Source: Bradyrhizobium sp. sBnM-33
Lineage (GTDB): Bacteria; Pseudomonadota; Alphaproteobacteria; Rhizobiales; Xanthobacteraceae
Length of the DNA: 64,000 bases
Reading direction: 5' to 3'
NCBI RefSeq assembly: GCF_032917945.1
Contig: NZ_CP136624.1
Coordinates: forward strand, 7,564,001-7,628,000
Below are positions 1 through 64,000 of this stretch, in pieces. The notes under the pieces are model-generated. The model ran no database searches. It worked only from the letters and a program-made list of their open reading frames with translations, and was not told the DNA's origin. A program made the position numbers and the translations under genes. Within the stretch, counting starts at the first letter, position 1. The number at the start of each line of letters is the position of its first letter.

Positions 1-577
1 ACCCGATCAGCGGATCACATCAAGGCCAGCGGCCAAAGCGGCTGCATTCAAAGGCCGAATACATGGCTGCACCCGAACGCTTCGCTGAAACGTCAGATTC
101 CTCTTGCACCGCGGGCGCCGTCCATACATGGCACCTTTGAGACATGCCCGCCCACCCTGAGAATGTCCGTCGCCGGCATAGACCGGAAGTCGCCGTGGTC
201 CGGCCCGAACCGGACGTCGCGGTCCCTGCGCAACAATCTCTTGGTATCTCCACTACAGCTTCCTTGGCTTGCTGCCCGCAACATTGGATCGAGTCAGCCC
301 CTTATCTCGGACGGTTCGTCGCCCTTTCGACCTGTTAACTGCGGGAAGGCACTCACCACACCCCAGCAAACCTCGGCGATCAGGCCAGTCGTAAGCGACC
401 TCCTTAAGAAAGCCGCAGGAATCGCCGGGGCTCGCGTGGACGTCCGGAGTCGAGAGCTAGATGACTCCCGCTCATATGCCGCGAAGAGGGTTTAAGGCGG
501 CTGCCCCTCTGATTTCGCCAGCTTTTGGATCAAAAATCAGCGCGCCGCGTTGAGTAAGCTAACTCGTCGAGGTGAAA
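1..577. other. Intergenic stretch without a supported gene
   Basis: No open reading frame here shows recognisable protein features, and those present overlap each other in several frames. The only structure seen is a reverse-oriented degenerate copy of the dispersed accessory-region repeat at 129-221. The rest holds nothing I can name. Confidence 0.5.
129..221 (-). repeat. Degenerate copy of the dispersed ~100 bp repeat
   Basis: Read on the minus strand it contains the family landmarks: a segment like accggaccacg-gacttccggtct, a cggacattctcag block, then gcgggcatgtctcaaaggtgcca at the end. It most resembles the copy at 23949-24055. Boundaries are by eye. Confidence 0.5.
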
Positions 578-775
578 ATGATTAGAGATGACGCCTTTAT
601 GCGCCGGGAGACGACGCCGGCCGAGCGACAGGCCCACAAGGCGTTCAGAGAGGTCAGAAATGACCTCACTGATCACGAAAAGGCACAGAAATCTTTCCAC
701 GAAAACCGCGAGCGTCTCAAGGCAGAGCGGCTAGCGCGAGAATCGGAAACGAGGGCTCGATCATCTTCCGATTGA
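578..775 (+). CDS. Small charged hypothetical protein (65 aa)
   Basis: This is a short, highly charged, probably helical soluble protein that begins MIRDDAFMRRETTPAERQ and is rich in Arg, Lys and Glu. Proteins of this look are common as hypothetical genes in Bradyrhizobium, but I know no function. A GTG six bases upstream (572) is possible; the ATG at 578 is preferred because a gaggtg sequence lies at a good distance before it. There are no membrane segments or cysteines. It stands alone, with no close neighbour on the same strand. Confidence 0.6.
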   Translation: MIRDDAFMRRETTPAERQAHKAFREVRNDLTDHEKAQKSFHENRERLKAERLARESETRARSSSD

Positions 776-943
776 TGATTTATCGACAAGCCTGCGCGGT
801 TAACGATCATCACTGCATAATCTACGCAGTTTCTCGGTAACGTACCATGTTGTGCTCCTGCCTTATGGCTACAGGCACCCATAGCAAATCCCACTCTGTG
901 GTAGCGATTAGGAACAGTCGGCGCAGTGCTGGGTTATGCGCCT

Positions 944-1183
944 ATGAAGAAGTTTTTCTTTGACCTAGCCGGAGAGCTTCCGGCCCACGACGTCGTGGGG
1001 CGCCAATGCAAGTCCGGCGAGGAAGCGAAGGACCACGCTCAGTTCATCGCTCATCGCATGAGCACCGAGCGGCCGACTTTCGCAAAGCCAGGGAACTATA
1101 TCTCAGTCCGAGATGAGAGCGGCCGCGAGATATCCGAGGCGCCTATTAAACCGACGATCCGCACTCAAGTTGCGCGTCACTAG
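944..1183 (+). CDS. DUF6894-type small protein
   Basis: The 79-residue product starts MKKFFFDLAGE, matching the F-F-D opening typical of the small DUF6894 family that is abundant in Bradyrhizobium and related genera. Family function is unknown. The middle (EEAKDHAQFIAHRM) looks helical, and a short strand region (YISVRDESGREI) follows, as is usual for the family. A GTG at 926 in the same frame would add six residues; the ATG at 944 fits the family N-terminus better. A broken relative of the same family lies at 28401-28643. Confidence 0.75.
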   Translation: MKKFFFDLAGELPAHDVVGRQCKSGEEAKDHAQFIAHRMSTERPTFAKPGNYISVRDESGREISEAPIKPTIRTQVARH

Positions 1184-1202
1184 TGCCTACTTCGCTTGCT
1201 GA

Positions 1203-1574
1203 ATGAATTCGAAAGTTGGTGACCGAACTAGTCAGATGTACAGAGCTCCGCTTTTCAAACCACATCAGACCAATCGGCGGATGTTCACTTCGTTGATGAT
1301 GTTGGCAGTCGACGCAAATGGCGTAGTTGCGCTGCGGATGATGAAACTGATGCGCGGCGGCAGAAGAGCTCGTCGCGAAGCTGAACTAATGGTCAGCGAA
1401 AAGATACGTGCTGCTTTCGAAGCTACCGCCAGTCTAATGGCTGGTGCTTCGGGTGATGAAATAGTCCATCAATATCGGCGGCATGTAGCGGTAAATGCGA
1501 AGCGGCTGAGCAAGCTTGATTCGGGCCGAAGCCGAAATCGTGCGTTCAAGCGAACGAGGCGCCGACGGAAATAA
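1203..1574 (+). CDS. Hypothetical basic protein (123 aa)
   Basis: This ORF is of plausible size and follows the DUF6894 gene by about 20 bp on the same strand, so the two may be cotranscribed. The product is rich in Arg and ends in a strongly basic tail (KRTRRRRK). The middle contains helical stretches (REAELMVSEKIRAAFEATAS). I recognise no domain. An internal Met at residue 12 is an alternative start. A nucleic-acid-binding role would be a guess from composition only. Confidence 0.5.
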   Translation: MNSKVGDRTSQMYRAPLFKPHQTNRRMFTSLMMLAVDANGVVALRMMKLMRGGRRARREAELMVSEKIRAAFEATASLMAGASGDEIVHQYRRHVAVNAKRLSKLDSGRSRNRAFKRTRRRRK

Positions 1575-1734
1575 CTCAACGGCCTCAGCCAAGACCGCTG
1601 ATGTTCAGCCGCCGCCGCTGGTTCCCCTACTCTTAGGGATGCGGAGCTCATACCCTGGGTCTGGAACGTACAGGATACTGACCCTACACGAATGACCGTC
1701 GTCGTGGTCGACCAATCAATCCTCGGAGTGTCAA

Positions 1735-2238
1735 ATGAGTAAGCGTAAACCGGCAGCGAAGTCAAAGCACAGCCGCCACCCGAAAATAGCCGCTAAGGCC
1801 CAGCGGGTCGCTCAGGCTGTTGTTAGAAGTCCGAAAGGCAGCCGTCTGCCCTCAGTTGGGGCAGCCTCGACTGAATCAGTCCCAGAGCGACACAACGAAC
1901 AAGAGGCTCTCGTGGGTGATTCGACGACAGCCTTTCAACAAGAGGCTCGCCTTGAGCCGGCGACAGCCTTACAAGATGAGCGCAATAACCACCCAACGAA
2001 AGGATCTGGTTTTTCTTCAGCCACGGCAAACGTGCGAGCAATTCAAGCAAAGTTGCTGGAGGTGGCACAAGCCAACATGCAATTTGCTTTTGAGTTCGCT
2101 GAGAGGCTCGCGACGATTAGGTCGCCCCTCGAATTTCTCAGTGTCACTGCAGAATTCACAAGCAAGCGGAGCGCCATGTTCCTGAAGCATTCGAAAGAGA
2201 TCGCTGAATTAAGTATCAGGTGGCGAACAGCCCGATGA
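1735..2238 (+). CDS. Phasin-family protein
   Basis: The 167-residue product has a basic, Ala/Pro/Lys-rich N-terminal third and a C-terminal helical region from about residue 100, with the phasin-like run of Gln, Ala and Phe (LLEVAQANMQFAFEFAERL) followed by SPLEFLSVTAEFTSKRS. This matches the Phasin_2 pattern known from polyhydroxyalkanoate granule proteins, which coat storage granules in the cytoplasm. The basic N-terminal extension resembles that of phasins that also contact DNA, but that is inference. No PHA synthesis genes lie nearby. A minus-strand ORF overlaps its 3' end by 23 bp. Confidence 0.7.
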   Translation: MSKRKPAAKSKHSRHPKIAAKAQRVAQAVVRSPKGSRLPSVGAASTESVPERHNEQEALVGDSTTAFQQEARLEPATALQDERNNHPTKGSGFSSATANVRAIQAKLLEVAQANMQFAFEFAERLATIRSPLEFLSVTAEFTSKRSAMFLKHSKEIAELSIRWRTAR

Positions 2239-2509
2239 GGAATATCCGCTCCATTCGCGCTTTAAGATCAGCCAACCCAATCATCTTACTTTTCGCGCTC
2301 ACGGATACACGTCGCTGCCGGCCGGGCCGCGGATTTGCCTTGGCATGACGGGGGCGGTGATCGTCGCGAATTGCTGAGAACCAAAGCTTTAGTTGTCGCT
2401 TCACCTTCTCGTCGGTCATCACGTTGAGAAGTTCACCCGCCGAACTGTTCGCCGCCTCGTTTTGTCCCTTCGTTGGCGAGGTAAGCTGCCAGTTGGCGGC
2501 CTCTTTCAT
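2216..2509 (-). CDS. Doubtful hypothetical ORF (97 aa)
   Basis: This minus-strand ORF converges on the phasin gene and overlaps its last 23 bp. The product (starting MKEAANWQLTSPTKG) has no recognisable domain; a weakly helical C-terminus (GLADLKARMERIF) is the only visible structure. It may be chance coding. It is listed because it fills the gap between the phasin gene and the chimeric locus at 2.6-3.0 kb. Confidence 0.25.
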   Translation of the reverse strand: MKEAANWQLTSPTKGQNEAANSSAGELLNVMTDEKVKRQLKLWFSAIRDDHRPRHAKANPRPGRQRRVSVSAKSKMIGLADLKARMERIFLIGLFAT

Positions 2510-2581
2510 GGACGCAATTGACCTAGTTTGAAATTAACAGCCGCCTGATTTGAACTTTCGCCCTGTCCTGCCGTCCTACAG

Positions 2582-2995
2582 TTATGGATCGGATTCGGGA
2601 AAAGCAGACGCTAGAAGCCAAACTCGCCAGATGCCGCGAGCTGGCGAAAGAGTTCCCACACGGCTCCACGGCGCAGATGATCCGCGATATGGAAGAAGAA
2701 TTCCGCCAGCAAGATCAGCCGCTTGGGCCGCAGCCGTCCGCACGATCGCGTAGGGATCGCCCATCACGACCATAGGATGGCATCGCACGTCGCGCAATTC
2801 TGACACTGCGCTGATCAATTCCGCAAGCATGCGTTTGCTCTCCCGCGCCTCCATCTCGACGAGACCCTGCGGTTGATCATCATCCACTACATGGATGATG
2901 GCGAGGTCCGCGGCCTCGGCCTGAGCCAATTGGCCAGCTCGACGCAACGCCCGCTGGGACCGTGTGGAAAAATCAGTTGCTGCCAGGATTTTCAT
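2582..2995 (-). pseudogene. 3'-truncated universal stress protein
   Basis: Residues 1-95 are a clear UspA-type domain: MKILAATDFSTRSQRALRRA at the start, an IIHVVDDD strand, and VVMGDPYAIVRTAAAQAADL. A strong ribosome site (aggagcgatcgt) precedes the ATG at 2995. The family's ATP-binding glycine motif and last strand should follow residue 95, but the sequence changes abruptly near 2711 into the reverse complement of another small gene. The C-terminal third of the fold is therefore absent, and the remaining 42 residues are not UspA-like. An intact paralogue lies at 8054-8536. Confidence 0.65.
2584..2775 (+). pseudogene. 3'-truncated small hypothetical gene
   Basis: The first 45 residues (MDRIREKQTLEAKLARCREL onward) resemble a common small helical protein of Bradyrhizobium. 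After about residue 45 (position 2718) the sequence is the complement of a universal stress protein gene read from the other strand, so the natural C-terminus has been lost and the ORF ends in an artificial Arg/Pro-rich tail. The junction falls at about 2711-2718 and also truncates the opposite gene. It may still be expressed as a shortened protein. Confidence 0.5.
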
Positions 2996-3351
2996 ACGAT
3001 CGCTCCTAACGAAGATTGCCGAGGTCTACCCATCAAGAGACGCAGCGCCACCCTGTTGATTGCCCTTCGTATAAGTTGGTCCGTCCGATTCTAGACGCCA
3101 TCTTTCTACGAGACGACAAGACGCGTTGTCGCTCTGCCTTCTTGGCATGGCGTGCAGATTGCCTATGCGGCAGTTTGCACGTGCAGTTGCGCGGCATGTC
3201 GGCTTCGACAACTCGCGACGCCTTTCTGGATTTCGACCATACTACTAGTTTTCTGGTCGTCGTGGCCAAAATGCTCGGCGCCACGACCCGTGCCACGGCG
3301 CTTCAGCAGCGTCTTTGGGCGAGGGTTAGCAACAATCATGAATTGAAATCA

Positions 3352-3368
3352 CAATTAAATTCGTTTGT
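3352..3368 (+). promoter_or_regulatory. Repeated motif caattaaattcgtttgt, copy 1
   Basis: The 17 bp match exactly the sequence at 7324-7340 and nearly that at 12254-12269. It lies 78 bp before the exported-protein gene at 3446. The core aattaaatt is a short palindrome of the kind LysR-type regulators bind, so an operator is possible, but this is inference. Confidence 0.4.
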
Positions 3369-3445
3369 CCGATCCTACCCTTGGTGAAATACAGTCTCTT
3401 AAACCACTCAAGCCAAACGGTGCTGATCCGCCTGAGGAGGCTTCA

Positions 3446-4132
3446 ATGTCACGGAACGAAATACGATACGCCCTCACCGATCGTCGCGAGCTTGTAACCG
3501 TCGGTGCGGCTATCGCAGCGTTGGTGCCGCTCTCCGGAAGTGCCTTCGCGGCCAGCAGACATTCTCACTCCGCCAAAAGAAAGACACGGACTGATAAAAC
3601 GTTCGAGACCGCAGCGGTTCTTCGAGATCTTTGGGTCGGACACATCTTCTGGGTAAGAGAAGTTTCGATAACCACGATCGAAAAGCGCGACGACGCCGCA
3701 AAAATAGCAGAGCAACAAGCCGTCACCAACGCGCGATCGATCGCCGCGACCATCGAACCATTTTACGGAGCAGCCGCGAAGGACACCTTCTTCAAACTCC
3801 TCGCGGGTCACTATGGTGCTGTAAAGGCCTATCTTATGGCGACGGTCGCAAACGACGCTGTCAAGCAAGGCACGGCAACTCAGTCTCTGACGTCGAACGC
3901 CGAGGAGATTGCCGGCTTCTTAAGCAAGGCCAATCCTCATTTGCCGAAGGATGCAGTGAACAACCTTCTTTTGGCCCATGGTGGTCATCACATCCAGCAG
4001 ATCCAAGAATTGAAGGATCGGAAGTATGAAGCCGAGGCTCACACCTGGGAAGAGATGAAAAACCACATCTACCAAATTGCCGATGCTACCGCTGACGCTC
4101 TAGCAAAGCAATTTGCCGGTAGGTTTTCCTGA
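3446..4132 (+). CDS. Exported helical protein of unknown function
   Basis: The ATG at 3446 is chosen over an in-frame start at 3365 because a strong site (gaggagg) sits six bases before it. The 228-residue product begins with a signal segment containing twin arginines (DRRELVTVGAAIAAL, ending SGSAFA), suggesting export, possibly by the Tat route. The mature part is predicted mostly helical, with a tryptophan-rich stretch (LRDLWVGHIFWVREVSI) and a His-rich segment (LLAHGGHHIQQIQEL). Similar helical exported proteins occur in bacteria under misleading enzyme names; I assign no activity. The repeated 17 bp motif upstream suggests shared regulation with the LysR gene at 6439-7290. Confidence 0.7.
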   Translation: MSRNEIRYALTDRRELVTVGAAIAALVPLSGSAFAASRHSHSAKRKTRTDKTFETAAVLRDLWVGHIFWVREVSITTIEKRDDAAKIAEQQAVTNARSIAATIEPFYGAAAKDTFFKLLAGHYGAVKAYLMATVANDAVKQGTATQSLTSNAEEIAGFLSKANPHLPKDAVNNLLLAHGGHHIQQIQELKDRKYEAEAHTWEEMKNHIYQIADATADALAKQFAGRFS

Positions 4133-4458
4133 TCTTCGGCACAGACGATCTGTGCGAGCGTGGAAGTGAAATACGGTTCGTCGCCGTGATCACCTCTTGT
4201 CAGGGCACGAACTGAGGGCATCTGAGCGCCAGAATTGACTTTTCTGATTTCATGATTAGCTCGTGGGTATGACGATGTCTAAAGCGCACCACTTACAATC
4301 TTGCGCGGGCCTGCTGCAAGCTGGCAGGTAGCCCGGGCGGCTTACGCCGGCCGGGACAGTTCTATCCAATTTCCAATGCCTCCTACTCGATCCGCCGGTA
4401 CGCGTGCGCTGTACGCCTGCCGGGGCGGAACGGTCGTAGCTCGCGCGAAAGAGGAGTG

Positions 4459-4593
4459 ATGATATCAATGTTGTTAATGTTAACAGCGACTGTCCTGATT
4501 TTATGGCTAATCCTCGTCTTGTTTTTTGACCCCGATGGATTTGGCGCGGAGAGACCTCGTCGGAATCACAGCAGGCGAAGTCCAAAGCGCTGA
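4459..4593 (+). CDS. Small single-span membrane protein (44 aa)
   Basis: Translation gives MISMLLMLTATVLILWLILV followed by a short polar, basic tail ending in RRSPKR. The first 22 residues form one hydrophobic span. A gaggag sequence at 4451-4456 is too near the first ATG and better placed for the ATG at 4468, which would give 41 residues. It sits in an otherwise empty 650 bp gap between the exported protein and the first Rnk-like gene. Function unknown; many such short membrane proteins are stress related, which is only a general analogy. Confidence 0.45.
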   Translation: MISMLLMLTATVLILWLILVLFFDPDGFGAERPRRNHSRRSPKR

Positions 4594-4786
4594 CTGCTGA
4601 TCGTCGGACCAACGCTCGACAAGCCATTAGCCGGTAGCAAACACCAGACGCCGCACAGGTCGCCCGGTGAGAGCAGACCGCCTCAAGGAAGATGAAGGAA
4701 CAGGATGAATCCGCTACTGCCGTCCGACCGTCAATGCTTATGCAGCACGAACGGCGACATGGCGAGCATGGATTGGGGAGATTGAG

Positions 4787-5215
4787 ATGACGACTGAGAA
4801 GACAGTCACCACGTCGAGGAGCTACGTCAAGCCTGCGATCATCCTCTCGGCAAAGGACTACAATCGGCTTTCCACGCTTGCACATGCGGCACGGAACAGG
4901 CTGCCTGATCTGGCGTCTGAGTTGGCCGAGGAGATCGGCCGCGCGCACGTGCTGAGCCGGAACGAAATAGCGGACCACTTCGTGGGTATGAACGACGACG
5001 TCGAATTTCGCGATGATACAGCGGGACGTGTCCGCCAGGTCACGCTCGTCTATCCTGACGAAGCTGACATCTCACAAGGGAAGATTTCCGTGATGACCCC
5101 GGTCGGAACAGCCCTAATTGGCCTGCGGACCGGACACTCGATCACGTGGAAAACGCCCCTCGGAGAGACGCGGCAACTTACCGTAGTCTCGGTCCGCAAG
5201 CTCCATTGGCGCTGA
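4787..5215 (+). CDS. Rnk/GreA-like protein, copy 1
   Basis: The 142-residue product ends in the C-terminal GreA/GreB-type domain found in Rnk (regulator of nucleoside diphosphate kinase): VEFRDDTAGRVRQVTLVYP, then SVMTPVGTALIGLRTGHSI. The N-terminal half is a short helical segment, as in Rnk, rather than the long coiled coil of GreA, so action in the RNA polymerase secondary channel by the GreA mechanism is not expected. A ggggag site precedes the ATG. It is followed by a paralogue at 5452 on the same strand; a third is at 11231. Confidence 0.8.
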   Translation: MTTEKTVTTSRSYVKPAIILSAKDYNRLSTLAHAARNRLPDLASELAEEIGRAHVLSRNEIADHFVGMNDDVEFRDDTAGRVRQVTLVYPDEADISQGKISVMTPVGTALIGLRTGHSITWKTPLGETRQLTVVSVRKLHWR

Positions 5216-5451
5216 CGCGATGCCTTCCGTGCGACGTTGTAAACTCGTCGCACGGAAGCTGTGGATGCATAGCCTGGCCGAGTGCATTGAGGTTGGCTTC
5301 GCGGCCAATCTGAACGCTTTCTGATCGTCGATCAACCTGCCGGTCTCGAGGATCGCATCAACTGTTTTGATCCTGAGGCGCAATTTTTTTCGCTTGCAGA
5401 AAGTGAATGGTAAGCGAGAATTGCGTGGCGGATATGAAAGGAGTCTGGAAA

Positions 5452-5925
5452 ATGGATACCCCCGACTACCATCATCCCGTGAGACTTCCCCCGGTCATTA
5501 TCTCAGAGGCGGATCGAGAGAAGCTGTATGCTGTTGCCACCTCCGCGCTGACGCATGGTCGCATGGCGCCGGCTGCCTCAAACCTATTACGGGAGATCTA
5601 TCGAGCGACAGTAGTCCCTAATGATCACCTTCCAGCGAATGTTGTGGGTATCAACTCATATGTAGATGTGCGCGACAACGTCGCCGGCGCGAACAGGCGA
5701 ATAGTCCTCGTCCTACCAGACGGAGCGTCCACGCAACCGAACGCGGTTTCGGTACTGAGCCCGCTAGGAGCAGCCTTGATTGGACTATCGGAAGGCTCCT
5801 CGATCGAATGGTGTACCGCAAGCGGAGATCGACGCAGTGTAACTGTCCTTCGTTCCACGCCGAGCGCGGCCAGGTCGCCAACGCTCGCCGATATGCAAGT
5901 AGCGCAACTCGAAAGGCCCATGTGA
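5452..5925 (+). CDS. Rnk/GreA-like protein, copy 2
   Basis: The start at 5452 (MDTPDYHHPVRLPPV) is preferred to an in-frame start at 5407 because aaaggag lies nine bases before it. The product of 157 residues shows the same layout as its neighbour: a helical N-terminal segment from about residue 20 and a GreA/Rnk C-terminal domain with SVLSPLGAALIGLSEGSSI. A 30-residue C-terminal tail is extra. It lies about 235 bp after copy 1. Divergence between copies is large, so this is an old duplication or separate acquisition. Confidence 0.75.
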   Translation: MDTPDYHHPVRLPPVIISEADREKLYAVATSALTHGRMAPAASNLLREIYRATVVPNDHLPANVVGINSYVDVRDNVAGANRRIVLVLPDGASTQPNAVSVLSPLGAALIGLSEGSSIEWCTASGDRRSVTVLRSTPSAARSPTLADMQVAQLERPM

Positions 5926-5973
5926 GGTAAATGCCGGCAACAGATGGTGTTGACCCGACCCGCGAGGCTACCC

Positions 5974-6378
5974 ATGGAAGACCGGCTCTTGGCTGAGAGA
6001 ATTGTCGATCAACTTTCCGATGCCGTCATCTACGCGAACCGATCGGGCGAAATTGTCCGATGGAATCGCGCTTCGATCGGTCTGTTTGGCTTCGTCCCGG
6101 AGGAAGCACTCGGCCGAAGTCTCGACCTGATCATTCCGGAGCATCTGCGCGCTGCGCACTGGAGCGGCTTCAACGCGGCGATGACAAAGGGCGTAATGAA
6201 GCGTCAAGGCCGTCCGACGCTGACCCGGGCGCTGCACAAAAGCGGACGCAAACTCTACGTCGAGATGACCTTCGCTGTCGTCAAAGGCGACGAAAGCGAA
6301 GTGTTGGGTTCGGTCGCCATGGCACGCGACGTCACGGACCGCGTCGAGCGAGAGCGTTCCGCAGCCCGCACGACCTGA
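5974..6378 (+). CDS. Stand-alone PAS-domain protein
   Basis: The 134-residue product is almost entirely one PAS domain: residues about 5-60 give the start (QLSDAVIYANRSGEIVRWN, then ASIGLFGFVPEEALGRSL), and the end has the PAC-like segment SEVLGSVAMARDVTDRV. The usual effector domain (kinase, GGDEF) is missing, so it may act as a sensor that partners another protein. An in-frame start ten codons upstream (5944) is possible. The gene converges on the LysR gene at 6439, with a gap of 60 bp. Confidence 0.8.
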   Translation: MEDRLLAERIVDQLSDAVIYANRSGEIVRWNRASIGLFGFVPEEALGRSLDLIIPEHLRAAHWSGFNAAMTKGVMKRQGRPTLTRALHKSGRKLYVEMTFAVVKGDESEVLGSVAMARDVTDRVERERSAARTT

Positions 6379-6438
6379 GAGGAACGGTAGCCATGCTACG
6401 CGTTGCGTCTGGAATGGTCGCCGACACGTTCGGCCTCC

Positions 6439-7290
6439 TCACTCCTTCGCTTCAGCCGTCGAGACTTCCCGTAGCGCCGCTAACGCTGAAGCAAGTGTAG
6501 CTTCATCAACATTTGCAGAATGAACGGCGTAAATCGGAAACGAAAACTTAGGCGCTCCAGGCACGACGTGGAGTTCTCCAGATATCAGGTGCGGTTTCAC
6601 AGCGTGCATTCTGAAATACCCGGCTCCTCCTTCTAAAAGGACGTAATTGAGAGCCAAAGGGCCAAGATTTGTCACGAGAGTTGGCGTAATCTCGGGAAAA
6701 GCTACGTCGTGGTGAAGAGAAAATTCCTGTCCCCATTCAACAAGAATATATCGCGAAGTATCCAATGAATCTGCCTTTGGATCCGTCGTCACCAGGACAA
6801 GCTCCTCTTCCATTATCAGATCGATCTTAAGTCCTGGCCGGTGTTGAGGCGCATACATTATTGCGATATCGACCATCCCCGCGGCTACGTGAGTGATTAG
6901 ATCCTGTGGGACGTCAACATGTACGCGAAGAGCAATGTCCGAGTGTGAGCGTCGCATCCGCCGAACCCAATTGAGCAAGAGAGGCTGCCACAGGCTGACC
7001 TCGCTACCCACCGTAAGGACCGCGCGATGTCCGGCGGGCACGGCCACTTGCTGGCGCGCGCGCTGCCAGAGTTGCACAAAGCTTGGTGCGAAACGTAGGA
7101 ATTGCTCTCCGGCTGGAGTCAGAGACGCTCCGGCTTTGTTCCGGATAAAAAGAGGGCGCCCAAGCTGTTGCTCAAGCAAGCGTACCCGAGCGCTGACGGT
7201 CGTTTGACCGACATGCAGTCGGTCGGCAGCCTTGATGAAGCTCCCTGTCGAGACGATCTCCAGAAACGTCCGGGCCAGTTCGATGTCCAT
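6439..7290 (-). CDS. LysR-family transcriptional regulator
   Basis: A full-length (283 aa) LysR-type regulator. The winged-helix DNA-binding part is at residues 1-60 (MDIELARTFLEIVSTGSFIK, then AADRLHVGQTTVSARVRLLE) and the periplasmic-binding-like effector domain occupies about 90-280. The effector ligand cannot be read from sequence. The 17 bp motif at 7324-7340 lies 34 bp before its start codon and recurs before the exported-protein gene at 3446, so self-regulation and a small regulon are plausible but untested. Confidence 0.9.
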   Translation of the reverse strand: MDIELARTFLEIVSTGSFIKAADRLHVGQTTVSARVRLLEQQLGRPLFIRNKAGASLTPAGEQFLRFAPSFVQLWQRARQQVAVPAGHRAVLTVGSEVSLWQPLLLNWVRRMRRSHSDIALRVHVDVPQDLITHVAAGMVDIAIMYAPQHRPGLKIDLIMEEELVLVTTDPKADSLDTSRYILVEWGQEFSLHHDVAFPEITPTLVTNLGPLALNYVLLEGGAGYFRMHAVKPHLISGELHVVPGAPKFSFPIYAVHSANVDEATLASALAALREVSTAEAKE

Positions 7291-7323
7291 GACCTATCTA
7301 ACATGAAAAATGCACTCAAGCGT

Positions 7324-7340
7324 CAATTAAATTCGTTTGT
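7324..7340 (+). promoter_or_regulatory. Repeated motif caattaaattcgtttgt, copy 2
   Basis: This copy is identical over 17 bp to the one at 3352-3368 and sits in the upstream region of the minus-strand LysR gene. LysR regulators commonly bind upstream of their own gene, which makes it a candidate operator. Confidence 0.45.
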
Positions 7341-7471
7341 ATGCTACATCGCTGGGTGAGAAGGTTGACCGTCAGAAGCCGTTGGTCGAGCGAGCGCGCC
7401 CCTGAGGAACGGATGCTTTCCCTGATGGCTCAGCTCGCCTATTTGGGGACAGAACGGAAAGGGCGCCACCC

Positions 7472-7741
7472 ATGCGAAGCCTTAGCCTTGGCCAGATCGC
7501 TCTTATCGTCGTTTTGACGGCCTTGCTGATGCTCACGGGCTTTTGGGCTACGTCGGTATGGAACGCGACTGGCGACGCCGTGATGGATAAGCATGGCTGG
7601 ATCGCCCTTGGTCTCGGAACCTTCTTTTCGCTCCTCGTCGGGTGCGGATTGATGGCCCTGATGTTCTTCAGCAGCCGCAGCGGTCACGACGACGCAGCCG
7701 ATCCGTTCAGGACAAGGCGGGAGGAGCCGCCCGCCGAGTAG
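7472..7741 (+). CDS. Small two-span membrane protein (89 aa)
   Basis: Two hydrophobic spans are visible, at about residues 8-27 (IALIVVLTALLMLTGFWAT) and 45-66 (ALGLGTFFSLLVGCGLMALM), followed by a polar tail. A gaaagg site precedes the ATG. I recognise no family. The spans, and the charged tail after the second one, argue for a true inner-membrane protein. Confidence 0.55.
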   Translation: MRSLSLGQIALIVVLTALLMLTGFWATSVWNATGDAVMDKHGWIALGLGTFFSLLVGCGLMALMFFSSRSGHDDAADPFRTRREEPPAE

Positions 7742-7803
7742 CCTCCCGGTTTTGCTGATCAATGACAGCCCTCAGCGTCAGCCAACAGGGCCATCACCCG
7801 TCG

Positions 7804-7914
7804 TCACGTCGCCGCACTACCCAAATGGTCGATTATGGCCGGCATGACCGTGAAGAAGACCATGACTAGGCGTATGACTACGAACGCGTTGCCCATATCG
7901 CCCATATCCAGCAT
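7804..7914 (-). CDS. Possible small membrane protein (36 aa)
   Basis: The frame reads MLDMGDMGNAFVVIRLVMVF and continues through FTVMPAIIDHL to a TGA. One hydrophobic stretch is present. A gagcggg sequence lies just before the ATG but is a weak ribosome site. Support is composition only, so this could be chance. Confidence 0.3.
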   Translation of the reverse strand: MLDMGDMGNAFVVIRLVMVFFTVMPAIIDHLGSAAT

Positions 7915-8053
7915 CCCGCTCGATCCAATTTGACCCCACTGCTTTGAGGTACTCCCGGAATTACTGACGTCGAAAACGGTGCTGCGTCGTTCAGACGTCT
8001 CACCGTCGTACCACCAACGCGCCGAATAACTGGGCCTTCCAGCGTGAGGTTCA

Positions 8054-8536
8054 TCATCTTTTCCCCCGCTCCTTCAGTTGCGGAATCGGCGTGACGTTAC
8101 TCGCTCCTTGCTCGGACTTTACGGCGACGAGCAGGCTGCACGGAGGTTGATGCAAGATCGATTCGCCTACTGAGCCGTTCAACCAGCGCGCAAGCGTCCC
8201 TTGATCCCGATGGCCAACGACGATCAAATCCGCGTCTATCTCTCTTGCGGACAGAATTATCTGTTCCGCTGGCTTGCCGTATTTGAGTTCGCTGGTTGCA
8301 GTGCATCCAGCGCGTCGCAAACGTTTCACCCCCTCATCAAGTACGGTCTGGATTACAAAACGCTGATTGTCGGGAATGAACGGCATTGCCTCGACGACAA
8401 GCATGCTTTCCGACGGGTCGATGATCGCGAGAAGATGAACCGTCGCACCACATGCTGATGCCAAGCTCTCGGCTTGAACCAGAGCTTCGCGGCCGTCAGG
8501 TGAGCCGTCGAATGCCAGCAGACTCTTCTGGTACAT
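8054..8536 (-). CDS. Universal stress protein (UspA family)
   Basis: The 160-residue product is a complete single-domain UspA protein: MYQKSLLAFDGSPDGREALV at the start, an LLAIIDPSE strand, and a C-terminal ADLIVVGHRDQGTLARWLNG followed by GSVGESILHQPPCSLLVAV, which resembles the family's nucleotide-binding glycine segment. The ATG at 8536 is chosen because it opens the domain and follows gagaggaaac; the longer frame to 8638 adds a segment with no similarity. Such proteins are cytoplasmic and help survival under stress. It stands alone. Confidence 0.88.
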   Translation of the reverse strand: MYQKSLLAFDGSPDGREALVQAESLASACGATVHLLAIIDPSESMLVVEAMPFIPDNQRFVIQTVLDEGVKRLRRAGCTATSELKYGKPAEQIILSAREIDADLIVVGHRDQGTLARWLNGSVGESILHQPPCSLLVAVKSEQGASNVTPIPQLKERGKR

Positions 8537-8639
8537 GCGAGTTTCCTCTCTCTTACGTTTGAAGCAGATGGTTGCGCCCTCTGCCACGGCACCGGCGGCC
8601 ACTGCGACGGATACCGGATATGATCGGGCATCCGGCATC

Positions 8640-9303
8640 GACAGGCGCGAGCCCGTAGAAGCGATGACCTATCGTTGCTGACACTTTCAAGAACGCCCAT
8701 GGCCTCGCTTACGTCCTGAGCGGAGAACTTGCCGGATCTTCGAAAGGATGTCTTTGTCATCTTCTCCACCGCCTGCGCCCTGGCCCCGGTGAACAGATCG
8801 GGGACGTAACGTTGTCATCAACGTATGCTCGCAAGTGATTCTGACAAAGAAACGTATCGCGACTTAATATCGATTCTATTGATACGAAGATTGCTTGGGC
8901 ACAGAATTGGTACGGACCTGACCTCATCACGGATGGATAGTTAGCGCCACCGACCGGTTCACGCCCGCTTGCCCAGGTACCGAGATCGAAAACGCCTACT
9001 GTCACGAACAGCGCTGTTCCGATCCATTTTTAGGCAACAACTTCTTGATGCAAAGTGGCAATAATTTTCGCTTGTGAGATTTGACTAAGGAGCAGCTAGT
9101 TGTGCGCGGCCGCCAAGCAATAGAGGGGCCCAGAATCAGGCTGCCGATCCTCATCTCGCTCTTGCAGGGAAACGAAATCATGCGGAAAGCCCGGCTACCC
9201 CAACAAGGCTATTTAGATGAAGACACAATCCAGACATGCGCATCCTCTCGCGCGGAATAAATGCAGGTGACCCCAGCTACTTCGGTTATGGTCCAAAGAA
9301 GAG
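8640..9303. other. Intergenic stretch, nothing recognised
   Basis: This 660 bp region has only short overlapping frames without domain features. It is less GC-rich around 9010-9090. No repeat copy, RNA gene or clear promoter was seen. Confidence 0.4.
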
Positions 9304-9693
9304 GTGCTGATTTTTCTCAAGGAGCTCCTTGAAAGTGAACGCATCGGTGTCACTGCATATGCAGCGATCGGACGCGCGGCTGACTCTCATGTTGCAGACC
9401 TCGCCTTTGAGTCCGAGCTCGCTCAGGGGGCAATTTGCATCCTTCTCAAAAAGGAAATTGCCACGAGAACGGGAGCCGGCATGCTTCGTCACAATAGGCG
9501 AACCGCCCGTCCGAACGTAGAATGCAGCCTCCGACGAATGATCGCATTCGCAATCCGCAATCAGACTAGGCTGGCCGATTTGATCGAGGATGCCGTCCTG
9601 AACATCTTCGATTCAAAACTAAATGCCAAACTTATGTACCTGCTGCTGCTACACCGTAAACAGGTCGAGCAGCTTGAGACGTTTCTCACCTAG
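9304..9693 (+). CDS. Hypothetical helical protein (129 aa)
   Basis: The start is GTG at 9304. The product opens MLIFLKELLESERIGVTAYA and appears to be a bundle of amphipathic helices (SELAQGAICILLKKEIATR; ADLIEDAVLNIFDSKLNAK). The pattern of acidic residues near helix starts is reminiscent of small four-helix proteins seen in rhizobia, possibly DUF6306, but I cannot confirm this. The following gene carries a likely stress promoter, and this gene ends 60 bp before that promoter. Confidence 0.55.
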   Translation: MLIFLKELLESERIGVTAYAAIGRAADSHVADLAFESELAQGAICILLKKEIATRTGAGMLRHNRRTARPNVECSLRRMIAFAIRNQTRLADLIEDAVLNIFDSKLNAKLMYLLLLHRKQVEQLETFLT

Positions 9694-9752
9694 TTCGCTC
9701 GACTCCCATCTTCATGATTTCCGTCTAGTTTTGGTGCGGAATGGTCGGTCAC

Positions 9753-9777
9753 GGAACGGCGCTTCAAATCCAGCGTT
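9753..9777 (+). promoter_or_regulatory. Probable EcfG-type general stress promoter
   Basis: GGAAC at 9753-9757 and CGTT at 9774-9777 are separated by 16 bp. This is the known consensus (GGAAC-N16/17-CGTT) of the alphaproteobacterial general stress sigma factor EcfG. It lies 73 bp before the start of the gene at 9850. Confidence 0.6.
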
Positions 9778-9849
9778 GAATCCAATGACCGCCCCCACCA
9801 AAGCACATCATACGGCACTAGATGTATGAAAATGGATGGAGAGATTTCA

Positions 9850-10050
9850 ATGACCGCAAAGGAAACTTCCTCAGAACGGGAAAAGAGAGAACTTGACCGT
9901 CAGTTGGATGAGGAACTGGAGGCCACATTCCCAGCAAGCGATCCGCCAAAGATAACTCGCTTTTCAGCAAGGTCCCCCAGCGCTGCGGATCGAACAAAGA
10001 AGAACGTCGCTCCACGGAAGGTCCGAGCGAAGCGTCTACCAATTTTTTGA
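9850..10050 (+). CDS. Small acidic/basic stress-type hypothetical protein (66 aa)
   Basis: The product has an acidic first half with the segment LDEELEATFPASDPPKITR, a motif seen in many short hypothetical proteins of rhizobia, and a basic, disordered second half (KKNVAPRKVRAKR). An upstream in-frame ATG (9826) is possible, but ggaga before 9850 favours the shorter form. The EcfG-like promoter upstream suggests induction in the general stress response. Function unknown. Confidence 0.65.
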   Translation: MTAKETSSEREKRELDRQLDEELEATFPASDPPKITRFSARSPSAADRTKKNVAPRKVRAKRLPIF

Positions 10051-10163
10051 ATATGAATCGGCACTATTTATCGCTTGTCAGATGTTGCCGAGAACTCGCA
10101 AGATGCTGGACGACCCGATAGGGCAACCGCAACCAGACATCTCCTTCGAGAGTGGGAGGCAAC

Positions 10164-10646
10164 ATGACCGAACTTTCTGGTCTCGAAACCCAGTATGGCG
10201 CTTTCCTATTCGCTTCGCTTTCCGAGACAGATGGGATGACATTGAGCGTCTTGTCCCTGCTCGCACGTCAGGACATTGATCCCTGGCAGGAGGCGGCTCG
10301 CCTTACACAGCTTCCGAAGGCTCAGGCGATAAACAGCCTCGCCGCGAAGATATGGAAATCGAATAGCGAGCGATGGACGCCATCTGAGGCGAGCATCCTG
10401 GCGGCTCGTTTGATCAAGCTTCTGCCTTCGCACAGTCGCCTCCACGCCAGCCCACTCTGGGCCCGCGACGACACTGGCGGGTTGACGTTTTGGATGGTCG
10501 GCTGGATGCTATTTATGTCAGTCGCCATATCGGGAAACAACACGCAGAAGTCGACCAGTGACTCCAGCGCTCCGGCCACCAGCGTCAGCATGGCTGCACA
10601 TGGACACGCAGTGACACGATCGTCCCGAGGGATTGGAGCGGACTAA
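10164..10646 (+). CDS. Conserved hypothetical protein (160 aa)
   Basis: The ATG at 10164 follows gggagg at good spacing. The product begins MTELSGLETQYGAFLFASLS and contains a helical region (TLSVLSLLARQDIDPWQEAA, then RLTQLPKAQAINSLAAKIW). After about residue 115 there is one hydrophobic span (LTFWMVGWMLFMSVAIS) and a Ser/Thr-rich tail. Proteins with the same first 100 residues are familiar hypothetical genes of Bradyrhizobium. No function is known to me. Confidence 0.65.
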   Translation: MTELSGLETQYGAFLFASLSETDGMTLSVLSLLARQDIDPWQEAARLTQLPKAQAINSLAAKIWKSNSERWTPSEASILAARLIKLLPSHSRLHASPLWARDDTGGLTFWMVGWMLFMSVAISGNNTQKSTSDSSAPATSVSMAAHGHAVTRSSRGIGAD

Positions 10647-10673
10647 GATATCGGCGATACTGGAGAAGTATCG

Positions 10674-11036
10674 ATGAGTAAGAGGATTACTGCCGAGAAC
10701 ATCAAGCTAAAGCGGGCATACGATCCTGCGCTGGTTCAAGTGACGGCACTAGAATACTGGTCGACCGGCTGTGGCCGCGCGGGGTCGGGAAAGCAGATGC
10801 TCGATCGATTTGTGGGCCAAGGATTGTACGTTTCGACGTCGCTACTCGGAAGAAATAGATCGGCATCAAGACCAGCTCGGCGAACTTCGTACCCTCGCTC
10901 AAGGAGCGACGGATTACACTCGTTTTTGCAGCGCATGATGAGGCTAACAACGATGCGGTCGTTCTGAGAGGAATCCTGCTTGGCCGGAGCATCCCACGAC
11001 GCCCTCGTTCTCGCTCGCTTCGCGCTCGCACCGTAG
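10674..11036 (+). pseudogene. YeaO-type DUF488 gene, frameshifted and deleted
   Basis: The first frame begins ITAENIKLKRAYDPA as in YeaO-like DUF488 proteins. The pieces RILVDRLWPRG, YSEEIDRHQDQLGELRTLAQ and NNDAVVLRGILLGRSIP follow in the expected order but in different frames, with part of the middle missing. The gene is therefore broken by several indels. An intact DUF488 gene of another subtype lies at 11687. Confidence 0.7.
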
Positions 11037-11230
11037 TTCGTCGTCGTTCGGAGGCTACACTTCATCCCTTCGAATGCTCCTTCTCTAAGGTGTGCTCCCG
11101 CTGTTGCGGACCATTGCGTCGTTTGGAAACAGGCCGGCTGAGATCGTATGCCTGGCGAGATAAAGCCCGTCTGCTCGATCAGCCTTCTCGTAAACTAGTG
11201 ACCGCAACGATCATTGTGAAAGAAGCAACC

Positions 11231-11683
11231 ATGAGCGACGTCGAGCGAAATGATGCTGAGAAGCGGCCGTCCATCGTCTTGACGGCATCGGACCGTGAAC
11301 GGTTATTCGCGCTGCTTGGCGCCGCGCGAACGACAGTCGACATGGAGACCGCCTGTTTTCTTCGCGAGGAAATCGAGCGCGCGGATGTTGCACCAGACGA
11401 TATCGCACCAAATTCGGTCGTAAGACTCGGCTGTGACGTAAAATTCGTCGATCACGCAGATGCACGTATTCAACAAGCTCAACTTGTCTCCCCGGAAGAG
11501 ACACTGCGCGGCCGCTGCATTTCAGTGCTAAGTCCAATAGGAACTGCGCTGATCGGTCTTGGACCGGGGCAGTCGATCCATTGGACCGAGCAAGGAAGAG
11601 AGCGTAGCCTCGCGGTTCTTGAAGTGCGAGTTCGGCAAAGGGATGGCCATGAAAGGAGTACCGTAGTCGGACGGAAGATTTGA
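11231..11683 (+). CDS. Rnk/GreA-like protein, copy 3
   Basis: The start at 11231 (MSDVERNDAEKRPSIVLTAS) matches the layout of the other two copies; the longer frame back to 11090 has no similarity. The 150-residue product has the helical N-terminal segment and a C-terminal domain with SVLSPIGTALIGLGPGQSIH. It is followed after only 3 bp by the DUF488 gene, so the two are probably cotranscribed and may work together, though no link is known. Confidence 0.78.
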   Translation: MSDVERNDAEKRPSIVLTASDRERLFALLGAARTTVDMETACFLREEIERADVAPDDIAPNSVVRLGCDVKFVDHADARIQQAQLVSPEETLRGRCISVLSPIGTALIGLGPGQSIHWTEQGRERSLAVLEVRVRQRDGHERSTVVGRKI

Positions 11684-11686
11684 AAC

Positions 11687-12238
11687 ATGGCGCATCGATT
11701 TTTTACAATCGGGCACTCGACCCGCTCTGTCGGTGAGTTCGTGGATTTGCTGAGACCGCACGAGGTTAAGCTTGTCGTCGACGTTCGAACCATTCCGCGC
11801 TCACTGACCAACCCCCAGTACAACGCCGCGCGGTTCGCTAACGATCTGTCCGAGTTACAAATTGGCTATGAACATATCATCGAGCTGGGAGGCTTCCGTG
11901 GCAAGAAGCGAGACGTGCCCGCGGACGTGAATGCATTCTGGGAAAATAGGAGCTTTCACGATTATGCGGACTACGCGATGAGCGATGAGTTTCGGTCCGG
12001 CCTCGCCAAGCTTTGCAAACTTGGGCACGGGACCACTTCTGCAATAATGTGTGCTGAGACCGTCTGGTGGCGATGCCATCGAAGAATAATTGCCGACTAC
12101 CTCATCACGGCCGGCGAGACGGTATTCCATATTTTAGGGACTAACCACGTTGTGCCAGCATCTCTCACTCGAGGGGCTATACTGTCACCAGACGGCACGC
12201 TGTCCTATCCCCGCCCTCCTTTTCCCAGAACAAAATAA
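11687..12238 (+). CDS. DUF488-family protein
   Basis: The 183-residue product opens HRFFTIGHSTRSVGEFVDLL and has VDVRTIPRSLTNPQYN and a cysteine motif in IMCAETVWWRCHRRIIADYL, all hallmarks of the larger DUF488 subtype. The family is cytoplasmic and its activity is not settled. The gene follows the third Rnk-like gene by 3 bp. The length is normal for the family and there is no interruption. Confidence 0.85.
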   Translation: MAHRFFTIGHSTRSVGEFVDLLRPHEVKLVVDVRTIPRSLTNPQYNAARFANDLSELQIGYEHIIELGGFRGKKRDVPADVNAFWENRSFHDYADYAMSDEFRSGLAKLCKLGHGTTSAIMCAETVWWRCHRRIIADYLITAGETVFHILGTNHVVPASLTRGAILSPDGTLSYPRPPFPRTK

Positions 12239-12253
12239 CCGCAGCAAAGAGCT

Positions 12254-12269
12254 AATTGAATTCGTTTGT
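12254..12269 (+). promoter_or_regulatory. Repeated motif, copy 3 (aattgaattcgtttgt)
   Basis: This copy matches copies 1 and 2 except for one base (aattg for aatta). No intact gene follows it on either strand for 550 bp, so it may be left over from a lost target gene. Confidence 0.35.
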
Positions 12270-12821
12270 CAGACCCAAAGGCAAGGCCCGAACTCTCTCT
12301 GCCAACGGATGTTCCGCGGGCATTTCCAGCCGCGCAGCTCGGTTCACCCATCACGAACCAGACGTCAGGGCGCGTCGGCGTCGTCCGAACGCACGGCCTT
12401 CGCCTTACAGTCGATTGATCTGTTTGACGTCTTGGCGAGTGAATTTCAATCGGACACCGGCCCCCCATACTGGCATCCTCTTCGACGACGACTCCGAGCT
12501 TCTCGAGGCGCGGCTTACAGCTTGGACGTCGCCTTCCGAGTGGAGCCAGACACTGCCGTTCGCCTCCATCAGGGTTTTGGTTTCGGCAGGATTCCAGCAG
12601 TTCCCCCGAAGTCCTCGCGGCTAATTCCCATTAAGGCGCGCGCGGCCGCAATCAAACGTCCTGTCAGCTTGATCTTGGATCCCATGTTTGGGTCTCATTG
12701 CAGGGTGAGAATGATGCGTTGTTTTGTCTCTCGGACAAGTCGAGATATTCAATGGTCAGCAGCACTCTCAATAAACCGCCGCCTTGCTTCTGGCCAACGT
12801 TTGGTTCCCGTGTCCCGAATC
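12270..12821. other. Gene-free stretch after motif copy 3
   Basis: Several long frames cross this region on both strands, but none shows protein-like features. It may contain an unrecognisable gene remnant, because it follows the repeated operator-like motif that elsewhere lies near genes. Confidence 0.35.
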
Positions 12822-13470
12822 TCAAGGCTCTTTGTCGAAATGCTTGCGAGGGCGGGCAGTCGGGAGTTGCCACCCACGGCGGATCGCCATCAGGCGAAGT
12901 CCAAAGCAGAGTGCGACTCCGGCAATCGTCGTCGCGGTTGAGGGAATGTGCAGCAGGGCGCCTGCAACCACCACCGCCGCACCGGCCAAAGCGGCAACGG
13001 CGTAAAGATCGGCGCGCAGCACGGTTGGAATTTCGGCGACAAGGACATCGCGCACCATGCCTCCGCCTATCCCCGTCACCATGCCGAGGAGTGCCGCCAT
13101 AACCGGATTCATGCCGAGGGCCAGCGCTTTTTGGGTGCCGGACACGGCGAAGAGCGCCAGTCCCCCAGCGTCGAACAGAAGGACGGAGTTGCGCCACCGG
13201 TCGACGCCGGAAGCCAGCAGAAGGTCAGCACGCCCGCCAAAAGGGAAACGGCAGATATCGCCAGTCGCTGATCGCTGCGGGCGGGACCGCGCCAATCAGC
13301 AGATCGCGGGTGATACCTCCGAAATTCCCCGCCACGAACGACAGCACCAGAACGCCGAACAGGTCGAGCCGGCGCTTGACGGCAGCGGTGGCACCGCTGA
13401 GCGCGAAGACAAAGGTCCCGATTAGGTCGAGCATCAATAGCAGCATGTTCATCGTGGGTCGGCGGCCCAT
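12822..13470 (-). pseudogene. TRIC/UPF0126 channel gene with two frameshifts
   Basis: The start region (MNMLLLMLDLIGTFVFALSG, then FVAGNFGGITRDLLIGAVPP) and the second half (LFAVSGTQKALALGMNPVMA, then GIGGGMVRDVLVAEIPTVLR) are typical of the duplicated GG-containing membrane protein family related to TRIC cation channels. The halves lie in different frames. The link AVSLLAGVLTFCWLP is in a third frame. Each break is explained by one missing G on the coding strand, near 13251 and 13205. With both repaired the product would be about 215 residues and complete. Confidence 0.78.
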
Positions 13471-13901
13471 GTGAGGTGAAGTCGTACTCTACATCTCCCG
13501 CGCCGATCAGAAATAGCAAATGCCACCCGCAGCCGCCACCAGCCAAACCCGCACTGCGACGATCAATGTTTCCACGCAGCACGACGTTCTGGCGCTGGCT
13601 GGGCTACATCCAATAATTATATCATTCGCATTCCTAAACGACACGCGATAACGCCACGTCCGTATGGCGAATCTATTCCTGCTGACGAGGCGCCCACTGC
13701 GGCCTTTCTTGTGTTGGGGGCTATCGGCGTAAGCATCGAATTTGCCGACCCGAAAAAGGGTCTGCTCTGCCTTATCTCGAGCGCCGCGGATGGATCGCCT
13801 GCTCCGTTATCCACGAAATGGGCGGCATCACAACCCGAAATTGTCTTAATGTTCTGCACGATCCCGGGGCGACGCAGCATAAGGATAATGGTGTTGATCA
13901 T

Positions 13902-14858
13902 ATGGACGAAACGAATTTTGCCGGCCTGCCTGTCGGAGGCCGACGCTTAACTATTGTTTTCAGTCGGCTTCAACACGCAGTCGCTGCGGCAGATTACGGG
14001 AGTTTTCGGCAAGCTGCCCATGCGTTGTCGATAAAGCAATCGACACTCAGCCGTTCTGTCCAGCTTCTCGAGCACTCGATTGGCGTCGTCATCTTCGAAC
14101 GGTCAAGCGGTGGCGTTCGCGCAACGCCGGCGGGTCGTCACTTTCTGCGCATGACGCGCTCGATATTGGAACAGATCGAGGCACTTATCGCATCAACAAG
14201 AGCGAAGGGATCTGGCGAAGCCGGTCGTCTCGTTATCGGGTTCTGTACCTCGCTGACGGCAGGCAATCTGCGCGCGACATTGCTCGATTTCAAGAAGCTA
14301 TTCCCGCAGGTCGAACTCGTTACCGTCGAGAGATCTAGAACGCGGCTTGCAACGGCGCTCCACAACGGAGTTATCGACATAAGCATCATAACAGGCGACC
14401 CGCAGCCCTTCGATAGCAAGATCACTCCACTCTGGAGTGAACGAATTCTAATCGTTCTGCCGAGTGACCATCCTTTGGCTGCGCGCGAAGTCATCTACTG
14501 GACAGATCTGCAGCATCAGATTGTTTTGCTCAGTCACTATGATCCCGGGCGCGAGCTTGAGGATCTCCTGAACGCAAAGCTCATCTCCCCTGAACACCGG
14601 CCTCGTATCGAACGCCATGACGTCAGCCGTGGCGTCATCAAGAGCTTGATCGCCGTGGGGTTTGGCATAAGCCTTGTACTGGAATCCGATATAGGTGCCA
14701 ACTTTTCCGGTCTCGTCTATCGTGAGCTGCGCGACGGAACGGGGCCGAGTCGCATCGGCTTTTCAGCGGTCTGGCGGGGAGACAATGAAAACCCTGCCCT
14801 CCAAAATCTCCTAAAATTGCTTGCCGAGCGCTATCCCTTCGGTCCGGTGGCCCCGTGA
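13902..14858 (+). CDS. LysR-family transcriptional regulator
   Basis: From the ATG at 13902 the product has 318 residues. The winged helix lies at about residues 15-75 (LQHAVAAADYGSFRQAAHAL, then SIKQSTLSRSVQLLEHSIG), and the effector-binding domain begins near 100 (GRLVIGFCTSLTAGNLRATL) and includes ITPLWSERILIVLPSDHPLA. The longer frame to 13818 has no extra similarity. The nearest genes on the same strand are the HpaI-type aldolase and RidA genes; control of them is possible but not shown. Confidence 0.88.
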   Translation: MDETNFAGLPVGGRRLTIVFSRLQHAVAAADYGSFRQAAHALSIKQSTLSRSVQLLEHSIGVVIFERSSGGVRATPAGRHFLRMTRSILEQIEALIASTRAKGSGEAGRLVIGFCTSLTAGNLRATLLDFKKLFPQVELVTVERSRTRLATALHNGVIDISIITGDPQPFDSKITPLWSERILIVLPSDHPLAAREVIYWTDLQHQIVLLSHYDPGRELEDLLNAKLISPEHRPRIERHDVSRGVIKSLIAVGFGISLVLESDIGANFSGLVYRELRDGTGPSRIGFSAVWRGDNENPALQNLLKLLAERYPFGPVAP

Positions 14859-14979
14859 GACGTCCTTCGTGATCTTGCAAAAGCGCGGTCCGTCGCCATG
14901 AACCGCGCCAGCATCGAGAGCCTCCGGCGAGCGACACCGTACCCGGTTCCCGAGAGCCCGGTCCGCGGCTAGCGGATGC

Positions 14980-15182
14980 TCACAAGCAGAATCCGCTTAG
15001 ACTAAATTTCCTCGCACACATCGTCTGCGCGTCATAGATCCTGATCTGAAGCATGGGAAAACGCCTATTTAGTTCTTCTCCACCTGCCCTGCCCCGTCTT
15101 TGGTAGCAAATTCGGCTTTGAGTCGGCCGTCCACTTCAAGCGCGTAACCAGAGGCCGGCAGTTCACGGGTGGCTGCAACCAT
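14980..15182 (-). pseudogene. Small conserved hypothetical gene, one frameshift
   Basis: The first frame reads MVAATRELPASGYALEVDGR and then LKAEFATKDGAG. A shift of one base near 15090 restores GGEELNRRFPMLQIRIYDAQ, the usual ending of this Bradyrhizobium small-protein family. The break lies in a G-rich run (ggggcagggcagg on the coding strand) and is explained by a missing G. Function of the family is unknown. Confidence 0.65.
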
Positions 15183-15728
15183 TTCATTCCTTTTGTGCAG
15201 TCCTTTTGTGCAGTGAGGTGGTCGAGATTGACGGGTTAGCGTGGGTCGCCCAAACCTCGCTAGAGCCATCCGCGCGACTGAGGGGGATAGGCCACCGTTC
15301 GTTGTGAATTGACACCCCGCATTGGAGTTCATCAAGGAGAGCATTTGCATCGCCCGAACAGTCGGAGGGCTTTCCGTTTGCGTGGATCCAGGCGCGGTAG
15401 AGCAATAGATTCCCCGGCCCTAGCGTTCGGCGTCGCGCTGTTTTCAATCACTCGCCGGTCGCGCCGCGAAGAGCGTCCGATCTCTCGTTTGACATCAGAA
15501 GTTCCCACACGGTGGAGGCACGCCTGTCCGTCACCACAGTGCCTCCGAATTCGCGGCTTTGCGCTTCAAATCAGCTTCCAGTCGGGCCGGAAGGCTTCGA
15601 TCGGCGATATCTCGATGCCAATGAATAAACTCCGGGACATCGTCAGTTGCGGCCTTCAATTCCGGGCATCGATCCGCTGTTCCCCTCGATCCTGTAGAGC
15701 GGAATTGATCAAAACTAGGGGCCTACGT
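15183..15728. other. Gene-free stretch before the aldolase
   Basis: A plus-strand frame runs through this region into the aldolase gene, but its first 140 codons have no aldolase similarity and look like chance coding. No repeat or RNA was recognised. Confidence 0.4.
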
Positions 15729-16580
15729 ATGTTTGTATCAAGACGCTCGTCACCATCTTCGCCGTACTCCGGTGATCACCACTTCGGGGAAAATGCGTTG
15801 CGCCGAAATCAATTGAAACCCCGCCTTGCGGCCGGCGGTTGCGCGTTCGGAACGATGGCGTTCGAATTCTTCACGCCCGGCTACCCGACGATCTGCCGGG
15901 AAGCGGGCGCTGAATTCATCCTCTACGACATGGAGCACTCAGGCGTCGGCTTCGAGACGATGAAGGCCCAGTTCGCATTCTGCCGTGGACTTGATCTGGT
16001 GCCTCTCGTGCGTGTTCCGTCGGACCACTATCATCACATTGCGCGTGCGCTCGACATTGGTGCAATGGGCATCATGGTGCCGATGGTCGAAACACCCGAG
16101 CAGGCAAAGGCGATCGTTAACTGCACCAGGTATCCGCCGGCAGGGCGGCGTGGCGCGGCTTTCAACGTGGCGGCGCACGATGACTATTCGAGGGGGCCCG
16201 AGACCGACAAAATCACTCAAGCGAACGCGCGCACGATGGTCATCGCGCTGGTGGAGACAGCAAAGGCCATTGCAAATGTCGATGCGATCGCAGCGGTCGA
16301 CGGCGTCGACGTGGTCTGGCTTGGTCACTACGATCTGACGAACTTCATCGGTATCCCCGGGGAGTTCGACAATCCGAAATTCCATGCAGCTGTCGATGGC
16401 CTGGTCGAGGCGTGCAAGAACCACGGCAAGACGCCAGGTTTTCTCGCCGGAAACGAGCAGTGGGCGCGCGATTTCCGTGCCAAGGGTTTTCGCATGATCG
16501 CCTACGGCGTCGACACGCTGTTGATGCAAAACGCGCTCGCGCATGGCATCAAGCTATTGCAGGGGACCGTGACGAAATAG
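15729..16580 (+). CDS. HpcH/HpaI-type aldolase
   Basis: The family (class II pyruvate aldolases, metal dependent) cleaves or forms 2-oxo acid aldol products. The TIM-barrel domain starts at about residue 25 (LKPRLAAGGCAFGTMAFEFF) and carries AEFILYDMEHSGVGFE, the metal-site region with MGIMVPMVETPEQAKAIV and ALVETAKAIANVDAIAAVDG. The true start is unclear: ATG 15729 gives 283 residues, while family proteins usually begin near the TTG at 15798. Substrate cannot be inferred. It precedes the IS1182-type element, and a RidA gene follows that element. Confidence 0.85.
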   Translation: MFVSRRSSPSSPYSGDHHFGENALRRNQLKPRLAAGGCAFGTMAFEFFTPGYPTICREAGAEFILYDMEHSGVGFETMKAQFAFCRGLDLVPLVRVPSDHYHHIARALDIGAMGIMVPMVETPEQAKAIVNCTRYPPAGRRGAAFNVAAHDDYSRGPETDKITQANARTMVIALVETAKAIANVDAIAAVDGVDVVWLGHYDLTNFIGIPGEFDNPKFHAAVDGLVEACKNHGKTPGFLAGNEQWARDFRAKGFRMIAYGVDTLLMQNALAHGIKLLQGTVTK

Positions 16581-16725
16581 GGCGACGCGACGGGAGGCGT
16601 GATGAGCCGGCGGATTCGCAAAATAGGCGATATGGAATTTGCTTAGCAATGGAAGGCCGAGGTTGTCCGTTTCAGTTGCATAAGCAGACATCGACCTCAG
16701 CCGCAAGTACGTCCGCTTTGTGCCC

Positions 16726-18215
16726 GATTGTGTTGAAAAAGTCTTCGGTTGCGCTGGTTGATGTTCGCTGATTCAGTCGTTGCGAGAGGACTGAATCATG
16801 ATGGGACATCAGCGAGTTGAGCAGGTCGCGTTGTTCTATGAGTTTTCGCTCGAGCGGCACGTTCCGGCCGATCATTTGTTGCGATCGATCGACAGGTTCG
16901 TGGACCTCGATGGGTTAAGGCGAGAGCTATCCCCCTTCTACAGCACGATCGGGCGGCCCTCGATCGCGCCCGAGCTGATGATCCGGATGCTGTTGGTCGG
17001 TTACTGCTTCGGCATCCGCTCGGAGCGGCGCCTGTGCGAAGAGGTTCACCTCAACCTGGCATACCGCTGGTTCTGCCGCCTTGGGCTCGATGGTGACGTG
17101 CCCGATCATTCGACCTTCTCAAAGAACCGACATGGCCGCTTCCGCGATAGTGATCTGCTGCGACGGCTGTTCGAAGACGTCTTGCGCCGCTGCATCGACG
17201 AGGGTCTGGTTGGCGGAGAAGGCTTTGCGGTCGATGCTAGCCTGATCAAGGCCGATGCTAACCGGCAGAACGGCGTCGAGGGCGAAAAGGGGTTGCCGCC
17301 AAAAGCCGCAAGCCGTGCCGTCGACGAGTATCTAGCTGTCCTGGACGATGCGGCGTTTGGGGCCGCGACCGAGATCGTCCCCAAGTTCATCTCACCGGCT
17401 GATCCTGCCGCGCGCTGGACCGGTGCCCATGGCGGACAGGCTTTCTTTGCCTACTCCACGAACTATCTGATCGATGTGGAAAATGCGATCATTGTCGACG
17501 TTGAGCCGACCACAGCGATCCGGCAGGCAGAAGTTCTCGCTGCCAAGCGCATGATCGAGCGGACCGCAAAGAACTTCGGTCTTCACCCGTCCAGGCTTCT
17601 CGGTGACAGCGCCTATGGTTCAGCCGACATGCTGGGCTGGCTGGTCGATGAGCACGGCATCGAGCCGCATGTGACCGTGTTCGACAAATCAGCGCGCAAG
17701 GATGGGACCTTCACACGGGAGGACTTCAACTACGATCCAGTCAGCGACGTCTATATCTGTCCTGGCGGCAAGACGCTGACCACAACAGGGACGCGTGTGA
17801 ATGATGGCGAGACGTTGCTTTATCGAGCGAGCAAGGCTGACTGTGACGCCTGCGCCTTGAGGCCACACTGCTGCCCGAACACGCCTGCTCGAAAGGTGCC
17901 TCGCTCGATCCATGAGAGAGCCCGCGACATGGCGCGGGCGATTGCTAAATCCTGGGAAGGTCGAGCATCGCGACGGCTACGTAAGAAGGTCGAAATGTTG
18001 TTCGCTCACCTCAAGCGCATTCTCAAGCTCGACCGACTGCGATTACGTGGACCAAACGGGGCTCGCGACGAGTTCCTCCTTGCAGCAACCGCCCAGAACC
18101 TCCGGAAACTAGCCAAGCTGGTCCCAATGCCGCAGCCAAATCCGGCCTGAGAAGCGGTCGGCTGTGCCGCATTTGCGGCTCGCCTCGCTCGCGGGCCGAC
18201 TTCTTCAACGGAATC
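16726..18215 (+). mobile_element. IS1182-type insertion sequence
   Basis: The element of about 1.49 kb has a single transposase gene and imperfect terminal inverted repeats: left gattgtgttgaaaaagtctt (16726 onward) and right, read inward, gattccgttgaagaagtcgg (18215 backward), with 16 of 21 bases shared over positions 16726-16746 and 18195-18215. No clear target duplication was seen. It separates the aldolase and RidA genes. Confidence 0.8.
16798..18150 (+). CDS. IS1182-family transposase
   Basis: The 450-residue DDE transposase has the N-terminal helical DUF772 domain (ISBTP-like start with LFYEFSLERHVPADHLLRSI and MLLVGYCFGIRSERRLCEEV) and catalytic acidic residues in FAVDASLIKADA, LLGDSAYGSADM and the final KVEMLFAHLKRIL. 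A cysteine cluster (DCDACALRPHCC) is typical of the family. The gene is uninterrupted, so the element may be active. Confidence 0.92.
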   Translation: MMGHQRVEQVALFYEFSLERHVPADHLLRSIDRFVDLDGLRRELSPFYSTIGRPSIAPELMIRMLLVGYCFGIRSERRLCEEVHLNLAYRWFCRLGLDGDVPDHSTFSKNRHGRFRDSDLLRRLFEDVLRRCIDEGLVGGEGFAVDASLIKADANRQNGVEGEKGLPPKAASRAVDEYLAVLDDAAFGAATEIVPKFISPADPAARWTGAHGGQAFFAYSTNYLIDVENAIIVDVEPTTAIRQAEVLAAKRMIERTAKNFGLHPSRLLGDSAYGSADMLGWLVDEHGIEPHVTVFDKSARKDGTFTREDFNYDPVSDVYICPGGKTLTTTGTRVNDGETLLYRASKADCDACALRPHCCPNTPARKVPRSIHERARDMARAIAKSWEGRASRRLRKKVEMLFAHLKRILKLDRLRLRGPNGARDEFLLAATAQNLRKLAKLVPMPQPNPA

Positions 18216-18386
18216 TGCCACAAACGGACATGGTACCCAGTTCGTTGATTACCTTGTCGGCGCTACTAAGCATTGAAGCCAACCCTTGCGAAACCGCGAA
18301 ACCACGGAGAGCGGCAGAGGATGTGCTGGCCGACAGGGCAAACTGCAGCTAGCCTCTGGGCGTCGATCCCAATTCGCGAGCCAGGC

Positions 18387-18770
18387 ATGCCAAAAATCCA
18401 GCGCATCATTGTTCCCGACATCCCAAAGCCTGTCAGCCACTATTGCCACGTGACCCGCGCAGGCCCCCACGTCTGGGTCGCTGGCGTCGTTGGCCAGGCG
18501 CAGGACGGCAGCATACCGTCCGACGTTGTTGCCCAATTCGACATCGCCATCGCCGTGATGGACAAGTGCCTGAAGGCGGCTGGCGCTGGGCCCGAGCATG
18601 TCGTCAAGGTGCAAGTTTTCATGACCGACATCACGGAACGACCGAAAATCAACCCCCGCCGCATCGCGTATTTCGGCGAAAATCTGCCGGTCTCGACGCT
18701 CGTCGAGGTGAAGGGATTGGTCGATCCGCGAATGAAAGTCGAGATCGAGTGCCAGGCTTATGTTGACTAG
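18387..18770 (+). CDS. RidA-family protein
   Basis: The 127-residue product fits the RidA/YjgF/UK114 family, small trimeric enzymes that hydrolyse reactive enamine/imine intermediates. Visible features are HYCHVTRAGPHVWVAGVVGQ near the start, an AIAVMDKCLKAAGAGPEHVV helix, VQVFMTDI, and VEVKGLVDPRMKVEIECQAY at the end. The usual catalytic Arg of RidA proper (in the C-terminal R-x-x-V segment) appears replaced by the RMKVEIEC region with Arg kept. Pairing with an aldolase suggests a small catabolic cluster split by the insertion sequence. Confidence 0.85.
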   Translation: MPKIQRIIVPDIPKPVSHYCHVTRAGPHVWVAGVVGQAQDGSIPSDVVAQFDIAIAVMDKCLKAAGAGPEHVVKVQVFMTDITERPKINPRRIAYFGENLPVSTLVEVKGLVDPRMKVEIECQAYVD

Positions 18771-18801
18771 CAACGGCGCGTGCCCGCCGGGCGCGCCGAT
18801 T

Positions 18802-18907
18802 TCCGCTCTGGGTCCAATCGCAACGTTTTGGCCGAAGGCTGGCCACTTCCGCTCTTCACCGAATGGCAGAGATCTTCGGAGCGGGTCGGCAAGTCTCAGA
18901 AGTGCCA
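18802..18907 (+). repeat. Degenerate copy of the dispersed ~100 bp repeat
   Basis: Begins tccgctctgggtccaatcgc, has cacttccgctcttcacc in the middle and closes with aagtctcagaagtgcca, the family ending. It lies just after the RidA gene. Confidence 0.5.
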
Positions 18908-19000
18908 AAAGGCGACATCGAGCCTTCAATTTTACGTTTAACTTCGTATTTTCCTTAACACACCTCCGCCAATCTCAGGATCAAGCTGGAGGTGGTACCT

Positions 19001-19432
19001 ATGGCCCTTGGCGCAGGTCTCGCAGTAAGCATCCGTGCAGCCGCGGGCGCCGTTCTTGCGCTGCTAGTTCTCACTGCGCCGGTCCTGGCTTGCCGCGGCC
19101 GCCAATTCCATCGGACGATCCTACTCGATGCGATCCCACCGGCAGCGGAAGGGAGCGAAGTCATCGCCAGGGTCGAAATCGTCGAGGTGCACATCCGCGA
19201 ATTACCGGGACTGCGACCCTTTCATGTGGCTCGTGCACACGTCCTGCAATCAGTCCGAGGCACTGCGGACGGACAGATCGTCCAAGTCCATGCCGAGCCG
19301 ACCTCATGCGGCGGTGGACTCGATCAGAGCGCGGTTGGACGTAAGGGTTTCATCGCCGGGCGCTTCCACCCGATCGCAGATGAAATCTTCTTTATCGGCA
19401 GTTGGACCGAGCGCCAGATCGGCAAGTTCTGA
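19001..19432 (+). CDS. Exported hypothetical protein, possible lipoprotein
   Basis: The ATG at 19001 is preferred to 18992 because ggagg lies eight bases before it. The 143-residue product starts with a signal segment (VLALLVLTAPVLACRG) in which LAC resembles a lipobox, so it may be lipid-anchored; cleavage by signal peptidase I is the alternative. The mature part looks beta-rich (VIARVEIVEVHIRELPG, VARAHVLQSVRG). One more cysteine lies in PTSCGGGLDQ. No family is recognised. The gene is enclosed by two repeat copies. Confidence 0.6.
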   Translation: MALGAGLAVSIRAAAGAVLALLVLTAPVLACRGRQFHRTILLDAIPPAAEGSEVIARVEIVEVHIRELPGLRPFHVARAHVLQSVRGTADGQIVQVHAEPTSCGGGLDQSAVGRKGFIAGRFHPIADEIFFIGSWTERQIGKF

Positions 19433-19470
19433 GGAAGCTCGTGAGCGCCGTGCCGCTGTGTGGCACTGAT

Positions 19471-19575
19471 GACCGCTTTGGGTCTTCGCGCCGTTCTGAC
19501 GGTGCGCCGCTCACTTCCGGTCTTCCACGACAAGCGGACATTCCCAGAGCCGGTCGGCAAGTCTCGAAGGTGCCA
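19471..19575 (+). repeat. Degenerate copy of the dispersed ~100 bp repeat
   Basis: Begins gaccgctttgggtcttcgcg, contains cacttccggtcttccac and agcggacattcccag, and ends aagtctcgaaggtgcca. Confidence 0.6.
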
Positions 19576-19613
19576 CACGCAGACGAAGCTAGGCAATGAA
19601 GCCGAGAAGGTCC

Positions 19614-20621
19614 TCAGCCAAGGAGCGATCGGTACAAGTCCAGATATCGATCAGCCATCCGGTCGACCGTAAAACGCTCGGACACCGCTGCTCGGCATAC
19701 GGCGCGATCAATTTCGCCGACACGGCTGATCGCCTTTATGGCTTCATCGACGTTGTTGACTAAGAAGCCAGTCACGCCATCGTCGATCAGCTCGGGCATC
19801 GATCCGCGGTTGCAGGCGATCACCGGCGTGCCGCAGGCGAGTGCCTCCACGACCGATAGTCCGAACGGTTCGTCGAAATTGATAAGATGGAGCAGCGCGC
19901 GCGCCGAGCCGAGGGCGTTGGTGCGGGCCACTCCGCCCACCGGGCCGCGATAGACCACGGAACGCTCGTCCAGCGCGGGCACGACCTGCTCGTTATAATA
20001 CTCCTGATCCTGGACGATGCCGGCCATGATCAGCCGCCGCCCCGCGCGACGTGCCGCCGCAATCGCCTCGGCCGCCCCCTTGTCCGGGTGGATGCGGCCG
20101 AAGAAGAGCAGGTCTTCGCTGCCGTGCGGGTCGAAGGGAAAGTCCTCCAGCCTAATGCCGTGGTGGATTGTTGCTGCATAGCGCAGGTCCGGATGGCGAT
20201 CGGCATCGCTGATCGCGACATAATGGACGCGATGCTCGTATGCCTTGAAGGCGGGCAGGATGCGTTCCGAGGAGAAGCCATGGATCGTCGTCACCACCGG
20301 CGTCTTCACCAACCGCGAGAATGCGAGCGGCACGAAATCAGCCTGGTTGTGAATGAGGTCGAACTCACCGGCGCGCTCGAATACATGGGCTATGTGGAGA
20401 ATCTCCCATACCTTGGCGTCGATCGTGGGGTCCTCGGAATAGGGCGCCGGGCAGACACCGGCCAGGTTGCCGGCCGTCCGGCTATCCTTCGTGGCGAACA
20501 AGGTGACGTCGATGCCGCGCGCCACCAGCGCCTCGGTCAACAGGCTCGTCACGAACTCCCATGGACCATAATGGCGCGGCGGCGTGCGCCAGGAGATCGG
20601 AGCTAGCATGGCGATACGCAC
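19614..20621 (-). CDS. Glycosyltransferase, family 4 type
   Basis: The GTG at 20621 follows aaggac at good spacing and opens VRIAMLAPISWRTPPRHYGP, the usual GT-B N-terminus; the longer frame to 20732 covers a broken kinase gene. The 335-residue product has the C-terminal nucleotide-sugar domain with LLFFGRIHPDKGAAEAIAA and the E-x7-E element EPFGLSVVEALACGTPVIA. Such retaining transferases build cell-surface or storage glycans in the cytoplasm. There are no sugar-synthesis neighbours, so substrate is unknown. It is complete and uninterrupted. Confidence 0.88.
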   Translation of the reverse strand: MRIAMLAPISWRTPPRHYGPWEFVTSLLTEALVARGIDVTLFATKDSRTAGNLAGVCPAPYSEDPTIDAKVWEILHIAHVFERAGEFDLIHNQADFVPLAFSRLVKTPVVTTIHGFSSERILPAFKAYEHRVHYVAISDADRHPDLRYAATIHHGIRLEDFPFDPHGSEDLLFFGRIHPDKGAAEAIAAARRAGRRLIMAGIVQDQEYYNEQVVPALDERSVVYRGPVGGVARTNALGSARALLHLINFDEPFGLSVVEALACGTPVIACNRGSMPELIDDGVTGFLVNNVDEAIKAISRVGEIDRAVCRAAVSERFTVDRMADRYLDLYRSLLG

Positions 20622-20644
20622 GCGATTGTCCTTCGTGGCTTTCG

Positions 20645-21013
20645 TTAATCGGCCGTCAGAATCATGCCCTCGTCTGCCCGTAGCAGCACGGCACCGTCTC
20701 CGGCCAGCGTTGCATCGGCGACAGTGGAACAAGGGCGCCCGGCAATCGCTCGCCCAGTCCGGTAATTCCAGGCGCTGCGACGGTTGCGAGCGTATTCTTG
20801 ATGCGGTGGTGCCAATTCCTCGAGCATCAGCTTCTGCAGCTTGTCGGCCGCCTCCCGTTCCCTGGCGTCGATGCCGGCCGCGGCCAGCAAACTCTGCGCA
20901 TTGATCTCGGCCTGCGCGAGCAGAAGCCGCAGGCTGACTGCCGCCAGTTCGTCTTGGTATGGGGATGTGCTGCTTGCGGGACGCGGTTCCGTCCGGCGAT
21001 CGCCTTCAGACAT
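20645..21013 (-). pseudogene. Remnant of an HWE-type histidine kinase
   Basis: The first 65 residues (from MSEGDRRTEPRPASS, through DKLQKLMLEEL) are the linker helix that precedes the phospho-acceptor site in HWE kinases. The next frame gives HHRIKNTLATVAA, the acceptor motif with its histidine, after a single extra G near 20811. Similarity stops soon after (about 20775), so the rest of the dimerisation region and the ATP-binding domain are missing. A broken response regulator lies just upstream. Confidence 0.65.
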
Positions 21014-21117
21014 TATTGATCGTATCATCATGAATTGGGTACCGCACTGATCTCCGGTGGCTCAGTTTATGCCATCACGCGATTTGGGCTGTACTCGGCG
21101 TCAAAATTGCTGACGTC

Positions 21118-21501
21118 TCAGGCATAGCCGATCATGTCGCGCATTTCGGCTATCACTTCCGCGGCATTGAGCGGCTTGCCGAGAAACCTGCTGCGGGGGG
21201 AAGATCGAGGTGCGGCAGGTCCAATTGCCCCGATACCACGATGACCTGATCCTAGGCCAACGCTCATGCACGGCATGCGCAAGTCCGATGCCGTCCATTT
21301 GGCCAGGCATCTGGATATCGGTGCACATCAGCGCGACGTCGGATCGGGATCCAGGATGGCGACGGCTTCGGCGGCATCCAGCGCCTCGAGTGGCGTGTAT
21401 CCGGCGTCTTCCACCATGTCGACCGCGCGCATGCGGACCAACATCTCGTCCTCGACAATGAGAACGACGGCGGGAATGCTTGAATTATCAAGTACCATCA
21501 T
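21118..21501 (-). pseudogene. Single-domain response regulator with several frameshifts
   Basis: The start (PAVVLIVEDEMLVRMRAVDM) has the paired acidic residues of a receiver domain. MCTDIQMPGQMDGIGLAHAV with the phospho-acceptor Asp is in a second frame, QVIVVSGQLDLPHLDLP in a third, and RFLGKPLNAAEVIAEMRDM with the conserved Lys in a fourth segment. At least three one-base changes separate them. It is a CheY-like regulator of the type paired with HWE kinases; both genes here are broken. Confidence 0.75.
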
Positions 21502-21627
21502 TAGAGCGACGCTTGCGGGCAACGGCCGTCGATCGGGAAAGCGTTCGATCTGGGACAAGCGCCTCGCGGCCCATATGATCCCCCGCTGGTTTAAATCACA
21601 CAATAACTCTGCGGAGATAAGCCGCCG

Positions 21628-21861
21628 TCATGCGGCCGGCACGCCGCGCTTGCCGCAGAGCAGTTCATAAATCTCAACGGCATTTCGAAGGACGATTGCT
21701 TTGTGAGTAGCCTCGGTGCGCTCATCCCCCGGCGGCATCTCGCGAGCCTCGTCCAGGGCAATCACCGCCCTGGCGTCCAGATGGTGCGCCAGTGGCGATT
21801 GCGATTGTTTAATCGAAGATAGCCCGTCCTGCAGTGAAACCGCGCTACGCTCGATCACCAT
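21628..21861 (-). CDS. Small hypothetical protein (77 aa)
   Basis: The ATG at 21861 overlaps the stop of the small membrane gene upstream (atggtga arrangement), which supports this start and translational coupling. The product begins MVIERSAVSLQDGLSSIKQS and is predicted helical, with charged segments (ALDEAREMPPGDERTEATHK). No domain is recognised. The pair recalls the short two-gene stress units common in Bradyrhizobium, but no function can be given. Confidence 0.6.
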   Translation of the reverse strand: MVIERSAVSLQDGLSSIKQSQSPLAHHLDARAVIALDEAREMPPGDERTEATHKAIVLRNAVEIYELLCGKRGVPAA

Positions 21862-21962
21862 TGAATAACCATCGCAGCGGCGACCAGCAGCACAAGAAAG
21901 ATCGGCATCAATACCGGAGGCACCAGCCACTCACGAAGATTGAACGCGGGGAATTTTGACAT
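21855..21962 (-). CDS. Small single-span membrane protein (35 aa)
   Basis: The frame reads MSKFPAFNLREWLVPPVLMP and continues IFLVLLVAAAMVIQW to a TGA that overlaps the ATG of the next gene. A gggcggt sequence precedes the start. The C-terminal 20 residues form one clear membrane span after an amphipathic N-terminus. The coupling with the downstream gene supports real coding despite the size. Confidence 0.6.
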   Translation of the reverse strand: MSKFPAFNLREWLVPPVLMPIFLVLLVAAAMVIQW

Positions 21963-22343
21963 ATGACCGCCCTTTTGGTTGAGGCGGGAGCATATAACGC
22001 TCTCAGTCACCGATAACAGCCCGGGGCGCGCGGTGATGTCCTAGATATAGCGACTATCTGCCGAATAGCGAGGATAATCGCAATTTGTTTTCTGGGGCCG
22101 CCTGGCAGGCTTGTAATGCGACACCAAGTAGCCACTTGGAAGGCAGCGCAATCGTATTGCTTCAGCATCGCCCTTACGGCAGCGCGAAGCTTAGCCACGC
22201 CAAATCTCGTCAACGATATTGACCAACCGCACAACGCTTCGATGTGCGCGTCCCGCGGCCTTTGAGCCAGGCCTCGACAGAGGTCGTGTGAAAGCCGGTG
22301 AGACGCAAGGTTTGTCGGCTGACAGTCCGATCGGTGGTAACCC

Positions 22344-22604
22344 ATGATTGAGTTTCCAAATCATAGCCGCTCATATGACCAGACCCGGCGAGCCGTGCGG
22401 TTCTGGGGCCACGACAGCGCGCTGGAAGCGACATTCTTCATAGACGAAGGCGCATTGAGGCGAATTCAACCAGATGCCCGTCCCGACGAGTCCAGTTTCC
22501 TGAACGCGTTCGATTGCAACCGTGATGCGATATGCGCGGCGGCTGCGAAGGTTTACGTCCGTGGAAGCCGGGGCTCTTACGATCTGGTTGCCGCAAATTT
22601 TTGA
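22344..22604 (+). CDS. DUF1488-family protein
   Basis: The 86-residue product starts MIEFPNHSRSYDQTRRAVRF and ends AAAKVYVRGSRGSYDLVAAN, which is the full DUF1488 domain. It is a small cytoplasmic protein family common in proteobacteria with no settled function. Length is normal and there is no interruption. It has no close neighbour on the same strand. Confidence 0.85.
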   Translation: MIEFPNHSRSYDQTRRAVRFWGHDSALEATFFIDEGALRRIQPDARPDESSFLNAFDCNRDAICAAAAKVYVRGSRGSYDLVAANF

Positions 22605-23285
22605 GACGAACACTTTGATCTGATCAACCGAGACGACGTGGCAGACCGGGCGCAGGTGCTCGTTCGTCGCGAACAGAAACTGCAAGCCATCACCACCTGG
22701 AGGATGTCATGGATATGAGTTCAGTGCCGACTTTCCTGGCCTGCGGAGCAGGCCGTTGCGGGTCGAGCGGTGCTGTCCTACCCGACATCCACTCTGGCAA
22801 ATCAGGACAACTAAACGCAAACGCCGCCAAGCCAAATAATGCTTGGTGGCGTTGCGGGACAAAGCAATCCCCGGGCTTCCTGCTGTAGCGCTCAAAGATT
22901 GCCAAATGCAGAAAGTCGCTCTCTCACGGTGGGGCTTTTCTCATTGTGCCAGCAGTGGACGGAAGCATTTCGGTTCAGCCGCTGATAGCTGCGATCACGG
23001 CCTGAGACCGCGCCTCCGAGACGACGGCCCTGCTACCTTCGGACTGGACTAAGAACATGCTGTACAGCAGCAGGACAACAGTCTACCGTCTAACTACAGA
23101 GAGCAGTTGCTCACCTTGAAGCTGTCCATGAAGCGGCGATGTCCGAAGTCGCTGCTCTTCGTCGTAGCGGCAGCTAGAGTGCCATCGGTAGGCGCAATCT
23201 CACAGGCTGGATACTTTCACCAAGCGCGGATGCAAACGGCGTCTGCGGCTGCGAACGCGCTTATGTGCAAACAAGGGAGACCATC

Positions 23286-23657
23286 ATGAGAATACCCGCA
23301 ATTTTGCAGGGTGAGGCGCGAACCCGCTTCCTCCAAGGTATCGCTTTCGGCGCTGTTGCGGTGATGGCGATCGGATTTACGTGGGGCGGCTGGGTCACCG
23401 GCGGCACTGCCAGAACTATGAGCACAATAGCAGAAAGCAGCGGTCGGATGTCTGTCCTGGTCCCGATGTGCGTCGCGCAGTTCACGGCGGCTGACGGCGC
23501 CGTCGCCAAGTTCAAGGCGGCGGGCTCATATTCTAGGGACAACGTCATCGGCGAATTTGTGAAGACCGTTGCCTCCACGAGTATGGACTATTCATTCGCC
23601 AGGGCGTGCGCAGTCGGCGTAGAAGCTGAACTCTCAAAGACGGCCACAAAGAGCTGA
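23286..23657 (+). CDS. Membrane-anchored hypothetical protein (123 aa)
   Basis: The ATG at 23286 follows agggaga. Residues about 15-38 (FLQGIAFGAVAVMAIGFTWG) form one membrane span; the rest would lie outside the cytoplasm and has two cysteines (VPMCVAQFT and FARACAVGVE) that could form a bond there. The longer frame to 23265 adds seven residues. Proteins of this form are known as hypothetical genes in Bradyrhizobium. A 47-residue membrane protein follows after 32 bp, suggesting an operon. Confidence 0.65.
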   Translation: MRIPAILQGEARTRFLQGIAFGAVAVMAIGFTWGGWVTGGTARTMSTIAESSGRMSVLVPMCVAQFTAADGAVAKFKAAGSYSRDNVIGEFVKTVASTSMDYSFARACAVGVEAELSKTATKS

Positions 23658-23689
23658 GCGGTCGGTTCGCCAGGATAGGATCCAGCTAA

Positions 23690-23833
23690 ATGAGCGCTCT
23701 CAGGTCCGGACGGCCTTCCTACCTTGTATATGGCTTGTTGGCCGTCATCCTATTCGGCGGTTATGTGCTGCTCAATGGCCTTCAAAACGACAACTCCGCA
23801 ACCATGGCCCCGACCATGACACTCAATCGCTGA
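23690..23833 (+). CDS. Small single-span membrane protein (47 aa)
   Basis: The frame reads MSALRSGRPSYLVYGLLAVI and goes on LFGGYVLLNGLQNDN with a short polar tail. Residues 12-29 form a membrane span. An aggatagga sequence lies ten bases before the ATG. It follows the membrane-anchored gene at 23286-23657 on the same strand, so a joint envelope role is plausible. Confidence 0.5.
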   Translation: MSALRSGRPSYLVYGLLAVILFGGYVLLNGLQNDNSATMAPTMTLNR

Positions 23834-23948
23834 CGCCTCGCGCCCTTTTTCATTGGGAACCACACGCGCACGTCAACGCCGGCAAGTGGATCCGCCGCCA
23901 GTTTTTGTCTGAAGCGTCGGCGCATCGGCTTGCTTCCGCTCCGAGAAT

Positions 23949-24055
23949 GTTCGCTCCGGGGTCATTCGCGTCAGTTTGACCGGACCACGACGACTTCCGG
24001 TCTACCCCGGTGAACGGACATTCTCAGGATAGGCGGGCGTGTCTCAAAGGTGCCA
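23949..24055 (+). repeat. Degenerate copy of the dispersed ~100 bp repeat
   Basis: Begins tgttcgctccggggtcattc, contains gacttccggtctaccccgg and acggacattctcag, and ends gtgtctcaaaggtgcca. It overlaps the 3' end of the DUF1330 gene on the other strand and supplies that gene's last codons. Confidence 0.6.
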
Positions 24056-24359
24056 GAAGCAGGCAAGCGATCACGTGCACCCATCGACAATCCAAGTTAC
24101 CCGTCGTGGTATCATGGCGCACCTTGAACAGGACTTGAGCTTCAGGGTCACTTAGAAATGCTTCTGCTTTTTCACGTCCTGGAAATTCGATGATGACCAT
24201 GCGTTCGGGTTTCCAATCACCTTCGATTGTCGTTGGTCGCACCCCCTGAACTATGTATTTCCCGGAATGCTTTTCGATGAATGCAGGAATTTCAGCGATG
24301 TATTTTTTGAAGCCGCCAAAGTCATCTACCGATAGGTCAAGCACCAAATACGCTTTCAT
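24024..24359 (-). CDS. DUF1330-family protein with altered C-terminus
   Basis: Residues 1-85 are a normal DUF1330 domain (ferredoxin-like dimer fold): MKAYLVLDLSVDDFGGFKKY, VIIEFPGREKAEAFLSDPEA and VLFKVRHDTTT. An aggtaacga site precedes the ATG. After about residue 90 the sequence leaves the family pattern and reads into the dispersed repeat copy, ending LLLAPLRHARLS. The last residues of the fold are thus replaced, and activity is uncertain. Family function is not known. Confidence 0.78.
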   Translation of the reverse strand: MKAYLVLDLSVDDFGGFKKYIAEIPAFIEKHSGKYIVQGVRPTTIEGDWKPERMVIIEFPGREKAEAFLSDPEAQVLFKVRHDTTTGNLDCRWVHVIACLLLAPLRHARLS

Positions 24360-24453
24360 TCGTTACCTCGCGAACAACATCAGGCGCGGTCCGATGGAAA
24401 GTGTAGCATAATCCGTATCTTTGAAACCGCGCTCAACGAGACACTTCCGCTGT

Positions 24454-24550
24454 GGGTCAATCGCGTCATCTTGGTCGTCGGCCGACTACTTCCGGTCTTC
24501 CCCCAACTGCGGACATCACGCTTCTGGACCATCACTTCCGAAAAGTGCCA
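24454..24550 (+). repeat. Dispersed 97 bp repeat, well-conserved copy A
   Basis: By eye this is identical over 97 bp to 32434-32530 and differs at five positions from 33330-33426. It starts gggtcaatcgcgtcatcttg, has cgactacttccggtcttccc and ctgcggacatcacgcttctg, and ends cttccgaaaagtgcca. It lies 250 bp before the large cyclase gene. The reverse strand is open across it, which yields spurious short ORFs. Confidence 0.85.
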
Positions 24551-24800
24551 CGAGCGGAGGTCGGTCGACTTCATTCGATCGCTTCGACGACAAGCAGTTC
24601 CTTGCCAGCGGCGGTACGGATATGGGGCAAGGTCCCAGCACTGCTAGGACGCGCGAGAGCCGTTGCGCGCGTTCGGGGGCGAACTAAAAGCATCCGGACA
24701 TTGAAAGATTTTCCCTTCGCCCCGCTGAACCAACTACCAAGGATGGCACTCGAAGCCTATGATGCTCGCCTGCCGCTAAGGGACATTGTGGGGAACCAGG

Positions 24801-27800
24801 ATGCCCGAGAAGGTGGAACGGCCAGCGGACAACATTTCATCCAGCACCCCATCCGATCGCTATGGCGGGCTGGGTGAGCGCCGACAGGCAACTGTGCTGT
24901 TTGCAGATTTGGTAGGCTTTACTGCGTTTTCGGAGCGATCCGGCGAAGAAGCAGCCTACTCCCTGATGCAGCACATTTCAGCGCTGATGACCGATGCCAT
25001 CCATGAGGAGGGCGGCACCGTGAGGAGCTTCACGGGCGACGGTATAATGGCGCTCTTTGGAGTGCCGATTGCACTGGAAGACGCTCCGCTGAGAGCCTGC
25101 CGGGCAGCACTAGACATCCAACGGCGAATTAGCTCGGCCGCCGCCGAAATCGAGACGAAGTACGGGCTGCGGCCTTTAATGAGGATCGGCATCAACACCG
25201 GGCCAATGATCGTGGGCGAAATGCGCAGCGGCGCGAGTACCAGCGTGACCGCGATTGGGGATACCGTGAACCTCGCTTCGCGTTTGCAATCACTTGCCGA
25301 GCCAGGGAGCGTGCTACTAAGCGAGGCGACGCATCGCCTGGTGCAAGGGCTGGTGCGGTGCGGGCCCGCGGGCGAGTACGAGATTAAAGGCAAGACCGAG
25401 AGGCAAAAGGCCTTTCCCTTAGACAGGATTCGGCAACGCGCGGCACGCTTCGATGCAGCATTGAGCCGAGGGCTCACGAATTATGTCGGGCGCAGCAGTG
25501 AGCTGAAAGCCCTGAATCGAGCTCTTGAAAGAGCGACAGACGCTATGGTGGTGGTCGACGTGGTCGGGGAACCGGGTATCGGCAAGTCTAGGTTGGTCCA
25601 CGAGTTTCGAAGTCACCTGGCAGATGAACGGCTGTTCGTGCTGTCCGGAAGTTGCACGCCGGACGGCCAGCAGACGCCGTTTTTGCCATTCATTGATATT
25701 GTGCGCGGCTCGTTTCGACTCGTTGAGGAGGAAACTGAAGACGACATAACGCGAAAGCTGGAGAAGGGACTGGAAGTGCTCGGTCTTGTTAGCGAGCAGA
25801 ACCTGGCATTGCTGCTGAACCTGCTGGGACTTAAGACGAAAGAAGGAGCCTTGAAGGGATTGGATGGCGTGCTCATCGGCTTGCGTACGCGTGACCTCCT
25901 GATCCGCCTCCTCCAGGAACGCTGCCGAATTACACCTGCGGTCATGATCCTCGAGGATCTTCACTGGATCGATAGTGTCTCCGAGGAGCTGATCGCGAGA
26001 TTGGTCAATAATGAGGAGAAAATCCCGCTTCTGATTGTCTACACACGTCGTCCAGAGTACCGGCTGCCGGGGATGGAGCCGAACAGCGTCACGGAGATTC
26101 TGCTTGGGCCGCTATCGGCAGCGGATACCTCGCTTATCGTTCGAGAGCGGCTTGGGGTGGCGGACCTGCCAACCACGCTCAACCAGCTGGTGACGAACAG
26201 GGCTGAAGGGAATCCCCTGTTTGCAGAGGAGATTGCAAGCTATCTCAATGAGCACGGAATGGTGCGAGCCCGCGCCGGCGTGGTGGAGTACAATGCCGCA
26301 ACGGTCGCGGCGGCACTCCCGGGGAGCATTCAGGCCCTCCTGACCGCCCGCGTTGACGGCCTTGCACCACCGGATAGAGCGTTGCTGCAAGCAGCAGCCG
26401 TCGTGGGACGTTCATTTGCTCCCGACCTGTTGTCCGCAATAAGTGGAACAAGCCCAGATGTTGGCGCACAGCTCTTGGCGATGCAGGCGTTAGATTTGGT
26501 ATACGAGGATAAGAAATCCGGGGAGCTCGTCTTCAAGCATGCGCTGGTGCGAGATGCACTGTACGACAGCCTGTTGAGCGGGCCACGCATGGCGCTGCAT
26601 CAGAAGGTCGCGGCCGAAGTCGAGCGGCGCAGCGCCAATCGGCTTGTCGAGGTGGCAGAGACCCTCGCGTATCATTACGGATGCACAGCGTCGGCCGATA
26701 AAGCCTTTCGTTACCTCGCAATGGCAGCCAAGAAAAGCCTCGACATCTATGCCCTCGAGGAGGCCGAGCGGTATTTTCAAAGAGCCCTCCAGCTCGCGGA
26801 AGCGGACGCGGGCTGTGTATCGGACCTGGAATTTGCCGACATGCTGGTCGACTTCGCTCGGCTTCTCAATTTAGATGCGCGGGTCAAAGAGCTGACCGAC
26901 GTACTGGAGCGTCACTTGTCGCGGATTGAGGCCGCCGGTGATACCGGTTGTTTGGTTCTCGTTTTGCACCACTATTCGTGGGCCCTGTTGACCAGGGCGC
27001 AATTTCGAGCTGCGCACGAGGTCGGCCGTCGCTGTATGGAAGTGGCAGAGCGACTGAGCGACAATCGCTCAATGGCCTACGGTCAATCTGGCTTTATTCA
27101 GACCTCGAGCGTTGTGGCACCGTTGCCGCTTCAAGCCTTCGAGAAGCTGGGGCAGGAGGCATTGGAGCTTAGCGACAAGATCGATGACACTTACCTACGA
27201 GCCTGGGTGCTCTTTGTCCTGGCATGGGATTACCTCATGCGGGGCCTGACGCGCGAGGCCCGGCAATACGGCGACCGGCTCCTAACTGCCGCGCGGAATC
27301 ATGACGATCCCAGAGCTACCGCGCTGGGCCTATGGCTCCTCGGTTGGGTGGATATCGTTGACGAGCGGCATGGCCTCGCTGTGGCGCATGCCGATGAATC
27401 TATTCGCACTGCTCTGACGCCCATGGATCGAAGTATCGGGATGCAGGTCAAAGGAGTTGCCTTGGTGCTCACTGGCAAGCTTGACGAGGGATTGGCGATA
27501 CTCCGTCCGCTCCGCAATGATTTTCTTGCAAACGACTGGCGCTACAATCTCAGCGGAACAGATCTGGCTCTGAGCATGGCAACTATTTTGGCCGGGGCAT
27601 TCAGCCGAGGTGAACGGCTCTGCGAAAAATACGTCCGTGAGCAAGAGGCTGCCGGCTATCAAATGGCCGCGGACTGGGGAAGGATCAATCTGGCTGAAGT
27701 TTATTTGGAGACGCTATCGAGTGAGCAGAGGCCGCCACTCCAAATAATTCTAAGAAACGCAGTCTTTCTGCTACGTGTCAGATTTTCTGGACGGGCACGG

Positions 27801-28028
27801 ATCAAACGCCTGCTTCAGAAAGCGGGCGAGAACAATCAGTTCAGCGAGCGTGGAATATTGAAAGCGCGCGTCGAATTGGGTTTGGGGCGTTTGTACTGTC
27901 TGGAGCGACGTACAGTCCTTGCCAAAGAGCATTTGGCCCGGGCCAAACGCATAGCGGAGCAGCTATGTGCCGATGCTATGCTCGCGCGAATAAACAAGCT
28001 AGAGCAGACCGTCGCGGGAAGGAGCTGA
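24801..28028 (+). CDS. Class III cyclase / AAA ATPase / TPR regulator
   Basis: This 1075-residue protein has three parts. Residues about 20-195 form a class III nucleotide cyclase domain (RQATVLFADLVGFTAFSERS; RSFTGDGIMALFGVPIALED; GDTVNLASRLQSLAEPGSVL), with both metal-binding Asp regions visible. A STAND-type ATPase follows, with Walker A VVGEPGIGKSRLVHEF near 260 and Walker B VMILEDLHWID near 385. The remainder is helical repeats of TPR type. The ATG at 24801 is preferred to a TTG at 24786. Such proteins are cytoplasmic signalling switches making cAMP on stimulation; the signal is unknown. A paralogue is at 51510-54854. Confidence 0.9.
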   Translation: MPEKVERPADNISSSTPSDRYGGLGERRQATVLFADLVGFTAFSERSGEEAAYSLMQHISALMTDAIHEEGGTVRSFTGDGIMALFGVPIALEDAPLRACRAALDIQRRISSAAAEIETKYGLRPLMRIGINTGPMIVGEMRSGASTSVTAIGDTVNLASRLQSLAEPGSVLLSEATHRLVQGLVRCGPAGEYEIKGKTERQKAFPLDRIRQRAARFDAALSRGLTNYVGRSSELKALNRALERATDAMVVVDVVGEPGIGKSRLVHEFRSHLADERLFVLSGSCTPDGQQTPFLPFIDIVRGSFRLVEEETEDDITRKLEKGLEVLGLVSEQNLALLLNLLGLKTKEGALKGLDGVLIGLRTRDLLIRLLQERCRITPAVMILEDLHWIDSVSEELIARLVNNEEKIPLLIVYTRRPEYRLPGMEPNSVTEILLGPLSAADTSLIVRERLGVADLPTTLNQLVTNRAEGNPLFAEEIASYLNEHGMVRARAGVVEYNAATVAAALPGSIQALLTARVDGLAPPDRALLQAAAVVGRSFAPDLLSAISGTSPDVGAQLLAMQALDLVYEDKKSGELVFKHALVRDALYDSLLSGPRMALHQKVAAEVERRSANRLVEVAETLAYHYGCTASADKAFRYLAMAAKKSLDIYALEEAERYFQRALQLAEADAGCVSDLEFADMLVDFARLLNLDARVKELTDVLERHLSRIEAAGDTGCLVLVLHHYSWALLTRAQFRAAHEVGRRCMEVAERLSDNRSMAYGQSGFIQTSSVVAPLPLQAFEKLGQEALELSDKIDDTYLRAWVLFVLAWDYLMRGLTREARQYGDRLLTAARNHDDPRATALGLWLLGWVDIVDERHGLAVAHADESIRTALTPMDRSIGMQVKGVALVLTGKLDEGLAILRPLRNDFLANDWRYNLSGTDLALSMATILAGAFSRGERLCEKYVREQEAAGYQMAADWGRINLAEVYLETLSSEQRPPLQIILRNAVFLLRVRFSGRARIKRLLQKAGENNQFSERGILKARVELGLGRLYCLERRTVLAKEHLARAKRIAEQLCADAMLARINKLEQTVAGRS

Positions 28029-28062
28029 GACGCGCCCAAAGTTTGGAGGAATCGGCCGCAAG

Positions 28063-28167
28063 TCTGCTACGGGTCATCAACTGACCTCCGGCGCCGGACG
28101 CGCTTCGTCCGCTCTGCCATCAACTACGGACATCGGCGAAATGCGCGGGCGAGTCTGTTTCGTGCCA
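28063..28167 (+). repeat. Degenerate copy of the dispersed ~100 bp repeat
   Basis: Begins tctgctacgggtcatcaact, contains actacggacatcggcg and ends gtctgtttcgtgcca. It directly follows the large cyclase gene. Confidence 0.5.
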
Positions 28168-28400
28168 ATAGGCGAAGTGACGGAGTTGACGATTGAGTTA
28201 GGCTGCGGGCGGTTGCGTTAAAATGATCCATTCAATTTGAACATTCTCAACAAGATTATCCACGAGGTTTCATGAGAAAAGCCGGAGATGTCCTGGATCA
28301 TCGCGCTGGCCGTTTTCGGCTTTTACTGGTGGCTCACTAAACGAGCGAGCGAACGGGCGACAGAACTCGCGTCGACCGGATTGTTACGCTCGCCCCTTAG

Positions 28401-28643
28401 CGATATTTTTTCGACATCCGCGAGGACGGCGAAATTGCTGTCGATGAAGAAGGAATTGTATTCGCAAGTGTTCAAGCGGTGCAGGAAGAGGCCGCACGAT
28501 CCCTAGCAGACATAGCTCAGGATGCCGTGCGCGGGAGTGCCAGCCAAAGCATAGGGCACTACATGGCAATTGAGGTACGGGACGACGCCGGGCCAGTGCT
28601 ACAGGCCACGCTCACGTTTGCCGTAGCACGGCACAGGCACTAA
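28401..28643 (+). pseudogene. DUF6894-type gene lacking a start codon
   Basis: From 28401 the frame reads RYFFDIREDGEIAVDEEGIV and continues EEAARSLADIAQDAVRGSAS to VLQATLTFAVARHRH, a complete DUF6894 protein apart from its first two residues. Where the family has ATG-CCx, this sequence has CCT-TAG, so a stop stands at the expected second codon and no start follows in frame. The overlapping ORF at 28288-28506 is in another frame and has a hydrophobic start, but no evident relation. Confidence 0.65.
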
Positions 28644-29020
28644 AGCAGCCCGACATCCGAAACGCTTCACGATGCCCGCAACTACCGGCGACTTGAGCGG
28701 GTCGGGCCGCTCGCACTCCAGTTACTCTGGGCGTGCGTGGAGGCTTTCCGCTCGGTTGAAGTTCGAGTGTCATGGGACGTCGGCAACTAAGGCCTGTTGG
28801 GATTCATGGTGATGCGATGACGGTGGCGGCCAGATGGATGTCCGACCGGATTGGACCAGATTAACCATCTGACTGCGAAACTCCGCCTGATACGACGATC
28901 GACGCCGAGGCATGGGAACTCCTCCCTCAACGGAAAAGGTGTCCACGCAACCGAGTCAACTACACGCTGGCCAGCGCCTCCACATACACGCCTTTGTCCA
29001 GCCTGCGACGTGCCGATCGT
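28644..29020. other. Intergenic stretch, nothing firm
   Basis: No gene is supported. A short segment at about 28793-28830 (ctgttgggattcatggtgat) resembles the end of some IS5-type elements, but no partner end or transposase is present. Confidence 0.3.
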
Positions 29021-29500
29021 CTATCCGCCTTCCAGGTAGTGTGCCTTCTGCGACGGGTAGTAATCTTCGAATGACGGCAGCGCCTTGCCTTCACGCGCGG
29101 CGACCAGCATGTCGAGGTAGTACTCCCAGCCAGGGCCTACGTCGCCCGCGAGTTTCCGGTCGCTCAGGTGCTGCACGAAGCGCAGCTCGGTCGTGTCGTC
29201 CGTCTGCGTCAACGTCAGCTCGATGCGCCACTCGCCGTAGTCATCCTTCATCGTGACGACTAGGCGGCGCGGCGCCTCGCATTCTTCGATCGTCACGTTC
29301 GTCCACGGCTGGCCCTTCTCATGGACCAGTTGCAGCCGCACGATCTTGCCCGGGCCGGCGTCGCCTTCCCAACTGCCGAACCAGAGCGCGGTGTTCTCGG
29401 ACTTCGTCACGCTCGTCCAGACGTCATCGATGGGTGCGAGGAACGTGCGCGTGAGGATCAGGTCGTTGCCACGAACGTGGCCGGTGGGCTTGGGGCTCAT
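29021..29500 (-). CDS. SRPBCC/AHSA1-type domain protein
   Basis: The ATG at 29500 follows aaaggagacggc, a strong site; the longer frame to 29827 is not supported. The 159-residue product is one START-like SRPBCC domain of the Aha1 C-terminal type: LILTRTFLAPIDDVWTSVTK, ALWFGSWEGDAGPGKIVRLQ, WRIELTLTQTDDTTELRFVQ, and GWEYYLDMLVAAREGKALPS. Such domains bind small hydrophobic ligands. It lies just left of the IS110-type transposase with no operon partner. Confidence 0.88.
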   Translation of the reverse strand: MSPKPTGHVRGNDLILTRTFLAPIDDVWTSVTKSENTALWFGSWEGDAGPGKIVRLQLVHEKGQPWTNVTIEECEAPRRLVVTMKDDYGEWRIELTLTQTDDTTELRFVQHLSDRKLAGDVGPGWEYYLDMLVAAREGKALPSFEDYYPSQKAHYLEGG

Positions 29501-29930
29501 GCCGTCTCCTTTTTCTTGTCGTTCGCGGATTCGCGAGCTTACAGCGCACGCCGCCGCGCACCTACCTGTACACGGCAACTGCTCTCTCTGCGAGAGCGAC
29601 CGACACCCGTATGGGCGGAAGCCGCTCGCGGATTCCGGTCGCATCGCACTAGGGCAAATAGGCCGATGTCGCGAGCCATGCATGCGCTTCCCCTTACCCC
29701 TTGCGCAATGTTGATGCCGTCGAGCTAAAAGCATCTCAGGTTCCGCGTCGAAATTAGCTAATAGGTTGGCGCATGCTGGATGGGAATGCGGAGAAGCCTG
29801 CCCGGTAAGACAAGTACAGCCCCGCATCGTTCGGTTGAGTGGCGAGGTCTGCTAATGGGATGGTCCGGCCGTGCTCCGGCCCTGCCAGCACGAGAAGCTG
29901 GCAAGGGGCGCTCAAGACAAGGAGCACGCC

Positions 29931-30995
29931 ATGTCTCAGAAAATCAACGCAGCGATCGCCGTGATCGGCATCGATATTGGCAAAAACTCGCTCCACATGG
30001 TGGGTCATGATCACCGCGGTGCCATCGTGCTGCGGCAGAAGTGGTCACGCGGCCAGGTGGAAACGCGGCTCGCCAACCTGCCGCCGTGCTTGATCGGTAT
30101 GGAGGCCTGCGTAGGCGCCCATCATCTCAGCCGCAAACTCCAGATGCTTGGCCACGACGCCCGCCTGATGCCGGCGAAGTACGTGCGCCCGTATTCGAAG
30201 GGACAGAAGAATGACTTCCGAGATGCGGAAGCCATCGCCGAGGCTGTCCAACGCCCGACGATGAAGTTCGTCGCGACCAAGACCGCCGAACAGCTCGCCC
30301 TTCAGGCACTGCACCGCGTCCGCTATCGATTGGTCGGTCAGCGTACCGGCGTCATCAATCAGATCCGTGCGTTCCTGCTGGAGCGGGGCATCGCCGTGCG
30401 GCAAGGCCTGCATTCCCTGCGGTTCGAGTTGCCGGGCATCTTGGCGACACGCATCGATGTCCTCTCGCCTCGCATGTCGCTCATCATCGAGGGCCTGGTG
30501 GAAGACTGGCGCCGGCTGGATCAGCGTATCGAGAGGCTATCTAGCGAGATCGAAACACTAGCCCATCAAGATGAGGCCTGCCGGCGACTGATGACGGTGC
30601 CTGGTATTGGCCCGATCATCTCGAGCGCAATGGTGGCCGCGATCGGCGCTGGAGACGTGTTCTCGAAAGGCCGCGACTTCGGCGCCTGGCTTGGACTTGT
30701 GCCGAAGCAGACATCGACCGGCGACCGCACGATCCTCGGCAGTATATCAAGGCGCGGCAATCGCTACCTGCGCGCGCTGTTCGTGCAAGCCGCTTGGGTT
30801 GTGCTGGTCAAGATCAGGTGTTGGGAGCGCTATGGCCTCAACTCTTGGATCCGAGCCGCCAAGAAACGATTGCATCACAACGTGCTGGCGATTGCGCTCG
30901 CTAACAAACTCGCCCGAATTGCCTGGGCGGTCCTCAACAAGGGACGCGCCTTCGCGAGCGTCAAGACGGAGGAGACAGCGTCCCAACCTGCTTGA
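29931..30995 (+). CDS. IS110-family transposase
   Basis: The start at 29931 (MSQKINAAIAVIGIDIGKNS) is favoured over the frame start at 29871. The 354-residue protein has the DEDD catalytic N-terminal domain, with Asp in IGIDIGK, Glu in LIGMEACVGAHH and Asp residues in QKNDFRDAEAIAEAV. The C-terminal transposase_20 domain contains VPGIGPIISSAMVAAIGAG and a final helical region. It is uninterrupted. IS110-type elements lack classical inverted repeats, and I could not set the ends. The group uses a bridge RNA from the flanking non-coding part. Confidence 0.92.
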   Translation: MSQKINAAIAVIGIDIGKNSLHMVGHDHRGAIVLRQKWSRGQVETRLANLPPCLIGMEACVGAHHLSRKLQMLGHDARLMPAKYVRPYSKGQKNDFRDAEAIAEAVQRPTMKFVATKTAEQLALQALHRVRYRLVGQRTGVINQIRAFLLERGIAVRQGLHSLRFELPGILATRIDVLSPRMSLIIEGLVEDWRRLDQRIERLSSEIETLAHQDEACRRLMTVPGIGPIISSAMVAAIGAGDVFSKGRDFGAWLGLVPKQTSTGDRTILGSISRRGNRYLRALFVQAAWVVLVKIRCWERYGLNSWIRAAKKRLHHNVLAIALANKLARIAWAVLNKGRAFASVKTEETASQPA

Positions 30996-31430
30996 CCCTC
31001 GCGCCGTGCGCGGGGCCGTCAAGGCGCAGCCTGGCAGCAGAGAGCAAGACGTCAGGAAAGCACGACGGCCGGCCTTGACGACCCCTTGCGCGCGGCGCGT
31101 CTGCGCGCGCAGGCCGGGACGAAGGAACGACCGCCAGGCACAAACAAAGGAACAGCGCGAAGTGAGGAGCTATCGATGACGTAACAACACCCTTACCCGC
31201 CGAGGTCTGCGAGAAGATGAGACGACGATGGAGAATCGGTCTTCCCGGCGCATGCGAACACTGGTGACCCAAATGGCCCGGTCGAGGCCTGTCCGCTAAC
31301 CAGATCACATGCGCGCTGATATCCATGATGGCCCGGAGCACTGCGCTCCAAGCAGAGGCCGGATACATTGATGCAAGACCGCATCTACCGGATCATCGAA
31401 ATCTTCTTGCACCGCACGGCCGGACCATAC
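30996..31430. other. Non-coding flank of the IS110-type element
   Basis: The first 190 bp after the transposase are very GC-rich with several possible stems (cgcgcggcgcgtctgcgcgc). This may hold the right end of the element. From about 31190 on, nothing is recognised until the repeat copy at 31431. Confidence 0.35.
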
Positions 31431-31531
31431 ATGTGGGTCAAAAGCGCAGTGCCGACGCCGACGCGGCATGTCCGTTCTCCCCCCGAGAGCAGGCATCGGT
31501 AACGGTGACCGCTCTGGTCCGTTTCGTGCCA
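31431..31531 (+). repeat. Degenerate copy of the dispersed ~100 bp repeat
   Basis: Begins atgtgggtcaaaagcgcagt, contains gcatgtccgttctccccc and ends ggtccgtttcgtgcca. Confidence 0.45.
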
Positions 31532-31590
31532 AGAACGGAACTGAAGTCGTTTTCGCGTGCCATGCAAAGTTGTTAATTAGATCGCCTCGA

Positions 31591-32322
31591 TTAGATTCCC
31601 GCACTAAATGCGCCAGAAGAAAGAGAGTTCGCCAGCGGCAGCAACGAGGATGCCGTTCCGAATCGTTGACCATCCAATCGGCGGTCGTAAAATTTGGCGA
31701 GCCAATTCAACTTCGCTCCTATGTGACCAGTTATTGGCACACCAGTGATACCGAAAGAATTGAGTGGCCAGATTCCCCCAGGCACGACTTCAATCGAGGC
31801 GCGCACCAATTTGGTTCCGGCACCAAAGCTGCTTGCGATGTCATTTGGATCAACTTCTTCTACAGTCATAGGATCATTGATATCGCGAAAGCGGACCAGC
31901 AATGGCAGGCTCGTCAATGGTAACTCGCGCTTTCCGGATAATTTCCTAGTCTGGCTAAAGCCAGCTTCTACCGTTGGTCCCGGGAATGCTCCTCCGGGAA
32001 AATCGAACGCACGCAACACTATTGACTCGGGGATCGAGCGACTGTCCGAACCCGCCGTTAACAGCGCAAAGAGTGTCCCACGCTCGCCCAAATCGAGAAC
32101 AACCGCTTGACCCCGATGGCTTGAAACTCGGTCGCGTCCGCTCGCAAATTCCGGCTGCTTGCTGTAGGTGACCTCAATCACGCCCGAGCCTATTTTGGGT
32201 TGACCAACTACCTCTGCCTCAAGAGTCAGCCGGTAACGCAACGTCAGGCTGGGGTACGCCACGTTGTAAAACAGAAATGCCCCAATGAAGATCAGTGCAC
32301 CGACGATTACTGTTCGTTTCAT
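31591..32322 (-). CDS. Membrane-anchored hypothetical protein, paralogue 1
   Basis: The 243-residue product has an N-terminal membrane anchor (MKRTVIVGALIFIGAFLFYN) followed by YRLTLEAEVVGQPKIGSGVI and EVTYSKQ, then a beta-rich exported part (AVVLDLGERGTLFALLTAGS; LPLLVRFRDINDPMTVEEVD). The order of elements matches the gene at 32554-33210 on the same strand, so these are tandem paralogues. I know no function. A conserved 97 bp repeat sits between them. The C-terminal 25 residues have no counterpart in the paralogue. Confidence 0.65.
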   Translation of the reverse strand: MKRTVIVGALIFIGAFLFYNVAYPSLTLRYRLTLEAEVVGQPKIGSGVIEVTYSKQPEFASGRDRVSSHRGQAVVLDLGERGTLFALLTAGSDSRSIPESIVLRAFDFPGGAFPGPTVEAGFSQTRKLSGKRELPLTSLPLLVRFRDINDPMTVEEVDPNDIASSFGAGTKLVRASIEVVPGGIWPLNSFGITGVPITGHIGAKLNWLAKFYDRRLDGQRFGTASSLLPLANSLSSGAFSAGI

Positions 32323-32433
32323 ACCCGCACAGTCAGATGATTGAATTGCTTCAGTAGATCAACCGGTGGTTAAGGTAGTGTTGCTGCAACGTTGGACGGG
32401 AGCGGCGGCGTGCGCAAGTGCAGAGTCCGATAA

Positions 32434-32530
32434 GGGTCAATCGCGTCATCTTGGTCGTCGGCCGACTACTTCCGGTCTTCCCCCAACTGCGGACATCACG
32501 CTTCTGGACCATCACTTCCGAAAAGTGCCA
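32434..32530 (+). repeat. Dispersed 97 bp repeat, well-conserved copy B
   Basis: By eye identical to 24454-24550 over the full 97 bp. It lies between two paralogous genes and downstream of paralogue 2. Confidence 0.85.
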
Positions 32531-32553
32531 ACAGCAGACGTGGTGACTGTCAT

Positions 32554-33210
32554 TCATCGTGAGCTTCTGAGGAACGCGTCGTAGCTGGGGATGAACCTGT
32601 GCGGGTTCTGGTTCGCGCTGCGCAAAGCGCTCCTTTGCGAGACGAGAAACGGCAGACGCGCTTCAAGACCATGAGTTACGGCGTCAGTTGTCATCTCAAT
32701 GACAACACCGCGCCAGCGGACGTTGGGGCCGAAGACCTGCTCGAGTTGGTCGGGGCGAATGACCCTCAAGGTAGCGGAATTGTTTGCATCGGAGAAGGTA
32801 ACGAGTGTCGGAAGATCCTTGTCAGCCAACTCCCATTTGCCGCGCAAGGACGCCAATGAAGCCACTTGGCGAGCAAAATTGAGCTTAAAATGTGCGGGCA
32901 CAACGCCAAGAGGGAAGCTGCCCTCCTGAGCATACTCTCCCGACCGCAAGAGCGCGACTAGGCTGCGCTGTCCGCCCAAATCGACAAATACTGCCTCTCC
33001 CTCAGCATCAAATCTGATCGGATTAACATCCGGTAAAAATCTCATCTGCTTGGTGACGCTGAACTCGATGACGCTTGAGCTGGAGCGCATCTGACCATCC
33101 ACCTCGACGTTGACGGTCATCCGGTATCGGCAGATGTCAGTCGGATGGGAGAGTTTGTAGACGGCAATAACGCCAACAATTGTCAGCGCCACGATGCCAA
33201 GCCGGTTCAT
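32554..33210 (-). CDS. Membrane-anchored hypothetical protein, paralogue 2
   Basis: The ATG at 33210 (MNRLGIVALTIVGVIAVYKL) follows aggagagaggc at fair spacing; the frame extends to 33249. The 218-residue product has one anchor helix, then YRMTVNVEVDGQMRSSSSVI and EFSVTKQ, VFVDLGGQRSLVALLRSGEY, and LPTLVTFSDANNSATLRVIR. These align in order with paralogue 1, including the DLG-x-R-x-LxALL segment. The product is probably anchored in the inner membrane with its bulk in the periplasm. Function unknown. Confidence 0.65.
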   Translation of the reverse strand: MNRLGIVALTIVGVIAVYKLSHPTDICRYRMTVNVEVDGQMRSSSSVIEFSVTKQMRFLPDVNPIRFDAEGEAVFVDLGGQRSLVALLRSGEYAQEGSFPLGVVPAHFKLNFARQVASLASLRGKWELADKDLPTLVTFSDANNSATLRVIRPDQLEQVFGPNVRWRGVVIEMTTDAVTHGLEARLPFLVSQRSALRSANQNPHRFIPSYDAFLRSSR

Positions 33211-33329
33211 CCCAGCCTCTCTCCTGAGTACGGCCCAAGGAAAAATCACGAGGGATCAGACAGGAACTTAAATAACACACCATTAACTGCGGCAATCTAG
33301 AGTTGGCTGTACGCGTCGATGTCCGCTGC

Positions 33330-33426
33330 GGGTCAATCGCGTCTTCTTGGTCGTCGGCCGACTACTTCCGGTCTTCCTCCAACTGCGGACATCACGCTTC
33401 GGGACCACTACTTCCGAAAAGTGCCA
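33330..33426 (+). repeat. Dispersed 97 bp repeat, well-conserved copy C
   Basis: Same 97 bp as 24454-24550 with about five substitutions, for example gcgtcttcttgg for gcgtcatcttgg. It lies upstream of paralogue 2 and before the exported protein at 33566. Confidence 0.82.
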
Positions 33427-33565
33427 GGAACGGAAGTCCGGCCCCGAGTGGCAGGACGGCATACAAACCAATTTCGGGACCGCAGATTGACCCGAGCTGC
33501 TCAAATCTAACCAAGCCCGGTGCGGGCATCCATGGTAACCTGATGTCGATTTCGAGGTACTTGCC

Positions 33566-34021
33566 ATGGGTAACATGACGACCTTCGCATCGGCGATAGC
33601 GGCTGTTGTGATATCGCTTGCGGTAGTGATATCGACCAGCGCGTCAAGCGCATGCAAGAAGACGCTGCGCGGAGAACTGGTGCAATCGCCAGACCGCCCC
33701 CTCGCTTCTCCTCGCAAATTTCTGCGTTTGACACTCTCGGAGATTGTGCGGGGCGACGGAGCGAATGCACGAGAGAGCATGCAGGACTTTCAGACCTTCA
33801 TGGTTCCGAATACGATAACCACGCTGCCCATTCCATTCGCGCTGAACATCGACACTCCCAAGGACTGCCCAAGCGAACTCAGATTGAGCGTGGGAACCAG
33901 TGACAAAGACGATCCGATCAGCTTTTTCTCTCACGGTGACTTCCATCTGACTGGCGGGAAAAAAGTTCACCTCGACGAGTTCGAACGCATACCTGTTTAT
34001 AGCCAGTGGCGGAGCTTCTGA
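33566..34021 (+). CDS. Exported hypothetical protein, perhaps YbaY-like
   Basis: The 151-residue product has a signal segment (FASAIAAVVISLAVVISTSA) ending near ASSACKK; the cysteine there could be an acylation site but the preceding residues are not a good lipobox. The mature part is beta-rich (LRGELVQ; KFLRLTLSEIVRG; LPIPFALNIDT; ELRLSVGTSDKDD), with an order similar to YbaY-type small lipoproteins (a Pro-Ile-Pro-Phe segment before a strand pair). The resemblance is weak. ATG at 33575 is an alternative start. Confidence 0.5.
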   Translation: MGNMTTFASAIAAVVISLAVVISTSASSACKKTLRGELVQSPDRPLASPRKFLRLTLSEIVRGDGANARESMQDFQTFMVPNTITTLPIPFALNIDTPKDCPSELRLSVGTSDKDDPISFFSHGDFHLTGGKKVHLDEFERIPVYSQWRSF

Positions 34022-34060
34022 AATTAGCGCGGACGCGTGGAAGGAACCCTTCGACGTCTG

Positions 34061-34161
34061 GTTTGGGTCAAATTCGGAAGTCCGAGCGTGCAACTCGGCA
34101 GTCCGCTTTACCCTCAAGAACAGACATCATCAGCCGGGCCTGTTAGGTCCGAAAAGTGCCA
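34061..34161 (+). repeat. Degenerate copy of the dispersed ~100 bp repeat
   Basis: Begins gtttgggtcaaattcggaag, contains agtccgctttaccctcaag and cagacatcatcagc, and ends ggtccgaaaagtgcca. The remainder of the gap up to 34356 holds nothing recognised. Confidence 0.55.
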
Positions 34162-34356
34162 ATAAGCGACGTAGTAGGTTTATGCGAAAGATCGTCTGAC
34201 AATCGGCCGTCGAACTGTTAGGTGCGCGAACGGAACGTCAGATGCACACTTCCACCATATTTCAGCATTTAACGCCTATATCCACGAGCGAATCGAACCC
34301 TTGAGCACCAACAAGCTGCGTGGCATTGTGACCCTCAAGGTCCAGGCCGGAGCAAC

Positions 34357-35973
34357 ATGACGATTCCCTGCCGCGTCCTAATGATCTATCCGAAGTTCGT
34401 CCCGGACTCGTTCTGGAACTATACGGAAGCTTGCGAACTGGTCGGCGCGAAGTATCCGGCGGCGCCACTCGGCCTGATCACCGTCGCTGCCATGCTGCCG
34501 AAGGATTGGGACATCCGTCTCGTCAACCGTAACACCGAGCCTTTGACGGACGCGGACCTCGACTGGGCCGATCTCGTGATGATCGGCGGCATGCTCAACC
34601 AGCAGCCTGATTTCATGTACCTGATCGATCTCGCCCACCTGCACGGCAAGCCAGTATGCGTCGGTGGACCTGACGTGTCCTCCAGCCCGCATCTTTACGC
34701 GGACGCGGACTTCCAGGTGATCGGCGAGGCCGAGCAAATCATCGAGCAATTCATCGCCGCCTGGGAAAGCGGCGAGCGCAAGGGCGTGTTCATCGCCGAG
34801 AAATTCAAGATCGACGTCACGCTAAGCCCGATGCCCCGCTACGATCTGATCGAGTTCGATCACTATCTCTTCATCGGCGTGCAATATTCGCGTGGCTGCC
34901 CGTTCACCTGCGAGTTCTGCGATATTATCGAGCTGTATGGTCGCGTGCCGCGCACCAAGACCAACGATCAGATTCTCGCCGAGCTGCAAGCACTCTACGA
35001 TCACGGTTATCGCGGGCATGTCGATTTCGTCGACGACAATTTCATCGGCAACAAGAAAAACCTTCGCACACTATTACCGCGGCTCAAAGCCTGGCTGGAA
35101 GAGCGCGACTATCCGTTCGAGTTCTCGACCGAAGCCTCGATCAATATCGCGGACGACAGCGAGCTGTTGCAGGCAATGAAGGACGCGAACTTCTTCGGGA
35201 TTTTCGTCGGCATCGAGAGCCCGGATCCAGAGACGCTCGTGCAGATGAAGAAGAAGCAGAACACCAGGCGCAACATCGCCGAGTGCATTCATAAGATCTA
35301 CGGCTACGGCATGTTCGTCACCGCGGGTTTCATCGTTGGGTTCGATAGCGAGAAAGTCTCGATGGGGCAGGCGATGATCGACTTCATCGAGGAGGCGAAC
35401 GTTCCAGTCTGCATGGTTGGACTGCTCTATGCGCTGCCTGGTACACAGCTGACGCGGCGGCTAGCCAAGGAAGGCCGCCTGCACAACGGCCATGACCTCA
35501 TGAAGGTCGAGCAGGCGGGCGACCAATGCACGCTGGGCTGCAATTTCGACACCAAGCGTCCGCTTCGTGACATCCTTGCGGATTACAAGGCCGTGCTCGG
35601 ACACGTGTTCAGCCCGACGGCATATGCAGGACGGCTGTCGCGGCTTGCCGTCATGCTCGACCGGTCCGATCGGCGCCGCGACCTGCCGGATGGCGACATG
35701 CGCAAGAGGCTTGGCGGCATCGACAGCGTGCACAAGATCATGCGTGCCCTGCCGGAGGTTTGCGAGCCGTTCTGGAAGACCTTCGTCGAGGTCGCCAAGA
35801 CCAATCCACGCGCGCTGCGCTACATTGTGATGCTGATGGCGCTGTACCTGCACCTCGGGCCGTTCTCGAAGCGCGTGATCAGTGAGATTGACCGCCGGAT
35901 TGCCGAGCTGGACGGTATGCCTCCGGTGAGGGCCACGGGGGTTAAGCAGACGCTACCGCCAGCGACGGTGTAG
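34357..35973 (+). CDS. B12-binding radical SAM protein (DUF4070, HpnP-like)
   Basis: The 538-residue product has an N-terminal cobalamin-binding-type domain (residues about 1-150, with LGLITVAAMLPKDWDIRLVN), a radical SAM domain with the cluster motif RGCPFTCEFCDI near residue 187, and a C-terminal DUF4070-type helical part. This layout is shared by HpnP, which methylates hopanoids at C-2, and by other B12 radical SAM methylases and cyclases. Hopanoids are typical of Bradyrhizobium, but no hpn genes are nearby, so the substrate is open. Its 3' end overlaps a broken lipid A acyltransferase gene on the other strand by 21 bp. Confidence 0.85.
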   Translation: MTIPCRVLMIYPKFVPDSFWNYTEACELVGAKYPAAPLGLITVAAMLPKDWDIRLVNRNTEPLTDADLDWADLVMIGGMLNQQPDFMYLIDLAHLHGKPVCVGGPDVSSSPHLYADADFQVIGEAEQIIEQFIAAWESGERKGVFIAEKFKIDVTLSPMPRYDLIEFDHYLFIGVQYSRGCPFTCEFCDIIELYGRVPRTKTNDQILAELQALYDHGYRGHVDFVDDNFIGNKKNLRTLLPRLKAWLEERDYPFEFSTEASINIADDSELLQAMKDANFFGIFVGIESPDPETLVQMKKKQNTRRNIAECIHKIYGYGMFVTAGFIVGFDSEKVSMGQAMIDFIEEANVPVCMVGLLYALPGTQLTRRLAKEGRLHNGHDLMKVEQAGDQCTLGCNFDTKRPLRDILADYKAVLGHVFSPTAYAGRLSRLAVMLDRSDRRRDLPDGDMRKRLGGIDSVHKIMRALPEVCEPFWKTFVEVAKTNPRALRYIVMLMALYLHLGPFSKRVISEIDRRIAELDGMPPVRATGVKQTLPPATV

Positions 35974-36310
35974 CCACAGCCACTGATCGGGATATTCGCG
36001 GATCCAGCCCTCGATCACCGACGTGACCGCCTGCATCGTTCCCTGAATGTCGATTTGCCCGGCGGCGTCGCGGGCCGGCTTCACTTCTTCAGACAGTTCG
36101 GCACGAAAGCGGTGTCCGGGCAGGCGGATGATGCGCACGCCATGAATCGAGCACTCGATCTGCCGCAGCAGCCGGGCCAGCATCGGATTGGCCTTGTTCT
36201 TGCGGCCAAAGAAAGTAACCTCGACACCGTTGGTCAGATACTGGCCGACCAGCAGCCCGACGTGCTGACCACTTTTCAGGGCCTCCGCAAGTTTTAGGGG
36301 TGCGTCACGA
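35953..36310 (-). pseudogene. 3' half of a lipid A acyltransferase (LpxL/HtrB type)
   Basis: The readable part runs from APLKLAEALKSGQHVGLLVG through TFFGRKNKANPMLARLLRQI to IREYPDQWLWLHRRWR, the C-terminal half of LpxL/HtrB-type late acyltransferases. The N-terminal half with the membrane segment and the H-x4-D catalytic motif is missing. Upstream of about 36310 the sequence is instead the 3' end of the endonuclease/TIR gene on the same strand. The frame stays open into that gene, but the added residues are unrelated. This marks a recombination junction at about 36305. Confidence 0.75.
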
Positions 36311-38056
36311 CCAGCTGGAATCAGCGTGCGCGAGCATGCGCCCATGCCACTGCTTGTTGCGCCAACCCTTGCAAATGCTTCGGCGCAGGCGATGAAGCTT
36401 CCTGGGATCGTCAATGCTGAGACCCACCGGCGTTTCATTATCGACCGCGAACAGGACTCTCGACTTGAGCTTCAGATGCCAGAATGGCCAGAAGTAGGGC
36501 ATCGCGGTGACGCCGAACTGCCAGACATGTCCCTTCGCGACATTGCGAAGCATTGAGGACCGCCGGTCGCCTTGCTTGCCCCACGGGATGCGTTGTCCGA
36601 GCGCTGCCTGTGCAGCCGAAGCATGGAAGCCGACAGCGCTGGAATAGTGATATTCGACAAAGCCCCGCTCCCGGCAGAATGACAGCCAGGCTTTCTTGAT
36701 CATCGCAATGACCAGATTGGACGCGACCTGGCGCTCGATCCCGATCGGAGAAAAGCCGTCGTCGACGAATTCCAGCAACGGTATCTCGTGCTTCAGCTTG
36801 AAGCGGCCAGCGAACGCGAACGCGGCGTCGACTTCAGATTGATCCGCGAAGGTAATGATCCCGGAGCCCTGCTTCGCGCAGGGATAGGGGAAATCCTCGA
36901 GCGCGCGATCGAGCAATCGGTCCTCGATCGCACCGGTGCTCTCGAAGAATCGGATGACGTCGGGCGCTTCCGCGGCACGCAACCAGTTCGCGGTCAATCG
37001 CTCGGCTTCGTCGATAAGCGGGATCGCGCCGCGCCGCCGGAAGATCTCCCAGTTCGGATCGATCACCGGTTCGCCGGCGGGACGCGGCACCTTCTGCCGC
37101 TGCAGCGCGTCAAGCAGTAAGCCGACACCTTCCCCCCAGCCGCGCACAAAATCGACGGTCACCGCATCCCCGACGCCCTTGACCTTCTTTCCCGGTTCGA
37201 GCCGCAGCGGAATGATGAACCGGGAATCGCCGAGCTCTTTGGCCATCTCTAGCGCGATGTCGAGATCATCCTGAACATGCGCGTTGGAGAGCGTGGCATC
37301 GCGGCAGATGAGCAGAACTTTCACTGCCCGGTATTGCAGCGCCTCATTGATTTGCCGGCGCCATCGGTCGCCGGGCTGAAGCGTCAGGATGTCGGCGAAC
37401 ACGCGGTACCCCTCGGCCTCAAGCTTGGGCGCGAGCCAAAGCGAAAATTCGTCGTCGATCGGCGACGCCTTGATCAGAAAGATCGTGTCTCGCATCGCTT
37501 TGTCAGCGGCTGCGGCGTCGCCCGCGACTGCCGCCGGCGGCATAAGATTGGCGAGGACGGTCGGGATCAGTCCTGGTTTCGCAAGGGCCCTCCCGACAGC
37601 TTCCGTGACAACGGTTTGCAGAACCGACGTGTTCTGCGCCCAAAGCTTTTGATGGGCTTTCTCGATCTCTGGATATTTGCGCAACAGGGCGTTGAGGTCT
37701 CCGGGTCCGAAAATGTCGCCCGGCGTTTGCAGCGATGGGCCGATGATCTCGGCCAACGCGGTCTTGTTCTTTGGCGTGAGTGGCGCGGACGTTACGAGGA
37801 TGTAGCGCGTCGGCGCCAGCCGGTCGATCGATTGCCGCTCCTTCGTCATCTTCGACTTCAAGGCCGCGAAGCCGGAGCCGCGGTAATGCTTCGCCTGCAT
37901 TACGATCGATCCGTCGGCACGCGCATGGTGTCCGTCCATCCCGTCGTCCGGGCCCTCGGGAAAGGCTTCGAATGGCAGGTCTATCTCGCGCCCGACGAGG
38001 TCGCGGGCCAGATCCTCAAACTCGCTGTGGGACAGACTTGAAAAGTCATAATTCAT
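36305..38056 (-). CDS. Restriction endonuclease-like / TIR fusion protein
   Basis: The 583-residue product (ATG 38056; a TTG at 38092 is possible) begins with an Mrr-like PD-(D/E)xK nuclease: LSHSEFEDLARDLVGREIDL, PDDGMDGHHARADG and IVMQAKHYRGSGF, with Asp and the Q-x-K element. Residues about 190-310 form a TIR domain: DTIFLIKASPIDDEFSLWLA, EGYRVFADILTLQPGDRWRR, INEALQYRAVKVLLICRDA. A long C-terminal region (about 270 residues) is unrecognised. TIR domains in bacterial defence cleave NAD or make signal nucleotides, so an antiphage role is likely. It is transcribed divergently from the HEPN/Toprim gene, and its stop lies at the junction with the lpxL fragment. Confidence 0.8.
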   Translation of the reverse strand: MNYDFSSLSHSEFEDLARDLVGREIDLPFEAFPEGPDDGMDGHHARADGSIVMQAKHYRGSGFAALKSKMTKERQSIDRLAPTRYILVTSAPLTPKNKTALAEIIGPSLQTPGDIFGPGDLNALLRKYPEIEKAHQKLWAQNTSVLQTVVTEAVGRALAKPGLIPTVLANLMPPAAVAGDAAAADKAMRDTIFLIKASPIDDEFSLWLAPKLEAEGYRVFADILTLQPGDRWRRQINEALQYRAVKVLLICRDATLSNAHVQDDLDIALEMAKELGDSRFIIPLRLEPGKKVKGVGDAVTVDFVRGWGEGVGLLLDALQRQKVPRPAGEPVIDPNWEIFRRRGAIPLIDEAERLTANWLRAAEAPDVIRFFESTGAIEDRLLDRALEDFPYPCAKQGSGIITFADQSEVDAAFAFAGRFKLKHEIPLLEFVDDGFSPIGIERQVASNLVIAMIKKAWLSFCRERGFVEYHYSSAVGFHASAAQAALGQRIPWGKQGDRRSSMLRNVAKGHVWQFGVTAMPYFWPFWHLKLKSRVLFAVDNETPVGLSIDDPRKLHRLRRSICKGWRNKQWHGRMLAHADSSWS

Positions 38057-38330
38057 GCGTCCAGAATGAGTGCTCGTTTCCTGGGCAGTCAAGCAAGGGA
38101 TTGCGATATTGCTTCGTCCCCAAGTCTTACTAACAACAAGATAAACCGGCTTTTACTGACGTACTCTGGGCGGGGTAGAGCTTACTTCGCGGAAGCCGGG
38201 ATCGGCCGCAATACGCTTCCGTTCAATTGTCCACAAAGTTGCCGCTGGGATCATCACGAGGTGAGCGAAGTTGACGACTGCCTTGGCCGCGCCGGTGCGC
38301 GCTTATCAAGTTCTCGCAACAGGAGATCGC

Positions 38331-39669
38331 GTGGGTACTGAAATCCATCTCGAATTTGGCGGGCTGTCCCTGGACTGGGCCAAGAACCACCGAGGCGTGG
38401 ACCACGGGTCACTTTTCCAGGAACGGGATCGGCGCGCGGTTCATAGCGACCAGATCAACTATGATCATTTCAGCGAAACGGGCGACGACCCCACGCCGAT
38501 GGAGATGGCCTTCGTACGCGAACTCAAGGACGTCCTGCCAAGGCTCGCGTTGCTCGGCTATACGATGGAACAAGCGCGGGTAGCCTACGACGATCTGGCC
38601 ACCCAATACGTGGACACTCGCGAAGCAATAACCGAGCTGGATGAGCCACCCGGCGTAGAACCGCTCTCGTTCGATGAGTTCTGCGCCTTCGCCAATCGGT
38701 ATCCTATCTCCGCGCTGAACGATACCGTTCGTCATCTCGACGAATGGGAGAGTCGTTCGAGACCGCAAGGACGCTTCGTCGACGACGAAACAACAATAAG
38801 CCGTATCCCCAGCGTGGACCATGACCCTGCGACCTGGTCCGAACGCGCCTATTTCGGCAGCTGCATCACCATTCTTCATCCTTACCTGATGTTGCAAGTT
38901 CTCGCCGGTAATTCTGCCAACCTCGAGGCCGATGTCGTTTGGCAGTATGGTCCGCTTCTCGAAGCGGGGGTGGGCTGGCCCAGATGAATTCACGCCTCTC
39001 GCGCGCCGCACTGAAACCTTCCTCATCGCCACCGAAGGCAGTTCCGATGCGCACATCCTGCAGCACGCGTTTACCCTCCTGCGCCCCGAAATCACGGACT
39101 TTTTCCGATTTATCGATGTCAGCGAGCGCCATCCATTCCCGGGCACAGGCAACCTCCTCAAGTTTGCTGAAGGCCTCGCGAAGATCGACGTGCAAAATCA
39201 GATTGTTTTCGCGTTTGACAATGACGCTGAAGGGACCGAAGCGTTCAACAAGCAAGGTGCACTGGCGCTTCCCTCCAACATGCGGGCGATGGTTCTCACG
39301 TCGCTCGAGGCGTTCCGATCGTTTCCGGCCAAGGGGCCCGAAGGCGATCACGTTGCGGATATCAACGGGCGCGCCGCGGCGATCGAATGCTATCTCGACC
39401 ATCGCGTGGGCAACTTTCCCCCGCCACGGGTGGTTTGGAGCAATTACAAGAGGGAGACCGACAGCTACCAGGGCGCGCTTGACCATAAGGAAAGCTATGT
39501 CAAAGCCTTCTTGAAACTGACCGTCGAGAACTTGCCGACGAGTGGATACGACACCAGTAGAATCGACAGGGTGCTCGATGCTGTGGTTGAGCAGTGCCGT
39601 CTGATGGCTATAGGCGAGCTCGCAGCGCGGCTAGCTGGGCAAGACGGCCAACTCACAGCCCCGATGTAA
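38331..39669 (+). CDS. HEPN/Toprim-associated protein, split by one-base frameshift
   Basis: The GTG at 38331 follows aggag. The first frame (to 38987) gives VGTEIHLEFGGLSLDWAKNH and EMAFVRELKDVLPRLALLGY, matching the HEPN/Toprim-associated N-terminal family. The second frame continues GPDEFTPLARRTETFLIATE, then GSSDAHILQHAF, and FAFDNDAEG, showing the Glu and D-x-D elements of a Toprim domain. Removing one G from the G5 run at 38966-38970 joins both into about 445 residues (GPLLEAGWAGPDEF). The break may be decay, phase variation or a sequence error. The context with TIR genes suggests defence. Confidence 0.72.
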
Positions 39670-39829
39670 GGGCGAGCTGCCGTCCGATGGCTCTACTCGC
39701 TGCGCTCACCGAACCCACGCGAGATGGTTTCGGCCCATCCGAGTGACGATCCTCTGACGGACGGGCTAGGACGCAGCGCCGTCCCTAGCGTCCGTGCTGC
39801 CGGTGTGGTTTACGAAAACCGAACCGAAG

Positions 39830-40869
39830 TCACTCATCCGCCAATAGCTTCTTGACCCCCTCCTGGGATTTTCGCCACTCTTCGAACGCCTCCTTATCGT
39901 CTCGTGAAGATCGATCTCGACGTAGTTCGTGCGAATGATCGCCAGCAAGGCTTCCAACCGCCGATGCATCTCGGCGCGCGCGACAAGAATCGCCTCCCAA
40001 TCGGCCTCTTGCTCCTCGGTCACCAGCACATCGCCAGGACTTGAGAAGACGTTCATCCCAGTGCGGGTGTCAGTGTAGTTCCGTCCGTAGGACGTCGCTT
40101 CGTTCCACGCGGCGTCGAGCCCACGAACGGCGGCGTCGAGCGCAGGATCATTGATGTGAAATAGCGAGTTGCTGACTACGCCGTGAAAGCTCTCATAGTA
40201 AAACAGGTCGCGGTTGAGGATGGAGTGGGGCAGCCGTTCGATGTGGCCTTGCAACGCCGGAATGGCAAACTGCGAGAGGGCCCACCGTGCAGCGCGCAGG
40301 TCACGCTCGCGGCGAACCTGAGCCGGGTCCATCATCCTGAGTTCAGCGGGGCGGGCCGGATTGCCGTCCAGTATTGCCTTGAGCGCCATGACGAGCAGAT
40401 CGGTCAGTCGCTCGATGCCCTTCTTGTCGTTCGCCTCCTTGACCCGGTATTGCGAGATCCGCTGGCGATCGAAATCGAACGGTAGGTCCTCGTATTTGGC
40501 AATCGACAGGTTCGTCAGCAGGATCATTCGCTTCCAGCCGAGATGCGCTGCGGCATAGCCGACCTCGAACGTCACGTTGGGGTTGGGACAGGGCCGCGCC
40601 TTGATCTCGTCCGGTGCCAGCGGTGTGACGGTCGTCACGTCACCAACAAAGATGTCCGCGGCCTCGATTTTCTCCAGTATCGAACGCGGCACATTGTCCG
40701 CGCCCATCATGTCGCGGGTCGCCTCGTCGAGTTTCAGCGTGAGCTCCGGCTGTTCGCGCTCAATCCGGGCGGCGGCTGCAACTAATGCCTGACGGATAGC
40801 ATTTCGATTGGTGCTGGCAGGAGAATCACTTTGCCATGCATAGAAGACGGCGTGCTCAGTCTTGCTCAA
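39830..40869 (-). CDS. TIR-like domain protein, frameshift near the C-terminus
   Basis: The product starts at a TTG (40869) and shows the TIR-like pattern of CAP12/Pycsar-type effectors: HAVFYAWQSDSPASTNRNAI, ILEKIEAADIFVGDVTTV, and PNPNVTFEVGYAAAHLGWKR then MILLTN. The middle and end are helical. The annotated frame runs to 39766 with an Arg-rich tail, but another frame gives DDKEAFEEWRKSQEGVKKLL and ADE then stop at 39830, clearly the natural end. One missing G near 39900 explains the shift. About 346 residues if repaired. It converges on the HEPN/Toprim gene. An NAD-cleaving defence role is inference. Confidence 0.72.
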
Positions 40870-41261
40870 ATGCCTGCTCTTTGTCGGGCGTGTCTGCTGG
40901 AAATGTCTGCATCTGAGCGGAAGTCGAGGTTCCTAGCAACATAGCGTTCAACTACGTGGACCGACGTTCGCGCTAAAATCGGCCAGCAAGGCTTGTGCCC
41001 AATGTCAAGAATTCAAGAGAACCAGTAGCGCTTGCTCGGGGCTACATCGCGACGATCGAGGCGGTCTGATCGCGCGAAAAGGTCTTACGCCGCGGGCGGT
41101 CAATTGTATGGGTTGGCGAGCGATTCGGTTGGCCCCTTTCGTTCAGGGAAGGTCCTGGGGAGCACCAATGTTGGTAGCCGTGTTGGTTTCTATATTCCAT
41201 ATCTTTGAAATATCAATTGCTTAATCGCAAAGTTCGGTGCCGGCCAGGACGCTGACGAGGG
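40870..41261. other. Gap between defence cluster and integrase remnant
   Basis: No gene is supported. At 41156-41167 the sequence tggggagcacca followed by atgttggtagccgtgttggt resembles the tRNA-end-plus-island junction seen next to P4-type integrases, and is near the reverse of the tRNA fragment at 42401. This is weak. Confidence 0.3.
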
Positions 41262-41783
41262 TATGCGCTGAAGCTGGCTCCGCTGGTCATTGTGCGACCT
41301 GTCGAGTTGCGACAGGCGGAATGGACCAAGTTCGGCCTGGCTGACGGGGAATGGCGCATACCGGCCAAAACGATGAAGATGAGACGGCCACACCGGCGCC
41401 GCTGGCGTCTCAAGCTCTCGCCATTCTTCGCGAGCTCCAGAAAATCACTGGCGGATCAAGATATCTCTTCCCGTCGGTGAGATCCTGGCATCGCCCAATC
41501 AGTCACAGCACCCCTAACGCAGCGCTGCGCGTCTCGGATACGACCAGATCGAATTGACCATTCTGGCGTGCGATCCACCGCGTCAACCTCCCGAACGAAA
41601 GCGGCAAGTGACAAGCGGATGCGATCGAACGTCGACTTGCGCATCAGGAGGCGAATGAGATCCGTGGCGCCTAGACCCATGCCGCCGAATTCTGGCAGGA
41701 GCGCCGTGCGGATGATGCGGTGGTGGGCGGACGAGTTCGACCGGCTAAGGAAGCACGGTCGTGTCATCAAAATGAGTGCCTGA
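41262..41783 (+). pseudogene. P4-type tyrosine integrase, degenerate C-terminal part
   Basis: Pieces in several frames follow the order of P4-like integrases: RPVELRQAEWTKFGLADGEW, RIPAKTMKM, SQALAILRELQKITGGSRYL then FPSVRS, STPNAALR, ADAIERRLAHQEANEIRGA and HAAEFWQERR. The catalytic Arg (RPVELR) survives, but the HxLR segment and the Tyr region are not intact. Multiple indels make it non-functional. The N-terminal half is absent. Confidence 0.7.
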
Positions 41784-41826
41784 GGAAAAGCGCGTTGAAA
41801 GTGTGCTCCGTTAAGTCGGACGTCCT

Positions 41827-42093
41827 TTAGTTCGACATGTTGGTGTCAATGAGCGCCAGAAGTGAGTGCACCACTACTAGTCGCCGACGTCCGATCGTTG
41901 TCGTGACGATACGCCCAGCTCCTATCAACTCGTAGAGCTTCGCGCGTCCCAAGCCGGTCACTTCGCATGCATCGTCAATCGTGCAGGTGAGCCGCTGGGC
42001 GAATGGCATCGTGCTCGGTTCTGCGGCTTTCGGAGCGGATAGACTGGCTTGTGACTGTTGTCCGCCAGTTTTCTCTCGTCGATTGTATCTCAC
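41827..42093 (-). CDS. Excisionase-type helix-turn-helix protein
   Basis: The C-terminal 60 residues have the MerR-like/excisionase winged helix: LTCTIDDACEVTGLGRAKLY then ELIGAGRIVTTTIGRRRLVV. The frame starts at GTG 42093 (88 aa); an internal ATG at 42009 would leave 60 residues covering the whole domain. Such proteins bend DNA to direct excision of integrated elements. It sits beside a degenerate P4-type integrase and may be left over from the same element. Confidence 0.7.
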   Translation of the reverse strand: MRYNRREKTGGQQSQASLSAPKAAEPSTMPFAQRLTCTIDDACEVTGLGRAKLYELIGAGRIVTTTIGRRRLVVVHSLLALIDTNMSN

Positions 42094-42400
42094 GTGGCCC
42101 TCCTATTCGCGCAAAGCTCGACGGGGCAAGAGTTGATTGTGCGACGAGCAACGTCAATGCGAACATCCGAGGGCGCTCGCGTACGACAGCGCACGTCAGC
42201 GGCGCTTTGAATATTTCCGGACACCAAAGGGTGACGAGGAAATTTTTCGCGAATGCGCCAGCCACAGTGAGGCATCGCGCCGAGGCTAGTCTGCTAATGT
42301 CGGCAGCAAATTCCCCAAGCGTTCGCCGCTGTTCACCAGCGTCTTATTCAACCATTATTCAACGAACGTGGCTGATGGCTACCTAAGTGCCTGAGTTTGC

Positions 42401-42434
42401 TGGTGCTCCCTAGGGGAATCGAACCCCTGTTTCA
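42401..42434 (-). tRNA. tRNA 3'-end fragment (possible attachment-site remnant)
   Basis: On the minus strand the sequence reads aggggttcgattcccct, a perfect T arm, followed by agggagcacca, a 3' acceptor strand with CCA. The anticodon arm and 5' half do not follow, so this is a fragment. The amino acid cannot be set. Such 3' fragments commonly mark the ends of elements inserted in tRNA genes. Confidence 0.6.
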
Positions 42435-42639
42435 GCCTTGAGAGGGCCAAGTCGATCCGCTCGATGATCATCCTGAAAGAGTTCGGCGATAGAGACCTAT
42501 AGATGTCAATCCCGACTCGTCTGCACGAGCAGGCGTGACCGCACCAGTTTCGCACCAGAAACGATGCAACCGAAGCGCAACGAACGCGACCGGATTGAGA
42601 CAAAAAGACAGCAACATCAACGAAGCCGATCGTTATCCC

Positions 42640-42684
42640 GCCGCTCATAACGAACTGGTTGCAGGTTCGAGTCCCGCTGGGACA
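42640..42684 (+). tRNA. Degenerate tRNA-Ile2(CAT)-like remnant
   Basis: The segment gctcataacgaactggttgc followed by aggttcgagtcccgctggga resembles the anticodon loop and T arm of tRNA-Ile with CAT anticodon. The anticodon stem does not pair, the 5' half is missing and there is no CCA, so it is not a working gene. Confidence 0.4.
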
Positions 42685-42925
42685 CAAGTGAAACGGGCGA
42701 AACGCCGAACGCGGCTTTGGATCACCGCACCAGATAACTCAGTTCCGCGAGATGTCATAAGCAATTCTGAAATGGTTCGCGCGCGCATGGACCTGTCCGA
42801 TATCCACTCCAAACTAACCGAATGCGCGACGGCCAGCCCGCTACTCTTTTCTCGGCAGCTTTCTCGGACTTGATCAACAGCTATGCCGCCGAAACCAGAC
42901 CCAGTGGCGGCAGTGGGAGTGCTGA

Positions 42926-43204
42926 ATGGCTGAGCCCCGTGGCATGTCGAAAGAACAGGCTGCGGCCTATGCCGGCTGCGAAACGTTGTCGGGGTTCAAC
43001 GACTGGATTCGACGCGGAATCATGCCGGGCCCGATCCCCGGAACGCACAAGTGGGATAGAAAAGCCATCGATGCAGCCCTTGACCGGCTATCCGGTCTCC
43101 AGCCTACAATGCAACCGCGGCTATCACCATACGACGCGTGGAAGGCATCCCAAAATGCGAGTGCGGCTGAAGGGAATCAACTGGTCAATCAAAAAGCTCG
43201 CTGA
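42926..43204 (+). CDS. Small AlpA/excisionase-like protein
   Basis: The 92-residue product has a helix-turn-helix start (MAEPRGMSKEQAAAYAGCET, then LSGFNDWIRRGIMPGPIPGT) and an HKWDRKAIDAALDRLSGL helix, the pattern of the short DNA-binding proteins encoded just before phage-type integrases. Its last 50 bp overlap the start of the integrase gene at 43155, an arrangement typical of such pairs. It probably controls excision or integrase expression. Confidence 0.7.
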   Translation: MAEPRGMSKEQAAAYAGCETLSGFNDWIRRGIMPGPIPGTHKWDRKAIDAALDRLSGLQPTMQPRLSPYDAWKASQNASAAEGNQLVNQKAR

Positions 43205-44193
43205 CGGAACGTCGAAAACCTATTGGTACGCTTGGAAGGGCGGCCCACGCATCGACGCGGAGCCCGGCACGCCCGAGTTCATGCGCCTCTACAATGAAGC
43301 TGTTGCATCCTACAAGAAGAAGAGCGCCGAGACGTTCCGCTCGCTCATCGACTAAGGACTGCAGCGAGTACAAGGACCTCGGTGAGAAGAGTAAGCGCGC
43401 CTATGATGGCTACCTCAAACTCATCGAGGCCAAGTTCGGTTCGTTGCCAATCGGGGCTCTCGAAGACAAGCGTGTGCGGGGTGACTTCAAAGAGTTTCGT
43501 GATTCATTTTCCGACACGCCGCGCAAGGCGGACTACATCTGGACCACAATTGCGCGCGTGCTGTCGGTTGCGAAGGACCGTGGCAAGATCGCGGTGAACG
43601 TCTGCGAGCGCGGTGGCCGGCTTTATGAATCCGATCGCTCGGAGATAGTGTGGACTGCAGACGACATCCGCGCCTTCTGCGGTATCGCGTCCGTCGAGCT
43701 GCAGGCCGCTCTCCTGCTCGCGGTATGGACAGGCCAGCGCCAGGGAGACCTGCTGCGGCTGACCTGGAAGGACTACGATGGTACATACATCCGGATGCGT
43801 CAGTCGAAGGGGCGCGGCCGTAAGGCCCGGCGCCGTGTAACCATCCCGGTGGGACCGCCGCTGAAGGCGGCGCTTGATGCTGCGATGAAGGAGAAGCGCT
43901 CGGCCGTGACCATTTTGGTCAACTCGTTCGGCCGGCCATGGACGGAGGATGGTTTCAGGACAAGCTGGGATAAGGCGTTCAGGAAAACCTCGCTGAAGGA
44001 CCTGCACTTCCACGATCTGCGCGGCACTGCTGTTACGCGCCTCGCCCTGTCGAACTGCTCCGTGCCGGAGATCGCCTCTATCACCGGCCATTCGATGAAA
44101 ACGGTACAGGAGATTCTGGACGCGCACTACCTGGGTGGCCGCCTCGAGCTCGCGGAGTCAGCGATCAAGAAGCTGAGCGAAGTTTACGGGTAG
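43155..44193 (+). CDS. Tyrosine integrase split by a frameshift
   Basis: The first frame (ATG 43155 to stop 43355) gives the arm-binding part: MRVRLKGINWSIKKLADGTS then YWYAWKGGPRIDAEPGTPEF. The second frame resumes at about 43355 with CSEYKDLGEKSKRAYDGYLK and holds the whole catalytic domain: TGQRQGDLLRLTWKDY (Arg), HDLRGTAVTRLA (His, Arg), TGHSMKTVQEILDAHYLGG (His, Tyr). With the shift repaired the protein has about 345 residues, normal for the family. The gene points at tRNA-Lys 240 bp away. Whether the break is real needs resequencing. Confidence 0.75.
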
Positions 44194-44429
44194 GAATAGA
44201 AATGAAATTGGGATGTGGATCGATTCCAGGTGAAGGCGTCCTCTGTCGCCAAGGCTTCTGCCTGTGAGAATGCTCCACGCCGCCGGGGAACGAACTAGCC
44301 GCTGTGGTAACGCGCAGCCATCCCGCCACTCCTTAAGCAAGCGTACGGAAGACGAACAAATTTCTCAAACCGGACGTCAAACCGAAAGGCCCGTTCTGAT
44401 ACGCATTGCCGCTAAGTCCCTGCGAGGCT

Positions 44430-44505
<76 letters not shown>

Positions 44506-44683
44506 GGATGCTTTAAGTCCGGCAAGCCTTCGCGAGAGGGCGTCGTTTACCAAAGCGATCCCGGGATGTCCAGCAAGCTGGGCAGAGTTTTCCCGGGCTT
44601 TGGCTGAGAGCCGGAACGGCGAAAAGCCGCTGGATTTCAGCGGCTTCCGCCCATGTTCGGACTGGGCGCCAATCAGGGGCGCG

Positions 44684-45262
44684 TCAGAGGCGCTCGGGGC
44701 CGCCCCGGTCCGGGCCGCCGTCCCGGTCATATCTGTTCCGGTCATAGTCGCGATGGCGATCGAAGTCGCGGTCCATGCCCCGGTGCTCGCGGTGCCGCCA
44801 GCCTTCCCTGCCCCCGAACCGGTCCATGCGGGTCAGGACGGCGAGCCGGCGCTTCTGGCTGTCATCCAGCGTCTTGTAGAGCGGGTCGGCCGCGTCGGCG
44901 ATCTTCTTCATTGCGGCTGCCGAGGCCGCCATGGTCTCGGCCCGGTCGCGCAACCGTGTCACCGGATCGTCCGGCTTCTGGCTGGAATCGTCCCGCTGCG
45001 CGTTCATTCGCGCATTGGCGCGATCGATCCTGAGCTTGGCGAACTCCCGGACCGCGGCCTCGACCGGCGGCCACAGCTTTTCCTGCTCGGCCGTCAATTT
45101 AAGACCGGCATGGACGGCCGCGATCCGTGCGTCGGTATAGGCCGCCCTGTCCTCCGGGCTCATCCGCATATGGCCGTAGCCCCAATGGCGGTGCTGGGCA
45201 TAGACGGCGGTCGAGCCGGCGATGGCAAGGACCGCGACGGCGGCGATGGTGAATTTCCTCAT
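44684..45262 (-). CDS. Periplasmic LTXXQ/Spy-like protein
   Basis: The ATG at 45262 follows aaggaggttcgc, a very strong site. The 192-residue product has a signal peptide (FTIAAVAVLAIAGSTAVYAQ), then LTXXQ-type helices: AAVHAGLKLTAEQEKLWPPV and KTLDDSQKRRLAVLTRMDRF, as in Spy/CpxP-type periplasmic chaperones. The tail is rich in Arg, Asp, Gly and His (RDFDRHRDYDRNRYDRDGG), probably disordered. Proteins of this kind protect against envelope stress. The tRNA-Lys gene lies 180 bp downstream. Confidence 0.82.
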   Translation of the reverse strand: MRKFTIAAVAVLAIAGSTAVYAQHRHWGYGHMRMSPEDRAAYTDARIAAVHAGLKLTAEQEKLWPPVEAAVREFAKLRIDRANARMNAQRDDSSQKPDDPVTRLRDRAETMAASAAAMKKIADAADPLYKTLDDSQKRRLAVLTRMDRFGGREGWRHREHRGMDRDFDRHRDYDRNRYDRDGGPDRGGPERL

Positions 45263-45392
45263 GCGAACCTCCTTGAAAGGTTGCATGAAGATGAGCCTGC
45301 GTCAGTCGGCGTTCAACTTAAGGATTGGCAAGGGAGGCTGCCCTTACCAACGTGTAATGTGACCCCGTTTGATCCCCCGCAATGCGATATTG

Positions 45393-46718
45393 CTAGAGCA
45401 TCCCGAGCGCGCGCGGCAGCCACAGCGAGAGCTCCGGCACGTAGGTAACGATGCCGAGGAAGATCAGCATGGTCAAAAGCCATGGCCACACTGCGATGGT
45501 CAGTTCGGTGATGCCCATCTTGGCGATGCCCGAGGCGACGTAGAGATTGAGCCCGACCGGCGGATGGCACATGCCGACTTCCATGTTGACGACCATCAGG
45601 ATGCCCAAATGCACCGGATGAATGCCGAGCTTGACTGCCACCGGAAACAGGATCGGCGCCATGATCAGCACGATCGAGGACGGCTCCATGAAGTTGCCGG
45701 CGAGCAGCAGCAGCACGTTGACGACGAGCAGGAAGATGATCCAGTCAACGCCGACCGAGGTGATCCAGGCTGCGATGTGCTGCGGAATGTTTTCGTTCGC
45801 CATCAGGAACGAGAACAGCACCGCATTAGTAATGATGTAGAGGATCATCGCGCTCATATTGGCCGAGCCGAGCAGCACCTTCGGCACGTCCTTCAGCGAC
45901 ATGTCGCGATAAACGAACACCGCAATCACGAAGGCATAGACCGCGCTGATCGCGGCCGCCTCCGTCGGCGTGAAAATGCCGGCATAGATGCCGCCGAGCA
46001 CGATCACGATCAGCAGTAATCCCCACATGCATTTGCGGAACGCCGCGAAGCGCTCGCCCCAGCTCGCGCGCGGCAACCTCGGATAATCGTTCCTCCAGGC
46101 GCGGTAGAAGGTGGTCAATCCAAGCAGCGTCGCCAGCATCACGCCGGGGATGACGCCGGCCATGAACATCTGGCCCACGGATGCCGACGATACCCGCTGG
46201 CCGGCGGGATCGAGCGCAATGCTGCCGCCGGTCGCCACGCAATAGATCACCATCACGATCGATGGCGGGATCAAAATACCGAGCGCGCCTGATGTCGTGA
46301 TGACGCCGGCGCCAAAGCGTTTCGGAAAACCCTGCTTGACCATCGCCGGCATCATAATCGCGCCGATCGCGATCACCGTCGCGGGCGAGGATCCGGACAC
46401 GGCGGCGAACAGCGCACAGGCCATGACGCCGGCGAGGCCCAGGCCGCCATACCAGTGCCCGACCATGGTGGTCGCGAAATTGATCATGCGTCTGGCGACG
46501 CCGCCATGGGTCAGGAAGTTGCCGGCGAGAATGAAGAACGGGATCGCCATGATCTCGAAATTGTCGATGCCGGTGAACAGTTTTAGCGCCACCGACTCGG
46601 TCGGCACGTTCGTCATCACATAAATGAACGTGAGCACCGTGAGACCGAGCGCGATCGAGATCGGCATGCCGGTCAGCATCAGCAGTATCAGCAGTCCGAA
46701 GATGATCAAGGAGGTCAT
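45393..46718 (-). CDS. dctM: TRAP transporter large permease
   Basis: The 441-residue DctM-type membrane protein has about twelve hydrophobic segments. Recognisable stretches are FGLLILLMLTGMPISIALGL at the start, GGLGLAGVMACALFAAVSGS, GALGILIPPSIVMVIYCVAT and NFMEPSSIVLIMAPILFPVA. DctM forms the sodium-driven channel of the tripartite transporter in the inner membrane. Its start overlaps the dctQ stop by 4 bp, a sign of coupling. The full set dctP-dctQ-dctM reads in the minus direction. Confidence 0.95.
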   Translation of the reverse strand: MTSLIIFGLLILLMLTGMPISIALGLTVLTFIYVMTNVPTESVALKLFTGIDNFEIMAIPFFILAGNFLTHGGVARRMINFATTMVGHWYGGLGLAGVMACALFAAVSGSSPATVIAIGAIMMPAMVKQGFPKRFGAGVITTSGALGILIPPSIVMVIYCVATGGSIALDPAGQRVSSASVGQMFMAGVIPGVMLATLLGLTTFYRAWRNDYPRLPRASWGERFAAFRKCMWGLLLIVIVLGGIYAGIFTPTEAAAISAVYAFVIAVFVYRDMSLKDVPKVLLGSANMSAMILYIITNAVLFSFLMANENIPQHIAAWITSVGVDWIIFLLVVNVLLLLAGNFMEPSSIVLIMAPILFPVAVKLGIHPVHLGILMVVNMEVGMCHPPVGLNLYVASGIAKMGITELTIAVWPWLLTMLIFLGIVTYVPELSLWLPRALGML

Positions 46719-47293
46719 CGCGTCACCTCCGCGACGCCGGCACCGGGCGCATCGACGTCGACACCCTCGACGTGGGCGTGGTCATGGTGCGGAAGTTCGC
46801 CCGTGAAGAAGTAGCGATACGCGACCTGCAGGAAGCGGAAGCACATCAGGTAGGAGCCGAGCGGAATGCAGAGATAGACGAACCAGCTCGGAATCTCGAG
46901 GTCCGGCGATACCTGGTCGGTGTGGTAAAGCCCGTAGACGAAATGCGCGCCCATGGTGCCGATGACGGCGGTGAAGAAGGCCCCGCAAAGCAACCCGAAC
47001 AGCACGATCGCGTTCTTCCAGGGCGACTTGATCTGGTTGACCACGACGTCGACGCCGACATGGATGCCGGTGCGGACCCCATAGGCGGCGCCGAACTTGG
47101 CGACCCACACGAACATGTAGATGCAGAGTTCCTGCGCCCAGGACAGGTTGATCGGGAACAGAATCGGAAAGAGGAAGGGCACGCCGAGCAGATAGCGGTG
47201 GCAGACGGCGACGAAGATGATGAGGGTCGCGAGCGCCATCAGCGTCGCGATCAATATCTCCTCAAGCCGGTCGAGGATGCGAAGCAGCATCAA
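46715..47293 (-). CDS. dctQ: TRAP transporter small permease
   Basis: The 192-residue product has four hydrophobic spans, beginning ILIATLMALATLIIFVAVCH with the Arg-Tyr-Leu of DctQ proteins next, and the conserved SWAQELCIYMFVWVAKFGAA segment. A cytoplasmic tail rich in His and Asp (LPHHDHAHVEGVDVDAPGAG) is a small peculiarity. It pairs with DctM to form the membrane part of the transporter. The genes overlap by 4 bp. Confidence 0.93.
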   Translation of the reverse strand: MMLLRILDRLEEILIATLMALATLIIFVAVCHRYLLGVPFLFPILFPINLSWAQELCIYMFVWVAKFGAAYGVRTGIHVGVDVVVNQIKSPWKNAIVLFGLLCGAFFTAVIGTMGAHFVYGLYHTDQVSPDLEIPSWFVYLCIPLGSYLMCFRFLQVAYRYFFTGELPHHDHAHVEGVDVDAPGAGVAEVTR

Positions 47294-47379
47294 TGTCCCC
47301 CCTTCAGGTCAGGCGTTTACGACGCCTCACCTTCCACATTCCTTCGCGGCCGTGTGTTGCCGAGTCCCCGATATATAAG

Positions 47380-47407
47380 GGGCTTCCGTGCCTTGGCACG
47401 GAAGCCC
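47380..47407 (-). terminator. Strong hairpin between dctP and dctQ
   Basis: A perfect 13 bp stem (gggcttccgtgcc with ggcacggaagccc) closes on a two-base spacer. No T run follows, so it is more likely an intergenic processing or partial-termination hairpin that raises dctP message over dctQM, as in many binding-protein operons. Confidence 0.6.
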
Positions 47408-47419
47408 GACAACGTCGTC

Positions 47420-48421
47420 TCAGTTGGTCGCGCCCTTGGCTTCCTTCATGAACTCGTCGATCAGCCCTTGACCGACACGGCCCGCGACGTCTTTGTAGAC
47501 CGGCTCCATCGCCTTGCGCATGGCCGAGTCCTGCTCCGGCGTCAGCTTTATGATCTCGCTCTTGCCGGTCTTGACGATCTCGGCGAGCGCGTCGTCGTTT
47601 TCCTTCTGCGACTGACCGTTGCCGTAGGCGGTGGCTTCCTTCATCGCCTTCTCGCACTGGGCGCGGATGTCAGCCGGCAGGCCGTCCCAGAATTTCTTGT
47701 TGGTGACGACGACGTAGCCGATATAGCCGTGATTGGTGTTGGTGATGTACTTCTGCACCTCGTGCATCTTCTGGGTATAGATGTTCGACCAGGTGTTCTC
47801 CTGCCCATCGACGACGCCCGTCTGCAGCGCCTGGTAGACCTCCGAGAACGCCATCACCTGCGGGACCACGCCCAGGTTACGGAACTGGGCTTCCAGAACC
47901 TTCGAGGACTGGATGCGGAATTTCAGGCCCCGATAGTCGGCCGGCGAAATGAGCTTCTTATTGGCGCTCATCTGCTTGAAGCCGTTGTCCCAGTAGGCGA
48001 GACCGATCATGCCCTTCGGCTCGAGCAGCTTGAGCAGCCTGGTACCCAGCGGTCCGTCGGTGACCTTACGAACCGTGGCAAGGTCGGGGAGAATGTAGGG
48101 CAGATCGAACACCTCGAATTCCTTGACCCCGATCGGGCCAAACTTGGCGTTCGACGGCGCCAGCATCTGCACCGCGCCGAGCTGCAGCGCTTCCAGCTCT
48201 TCCTTGTCCTTGTAGAGCTGCGAGTTCGGATAGACTTCGACCTTTACCTTGCCGTTGGTATATTTCTCCGCCAGTTCCTTGAACTTCTCCGCCGCCAGCC
48301 CCTTCGGCGTGTTGGTCGCCACCACGTGGCTGAACTTGATCACGATCGGCGACTGCGCCGCGGCTGGTCCGATCAGTGTCAATGCCGCGATCGATGCCGC
48401 GGCCAAAATCAGTTTGCGCAT
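47420..48421 (-). CDS. dctP: TRAP transporter substrate-binding protein (DctP family)
   Basis: The ATG at 48421 follows gggaggata. The 333-residue product has a signal peptide (LILAAASIAALTLIGPAAAQ) and the DctP fold: VIKFSHVVATNTPKGLAAEK, KVKVEVYPNSQLYKDKEELE, GVKEFEVFDLPYILPDLATV, and LKFRIQSSKVLEAQFRNLGV with the Arg that binds the ligand carboxylate. This pattern is close to C4-dicarboxylate (malate, fumarate, succinate) binding proteins, so dicarboxylate uptake is the best guess. It acts in the periplasm and delivers to DctQM encoded downstream. Confidence 0.92.
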   Translation of the reverse strand: MRKLILAAASIAALTLIGPAAAQSPIVIKFSHVVATNTPKGLAAEKFKELAEKYTNGKVKVEVYPNSQLYKDKEELEALQLGAVQMLAPSNAKFGPIGVKEFEVFDLPYILPDLATVRKVTDGPLGTRLLKLLEPKGMIGLAYWDNGFKQMSANKKLISPADYRGLKFRIQSSKVLEAQFRNLGVVPQVMAFSEVYQALQTGVVDGQENTWSNIYTQKMHEVQKYITNTNHGYIGYVVVTNKKFWDGLPADIRAQCEKAMKEATAYGNGQSQKENDDALAEIVKTGKSEIIKLTPEQDSAMRKAMEPVYKDVAGRVGQGLIDEFMKEAKGATN

Positions 48422-48475
48422 GTATCCTCCCGTTATTTCTTCGGCGCACGCCAGCGCGGGTACCGAAGCTTGCAT

Positions 48476-48678
48476 GCCAGTTGCACCAATACAGACAAGC
48501 TGGCCGAATTGCCATTGCCGTTAGCAGGGACCTCGCTTGCCGGGATTTGCTGCAATGCAAAAAGGCGACGTCATACTCCCGCGGAGGCGATGGATTGCTT
48601 CGCGGAGCTTGTCATCGGGCGCGCATTCGCGCGACCCGTTGGCTCGCAATGACGGGCGGAGATAGCGACACCCACCAC
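48476..48678. other. Upstream region of dctP
   Basis: Holds the promoter side of the TRAP operon and a segment with cgcgcattcgcgcgacccgt that is typical repeated intergenic DNA. No promoter could be called with confidence. Confidence 0.3.
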
Positions 48679-48779
48679 TGTCATCCCCGCGAAGGCGGGG
48701 ATCCAGTACGCCGCGGCTTCTCGGTTTAATCACTGGCGTCTCTGGAATACTGGATCGTCCGCCTTCGCGGACGACGACA
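48679..48779 (+). repeat. Palindromic intergenic repeat (tcatccccgcgaaggcgggg type)
   Basis: Contains tcatccccgcgaaggcgggg followed by atccagta, and 60 bp later the related inverse ggaatactggatcgtccgcc. A reverse-oriented relative lies at 56945-57045. This type is frequent in Bradyrhizobium intergenic DNA. Confidence 0.65.
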
Positions 48780-49516
48780 GGTGAATGTGGGTTCGCGATC
48801 TCGCGACGCAATCGCGTCCGAGGTTTGCTCTTCATTTCCCGCCCTCTTTTTCAGAGGGCGCAGGGAAGACCGGGTGCGCGCTGCACCCGCGGTCTCGCGT
48901 GCAATTTGCGCAAACAAAAACGCACACGAGCATACAGGTACAGCGGAGCATCCCGGCCTTCCCTGCGCAATGGCTTTACGGCTTACTTCGTGCTCTTCCC
49001 GGTGAACGGCTTTCTTGCCACCGTCGCCCCAGAGAAGCTTCGCTTCCAAAGGACTTAACGCCAGCACCGCGGCGCCAGAACCACACGACTTCGCCGTACG
49101 CGTCGGGCGCGCACGTCTAGCGCACCTCTCGCGTCCATCGCATCTCACCGCACGTTCGTGACGATCGCGAGCCGCCCCTCAATGAGTGAGACGGGCGGAG
49201 TTATGCAGATGATTTGCTCTCGAAGTTAAGCGGAATATTTTTGCGCGAAGGGCTGGACAGAGTTTTGGTGATTTGCCCGTCGTGCCAATTGGTCGCAGCC
49301 GCGCATTGAAATTTCGCTTGGGCGCACGGCAAATCAGTTCGCGGCAGAATGGCCGCAGCCGAGGTGCAGACGTTGCGAAGAGCCCAGAGAGCACGCACAC
49401 GCCGTGCAGGTACAGCGGGAGCATCCCGGCCTTCCGCGATGGCTCTCCCGCTTGCTTTATGCACCATGCACTGGCGCAGATTACGTAATCCGTCCACGCG
49501 TCGTCGGAGCCGCCTT
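48780..49516. repeat. Tandem relics of a long intergenic repeat
   Basis: No gene is supported. A segment of about 40 bp starting caggtacagcggagcatccc at 48935 recurs at 49407 as caggtacagcgggagcatcc, both continuing cggccttcc and ending tggct. Around 49193-49310 lies another block, with gtgatttgcccgtcgtgcca, of a kind often seen in Bradyrhizobium intergenic DNA. The region therefore looks like two overlapping repeat units. Confidence 0.5.
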
Positions 49517-49978
49517 CTACTTCGTCGCCTCGTCGGTTATGTCGCTCAAGACCTTCGCAAACGCCGCGTAGTTGGGTGGAGTCTCCAGTCCATGCCGCGG
49601 GTAGATTGTTTTATACAGATAGTCGGCTGAATTATACGACAGCCATACCTTGCCCTGGTCATCCTCCCAAACAAGAGCCTTCGGAGGATTGTCGATCGCC
49701 AGCAATGGCGTCTTTGCCATTACCGGAGTGCCGAGCTTGGGATTACCGAAGATGAGCACCGTGCGCGGGCGCATATCGATGCCGAACTTCTTTCCCGCAG
49801 CGGCGTGGTCGATTTCGGTGAACACAATGAACCCTGCGCCCTCCCTTGATTTGACCGCCGCCGCAAAACGGGAAATCGTATCGTTCACCGAGTAGTTGCT
49901 CGACTTCGTAATGATACCGGAGTCCGCGGACGCGGGCGTCACAAACAGGAGCATCAAGAATGCGACAATGAACTTCAT
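49517..49978 (-). CDS. Exported DUF302-domain protein
   Basis: The 153-residue product has a signal peptide (MKFIVAFLMLLFVTPASADS) and a full DUF302 domain: VNDTISRFAAAVKSREGAGF, IDHAAAGKKFGIDMRPRTVL then IFGNPKLGTPVM, and ALVWEDDQGKVWLSYNSADY. A gggagaa site precedes the ATG. DUF302 proteins are small periplasmic or cytoplasmic proteins of unclear role, often found near redox genes. Here it follows the CcdA-like gene by 64 bp on the same strand. Confidence 0.88.
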   Translation of the reverse strand: MKFIVAFLMLLFVTPASADSGIITKSSNYSVNDTISRFAAAVKSREGAGFIVFTEIDHAAAGKKFGIDMRPRTVLIFGNPKLGTPVMAKTPLLAIDNPPKALVWEDDQGKVWLSYNSADYLYKTIYPRHGLETPPNYAAFAKVLSDITDEATK

Positions 49979-50042
49979 CGGACTTCTCCCTTAACCGGAT
50001 TTCGACTTTCAGGTAACTGCCACCATCCTTCCGACACAACTT

Positions 50043-50765
50043 CTAGAACCGCGTGGTCAAATCGGTCAGCCATTCCGGAGAAACTTCGACCAGGAAGGCT
50101 TCAAGCGCCTTGTCCGCCCCCGAAATGACGAGCATGCCGACGACGAGAAGCAAAAGGCCGAGCACAACCTTCATTACGCTGCCCGCGGCTAACAATCGGC
50201 CACGCCAGCGCGCCATCGTTTCCCGGGAGAGCCATCCCAGCCCCAACAACGGCAGCGCCGCGCCGATGCCAAACGCAAACATTGTCAGCGCTACCTGACC
50301 AAGATCCTTGCCTTGAGCGGCCAGCAAGGACGCTGCGCCAAGTGTCGGCCCCACGCATGGACTCCATACCGCTCCCAGGAGCACCCCGATCCAAAACTGT
50401 CCAGCAACGCCATTTGGGCGGCTCGTGGCCAACCTGCTGTCGGCCCAATTTCCGATCGGGCCCGCTGCAACCGCGATCTGCGCCTGTAGCCGCGGAGCGA
50501 CGAGCACGATGCCAACAAGCATGATCAGCGTCGCCGCCACGTAGCGCAGCCGGTCGGCATCCAATCCGATCGAGTGACCGGCCGTCGCCAGAAATAATCC
50601 GATGCCGACAAACGAGAGGCACAACCCGACAGCAAGCGCCAAAGGTCCCAGACGATGGCTCGATGCCGCGGTAGCGAGCACGATTGGAAGTATCGGGAGC
50701 ACGCAAGGTGAAAGGATCGAGAGGATCCCCGCAAGGAACGCCACAACCGCACTGCCGATCGTCAT
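50043..50765 (-). CDS. CcdA-like thiol-disulfide membrane carrier
   Basis: The 240-residue inner-membrane protein has six hydrophobic spans and two SPC-x-x-P motifs, SPCVLPILPIV near residue 20 and SPCVGPTLGAA near 135, which place the paired cysteines used by CcdA/DsbD-type proteins to move electrons from cytoplasmic thioredoxin outward. It lies between an exported thioredoxin gene, its probable partner, and a DUF302 gene. Use in cytochrome c maturation or in metal or peroxide detoxification cannot be decided. Confidence 0.9.
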   Translation of the reverse strand: MTIGSAVVAFLAGILSILSPCVLPILPIVLATAASSHRLGPLALAVGLCLSFVGIGLFLATAGHSIGLDADRLRYVAATLIMLVGIVLVAPRLQAQIAVAAGPIGNWADSRLATSRPNGVAGQFWIGVLLGAVWSPCVGPTLGAASLLAAQGKDLGQVALTMFAFGIGAALPLLGLGWLSRETMARWRGRLLAAGSVMKVVLGLLLLVVGMLVISGADKALEAFLVEVSPEWLTDLTTRF

Positions 50766-50848
50766 CGACGCTTCCCCATCTCCAGATCACCTTTGCTCCA
50801 AGTCACCTTTGGCCCAAGTCACCTTTGCCGGCACGCTCGACGACGAAG

Positions 50849-51241
50849 TCAGACGGCTTTTCCGACCATGGCGAAGATCGAATCCCGCTTGGTATCGCCT
50901 ACCGAGCGGGCCGCTTCCTTGTCGCCCTTGAAGACAATCAGCGTCGATTGCGCACGGACGCCGAACCGATTGAGCAGGTCTTTCTGGCTGTCGAAATCGA
51001 TGACGAAATAGACGAGATCCTTGAACTTTGGATCAGCCCTTAGATCGCTCAGGATCGGCGCCTGTGCCTTGCAGGTCGGACACCAGGGGGCATAGACCGC
51101 TATCAGAATTGGCTTGCCGGCTTTCTGGGCCGCGGCGAAGGCCTTGGCATCGAACGCATGCGCGCCACCTGCGAACGCCGGCGAAGCAGCGAGCGTTCCG
51201 GCAGCAAGCACGGCCCCAAGAATGAATCGGCGGGTCAGCAT
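50849..51241 (-). CDS. Exported thioredoxin-like protein
   Basis: The ATG at 51241 follows aaggagaatacc. The 130-residue product has a signal segment with TRRFILGAVLAAGTLAASPA, including twin Arg, so Tat export is possible. The thioredoxin fold carries AVYAPWCPTCKAQAPILSDL with a C-P-T-C active site and SQKDLLNRFGVRAQSTLIVF. It would act in the periplasm as reductant supplied by the CcdA-like protein encoded 83 bp downstream. Confidence 0.9.
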   Translation of the reverse strand: MLTRRFILGAVLAAGTLAASPAFAGGAHAFDAKAFAAAQKAGKPILIAVYAPWCPTCKAQAPILSDLRADPKFKDLVYFVIDFDSQKDLLNRFGVRAQSTLIVFKGDKEAARSVGDTKRDSIFAMVGKAV

Positions 51242-51509
51242 GGTATTCTCCTTGTTGATCTGGATGAGTTTCGTTTCGGAGGCCCAGATGTTACGTGTAC
51301 GCTGCAGCGGCCTGGATTCGCTGGGTTCACGACTGGAGGTTCGAGGCAACCGCGGCAAAGGTTACCGGCCTGGCGGAAAATTCTTATCTGTCGTCGCCGG
51401 ATGGGCGGGGGTATCCAGGCCAGGCATCGGGTCAGAAGAACGAGCCTTCAGGATGCCGGCGGCGCGGGCGGTCATCGAACGGCCCTGATGGATGGACACC
51501 ACAGAAGCG

Positions 51510-54500
51510 TCACCGGAGCGCATCAAGCAGCGCCCTGGCCTCCCGCAGATCGGGCGTGTCGAAACCTTCTGTGAACCAGCCATAGACTGGCGCGAGCAGA
51601 TCATGGGCCTGCTGCGGCTTGCCCTGATCACGCCAGACCCGAGCCAAGCTGGTGGCGGCGCGCAGCTCCAGAGCTTTCGCACTCTGGCGACCGGCCACCT
51701 CAATTGCACGCCGAAAGCGCGCTTCCGCTTCGCTCCCGTCGCTGCCTCGCCTCGCCACCGTCAGTTCCCCAATCAAGCGATAGATTTCCGCCTCCCATCG
51801 CCGCTCGCCCGTCTCCTCGACAGCGGCCGCAGCTTCGGCCAGTGCAGTCAATCCTTGCTCGATTTCTCCGGCCCGCGCCGAAGCTTCAGCCAGCAGCGCG
51901 AGATAAAAGGGCCGACGGATGCGCACGCCCGTCGGCTGGATGGCCGCGAGGCCGTCGCGAACCTCCGCGATCCCTTCCACTGTCTGTCCGCGTACCGCGA
52001 TCGCCCAGCCCCGCAAGATGCTTCCCGCCGCCGCCAGATGCGGTGCGATGCCATGCTCGGCGCACACCGCCATTGCGGCCTCCGCTTGCTCGCGGGCCGG
52101 CTCAGCTTCCCGCCGATGCTGGTAGATCATCGCCGCAAACACCAGGGCGAGAACAAGGCTAAAGGGATGCGAAAGCTCCCGCGCCATGCCCACCGCTTCG
52201 CGCGCAGCGGCAAGCGCCTGCTCGGGGAAGCCGAGCGGCCACAGCGCGGCAGCCTCGGTGTATCGGTTGCACACAGCCGCGTCGTGGCTGCCATAGAGGA
52301 ATTTATGGGCACGGTACGCGTCCGGCCGATAGAGCGCCAATCCCGCCTCGAGATGCGCCCTACACGTGGTCAGATCCGGGAGATTGAGTAGGGTTGTCCA
52401 TGCGGCATGATGCGCCTGCAGGAGGAGCGCCGGATCTGTGCTCTGCCGCGCGAGTGCGAACAGCTCGTCCAGCAGATCGCGAGCCGTCTTAAATTCGCAG
52501 CGTTGCTGGTAAACGAGCCACAACCCAAAGCTCACGGCGAAGAGCTGCGCCACATCGCCGGCTCGCCGGCATAGGTCACGGGCACGCAGGTAGACTTGCT
52601 CCACCTCCGGTGCCGACCAGCTCTTGGTGCTGATCAGCACCGGCGCAAGCACGAGCTGCAGGTCGAGTTCGCGGCGGGCGCGTTCTGAAGGCTCGGCGAC
52701 CCGATCAATGAGCATCAGCCCCTTGCGGAGATGGCCGATCGCCTCCGCGTGTGCCGAGCGCTCGGCCGCGCGCTGGCCAGCCTTGCGCCAGTAGGTAAGA
52801 GCGTCTTCCGTAAGGTCAGCCTCGGTGAAGTGGTGCGCCAGCACCTCTGGCTGGGTAGCCGTAATGTCCGGGAAGTTCCCCTCGAGCGCCCGGGCGATGC
52901 GCGCGTGCAGCGCTTGCCGCTTGCCGCGCAGCAACGTGCCATAGGCGGTATCCTGAACGAGGGCATGCTTGAAGCTGTAAGCCGATGAGCCACGACGGAA
53001 AATCAGTTGTGATGCGGCGAGCTGTTCAAGGGCCGACTGCAAGGGCGCCTCCGGCAGCGGCGACACGGTCCGTATCAGATCGTCGGTGAACTCCCGGCCA
53101 ATGGCGGCGCCGCTCTGGGCGATTTCTTTGGCTTCCGGACTGAGACGGTCGAGACGGGCCAGGAGCGAGGCATGCAGGGTAGCCGGGACGGCGAGTGCAC
53201 CCGGTGAGGTTCGCGAAAGCACGGCCTTGGCGTCCCCTTCGGCTCCCGCTTCCAGCACAGCCTTGGTCAGTTCCTCCACGAACAGCGGCACGCCGTCCGT
53301 GCGGTCGATGATCTCGTGGACGACCGCGCTGGGCAGTACTCTGTCGCCAACCACCCGCTGTACGAGGGCTGCGGTGTCACGCCGGTTCAAGCGACCGAGC
53401 GCCAGCATCGTGACGTGCGGCTGGCCGATCCACGGTGGCGAGAACTCCGGTCGGAAGGTGAGGAGTAGCAATACCGGCAGTTGCTGCACGCGATCGACCG
53501 CTACTTGCAGGAGCTCGAGCGAGGTCGGGTCGATCCAGTGCACATCTTCGAAGACCCACAGCACGGGATTGCGCCGAGACAGGTCCTCCACTTGCCGGAG
53601 CAGCGCCTGAAGCGTGCGCTCCTTCTTCGCAGGCGGACTGAGCGATACCGCGCGATAGCGGTCGGAGGGCAATGATAGCAGCTCGGCCAATAGCGGCATG
53701 TATTCGGCAGCGGTCGCTGAGGCCGTTAATAGCGCCTCGATTTTGTCGAGCCTGACCGCCGGTGGGTCGTCCCTGGTGAACCCGGCCGCCCGCTCCAGTT
53801 GCTTGATGACGGGATAAAGCGCGCTGCCCTGGTGGTGCGGCGAGCAGAAGCAGCGCAGGCGCGAGTACGGTTCGGCTTGCAGCTTCTCCTGGAGGGCCGC
53901 CACCAGTCGCGATTTCCCGACCCCGGGCTCCGCTGAGAGCAGCACCACCTGCCCCTCCCCAGAGGTCGCGCGCTGCCACCGGCGCAGCAGCAGTTCGAGC
54001 TCTTCCTCGCGGCCGACCAGCGGGGTCAGGCCGGCCGAATGGAAGGCTTCAAACCGGCTCTCGACGGCACTCGATCGGAGCACCTGATAGGCTTGGATGG
54101 GTTGCGGAAAGCCCTTCATCGCGACCGTTCCGAGATCGCGGTACTCGAAAAGATCGCCCAGGAGATGGCGCGTCATGGGACCGACCACAATGGTGTTCGG
54201 CTCGCCAAGTGCTTGCAGGCGCGCCGCGAGGTTGGGCGTCTCACCCACCACGGCGCGTTCCAGTGCCTCGCCCGAGCCAATGAGATCGCCGACCACGACC
54301 AGCCCCGTCCCGATGCCGATGCGGACCCGAAGACGCTCGGATGTTTGCAGTTGGTCGACGGCGTCGATGAGCGCCAAACCGGCGCGCACCGCTCGCTCGG
54401 CATCGTCCTCATGCGCCTGCGGGTAACCGAAATAAAGCAGTACGCCGTCGCCCATGTACTTCGCGACGAAACCGTCGAAGCGGGCGACCGTCTCAGCGAC

Positions 54501-54854
54501 GCAGCGGTGATAGGCGCCAATCACCTCACGCAGGTCCTCGGGGTCAAGACCAGCCGATAGTGCGGTCGAGCCGACGAGGTCGCAGATCATCACGGTGAGC
54601 TGCCGCCGTTCGGCCGAAGAGACGGCGCTCGAGCTTGGTGTCGGCGCGGCGCTCGAGTCTCCGGATGCTGAGGGCTTTGGTAGGCAAGCGGCCGCTTTCA
54701 ATAGCTTCTTGCGCTGGCCAAGCGAGAGACCGAGCTTCTCCAGGTCCGCCTCACTCAGCTCAGGCAGGATCTTGAGATCGACATCGTTCGTCCGCAACAC
54801 GGGTGCGAGTTGCACCAGGCCAAGCGGCACCAGCCAGCGCTCCAGCTCGTCCAC
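51510..54854 (-). CDS. SAM-domain / class III cyclase / AAA / TPR regulator
   Basis: The GTG at 54854 follows aggaga at good spacing; the frame extends to 54905. The 1114-residue protein starts with a SAM domain (LERWLVPLGLVQLAPVLRTN, DLKILPELSEADLEKLGLSL), then a class III cyclase domain (RRQLTVMICDLVGSTALSAG; FVAKYMGDGVLLYFGYPQAH; VGETPNLAARLQALGEPNTI), a STAND ATPase (SAEPGVGKSRLVAALQ; LWVFEDVHWIDPTSLELLQV) and C-terminal TPR-like repeats. It is a cytoplasmic signalling protein. Compared with the accessory copy at 24801-28028 it has the added SAM domain. It follows leuA, separated by a terminator-like hairpin. Confidence 0.9.
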   Translation of the reverse strand: MDELERWLVPLGLVQLAPVLRTNDVDLKILPELSEADLEKLGLSLGQRKKLLKAAACLPKPSASGDSSAAPTPSSSAVSSAERRQLTVMICDLVGSTALSAGLDPEDLREVIGAYHRCVAETVARFDGFVAKYMGDGVLLYFGYPQAHEDDAERAVRAGLALIDAVDQLQTSERLRVRIGIGTGLVVVGDLIGSGEALERAVVGETPNLAARLQALGEPNTIVVGPMTRHLLGDLFEYRDLGTVAMKGFPQPIQAYQVLRSSAVESRFEAFHSAGLTPLVGREEELELLLRRWQRATSGEGQVVLLSAEPGVGKSRLVAALQEKLQAEPYSRLRCFCSPHHQGSALYPVIKQLERAAGFTRDDPPAVRLDKIEALLTASATAAEYMPLLAELLSLPSDRYRAVSLSPPAKKERTLQALLRQVEDLSRRNPVLWVFEDVHWIDPTSLELLQVAVDRVQQLPVLLLLTFRPEFSPPWIGQPHVTMLALGRLNRRDTAALVQRVVGDRVLPSAVVHEIIDRTDGVPLFVEELTKAVLEAGAEGDAKAVLSRTSPGALAVPATLHASLLARLDRLSPEAKEIAQSGAAIGREFTDDLIRTVSPLPEAPLQSALEQLAASQLIFRRGSSAYSFKHALVQDTAYGTLLRGKRQALHARIARALEGNFPDITATQPEVLAHHFTEADLTEDALTYWRKAGQRAAERSAHAEAIGHLRKGLMLIDRVAEPSERARRELDLQLVLAPVLISTKSWSAPEVEQVYLRARDLCRRAGDVAQLFAVSFGLWLVYQQRCEFKTARDLLDELFALARQSTDPALLLQAHHAAWTTLLNLPDLTTCRAHLEAGLALYRPDAYRAHKFLYGSHDAAVCNRYTEAAALWPLGFPEQALAAAREAVGMARELSHPFSLVLALVFAAMIYQHRREAEPAREQAEAAMAVCAEHGIAPHLAAAGSILRGWAIAVRGQTVEGIAEVRDGLAAIQPTGVRIRRPFYLALLAEASARAGEIEQGLTALAEAAAAVEETGERRWEAEIYRLIGELTVARRGSDGSEAEARFRRAIEVAGRQSAKALELRAATSLARVWRDQGKPQQAHDLLAPVYGWFTEGFDTPDLREARALLDALR

Positions 54855-54963
54855 GGCCTTTCTCCTGGCTGGTGTGGACTCTACCAGATCGAGCGTGTGC
54901 TCCAAAGTAACTTTGCCGGCTGCAGGGGCTCCGAAAGACGCCGGCTCGGCTTCGGGCCTATAG

Positions 54964-54994
54964 TTCCGGGGCGGTCTTTTGGACCGTCCCGGAA
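54964..54994 (-). terminator. Hairpin after leuA
   Basis: The stem ttccggggcggtc with gaccgtcccggaa pairs over 13 bp with one G-T pair around a tttt loop region. It lies 20 bp after the leuA stop on the coding strand and before the cyclase gene. There is no strong T run, but position fits a terminator. Confidence 0.55.
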
Positions 54995-55013
54995 TGACGG
55001 AGGTGTGATGCGA

Positions 55014-56573
55014 TCAGCTCGCCACCGCGGCCGGCATGTCGCGCTGGCGCTTCATGACGATTTTGTTGAGCGCGCCGAGATAGGCTTTTGCGGAAGCGAC
55101 CAATGTATCCGGATCGGCGGCGCGTGCCGTCATCGAACGGCCTTCGTGCGAGAGCCGCACCGAGACTTCGGCCTGCGCGTCGGTGCCTTCGGTGACGGCG
55201 TGGACCTGGTACAGCTCCAGCTTTGCTTCATGCGGCACCAGCGCCTTGATGCAGTTGAACACCGCATCGACCGGGCCGTTGCCTTCGGCCTCCTCGATCC
55301 TGGTCTGGCCTTCGACGTCGAGCTTCATGGTGGCGCGCTGCGGGCCATGGGTGCCGGCGATGACCGTCAGCGAGGTCAGCTTGATGCGATCATGCGAGGC
55401 CGCCATTTCCTCATCGACCAGCGCCTCGATGTCCTCGTCGTAAATGTCCTTCTTGCGGTCGGCCAGCGCCTTCATGCGGTTGAAGGCATCTTCGAGCTGG
55501 TTGGCGCCGAGCTTGTAGCCCATCTCTTCCAGCTTGTGGACAAACGCATGACGTCCGGAATGCTTGCCGAGCACCAGCGACGACTGCTTCAGGCCAACCA
55601 TCTCGGGCCGCATGATCTCGTAGGTGGACGCGTCCTTCAGCACGCCGTCCTGATGGATACCGCTTTCGTGCGCGAACGCATTACGGCCGACGACCGCCTT
55701 GTTGTACTGCACCGGGAACGAGGTCGCCGCCGACACCAGCTTCGAGGCGCGCGTCAATTGCGTGGTGTCGATCTTGTTCCACCACGGAAACTTGTCGTTG
55801 CGCACGTTGATCGCCATCACGATCTCTTCGAGCGCGGCGTTGCCCGCCCGTTCGCCGATGCCGTTGACGGTGCATTCGACCTGGCGCGCGCCGCCGGCGA
55901 TGCCAGCCAGCGAGTTTGCCACCGCCATGCCGAGGTCGTTATGGCAGTGGACGGAGAAGATCGCCTTGTCGGAGTTCGGCACCCGCTCGATCAGCGTGCG
56001 CATGAAGTGGGTGTACTCCTCCGGCACGGTGTAGCCGACGGTATCGGGAATGTTCACCGTGGTGGCGCCAGCCTTGATGACGGCTTCGACGATGCGGCAG
56101 AGGAAATCCATCTCGCTGCGGGTGCCGTCCTCGGCCGACCATTCGACATCGTCGATCTGGTTGCGGGCGCGGGTGACGTTGGCGATCGAGAGCTCGACCA
56201 CCTGCTCCGGCGTCATGTTCAATTTCACCCGCATATGCAACGGCGAGGTCGCGATCACGGTGTGGACGCGGCCGCGCTTTGCGAACTTCACCGCCTCGGC
56301 ACAACGGTCGATGTCCTTCGGATGCGCGCGTGACAAGCCGGCGATCACGGCGTTCTTGGAGCGGCGGGCAATCTCGCTGACGGCCTGGAAGTCGCCTTCC
56401 GATGTGATCGGGAAACCTGCCTCGATGACGTCGACACCCATGTCGTCGAGCATTTCGGCGACCTCGAGTTTTTCCTCGAATGTCATGGTCGCGCCCGGGC
56501 ACTGCTCGCCGTCGCGCAACGTGGTGTCGAAAATGATGACACGGTCCTTCTCGGACTTGTTCGCGGTGGTCAT
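55014..56573 (-). CDS. leuA: 2-isopropylmalate synthase
   Basis: This enzyme joins acetyl-CoA and 2-oxoisovalerate in the first committed step of leucine synthesis. From ATG 56573 the product has 519 residues, the usual length. The catalytic TIM barrel shows VIIFDTTLRDGEQCPGATMT, the metal-site SVHCHNDLGMAVANSLAG and ARQVECTVNGIGERAGNAAL; the C-terminal third is the leucine-binding regulatory domain (MKLDVEGQTRIEEAEGNGPV). A leader peptide and terminator upstream suggest attenuation by leucine supply. The longer frame to 56642 (TTG) runs into that terminator and is rejected. Confidence 0.96.
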   Translation of the reverse strand: MTTANKSEKDRVIIFDTTLRDGEQCPGATMTFEEKLEVAEMLDDMGVDVIEAGFPITSEGDFQAVSEIARRSKNAVIAGLSRAHPKDIDRCAEAVKFAKRGRVHTVIATSPLHMRVKLNMTPEQVVELSIANVTRARNQIDDVEWSAEDGTRSEMDFLCRIVEAVIKAGATTVNIPDTVGYTVPEEYTHFMRTLIERVPNSDKAIFSVHCHNDLGMAVANSLAGIAGGARQVECTVNGIGERAGNAALEEIVMAINVRNDKFPWWNKIDTTQLTRASKLVSAATSFPVQYNKAVVGRNAFAHESGIHQDGVLKDASTYEIMRPEMVGLKQSSLVLGKHSGRHAFVHKLEEMGYKLGANQLEDAFNRMKALADRKKDIYDEDIEALVDEEMAASHDRIKLTSLTVIAGTHGPQRATMKLDVEGQTRIEEAEGNGPVDAVFNCIKALVPHEAKLELYQVHAVTEGTDAQAEVSVRLSHEGRSMTARAADPDTLVASAKAYLGALNKIVMKRQRDMPAAVAS

Positions 56574-56640
56574 ATGCTGAATTCCTTTTGGGTCGTAGCG
56601 CCGTCTCTCATGGGCGCTGAAGGGTCTGGTGATCTCGCTC

Positions 56641-56687
56641 AAAACCCCTGAGTGCCCAGGCGCAAACGCCCAGACGGCCCTCAGGGG
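56641..56687 (-). terminator. Attenuator-type terminator before leuA
   Basis: On the coding strand cccctgag (56687-56680) pairs with ctcagggg (56652-56645), with further GC pairing inside, and a run of four T follows at once. The stem begins within the last codons of the leucine-rich leader ORF, as expected for transcription attenuation. Confidence 0.7.
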
Positions 56688-56803
56688 CCGATAAGAAGCA
56701 GAAGCCCGCCAAGAAGCAGGGCGGGCGCGGATGCAGCCGGACGCGCAGGGGCAGCCTTGGCCGCTCCACCCCGAACTCCCAACATTTGGCTGCGAATCAG
56801 CAT
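56681..56803 (-). CDS. Leucine-rich leader peptide of leuA (40 aa)
   Basis: The frame begins MLIRSQMLGVRGGAAKAAPA and ends SAPALLLGGLLLLIGP then stop. Seven of the last twelve residues are Leu. It lies about 110 bp before the leuA start on the same strand, and its stop codon falls in the first arm of the terminator at 56641-56687. This is the classic layout in which ribosome stalling at Leu codons under leucine shortage prevents terminator formation. Recognition is by this arrangement; no ribosome site was needed for the call. Confidence 0.75.
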   Translation of the reverse strand: MLIRSQMLGVRGGAAKAAPARPAASAPALLLGGLLLLIGP

Positions 56804-56944
56804 TGCCAGACCCTTTTGGACGCTCAAATCTCGGCGAAAACCATTGACGGTTCGTTGCCGGGAGCGTTCCGGGGCTGTTCTAGACGAGAATTACGGCCGG
56901 CCGCAATGCCAAAAGAGGGTCAGGAGACGTGACCTAACCATGCT

Positions 56945-57045
56945 TGTCGTCGTCCGGCTAGACCGGACGACCCAGTATTCCAGAGGCCGCTAGAGCCGAA
57001 AGGCCGCAGCGTACTGGATTCCCCGCCTTCGCGGGGAACGACAAT
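56945..57045 (-). repeat. Palindromic intergenic repeat, reverse copy
   Basis: Contains gtcgtccggctagaccggac, cccagtattccag and, later, tactggattccccgccttcg with cgggga. It is the inverse of the unit at 48679-48779. It lies upstream of leuA. Confidence 0.6.
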
Positions 57046-57100
57046 CCGGTAGAACGCAGCGAAGCCGTCGCATCGACTGCTGTGAGGGACGAACCGACGG
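57043..57100 (+). repeat. 58 bp direct repeat, copy 1
   Basis: Starts aatccggtagaacgcagcga and ends gagggacgaaccgacgg. It matches 59986-60043 with few substitutions. The pair encloses the IS4-type element, the AdaA-like gene and the SnoaL-like gene. Confidence 0.7.
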
Positions 57101-57142
57101 GAGGGCTCCCCCTTGCGGGGGAGGGTTAGGGAGAGGGGTGCC
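57101..57142 (+). repeat. Palindromic repeat (ccccttgcgggggagggtta type)
   Basis: The unit gagggctcccccttgcgggg followed by gagggttagggagagggg is one of several in the right half; others are at 57227-57261 (split by IS4) and 63088-63234. Confidence 0.6.
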
Positions 57143-57261
57143 ACGCGACGTGCTCTCTCAGAGTGAGTGCCACAATGAACGACCGAGATTGAGAAGCCAG
57201 TGCGCTCATTGATCGTCCCGCCCGGGACTTACCCCTCTCCCCAACCCTCCCCCGCAAGGGG

Positions 57262-58747
57262 CTAGCAGATGCACACATTGCCGGCTGCGACGGAATGACT
57301 CGATGTCTTGATTTGGCCTTCCGCAGCGACGGTCTGCTGTGATTCTGTATCTGGCACTTCGATTCCATTGAGGTGCCAAGATGTTGAACGAACAATTCAG
57401 GCTTGGTCGGTTCGGGGATGGCCGTCTCGATAAAGGGGGGCGGCTCTGCTCGAAGGGATGGTCACGCGCGCCAGCTCGTGCTTGCGTCGAGCGGCGGATG
57501 GTGATCGGGCCAAGATAGTCCGATACGGCCGATTTCTCGCCAATGAGAACGTGAGCTTGGAAGCACTGCTCGCAGGCTGGGGCGAACAGACGGCGGTTGC
57601 GGCGGCCGGCCGGCACGTGCTGGCGATCCAGGATACAAGCGAGATCAACTTTAGGACCCAACCCGAGCGTCGGCGCGGGCTGGGTGAGATCGGCAAAGGG
57701 AACAGCCACGGCTTGCTGTTGCATGCGATGGCCGCCGTGGATGCCGCCAGTGACGCCTGTCTGGGGCTGGTAGGCGGGAAGATTTGGACGCGCCAGGGCC
57801 GGGTTACGGTGCCGCACGATCAGCGGCCACTGGAGCAGAAGGAGTCGGAACGTTGGATCAGCACGGCCCATCGAGCCAAGCAGGTGCTCTCTGCGGCCAC
57901 GATGGTCACGGTGATCGACGATCGCGAGGGCGACATCTATGCCAAATGGGCGAGCGTATCGGCCTCAAACTTCCATCTGTTGACGCGGAGCATGCATGAT
58001 CGCGTGCTGGCCGACGGTGCAAGCATGTATGCCACCGCCAGCAGTTGGCCCGTCGTCGACACTGCCACCATCGACGTTGTGGCGCGTGCCGATCGGCCCG
58101 CCCGACAGGCCAAGCTGGTGCTGCGGTTCGGTCGGGTCACCCTCAGAAGGCCGCAGAACGCGTCTGCCGACTTACCGCGGACAGTCGAACTCGCTTTGGT
58201 CGAGGTCGTTGAAGTCGATCCGCCAGCGGGCGTCGAGCCGCTGCACTGGTACCTGCTGACGACCCATGACGTGAACGATGTCGCGTCTGCCTGGCAGATC
58301 GTCAACTGGTACAAAAAGCGTTGGATTATCGAGCAGCTGTTCCGCCTGATCAAAACGCAGGGGCTGCAACTCGAAGACAGCCGGATCGAAACCGCCGATC
58401 GGCTGCTCAAGCTCACCGCGATCGCCGCCAAGGCTGCCGTCGTGATCCTGCAACTGGTTCAGGCTCGCGACGGACGCAGCGCCGAACCTGCCAGCAACGC
58501 GTTCAACAAAGAGCAGATCAAGCTGCTCGCCGCACTGGCCACCAAGTACGAAGGCAGAACCAAACTCCAAAGCAATCCACATCGCCCGCAAACCTTGGCT
58601 TGGGCCTCATGGATCATTGCTCGCCTCGGCGGATGGGATGGATACCCTCGCACCAAACCCGGCCCCATCACCATGAGGCATGGCCTCCAATACTTCTTGG
58701 GCGTGGCTTCCGCCTGGGAGACCCTCAAAGATGTGTGAATCAGCTAG
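57262..58747 (+). mobile_element. IS4-type insertion sequence with target duplication
   Basis: The 1486 bp element has inverted ends ctagcagatgcacacat (left) and, read inward, ctagctgattcacacat (right), 15 of 17 bases alike. It is flanked by the 10 bp direct repeat ccgcaagggg at 57252-57261 and 58748-58757, the duplication size expected for IS4-type elements. It has inserted into a palindromic GC-rich intergenic repeat. Confidence 0.88.
57381..58738 (+). CDS. IS4-family transposase, possible frameshift at a G6 run
   Basis: The DDE transposase has EINFRTQPERRRGLGEIGKG, VTVIDDREGDIYAKWASV with catalytic Asp, and the family signature WYKKRWIIEQLFRLIKTQGL (Tyr, Arg, Glu, Lys). The main frame opens at ATG 57458 and gives 426 residues. 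A preceding ATG at 57381 (MLNEQFRLGRFGDGRLDKGG) encodes the usual N-terminus in another frame; joining needs a shift at the G6 run 57435-57440. This is either damage, a sequence error or programmed -1 frameshifting. Intact ends suggest a recent insertion. Confidence 0.82.
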
Positions 58748-58761
58748 CCGCAAGGGGGGGA

Positions 58762-58790
58762 GGGAGCCTGACCAGTGTGCTTACCTAACG
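58762..58790 (+). repeat. 29 bp direct repeat, copy 1
   Basis: The segment gggagcctgaccagtgtgct followed by tacctaacg recurs at 60071-60099 with one difference. Confidence 0.65.
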
Positions 58791-58816
58791 CAGGATGGCT
58801 CGCGCGAAATGCTCCC

Positions 58817-59389
58817 TCACCTCCTCTGCCCACGCGACGTCGCGCGCAAGCTCGATGGTGAGCGACCATAGAGTTCGGAGAATGCGGCGTTGAAGCGTCG
58901 GACGCTGCCGAAGCCTGCGCGGAAGGCGATTTCCGTCATCGCGTCGTCGGTAGTGTCGAGCAGCCGTTTGGCGCGCTGGATGCGGCGGGTGTTCGCGACC
59001 TGCTGCGGGCTTGCCCCGACATGGCGTTCGAACAGGCGGGCGAGATGGCGCGAGGTGATCCCGAGCTTCTCGGCTAGTCCGGCGACCGATCCGCGCTCCA
59101 GCGCGCCGCCATCGATCAGTTTCAGCGCCCGCGCAACGGTCGAGCGGGTGCCGTTCCAGGCCGGGCAGAACGGCGCGGTCTCCGGGCGGCAGCGCAGGCA
59201 CGGCCGGTATCCTGCCGCCTCGGCGGCGGCTGCCGTCGGGTAATAGGTGACGTTGCGCGTCAACGGATGCTTCACCGGGCAAACCGGACGGCAATAGATC
59301 CGCGTGGTCCGAACCGCCGTGAAGAAGCGGCCGTCATAGCGCGCGTCGCGCCGCAGCCGCGCAGCATTGCAGATATCGAAACTCAACAT
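58817..59389 (-). CDS. AdaA-like regulator (Ada metal-binding + AraC HTH)
   Basis: The 190-residue product has the Ada N-terminal zinc domain with four Cys in TRIYCRPVCPVK and GYRPCLRCRPE, where the first Cys is the methyl acceptor in Ada. A two-part AraC helix-turn-helix follows (GITSRHLARLFERHVGASPQ; MTEIAFRAGFGSVRRFNAAF). The O6-methylguanine methyltransferase domain of full Ada and the AlkA domain of fused forms are absent, so it matches AdaA. It would sense phosphotriester damage and activate repair genes. No repair gene is adjacent. Confidence 0.85.
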   Translation of the reverse strand: MLSFDICNAARLRRDARYDGRFFTAVRTTRIYCRPVCPVKHPLTRNVTYYPTAAAAEAAGYRPCLRCRPETAPFCPAWNGTRSTVARALKLIDGGALERGSVAGLAEKLGITSRHLARLFERHVGASPQQVANTRRIQRAKRLLDTTDDAMTEIAFRAGFGSVRRFNAAFSELYGRSPSSLRATSRGQRR

Positions 59390-59518
59390 TCTCGAATTCT
59401 AGCTCACCGCGCGGCCGATGAAAGCGGGCGCGGATGATGAGGTCCGATTCCGGCCAGCAGTCAGGGCCGGCGTGTCCTAGATCGGCGGCAACGGATTCAC
59501 TCTCCCGAAAGGCAAAAA

Positions 59519-59944
59519 ATGAATAACCCGACAGCCAAGGACATCGTCCTCAACGCGTGGAAAACATTCGCAACGCGAGACGCCGGCCTGATCGCATCCC
59601 TGTTCACGCCGGACGCCGAATGGATCGCCCCTCGCCGCAATGCGACGGCGGTGGCACTCGCGCATACCGATCACATGATCGGCCCCGACCAGATCGCGCG
59701 CTTCATCGCCTCCGAGATGCACCGCCTGTTCTCCGCAATCGAGATCTCGTTCCGCGCCGTCCATGCCGATGGCAACACGGTGATCATTGAAGAGCGGATG
59801 CGGGCGACCCTTCCGGAAGGTCGGTCGTATGACAACGACTACTGCTTTGTCTTTGTTGTCGCAGGCGACCGCATCAAAGAGGTTCGCGAGTACATGGACA
59901 CGCGAAAGGGCTGGCAGATGATTTTCGGAGAAACGGCGGAGTGA
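59519..59944 (+). CDS. SnoaL-like (NTF2-fold) protein
   Basis: The 141-residue product fits the SnoaL/ketosteroid-isomerase-related fold: IVLNAWKTFATRDAGLIASL, FTPDAEWIAPRRNATAVALA, IVIEERMRATLPEGRSYDND-like strands, and YCFVFVVAGDRIKEVREYMD. These cone-shaped domains bind small ligands and may isomerise or hydrate them; the reaction here is unknown. It diverges from the AdaA-like gene with 130 bp between. The start ATG follows gaaaggcaaaa. Confidence 0.82.
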   Translation: MNNPTAKDIVLNAWKTFATRDAGLIASLFTPDAEWIAPRRNATAVALAHTDHMIGPDQIARFIASEMHRLFSAIEISFRAVHADGNTVIIEERMRATLPEGRSYDNDYCFVFVVAGDRIKEVREYMDTRKGWQMIFGETAE

Positions 59945-59985
59945 CGCGTAACGGAATCGGTAGGTGGGCAAAGCCACGGGGGGTC

Positions 59986-60043
59986 AATCCGGTAGAACGC
60001 AGCGAGCCCGTCGCATCGACTGCTGTGAGGGACGCACCGACGG
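59986..60043 (+). repeat. 58 bp direct repeat, copy 2
   Basis: Starts aatccggtagaacgcagcga and ends gagggacgcaccgacgg, near-identical to 57043-57100. Confidence 0.7.
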
Positions 60044-60070
60044 CAGGGTTCCCTCCCCCCTTGCTGGGAA

Positions 60071-60099
60071 GGGAGCCTGACCAGTGTGCTTACCTCACG
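60071..60099 (+). repeat. 29 bp direct repeat, copy 2
   Basis: Same as 58762-58790 with one base changed (tacctcacg). Together with the 58 bp repeat it shows that the same composite intergenic unit stands on both sides of the AdaA/SnoaL pair. Confidence 0.65.
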
Positions 60100-60171
60100 T
60101 GGAATGGGACGAGTGGAGCAAATCCATCCCCCGGTGGCGGAAAGCGATGGGTCTTGTTCGCTCTACCTATC

Positions 60172-61095
60172 CTACTTTTTCGCCGCACCACCCTCCTCCG
60201 CCAACAACGCTTCGCGCACTTTGGCGAATTCGCTGCGGTCGGCCTTGTCGACCTTTGGAAAATGTAGATCGAGCTTCTCGAGAGCTGCGACGATGGTCGA
60301 GCCGATCACGACGCGGGCGAACCATTTGTGGTCGGCGGGGACCACGATCCATGGTGCCGCCCGCGTCGCTGTGTGGCGGATCACGTCCTGGTAGGCGGCC
60401 TGATACTTCGCCCACAGCTTGCGCTCATCGATATCGGCAAGCGAGAACTTCCAGTTCTTGGCGGGCTCCTCCAGCCGCGCGAGAAAGCGCTCGCGCTGCT
60501 CCTCCTTGGAGACGTTGAGAAAGAATTTCAGGATCACGGTGCCGTTGCGCGCGAGGTAGCGTTCCATCGCCGAGATGTCTTCGAACCGCTCCTTCCAGAT
60601 GTCCTTGGTCACCAGCCGCTGTGGAATCTTCTGCTTGGCGAGAATTTCCGGATGCACCCGCACCACCAGGCATTCCTCATAATAGGAACGGTTGAAGATG
60701 CCGATGTGGCCGCGCTCCGGCAGCGCGATCGTGCTGCGCCAGAGAAAATCGTGGTCGAGCTCCTTGGGTGACGGCTGCTTGAACGAGGTGACCTCGCAGC
60801 CCTGTGGATTGACGCCCTCGAACACGCTCTTGATCGCCGAATCCTTGCCGGCGGCGTCCATGCCCTGGAAGATCAGCAGCATCGACCAGCGGTCCTGGGC
60901 GTAGAGCTTTTCCTGGAACTCGTTCAGTCGCTTGCGGTTGGCCTCGATGATCTTCGTCGCACTCTCCTTGTCGAGGCCGCCCTTCTCATTCGTCTTGTGC
61001 GACTTGAGGTGAAACTCGCCCGCGCCGTCGTAGCGGAACGGGGCGACATAGGGCTTCAGTTCATCGGCCAGAGGTTGTTGCGACTTCTTGTTCAT
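60172..61095 (-). CDS. Polyphosphate kinase 2 family protein
   Basis: PPK2 enzymes transfer phosphate between polyphosphate and nucleotides. The 307-residue product has a Walker A-type loop LLIFQGMDAAGKDSAIKSVF near residue 80, FNRSYYEECLVVRVHPEILA, the lid-type Arg region EEQRERFLARLEEPAKNWKF, and APWIVVPADHKWFARVVIGS at the end. It is a single-domain form and complete. Substrate preference (AMP, ADP or GDP) cannot be told with confidence. It is cytoplasmic and alone; a palindromic repeat separates it from livM. Confidence 0.93.
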   Translation of the reverse strand: MNKKSQQPLADELKPYVAPFRYDGAGEFHLKSHKTNEKGGLDKESATKIIEANRKRLNEFQEKLYAQDRWSMLLIFQGMDAAGKDSAIKSVFEGVNPQGCEVTSFKQPSPKELDHDFLWRSTIALPERGHIGIFNRSYYEECLVVRVHPEILAKQKIPQRLVTKDIWKERFEDISAMERYLARNGTVILKFFLNVSKEEQRERFLARLEEPAKNWKFSLADIDERKLWAKYQAAYQDVIRHTATRAAPWIVVPADHKWFARVVIGSTIVAALEKLDLHFPKVDKADRSEFAKVREALLAEEGGAAKK

Positions 61096-61107
61096 CTATC
61101 TCCCCGT

Positions 61108-61191
61108 CGTCATGCCCGGGCTGCCCGGCATCCACGATTTCACTGCGGCCCGCAAAGACGTGGATGGCCGGGACAAGCCCGGCCATGACGG
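61108..61191. repeat. Long palindromic intergenic repeat
   Basis: The left arm gtcatgcccgggctgcccgg followed by catccacg is mirrored by cgtggatggccgggacaagc then ccggccatgacg. It lies after livM and before the PPK2 gene, and would form a hairpin at the 3' end of the liv message. Confidence 0.7.
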
Positions 61192-61216
61192 AGAGAGAGG
61201 ATTTCATCCAAATCCT

Positions 61217-62188
61217 TCACGCCTTCTTGAGTCGCGTCTTCAGTCGGTCGAGGACGCTACCAAGAATGCCCTTGGGAAGGAATATGATGAAGATGACGAG
61301 CAGGAGGCCATAGACCAGATTGTCCCAGCCCACCGCCTTGGTGCCGAACCCGATGCGCAGGATTTCCGCAAGCATGATGGTGATGATGGCGCCGATGGTT
61401 GGCCCGAGCGAGACATAGAGCCCGCCGACGATAACGGCAAACACCATCTGCAGCGACACCGCAATGCCGCTGACGGTATCGGGCGAGATGAACATCTGGT
61501 ACTGGCAGTAGATCGCACCGGCGAGCGCCGTCATCAGCGCCGAGATCAGCGTGATCTTGAGCTTTTCGGCGGTGACGTTGACGCCGGCCGCGGCGGCGGC
61601 GTCCTCATCTTCCGAGATCGCCTCCATGGCGTAGCGGCTCATGCTGCGGTCGACCCAGCGCCAGATCAGCAATCCGACCACCCATACGAACAGCGCGATC
61701 AGATACCACGTCGTTTTGTCGTCGAACTGCAACGCCAGCAACCCCTGACCGCTGCGGGCGCGGTCGGGCGTGTAGCCGAGCGAACCACCGGTGTAGTCGC
61801 GCGTTGCGGTGATGACCTGCAGCACGATGCCCGATAACGCCAGCGTCACCAGTACGAAATAATGCCCGGTGATGCGGAAGCGGAAACAGGGATAGGCGAC
61901 GATCAGCGCCAGCACGCCCGCCGCCACCATGCTGATGGGGATGCCGATCCATGGCGAGACGCCGAGATGGTTCCACAGCAGCGCAGTGATGTAAGCGCCG
62001 ACGCCCATGAAGCCGCCATGGCCGAGCGACACCAGCCCGAAGCGGCCCATGATCGACCACGCGGTATAGGCGAAAGACCAGATCAGGATCAGCACCAGAA
62101 TGTGCAGATGATAGGGATCGCGATAAACGAAGGGCAGTGCGATCAGCGCTGCGAGGCCGACGCCCCAGGCGGCATGACGGGAATTCAC
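61217..62188 (-). CDS. livM: Branched-chain amino acid ABC transporter permease LivM
   Basis: The GTG at 62188 overlaps the livH stop (gtga), which favours it over the longer frame to 62266. The 323-residue inner-membrane protein has about ten spans and the LivM pattern: ILIWSFAYTAWSIMGRFGLV then SLGHGGFMGVGAYITALLWN, and a conserved cytoplasmic coupling loop ISEDEDAAAAAGVNVTAEKL. With LivH it forms the channel for leucine, isoleucine, valine or related ligands such as amides, aromatic acids or urea. The exact substrate is unknown because no binding protein is in the window. Confidence 0.93.
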   Translation of the reverse strand: MNSRHAAWGVGLAALIALPFVYRDPYHLHILVLILIWSFAYTAWSIMGRFGLVSLGHGGFMGVGAYITALLWNHLGVSPWIGIPISMVAAGVLALIVAYPCFRFRITGHYFVLVTLALSGIVLQVITATRDYTGGSLGYTPDRARSGQGLLALQFDDKTTWYLIALFVWVVGLLIWRWVDRSMSRYAMEAISEDEDAAAAAGVNVTAEKLKITLISALMTALAGAIYCQYQMFISPDTVSGIAVSLQMVFAVIVGGLYVSLGPTIGAIITIMLAEILRIGFGTKAVGWDNLVYGLLLVIFIIFLPKGILGSVLDRLKTRLKKA

Positions 62189-63066
62189 GAGCGCCTCGCC
62201 AAAAGGCCCGCGGGCCGGATGAACATCATGACGATAAAGAAGGCGAAGGCCAGCACGTAGCCCCATTCGAGGTCGGCGAACAGCCCGCCCAGCGAGATGA
62301 TCTCGGCGAACACGAACGCCGCGATGAAGCCGCCTACGAAATTCCCTAACCCGCCGAGCACGCAGATCAGGAAGGTGATCGGCCCGAACGACAGCCCGAC
62401 AAAGGGATGCACATCATATTGCAGCACCAGCAGGCAGGCGGCGAGACCTGCGAGCGCGCCGCCCAGCGCCGAGGTGATGAGATAGATCCGCTTGGTATCG
62501 ACGCCCATTAGCGACATGATCTGGCGGTCCTGCGAGATCGCGCGGATTGCGGTGCCGGTATAGGTGCGCGTCATGAAGAAGTAGACCGCGAGCATGCCGA
62601 GCAAGGCGGCGACGAAGGCGAGCAGCCGCGAATAGCTGAAATGCATGTCGCCGATCGCCAGCACCGGCAGGCGGATGCCGAGGTTGCGGAAGTCGATGCC
62701 GAAGGCGACGGTGGCAAAGCTCTGCAGGATGAACAGCACGCCCCCGGTGGCGAGCAACTGGTTGATCGGCGGCGCGGTCAACAGCGGCTCGATGACAAGG
62801 TAGTGCAGGAGCGCGCCGAGCGCTGCAACCAGCAGGATCGCGAACGGCGCTGCCGCCCAGTAAGGCAGCCCGAACACCTGGACCATGTAGTACATGCCGT
62901 ACATGCCGATCATGACCAGTTCGGCGTAGCAGATCCAGGTGACGTCGATGACGCCGAAGATCAGATTGAGCCCGAGCGCAAGCAGCGCCAGCACGCCGCC
63001 GAGCAGGATGCCGTTGACGATGGCTTCCAGCAGAAAAATATCGAAGGTGTCGAGGAATGCCTGCAT
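62185..63066 (-). CDS. livH: Branched-chain amino acid ABC transporter permease LivH
   Basis: The 293-residue product has about eight spans and the LivH pattern: EAIVNGILLGGVLALLALGL then NLIFGVIDVTWICYAELVMI, the coupling loop IRAISQDRQIMSLMGVDTKR, and VHPFVGLSFGPITFLICVLG then GLGNFVGGFIAAFVFAEII. The usual asparagine-rich GxxN region is present as ALGLNLIFGV. It precedes livM with a 4 bp overlap and follows livF with about 210 bp of repeat DNA between. Confidence 0.94.
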   Translation of the reverse strand: MQAFLDTFDIFLLEAIVNGILLGGVLALLALGLNLIFGVIDVTWICYAELVMIGMYGMYYMVQVFGLPYWAAAPFAILLVAALGALLHYLVIEPLLTAPPINQLLATGGVLFILQSFATVAFGIDFRNLGIRLPVLAIGDMHFSYSRLLAFVAALLGMLAVYFFMTRTYTGTAIRAISQDRQIMSLMGVDTKRIYLITSALGGALAGLAACLLVLQYDVHPFVGLSFGPITFLICVLGGLGNFVGGFIAAFVFAEIISLGGLFADLEWGYVLAFAFFIVMMFIRPAGLLARRS

Positions 63067-63087
63067 TGTTTGTCACCCTATCCCGGC

Positions 63088-63234
63088 TTCGCCTCACCTC
63101 TCCCGCTTGCGGGGGAGGTCGGATCGCATCGAAGATGCGATCCGGGTGGGGGAAACTCTCTCCACACGAGCGGTGCGACTCGCGGAAACACCCCCACCCC
63201 AACCCTCCCCCGCAACCGGGAGAGGGAGCGCAGT
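63088..63234. repeat. Palindromic repeats inside the liv operon
   Basis: The unit ctctcccgcttgcgggggag is followed by ggatcgcatcgaagatgcga and tcc, a perfect short hairpin, and then accccaaccctcccccgcaa and ccgggagaggga in opposite sense. It forms the livF-livH spacer and could modulate expression of the distal permease genes. Confidence 0.65.
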
Positions 63235-63277
63235 TCCTTCGCGGTCGCCACTCGGCTCAATCTCGTCATGCCCTGCC

Positions 63278-63982
63278 CTAAACTCCCAGATATGCCTGCT
63301 TGATGGTGTCGGTCTTCATCATCTCCTCCGACGTGCCGGATGCGCGGATGGTACCGGCTTCCAGCAAATACGCGCGGTCGACCACCTTCAGCACCTGCTG
63401 CACGTTTTGCTCGACGATCAGGACCGTCAGCCCGCCAGAGCGAATTCGCTTCACGAGTTCGAACACCTGCTGCACCACGACCGGCGCAAGACCCGCCGAG
63501 GGCTCGTCGAGCAGGAGTAATTTCGGGTCCGACATCAGCGCGCGGCCGATCGCGCACATCTGCTGCTCGCCGCCCGACAGCGTGCCGGCCATCTGGCTGC
63601 GCCGTTCCTTCATCCGCGGGAACAGATCGAACACGAATTCCAGCCGCTCGGCATATTTGGCGCGCGCGCCGGGCATGTAGGCGCCCATCTTCAGATTGTC
63701 GTCGACGGTGAGCCGCGGAAACAGCCGGCGGTTCTCCGGCACATGCGCAATGCCGAGATCGACGATGCGATGCGCCGGCGTCGCCAGCACGTCGCGGCCT
63801 TCCATCGTAATGGTGCCCTTGGTCGGTCGGATCAGGCCCGAGATCACGCGCATCAAGGTGGTCTTGCCGGCGCCGTTCGGGCCGATCACGCCGACGGCCT
63901 CGCCCGCTCTGACGTTGAGGTTGGTGCCGAATAATGCCTGGAAGCTGCCGTAGCCCGCGTCGAGCGATCTGAGTTCGAGCAT
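63278..63982 (-). CDS. livF: Branched-chain amino acid ABC transporter ATPase LivF
   Basis: The complete 234-residue ATPase starts MLELRSLDAGYGSFQALFGT and has Walker A GVIGPNGAGKTTLMR near residue 35, the signature TLSGGEQQMCAIGRAL near 140 and Walker B KLLLLDEPSAGLAPVV. The short length and the LivF-type ending (MKTDTIKQAYLGV) separate it from LivG. Aggggtg precedes the ATG. livG is expected just beyond the window edge. It works on the cytoplasmic side with LivH and LivM. Confidence 0.94.
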   Translation of the reverse strand: MLELRSLDAGYGSFQALFGTNLNVRAGEAVGVIGPNGAGKTTLMRVISGLIRPTKGTITMEGRDVLATPAHRIVDLGIAHVPENRRLFPRLTVDDNLKMGAYMPGARAKYAERLEFVFDLFPRMKERRSQMAGTLSGGEQQMCAIGRALMSDPKLLLLDEPSAGLAPVVVQQVFELVKRIRSGGLTVLIVEQNVQQVLKVVDRAYLLEAGTIRASGTSEEMMKTDTIKQAYLGV

Positions 63983-64000
63983 ACTTACACCCCTGCCCGC

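What the first reader, a model, noticed from the sequence alone, without database searches (positions are those of the whole stretch)
36305..40869. Defence-like cluster: endonuclease-TIR fusion, HEPN/Toprim protein, TIR-like protein
Seen: three adjacent genes whose domains (Mrr-like nuclease plus TIR; HEPN/Toprim-associated; CAP12/Pycsar-like TIR) are all known from antiphage or toxin-like systems. The first two are divergent from a 270 bp spacer and the third converges on the second. Known: TIR domains deplete NAD or make nucleotide signals, and HEPN domains are often RNases. Inference: this is a compact system or several neighbouring systems; the exact combination is not one I recognise.
Basis: partly seen in the sequence, partly recalled or inferred. 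Interest (0 to 1): 0.75.

Follow-up and report, generated by a model that had tools for sequence, protein, structure and literature searches.

The report
Broken Argonaute-partner remnant beside unrelated genes
The three neighbouring "defence" genes are not one system but three unrelated, damaged defence genes side by side; the first is the orphaned partner of a lost bacterial Argonaute, and its intact relatives suggest that a nuclease took over from a NAD-cutting domain that lost its key residue.

Summary
The three genes are real but are not one system.

(A) 36305-38092(-) is a REase-TIR-APAZ protein, the partner of class I short Argonautes. It is cut at 36329|36330, lacks its last ~65 residues and has no Argonaute gene. 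A short Argonaute adjoins its homologues in 34 of 34 places tested; none was found in this genome.

(B) 38271-39669(+), split over two frames, is a HEPN/Toprim-NTD1 domain plus a retron-Eco2-like Toprim; no HEPN domain.

(C) 39766-40869(-) belongs to a ~345-aa TIR/nucleoside-N-glycosidase-like family; its end runs off frame.

Among 126 genus genomes the three families share only this one. 0 of 15 B loci carry A or C.

New point, in A's family: every copy with the nuclease motif has lost the TIR catalytic Glu (114 of 114 listed proteins have Asp; ten others have Asp or Leu), whereas 22 of 22 nuclease-less TIR-APAZ keep it. The nuclease copies form one clade. This suggests one effector swap: the TIR became a scaffold and an Mrr-type nuclease the effector. 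Inferred, not tested biochemically.

The parts
36330..38092 (-). Gene A: truncated REase-TIR-APAZ (Mrr-type nuclease residues 13-166, TIR about 200-335, APAZ to 588; last ~65 residues missing)
   Evidence: PADLOC PDLC02400 1026 bits, PDLC02416 836 bits; SPARTA TIR-APAZ chains; 89% to the intact G110 copy over 588 residues
36305..36329 (-). Run-on of frame A into foreign sequence, to its stop
   Evidence: Homology to A ends at 36330 in three other genomes
35954..36329 (-). lpxL remnant (C-terminal half of a lipid A acyltransferase) joined to gene A
   Evidence: 93% to the whole lpxL of G015; that gene is 311 aa and convergent with the same radical-SAM gene; PF03279 positions 183-294 of 295
38057..38330 (.). 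A/B spacer; homology to other A loci ends inside it at 38162-38194, so it is a mosaic boundary
38331..38984 (+). Gene B, first frame: HEPN/Toprim-NTD1 domain (not a HEPN); ORF opens at 38271
   Evidence: PF18871 188 bits; relatives 36-47% identical
38977..39669 (+). Gene B, second frame: Toprim domain with EGSSD and DND; the frame changes at about 38970-38985
   Evidence: 50% to the Toprim half of an intact relative; 11 of 15 relatives are single frames; fold match to retron Eco2 Toprim
39766..40869 (-). Gene C: TIR/nucleoside-N-glycosidase-like protein; residues 1-326 follow the family, the rest is off frame
43294..44193 (+). Tyrosine recombinase next to tRNA-Lys (44430-44505); neighbour, link to the three genes not shown
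   Evidence: PF00589 61.9 bits; tRNA

Best explanation
The stretch holds three unrelated defence genes brought together by insertion and deletion, all damaged; it is not a working system. A is the orphaned remnant of a two-gene short-Argonaute operon (REase-TIR-APAZ plus pAgo_I); its Argonaute and its own C-terminus were lost at a breakpoint inside lpxL. In intact relatives the pair most likely works thus: the pAgo/APAZ heterodimer uses a guide RNA to find invader DNA (inferred from SPARTA and SPARDA); target binding makes the TIR domains assemble (inferred); assembly activates the Mrr-type nuclease, which cuts nucleic acid and stops the cell (inferred); the TIR itself has lost its catalytic Glu (shown in sequence). 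B, when intact, is a one-gene abortive-infection-like protein: NTD1 as regulator or sensor (inferred) and a Toprim nuclease, perhaps an RNase as in retron Eco2 (inferred from fold). C, when intact, is a TIR/nucleoside-N-glycosidase-like enzyme with a helical C-terminal part; substrate unknown.
For: A: PADLOC, SPARTA structures, intact copy with an overlapping pAgo_I gene; pAgo beside 34 of 34 homologous genes tested (15, 19 more), none in the window and none found in the own genome. Breakpoint 36329|36330 from three A homologues and one lpxL homologue. B. C. No co-occurrence: own genome only, in 126 genus genomes and in 297 order genomes; 0 of 15 B loci with A or C; 0 of the 34 A-type places with B or C in the flanks held.
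Against: The frame changes in B and C rest on one assembly and could be sequencing errors. Family counts per survey are small (13, 7 and 12 of 126), so a rare association is not excluded; most flanks are about 1.5 kb and those vary. One search had no positive control. C's TIR-like domain is whole and could still act. That the three genes arrived separately is inferred; no att repeat of tRNA-Lys was found in the window.
Confidence: 0.85

Rival explanations
1. A new three-gene system: A, B and C act together.
For: Adjacency in the window and compact spacing; all three families are defence-linked.
Against: The lists of genomes with A, B and C overlap only in the own genome; no neighbouring A, B or C in 15 B loci or 34 A-type places; A has its own partner (pAgo) everywhere else tested.
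Confidence: 0.03
2. The frame changes in B and C are sequencing errors, so the window holds a broken A beside two whole single-gene defences.
For: Each is a single change of frame in otherwise conserved reading; P0001, 93% identical to C, is whole.
Against: A's loss is a true join of two unrelated sequences, so decay is under way at this site; other Bradyrhizobium copies of A (G038, G033) and of B (L076, L079) are also in pieces.
Confidence: 0.2
3. In the REase-TIR-APAZ family the TIR is still an NADase with Asp in place of Glu, so both effectors work.
For: Glu to Asp is conservative and near-uniform in the family; the rest of the TIR core is conserved.
Against: Two members have Leu there (L087, L088) and the Ser8 and Gly73 columns are changed too, while 22 of 22 nuclease-less relatives keep Glu. 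In SPARTA E77A was used as the catalytic mutant control (PMC10474274, passages).
Confidence: 0.25

Closest known systems
PADLOC 'Aga_REase-TIR-PNTD1-PNTD2' / 'Aga_TIR-PNTD1-PNTD2', class I Argonaute accessory
   Same: Gene A matches over residues 13-589 with 836-1026 bits; intact copies match to the end
   Different: The window's copy lacks the last ~65 residues and the pAgo gene. PADLOC's name records the domains, not that the TIR pocket is altered
SPARTA (short pAgo plus TIR-APAZ), e.g. CrtSPARTA, PDB 8fex
   Same: TIR-APAZ homology along the whole TIR-APAZ chain, short pAgo next door in relatives
   Different: Extra Mrr-type nuclease in front; Asp or Leu instead of Glu77; Ser8 and Gly73 changed
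SPARDA (short pAgo plus DREN nuclease-APAZ)
   Same: Nuclease joined to APAZ beside a short pAgo; likely analogous killing (PMC12205087, passages)
   Different: SPARDA's nuclease is a DREN/DUF4365 domain without a TIR; here a TIR lies between nuclease and APAZ. Not compared by sequence here
HEPN/Toprim-NTD1 plus TOPRIM proteins (PMC3710099)
   Same: PF18871 N-domain (188 bits) followed by Toprim
   Different: The window's copy is split over two frames
Retron Eco2 (Ec67) Toprim effector
   Different: NTD1 instead of reverse transcriptase and msDNA; 16-17% identity
TIR-STING / CAP12-Pycsar TIR, and DNPH1/NDT nucleoside N-glycosidases
   Different: PF10137 below cut-off; own helical C-terminal part

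Membership tests
SPARTA | TIR-APAZ protein | tested here: met
   E 8.7e-29 to TIR-APAZ chains of known structure
SPARTA | Adjacent short pAgo gene | tested here: not met
   None in the window, none found in the genome; present in 34 of 34 related places tested
SPARTA | Catalytic Glu in the TIR (Crt Glu77) | tested here: not met
   Asp in the window and in the whole listed REase+ family, Leu in two
SPARTA | NAD(P) hydrolysis on guide/target binding | not testable with these tools
   Needs biochemistry
REase-TIR-APAZ / pAgo_I (PADLOC class I accessory) | Profile match over the full length with nuclease motif | tested here: met
   836-1026 bits, D and QxK present; C-terminal ~65 positions missing, so a broken member
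   No HEPN family among Pfam hits at E <= 1; PF18871 is a non-HEPN N-terminal domain
HEPN/Toprim-NTD1 plus Toprim | PF18871 domain followed by Toprim with E and DxD | tested here: met
   Toprim Pfam hits themselves are weak (14.1 bits, below cut-off), support is by alignment and fold
HEPN/Toprim-NTD1 plus Toprim | One open frame | tested here: not met
   Two frames in the window; 11 of 15 relatives single-framed
CAP12/Pycsar TIR effectors | PF10137 above cut-off | tested here: not met
   19.3 against 24.7 bits; 18.9 for P0001; several distant relatives carry PF10137
CAP12/Pycsar TIR effectors | TIR fold | tested here: inconclusive
CAP12/Pycsar TIR effectors | Partner cyclase gene next door | not tested
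   No dedicated cyclase search was made around the gene
Three-gene A+B+C system | Repeated co-occurrence | tested here: not met
   Own genome only; no neighbouring A, B or C

The most novel reading that the evidence does not exclude
REase-TIR-APAZ/short-pAgo systems are a SPARTA branch that swapped effectors once: an Mrr-type nuclease was added in front of the TIR, and the TIR's NADase pocket was lost (Glu77 to Asp or Leu, Ser8 to Ile/Leu/Val, Gly73 variable), leaving the TIR as the assembly platform that turns target recognition into nuclease activation. The window holds a decayed member.
Probability: 0.6. Interest if true: 0.68.

Novelty: new variant of a known kind. Interest (0 to 1): 0.5.

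Why it matters
The window's cluster is a damaged patchwork and should not be pursued as a system. Its first gene, however, points to what looks like a natural case of an immune enzyme domain turning into a scaffold: TIR core positions kept, pocket positions changed, a nuclease motif unchanged beside it. If confirmed, TIR assembly can drive an unrelated effector, which would help explain how short-Argonaute systems exchange killing activities, and annotation that takes every TIR-APAZ for an NADase system would be wrong for this branch.

Tried and rejected
One three-gene system: rejected on co-occurrence. HEPN RNase reading of B: rejected. Programmed frameshift in B: not favoured, because 11 of 15 relatives are single frames, and the broken ones differ: the window changes frame after about residue 213, L076 after about 192, L079 after about 41. 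A fixed partner for C: an HNH gene is annotated just upstream in 2 of 6 annotated plasmid loci (L089, L091); the unannotated loci were only looked at by eye; no partner is claimed. An att repeat of tRNA-Lys within the window: none found. C in phages: no match in 50,697 records. Foldseek for the B model: no match at E <= 0.001; residues 1-223 (NTD1) are barely tested by the VIA list, so nothing is said about the novelty of that fold. PDB sequence searches with a B relative and with the C profile: nothing significant. The C order survey scored at most 6 candidates per genome at E 1e-20 and is a weak negative.

Rows dropped. One search used the 120 listed of 836 hits; P0222 among them is the window's own protein. 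Five of the 120 lack all three nuclease columns and one lacks one of them; all six also have Asp. The script labelled L008 REase+ from chance letters; I count it as nuclease-less because it lacks the motif. In 3 of 22 nuclease-less proteins (L128-L130) the Ser8 column is G, C or T, so only the Glu is kept by all 22. Left out: L083 (broken frame), L117, L124-L126, L131, L132 (nuclease-only matches), and the pieces of broken copies in G033 and G038. One search compared 14 nuclease-less with 128 nuclease-type rows. The tree (quick method, long-branch warnings) used 24 of the 120 proteins and left out L108 and L128. Rows may include near-copies, and the REase+ rows are one clade, so this is one event, not many.

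Literature. For the fused architecture and a degenerate TIR I searched the held open library; one search found 0 papers for six fused-name spellings. Subscription papers were not seen. Papers were seen as search listings or passages only. The meaning of PADLOC's 'PNTD' comes from no call; I take it to be APAZ from the SPARTA matches.

Full report
WHAT IS THERE. The window lies at 7564001-7628000 of a single-contig 9,184,954-base genome. Gene A reads 36305-38092(-), B lies in two frames 38271-38987(+) and 38932-39669(+), and C reads 39766-40869(-). To the right are a tyrosine recombinase (43294-44193) and tRNA-Lys (44430-44505); to the left a radical-SAM gene (34357-35973) and the end of an lpxL gene.

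GENE A. Pfam sees TIR_2 (60.3 bits) and a sub-threshold Mrr_cat (17.7 against 21). PADLOC identifies the whole protein as a class I Argonaute accessory: PDLC02400 1026 bits, PDLC02416 'Aga_REase-TIR-PNTD1-PNTD2' 836 bits; in the former, residues 13-589 match positions 1-574 of 639. Residues 200-589 match eight distinct PDB sequences named TIR-APAZ or TIR domain-containing protein, best E 8.7e-29. An intact 654-aa copy (G110, 89% identical) is followed, with a 4-base overlap, by a 518-aa gene that PADLOC calls pAgo_I (719 bits) and that matches short Argonautes of known structure (E 3.4e-105). A tblastn with that pAgo finds it beside the TIR-APAZ gene in 15 of 15 places (G110, G104, G038, G033, eight plasmids L081-L088 and three plasmids L106-L108) and in 19 of 19 further places (G062, G039, G011 and the loci L110-L116, L119-L123, L127-L130): 34 of 34. 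The window has none, and a search of the own genome found none (no positive control).

HOW A WAS BROKEN. DNA homology to A in three other genomes begins at exactly 36330, while homology to the lpxL gene of G015 ends at exactly 36329. In G015 the lpxL gene is whole (311 aa) and convergent with the same radical-SAM gene. So A's last part, the pAgo and the first part of lpxL are missing here. On the other side, homology to A ends at 38162-38194, inside the spacer before B, so that spacer is a mosaic boundary rather than a conserved divergent promoter. Close copies in G038 and G033 carry stops as well, though a pAgo still lies beside them.

ARE THEY A SYSTEM? In 126 genus genomes (same handles in the three searches) A was found in 13 (5 of these match only its nuclease part), PF18871 in 7 and C in 12, and the only genome on any two lists is the window's own. 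In 297 order genomes PF18871 was found in 5, A's family in 16 and C in 1 at a strict limit, again sharing only the own genome. None of the 34 A-type places holds B or C in the flanks held (most flanks are about 1.5 kb).

EFFECTOR SWAP IN A'S FAMILY. In the alignment with CrtSPARTA the catalytic Glu77 (PMC11156904 and PMC10474274, passages) falls on an Asp. I scored that column in the 120 listed of 836 relatives, in ten further nuclease-bearing sequences (the window, G110, L081, L082, L084-L088, L119) and in 22 nuclease-less TIR-APAZ proteins (recounted). All 114 listed proteins with the nuclease columns complete carry D-QxK and Asp; the other 6 are N-terminally short and also have Asp. Of the ten further ones eight have Asp and two (L087, L088) Leu. 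All 22 nuclease-less proteins have Glu, including the closest (L120, 58% identical). The Ser8 column is Ile, Leu or Val in every nuclease-type row and Ser in 19 of 22 nuclease-less rows. Among TIR columns conserved in at least 85% of 14 nuclease-less proteins, only those of Crt Ser8, Gly73 and Glu77, plus one Ala/Gly column, are lost in the nuclease-type set; the other core positions stay. On a tree with these three columns masked the 34 nuclease-type rows are one clade (SH-aLRT 96), inside a starred group with six nuclease-less rows; it is a quick tree with long-branch warnings. This is one evolutionary event, so it is not a repeated correlation; its force lies in the nuclease motif kept throughout the sampled family beside a pocket changed throughout. 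I found no paper with such a fused name in the held library. PADLOC already lists the architecture, so what is new is the reading, not the domain order.

MECHANISM. Shown: architecture, operon with short pAgo, nuclease motif kept, TIR pocket changed. Inferred: guide-RNA-directed detection of invader DNA and oligomerisation as in SPARTA; nuclease activation by assembly as in SPARDA (PMC12205087, passages); abortive outcome. In the window none of this can run as described, since the pAgo and the end of APAZ are gone.

VERDICT. The cluster as proposed is not a system but a damaged patchwork. The lead worth keeping is the likely effector swap in the REase-TIR-APAZ branch.

Noticed in passing
L071 8149-15953; L078 8203-16007; L074 8212-11116; L094 6212-9296; L106 1501-5938: An AbiEi-AbiEii toxin-antitoxin pair directly precedes (gap of 3 bases or small overlap) two unrelated defence genes: NTD1-Toprim in L071, L074, L078, L094 and a TIR-APAZ/pAgo operon in L106; it may be a portable head for defence operons. 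Pfam-checked in L071 only; annotated in L094 and L106; by eye in L074, L078.
   Followed up: partly
L089 7210-9119; L091 6702-9020: An HNH endonuclease gene is annotated just upstream of the C-family gene in these two plasmids, not in the other four annotated ones.
   Followed up: partly
L008 and L114, N-terminal parts before the TIR: Two nuclease-less TIR-APAZ proteins carry an extra N-terminal stretch of about 190-245 residues, similar to each other by eye; no family scan was made.
   Followed up: no
window 41260-41480: Integrase-like remnant with stops (by eye), a second trace of mobile DNA beside gene C.
   Followed up: no
L053 3117-4848 (G002): In G002 homology over the radical-SAM gene and lpxL end stops at window 36203 and an integrase-like ORF resembling the one beside the G110 Argonaute operon follows (by eye): lpxL may be a repeated insertion site.
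   Followed up: no
G000:C1:6313884-6314222: A second lpxL-like stretch, 82% identical to the remnant, so loss of this copy may be tolerated.
   Followed up: no
window 24786-28025 and 29871-30992: A guanylate cyclase-AAA-TPR protein and an IS110-type transposase.
   Followed up: no
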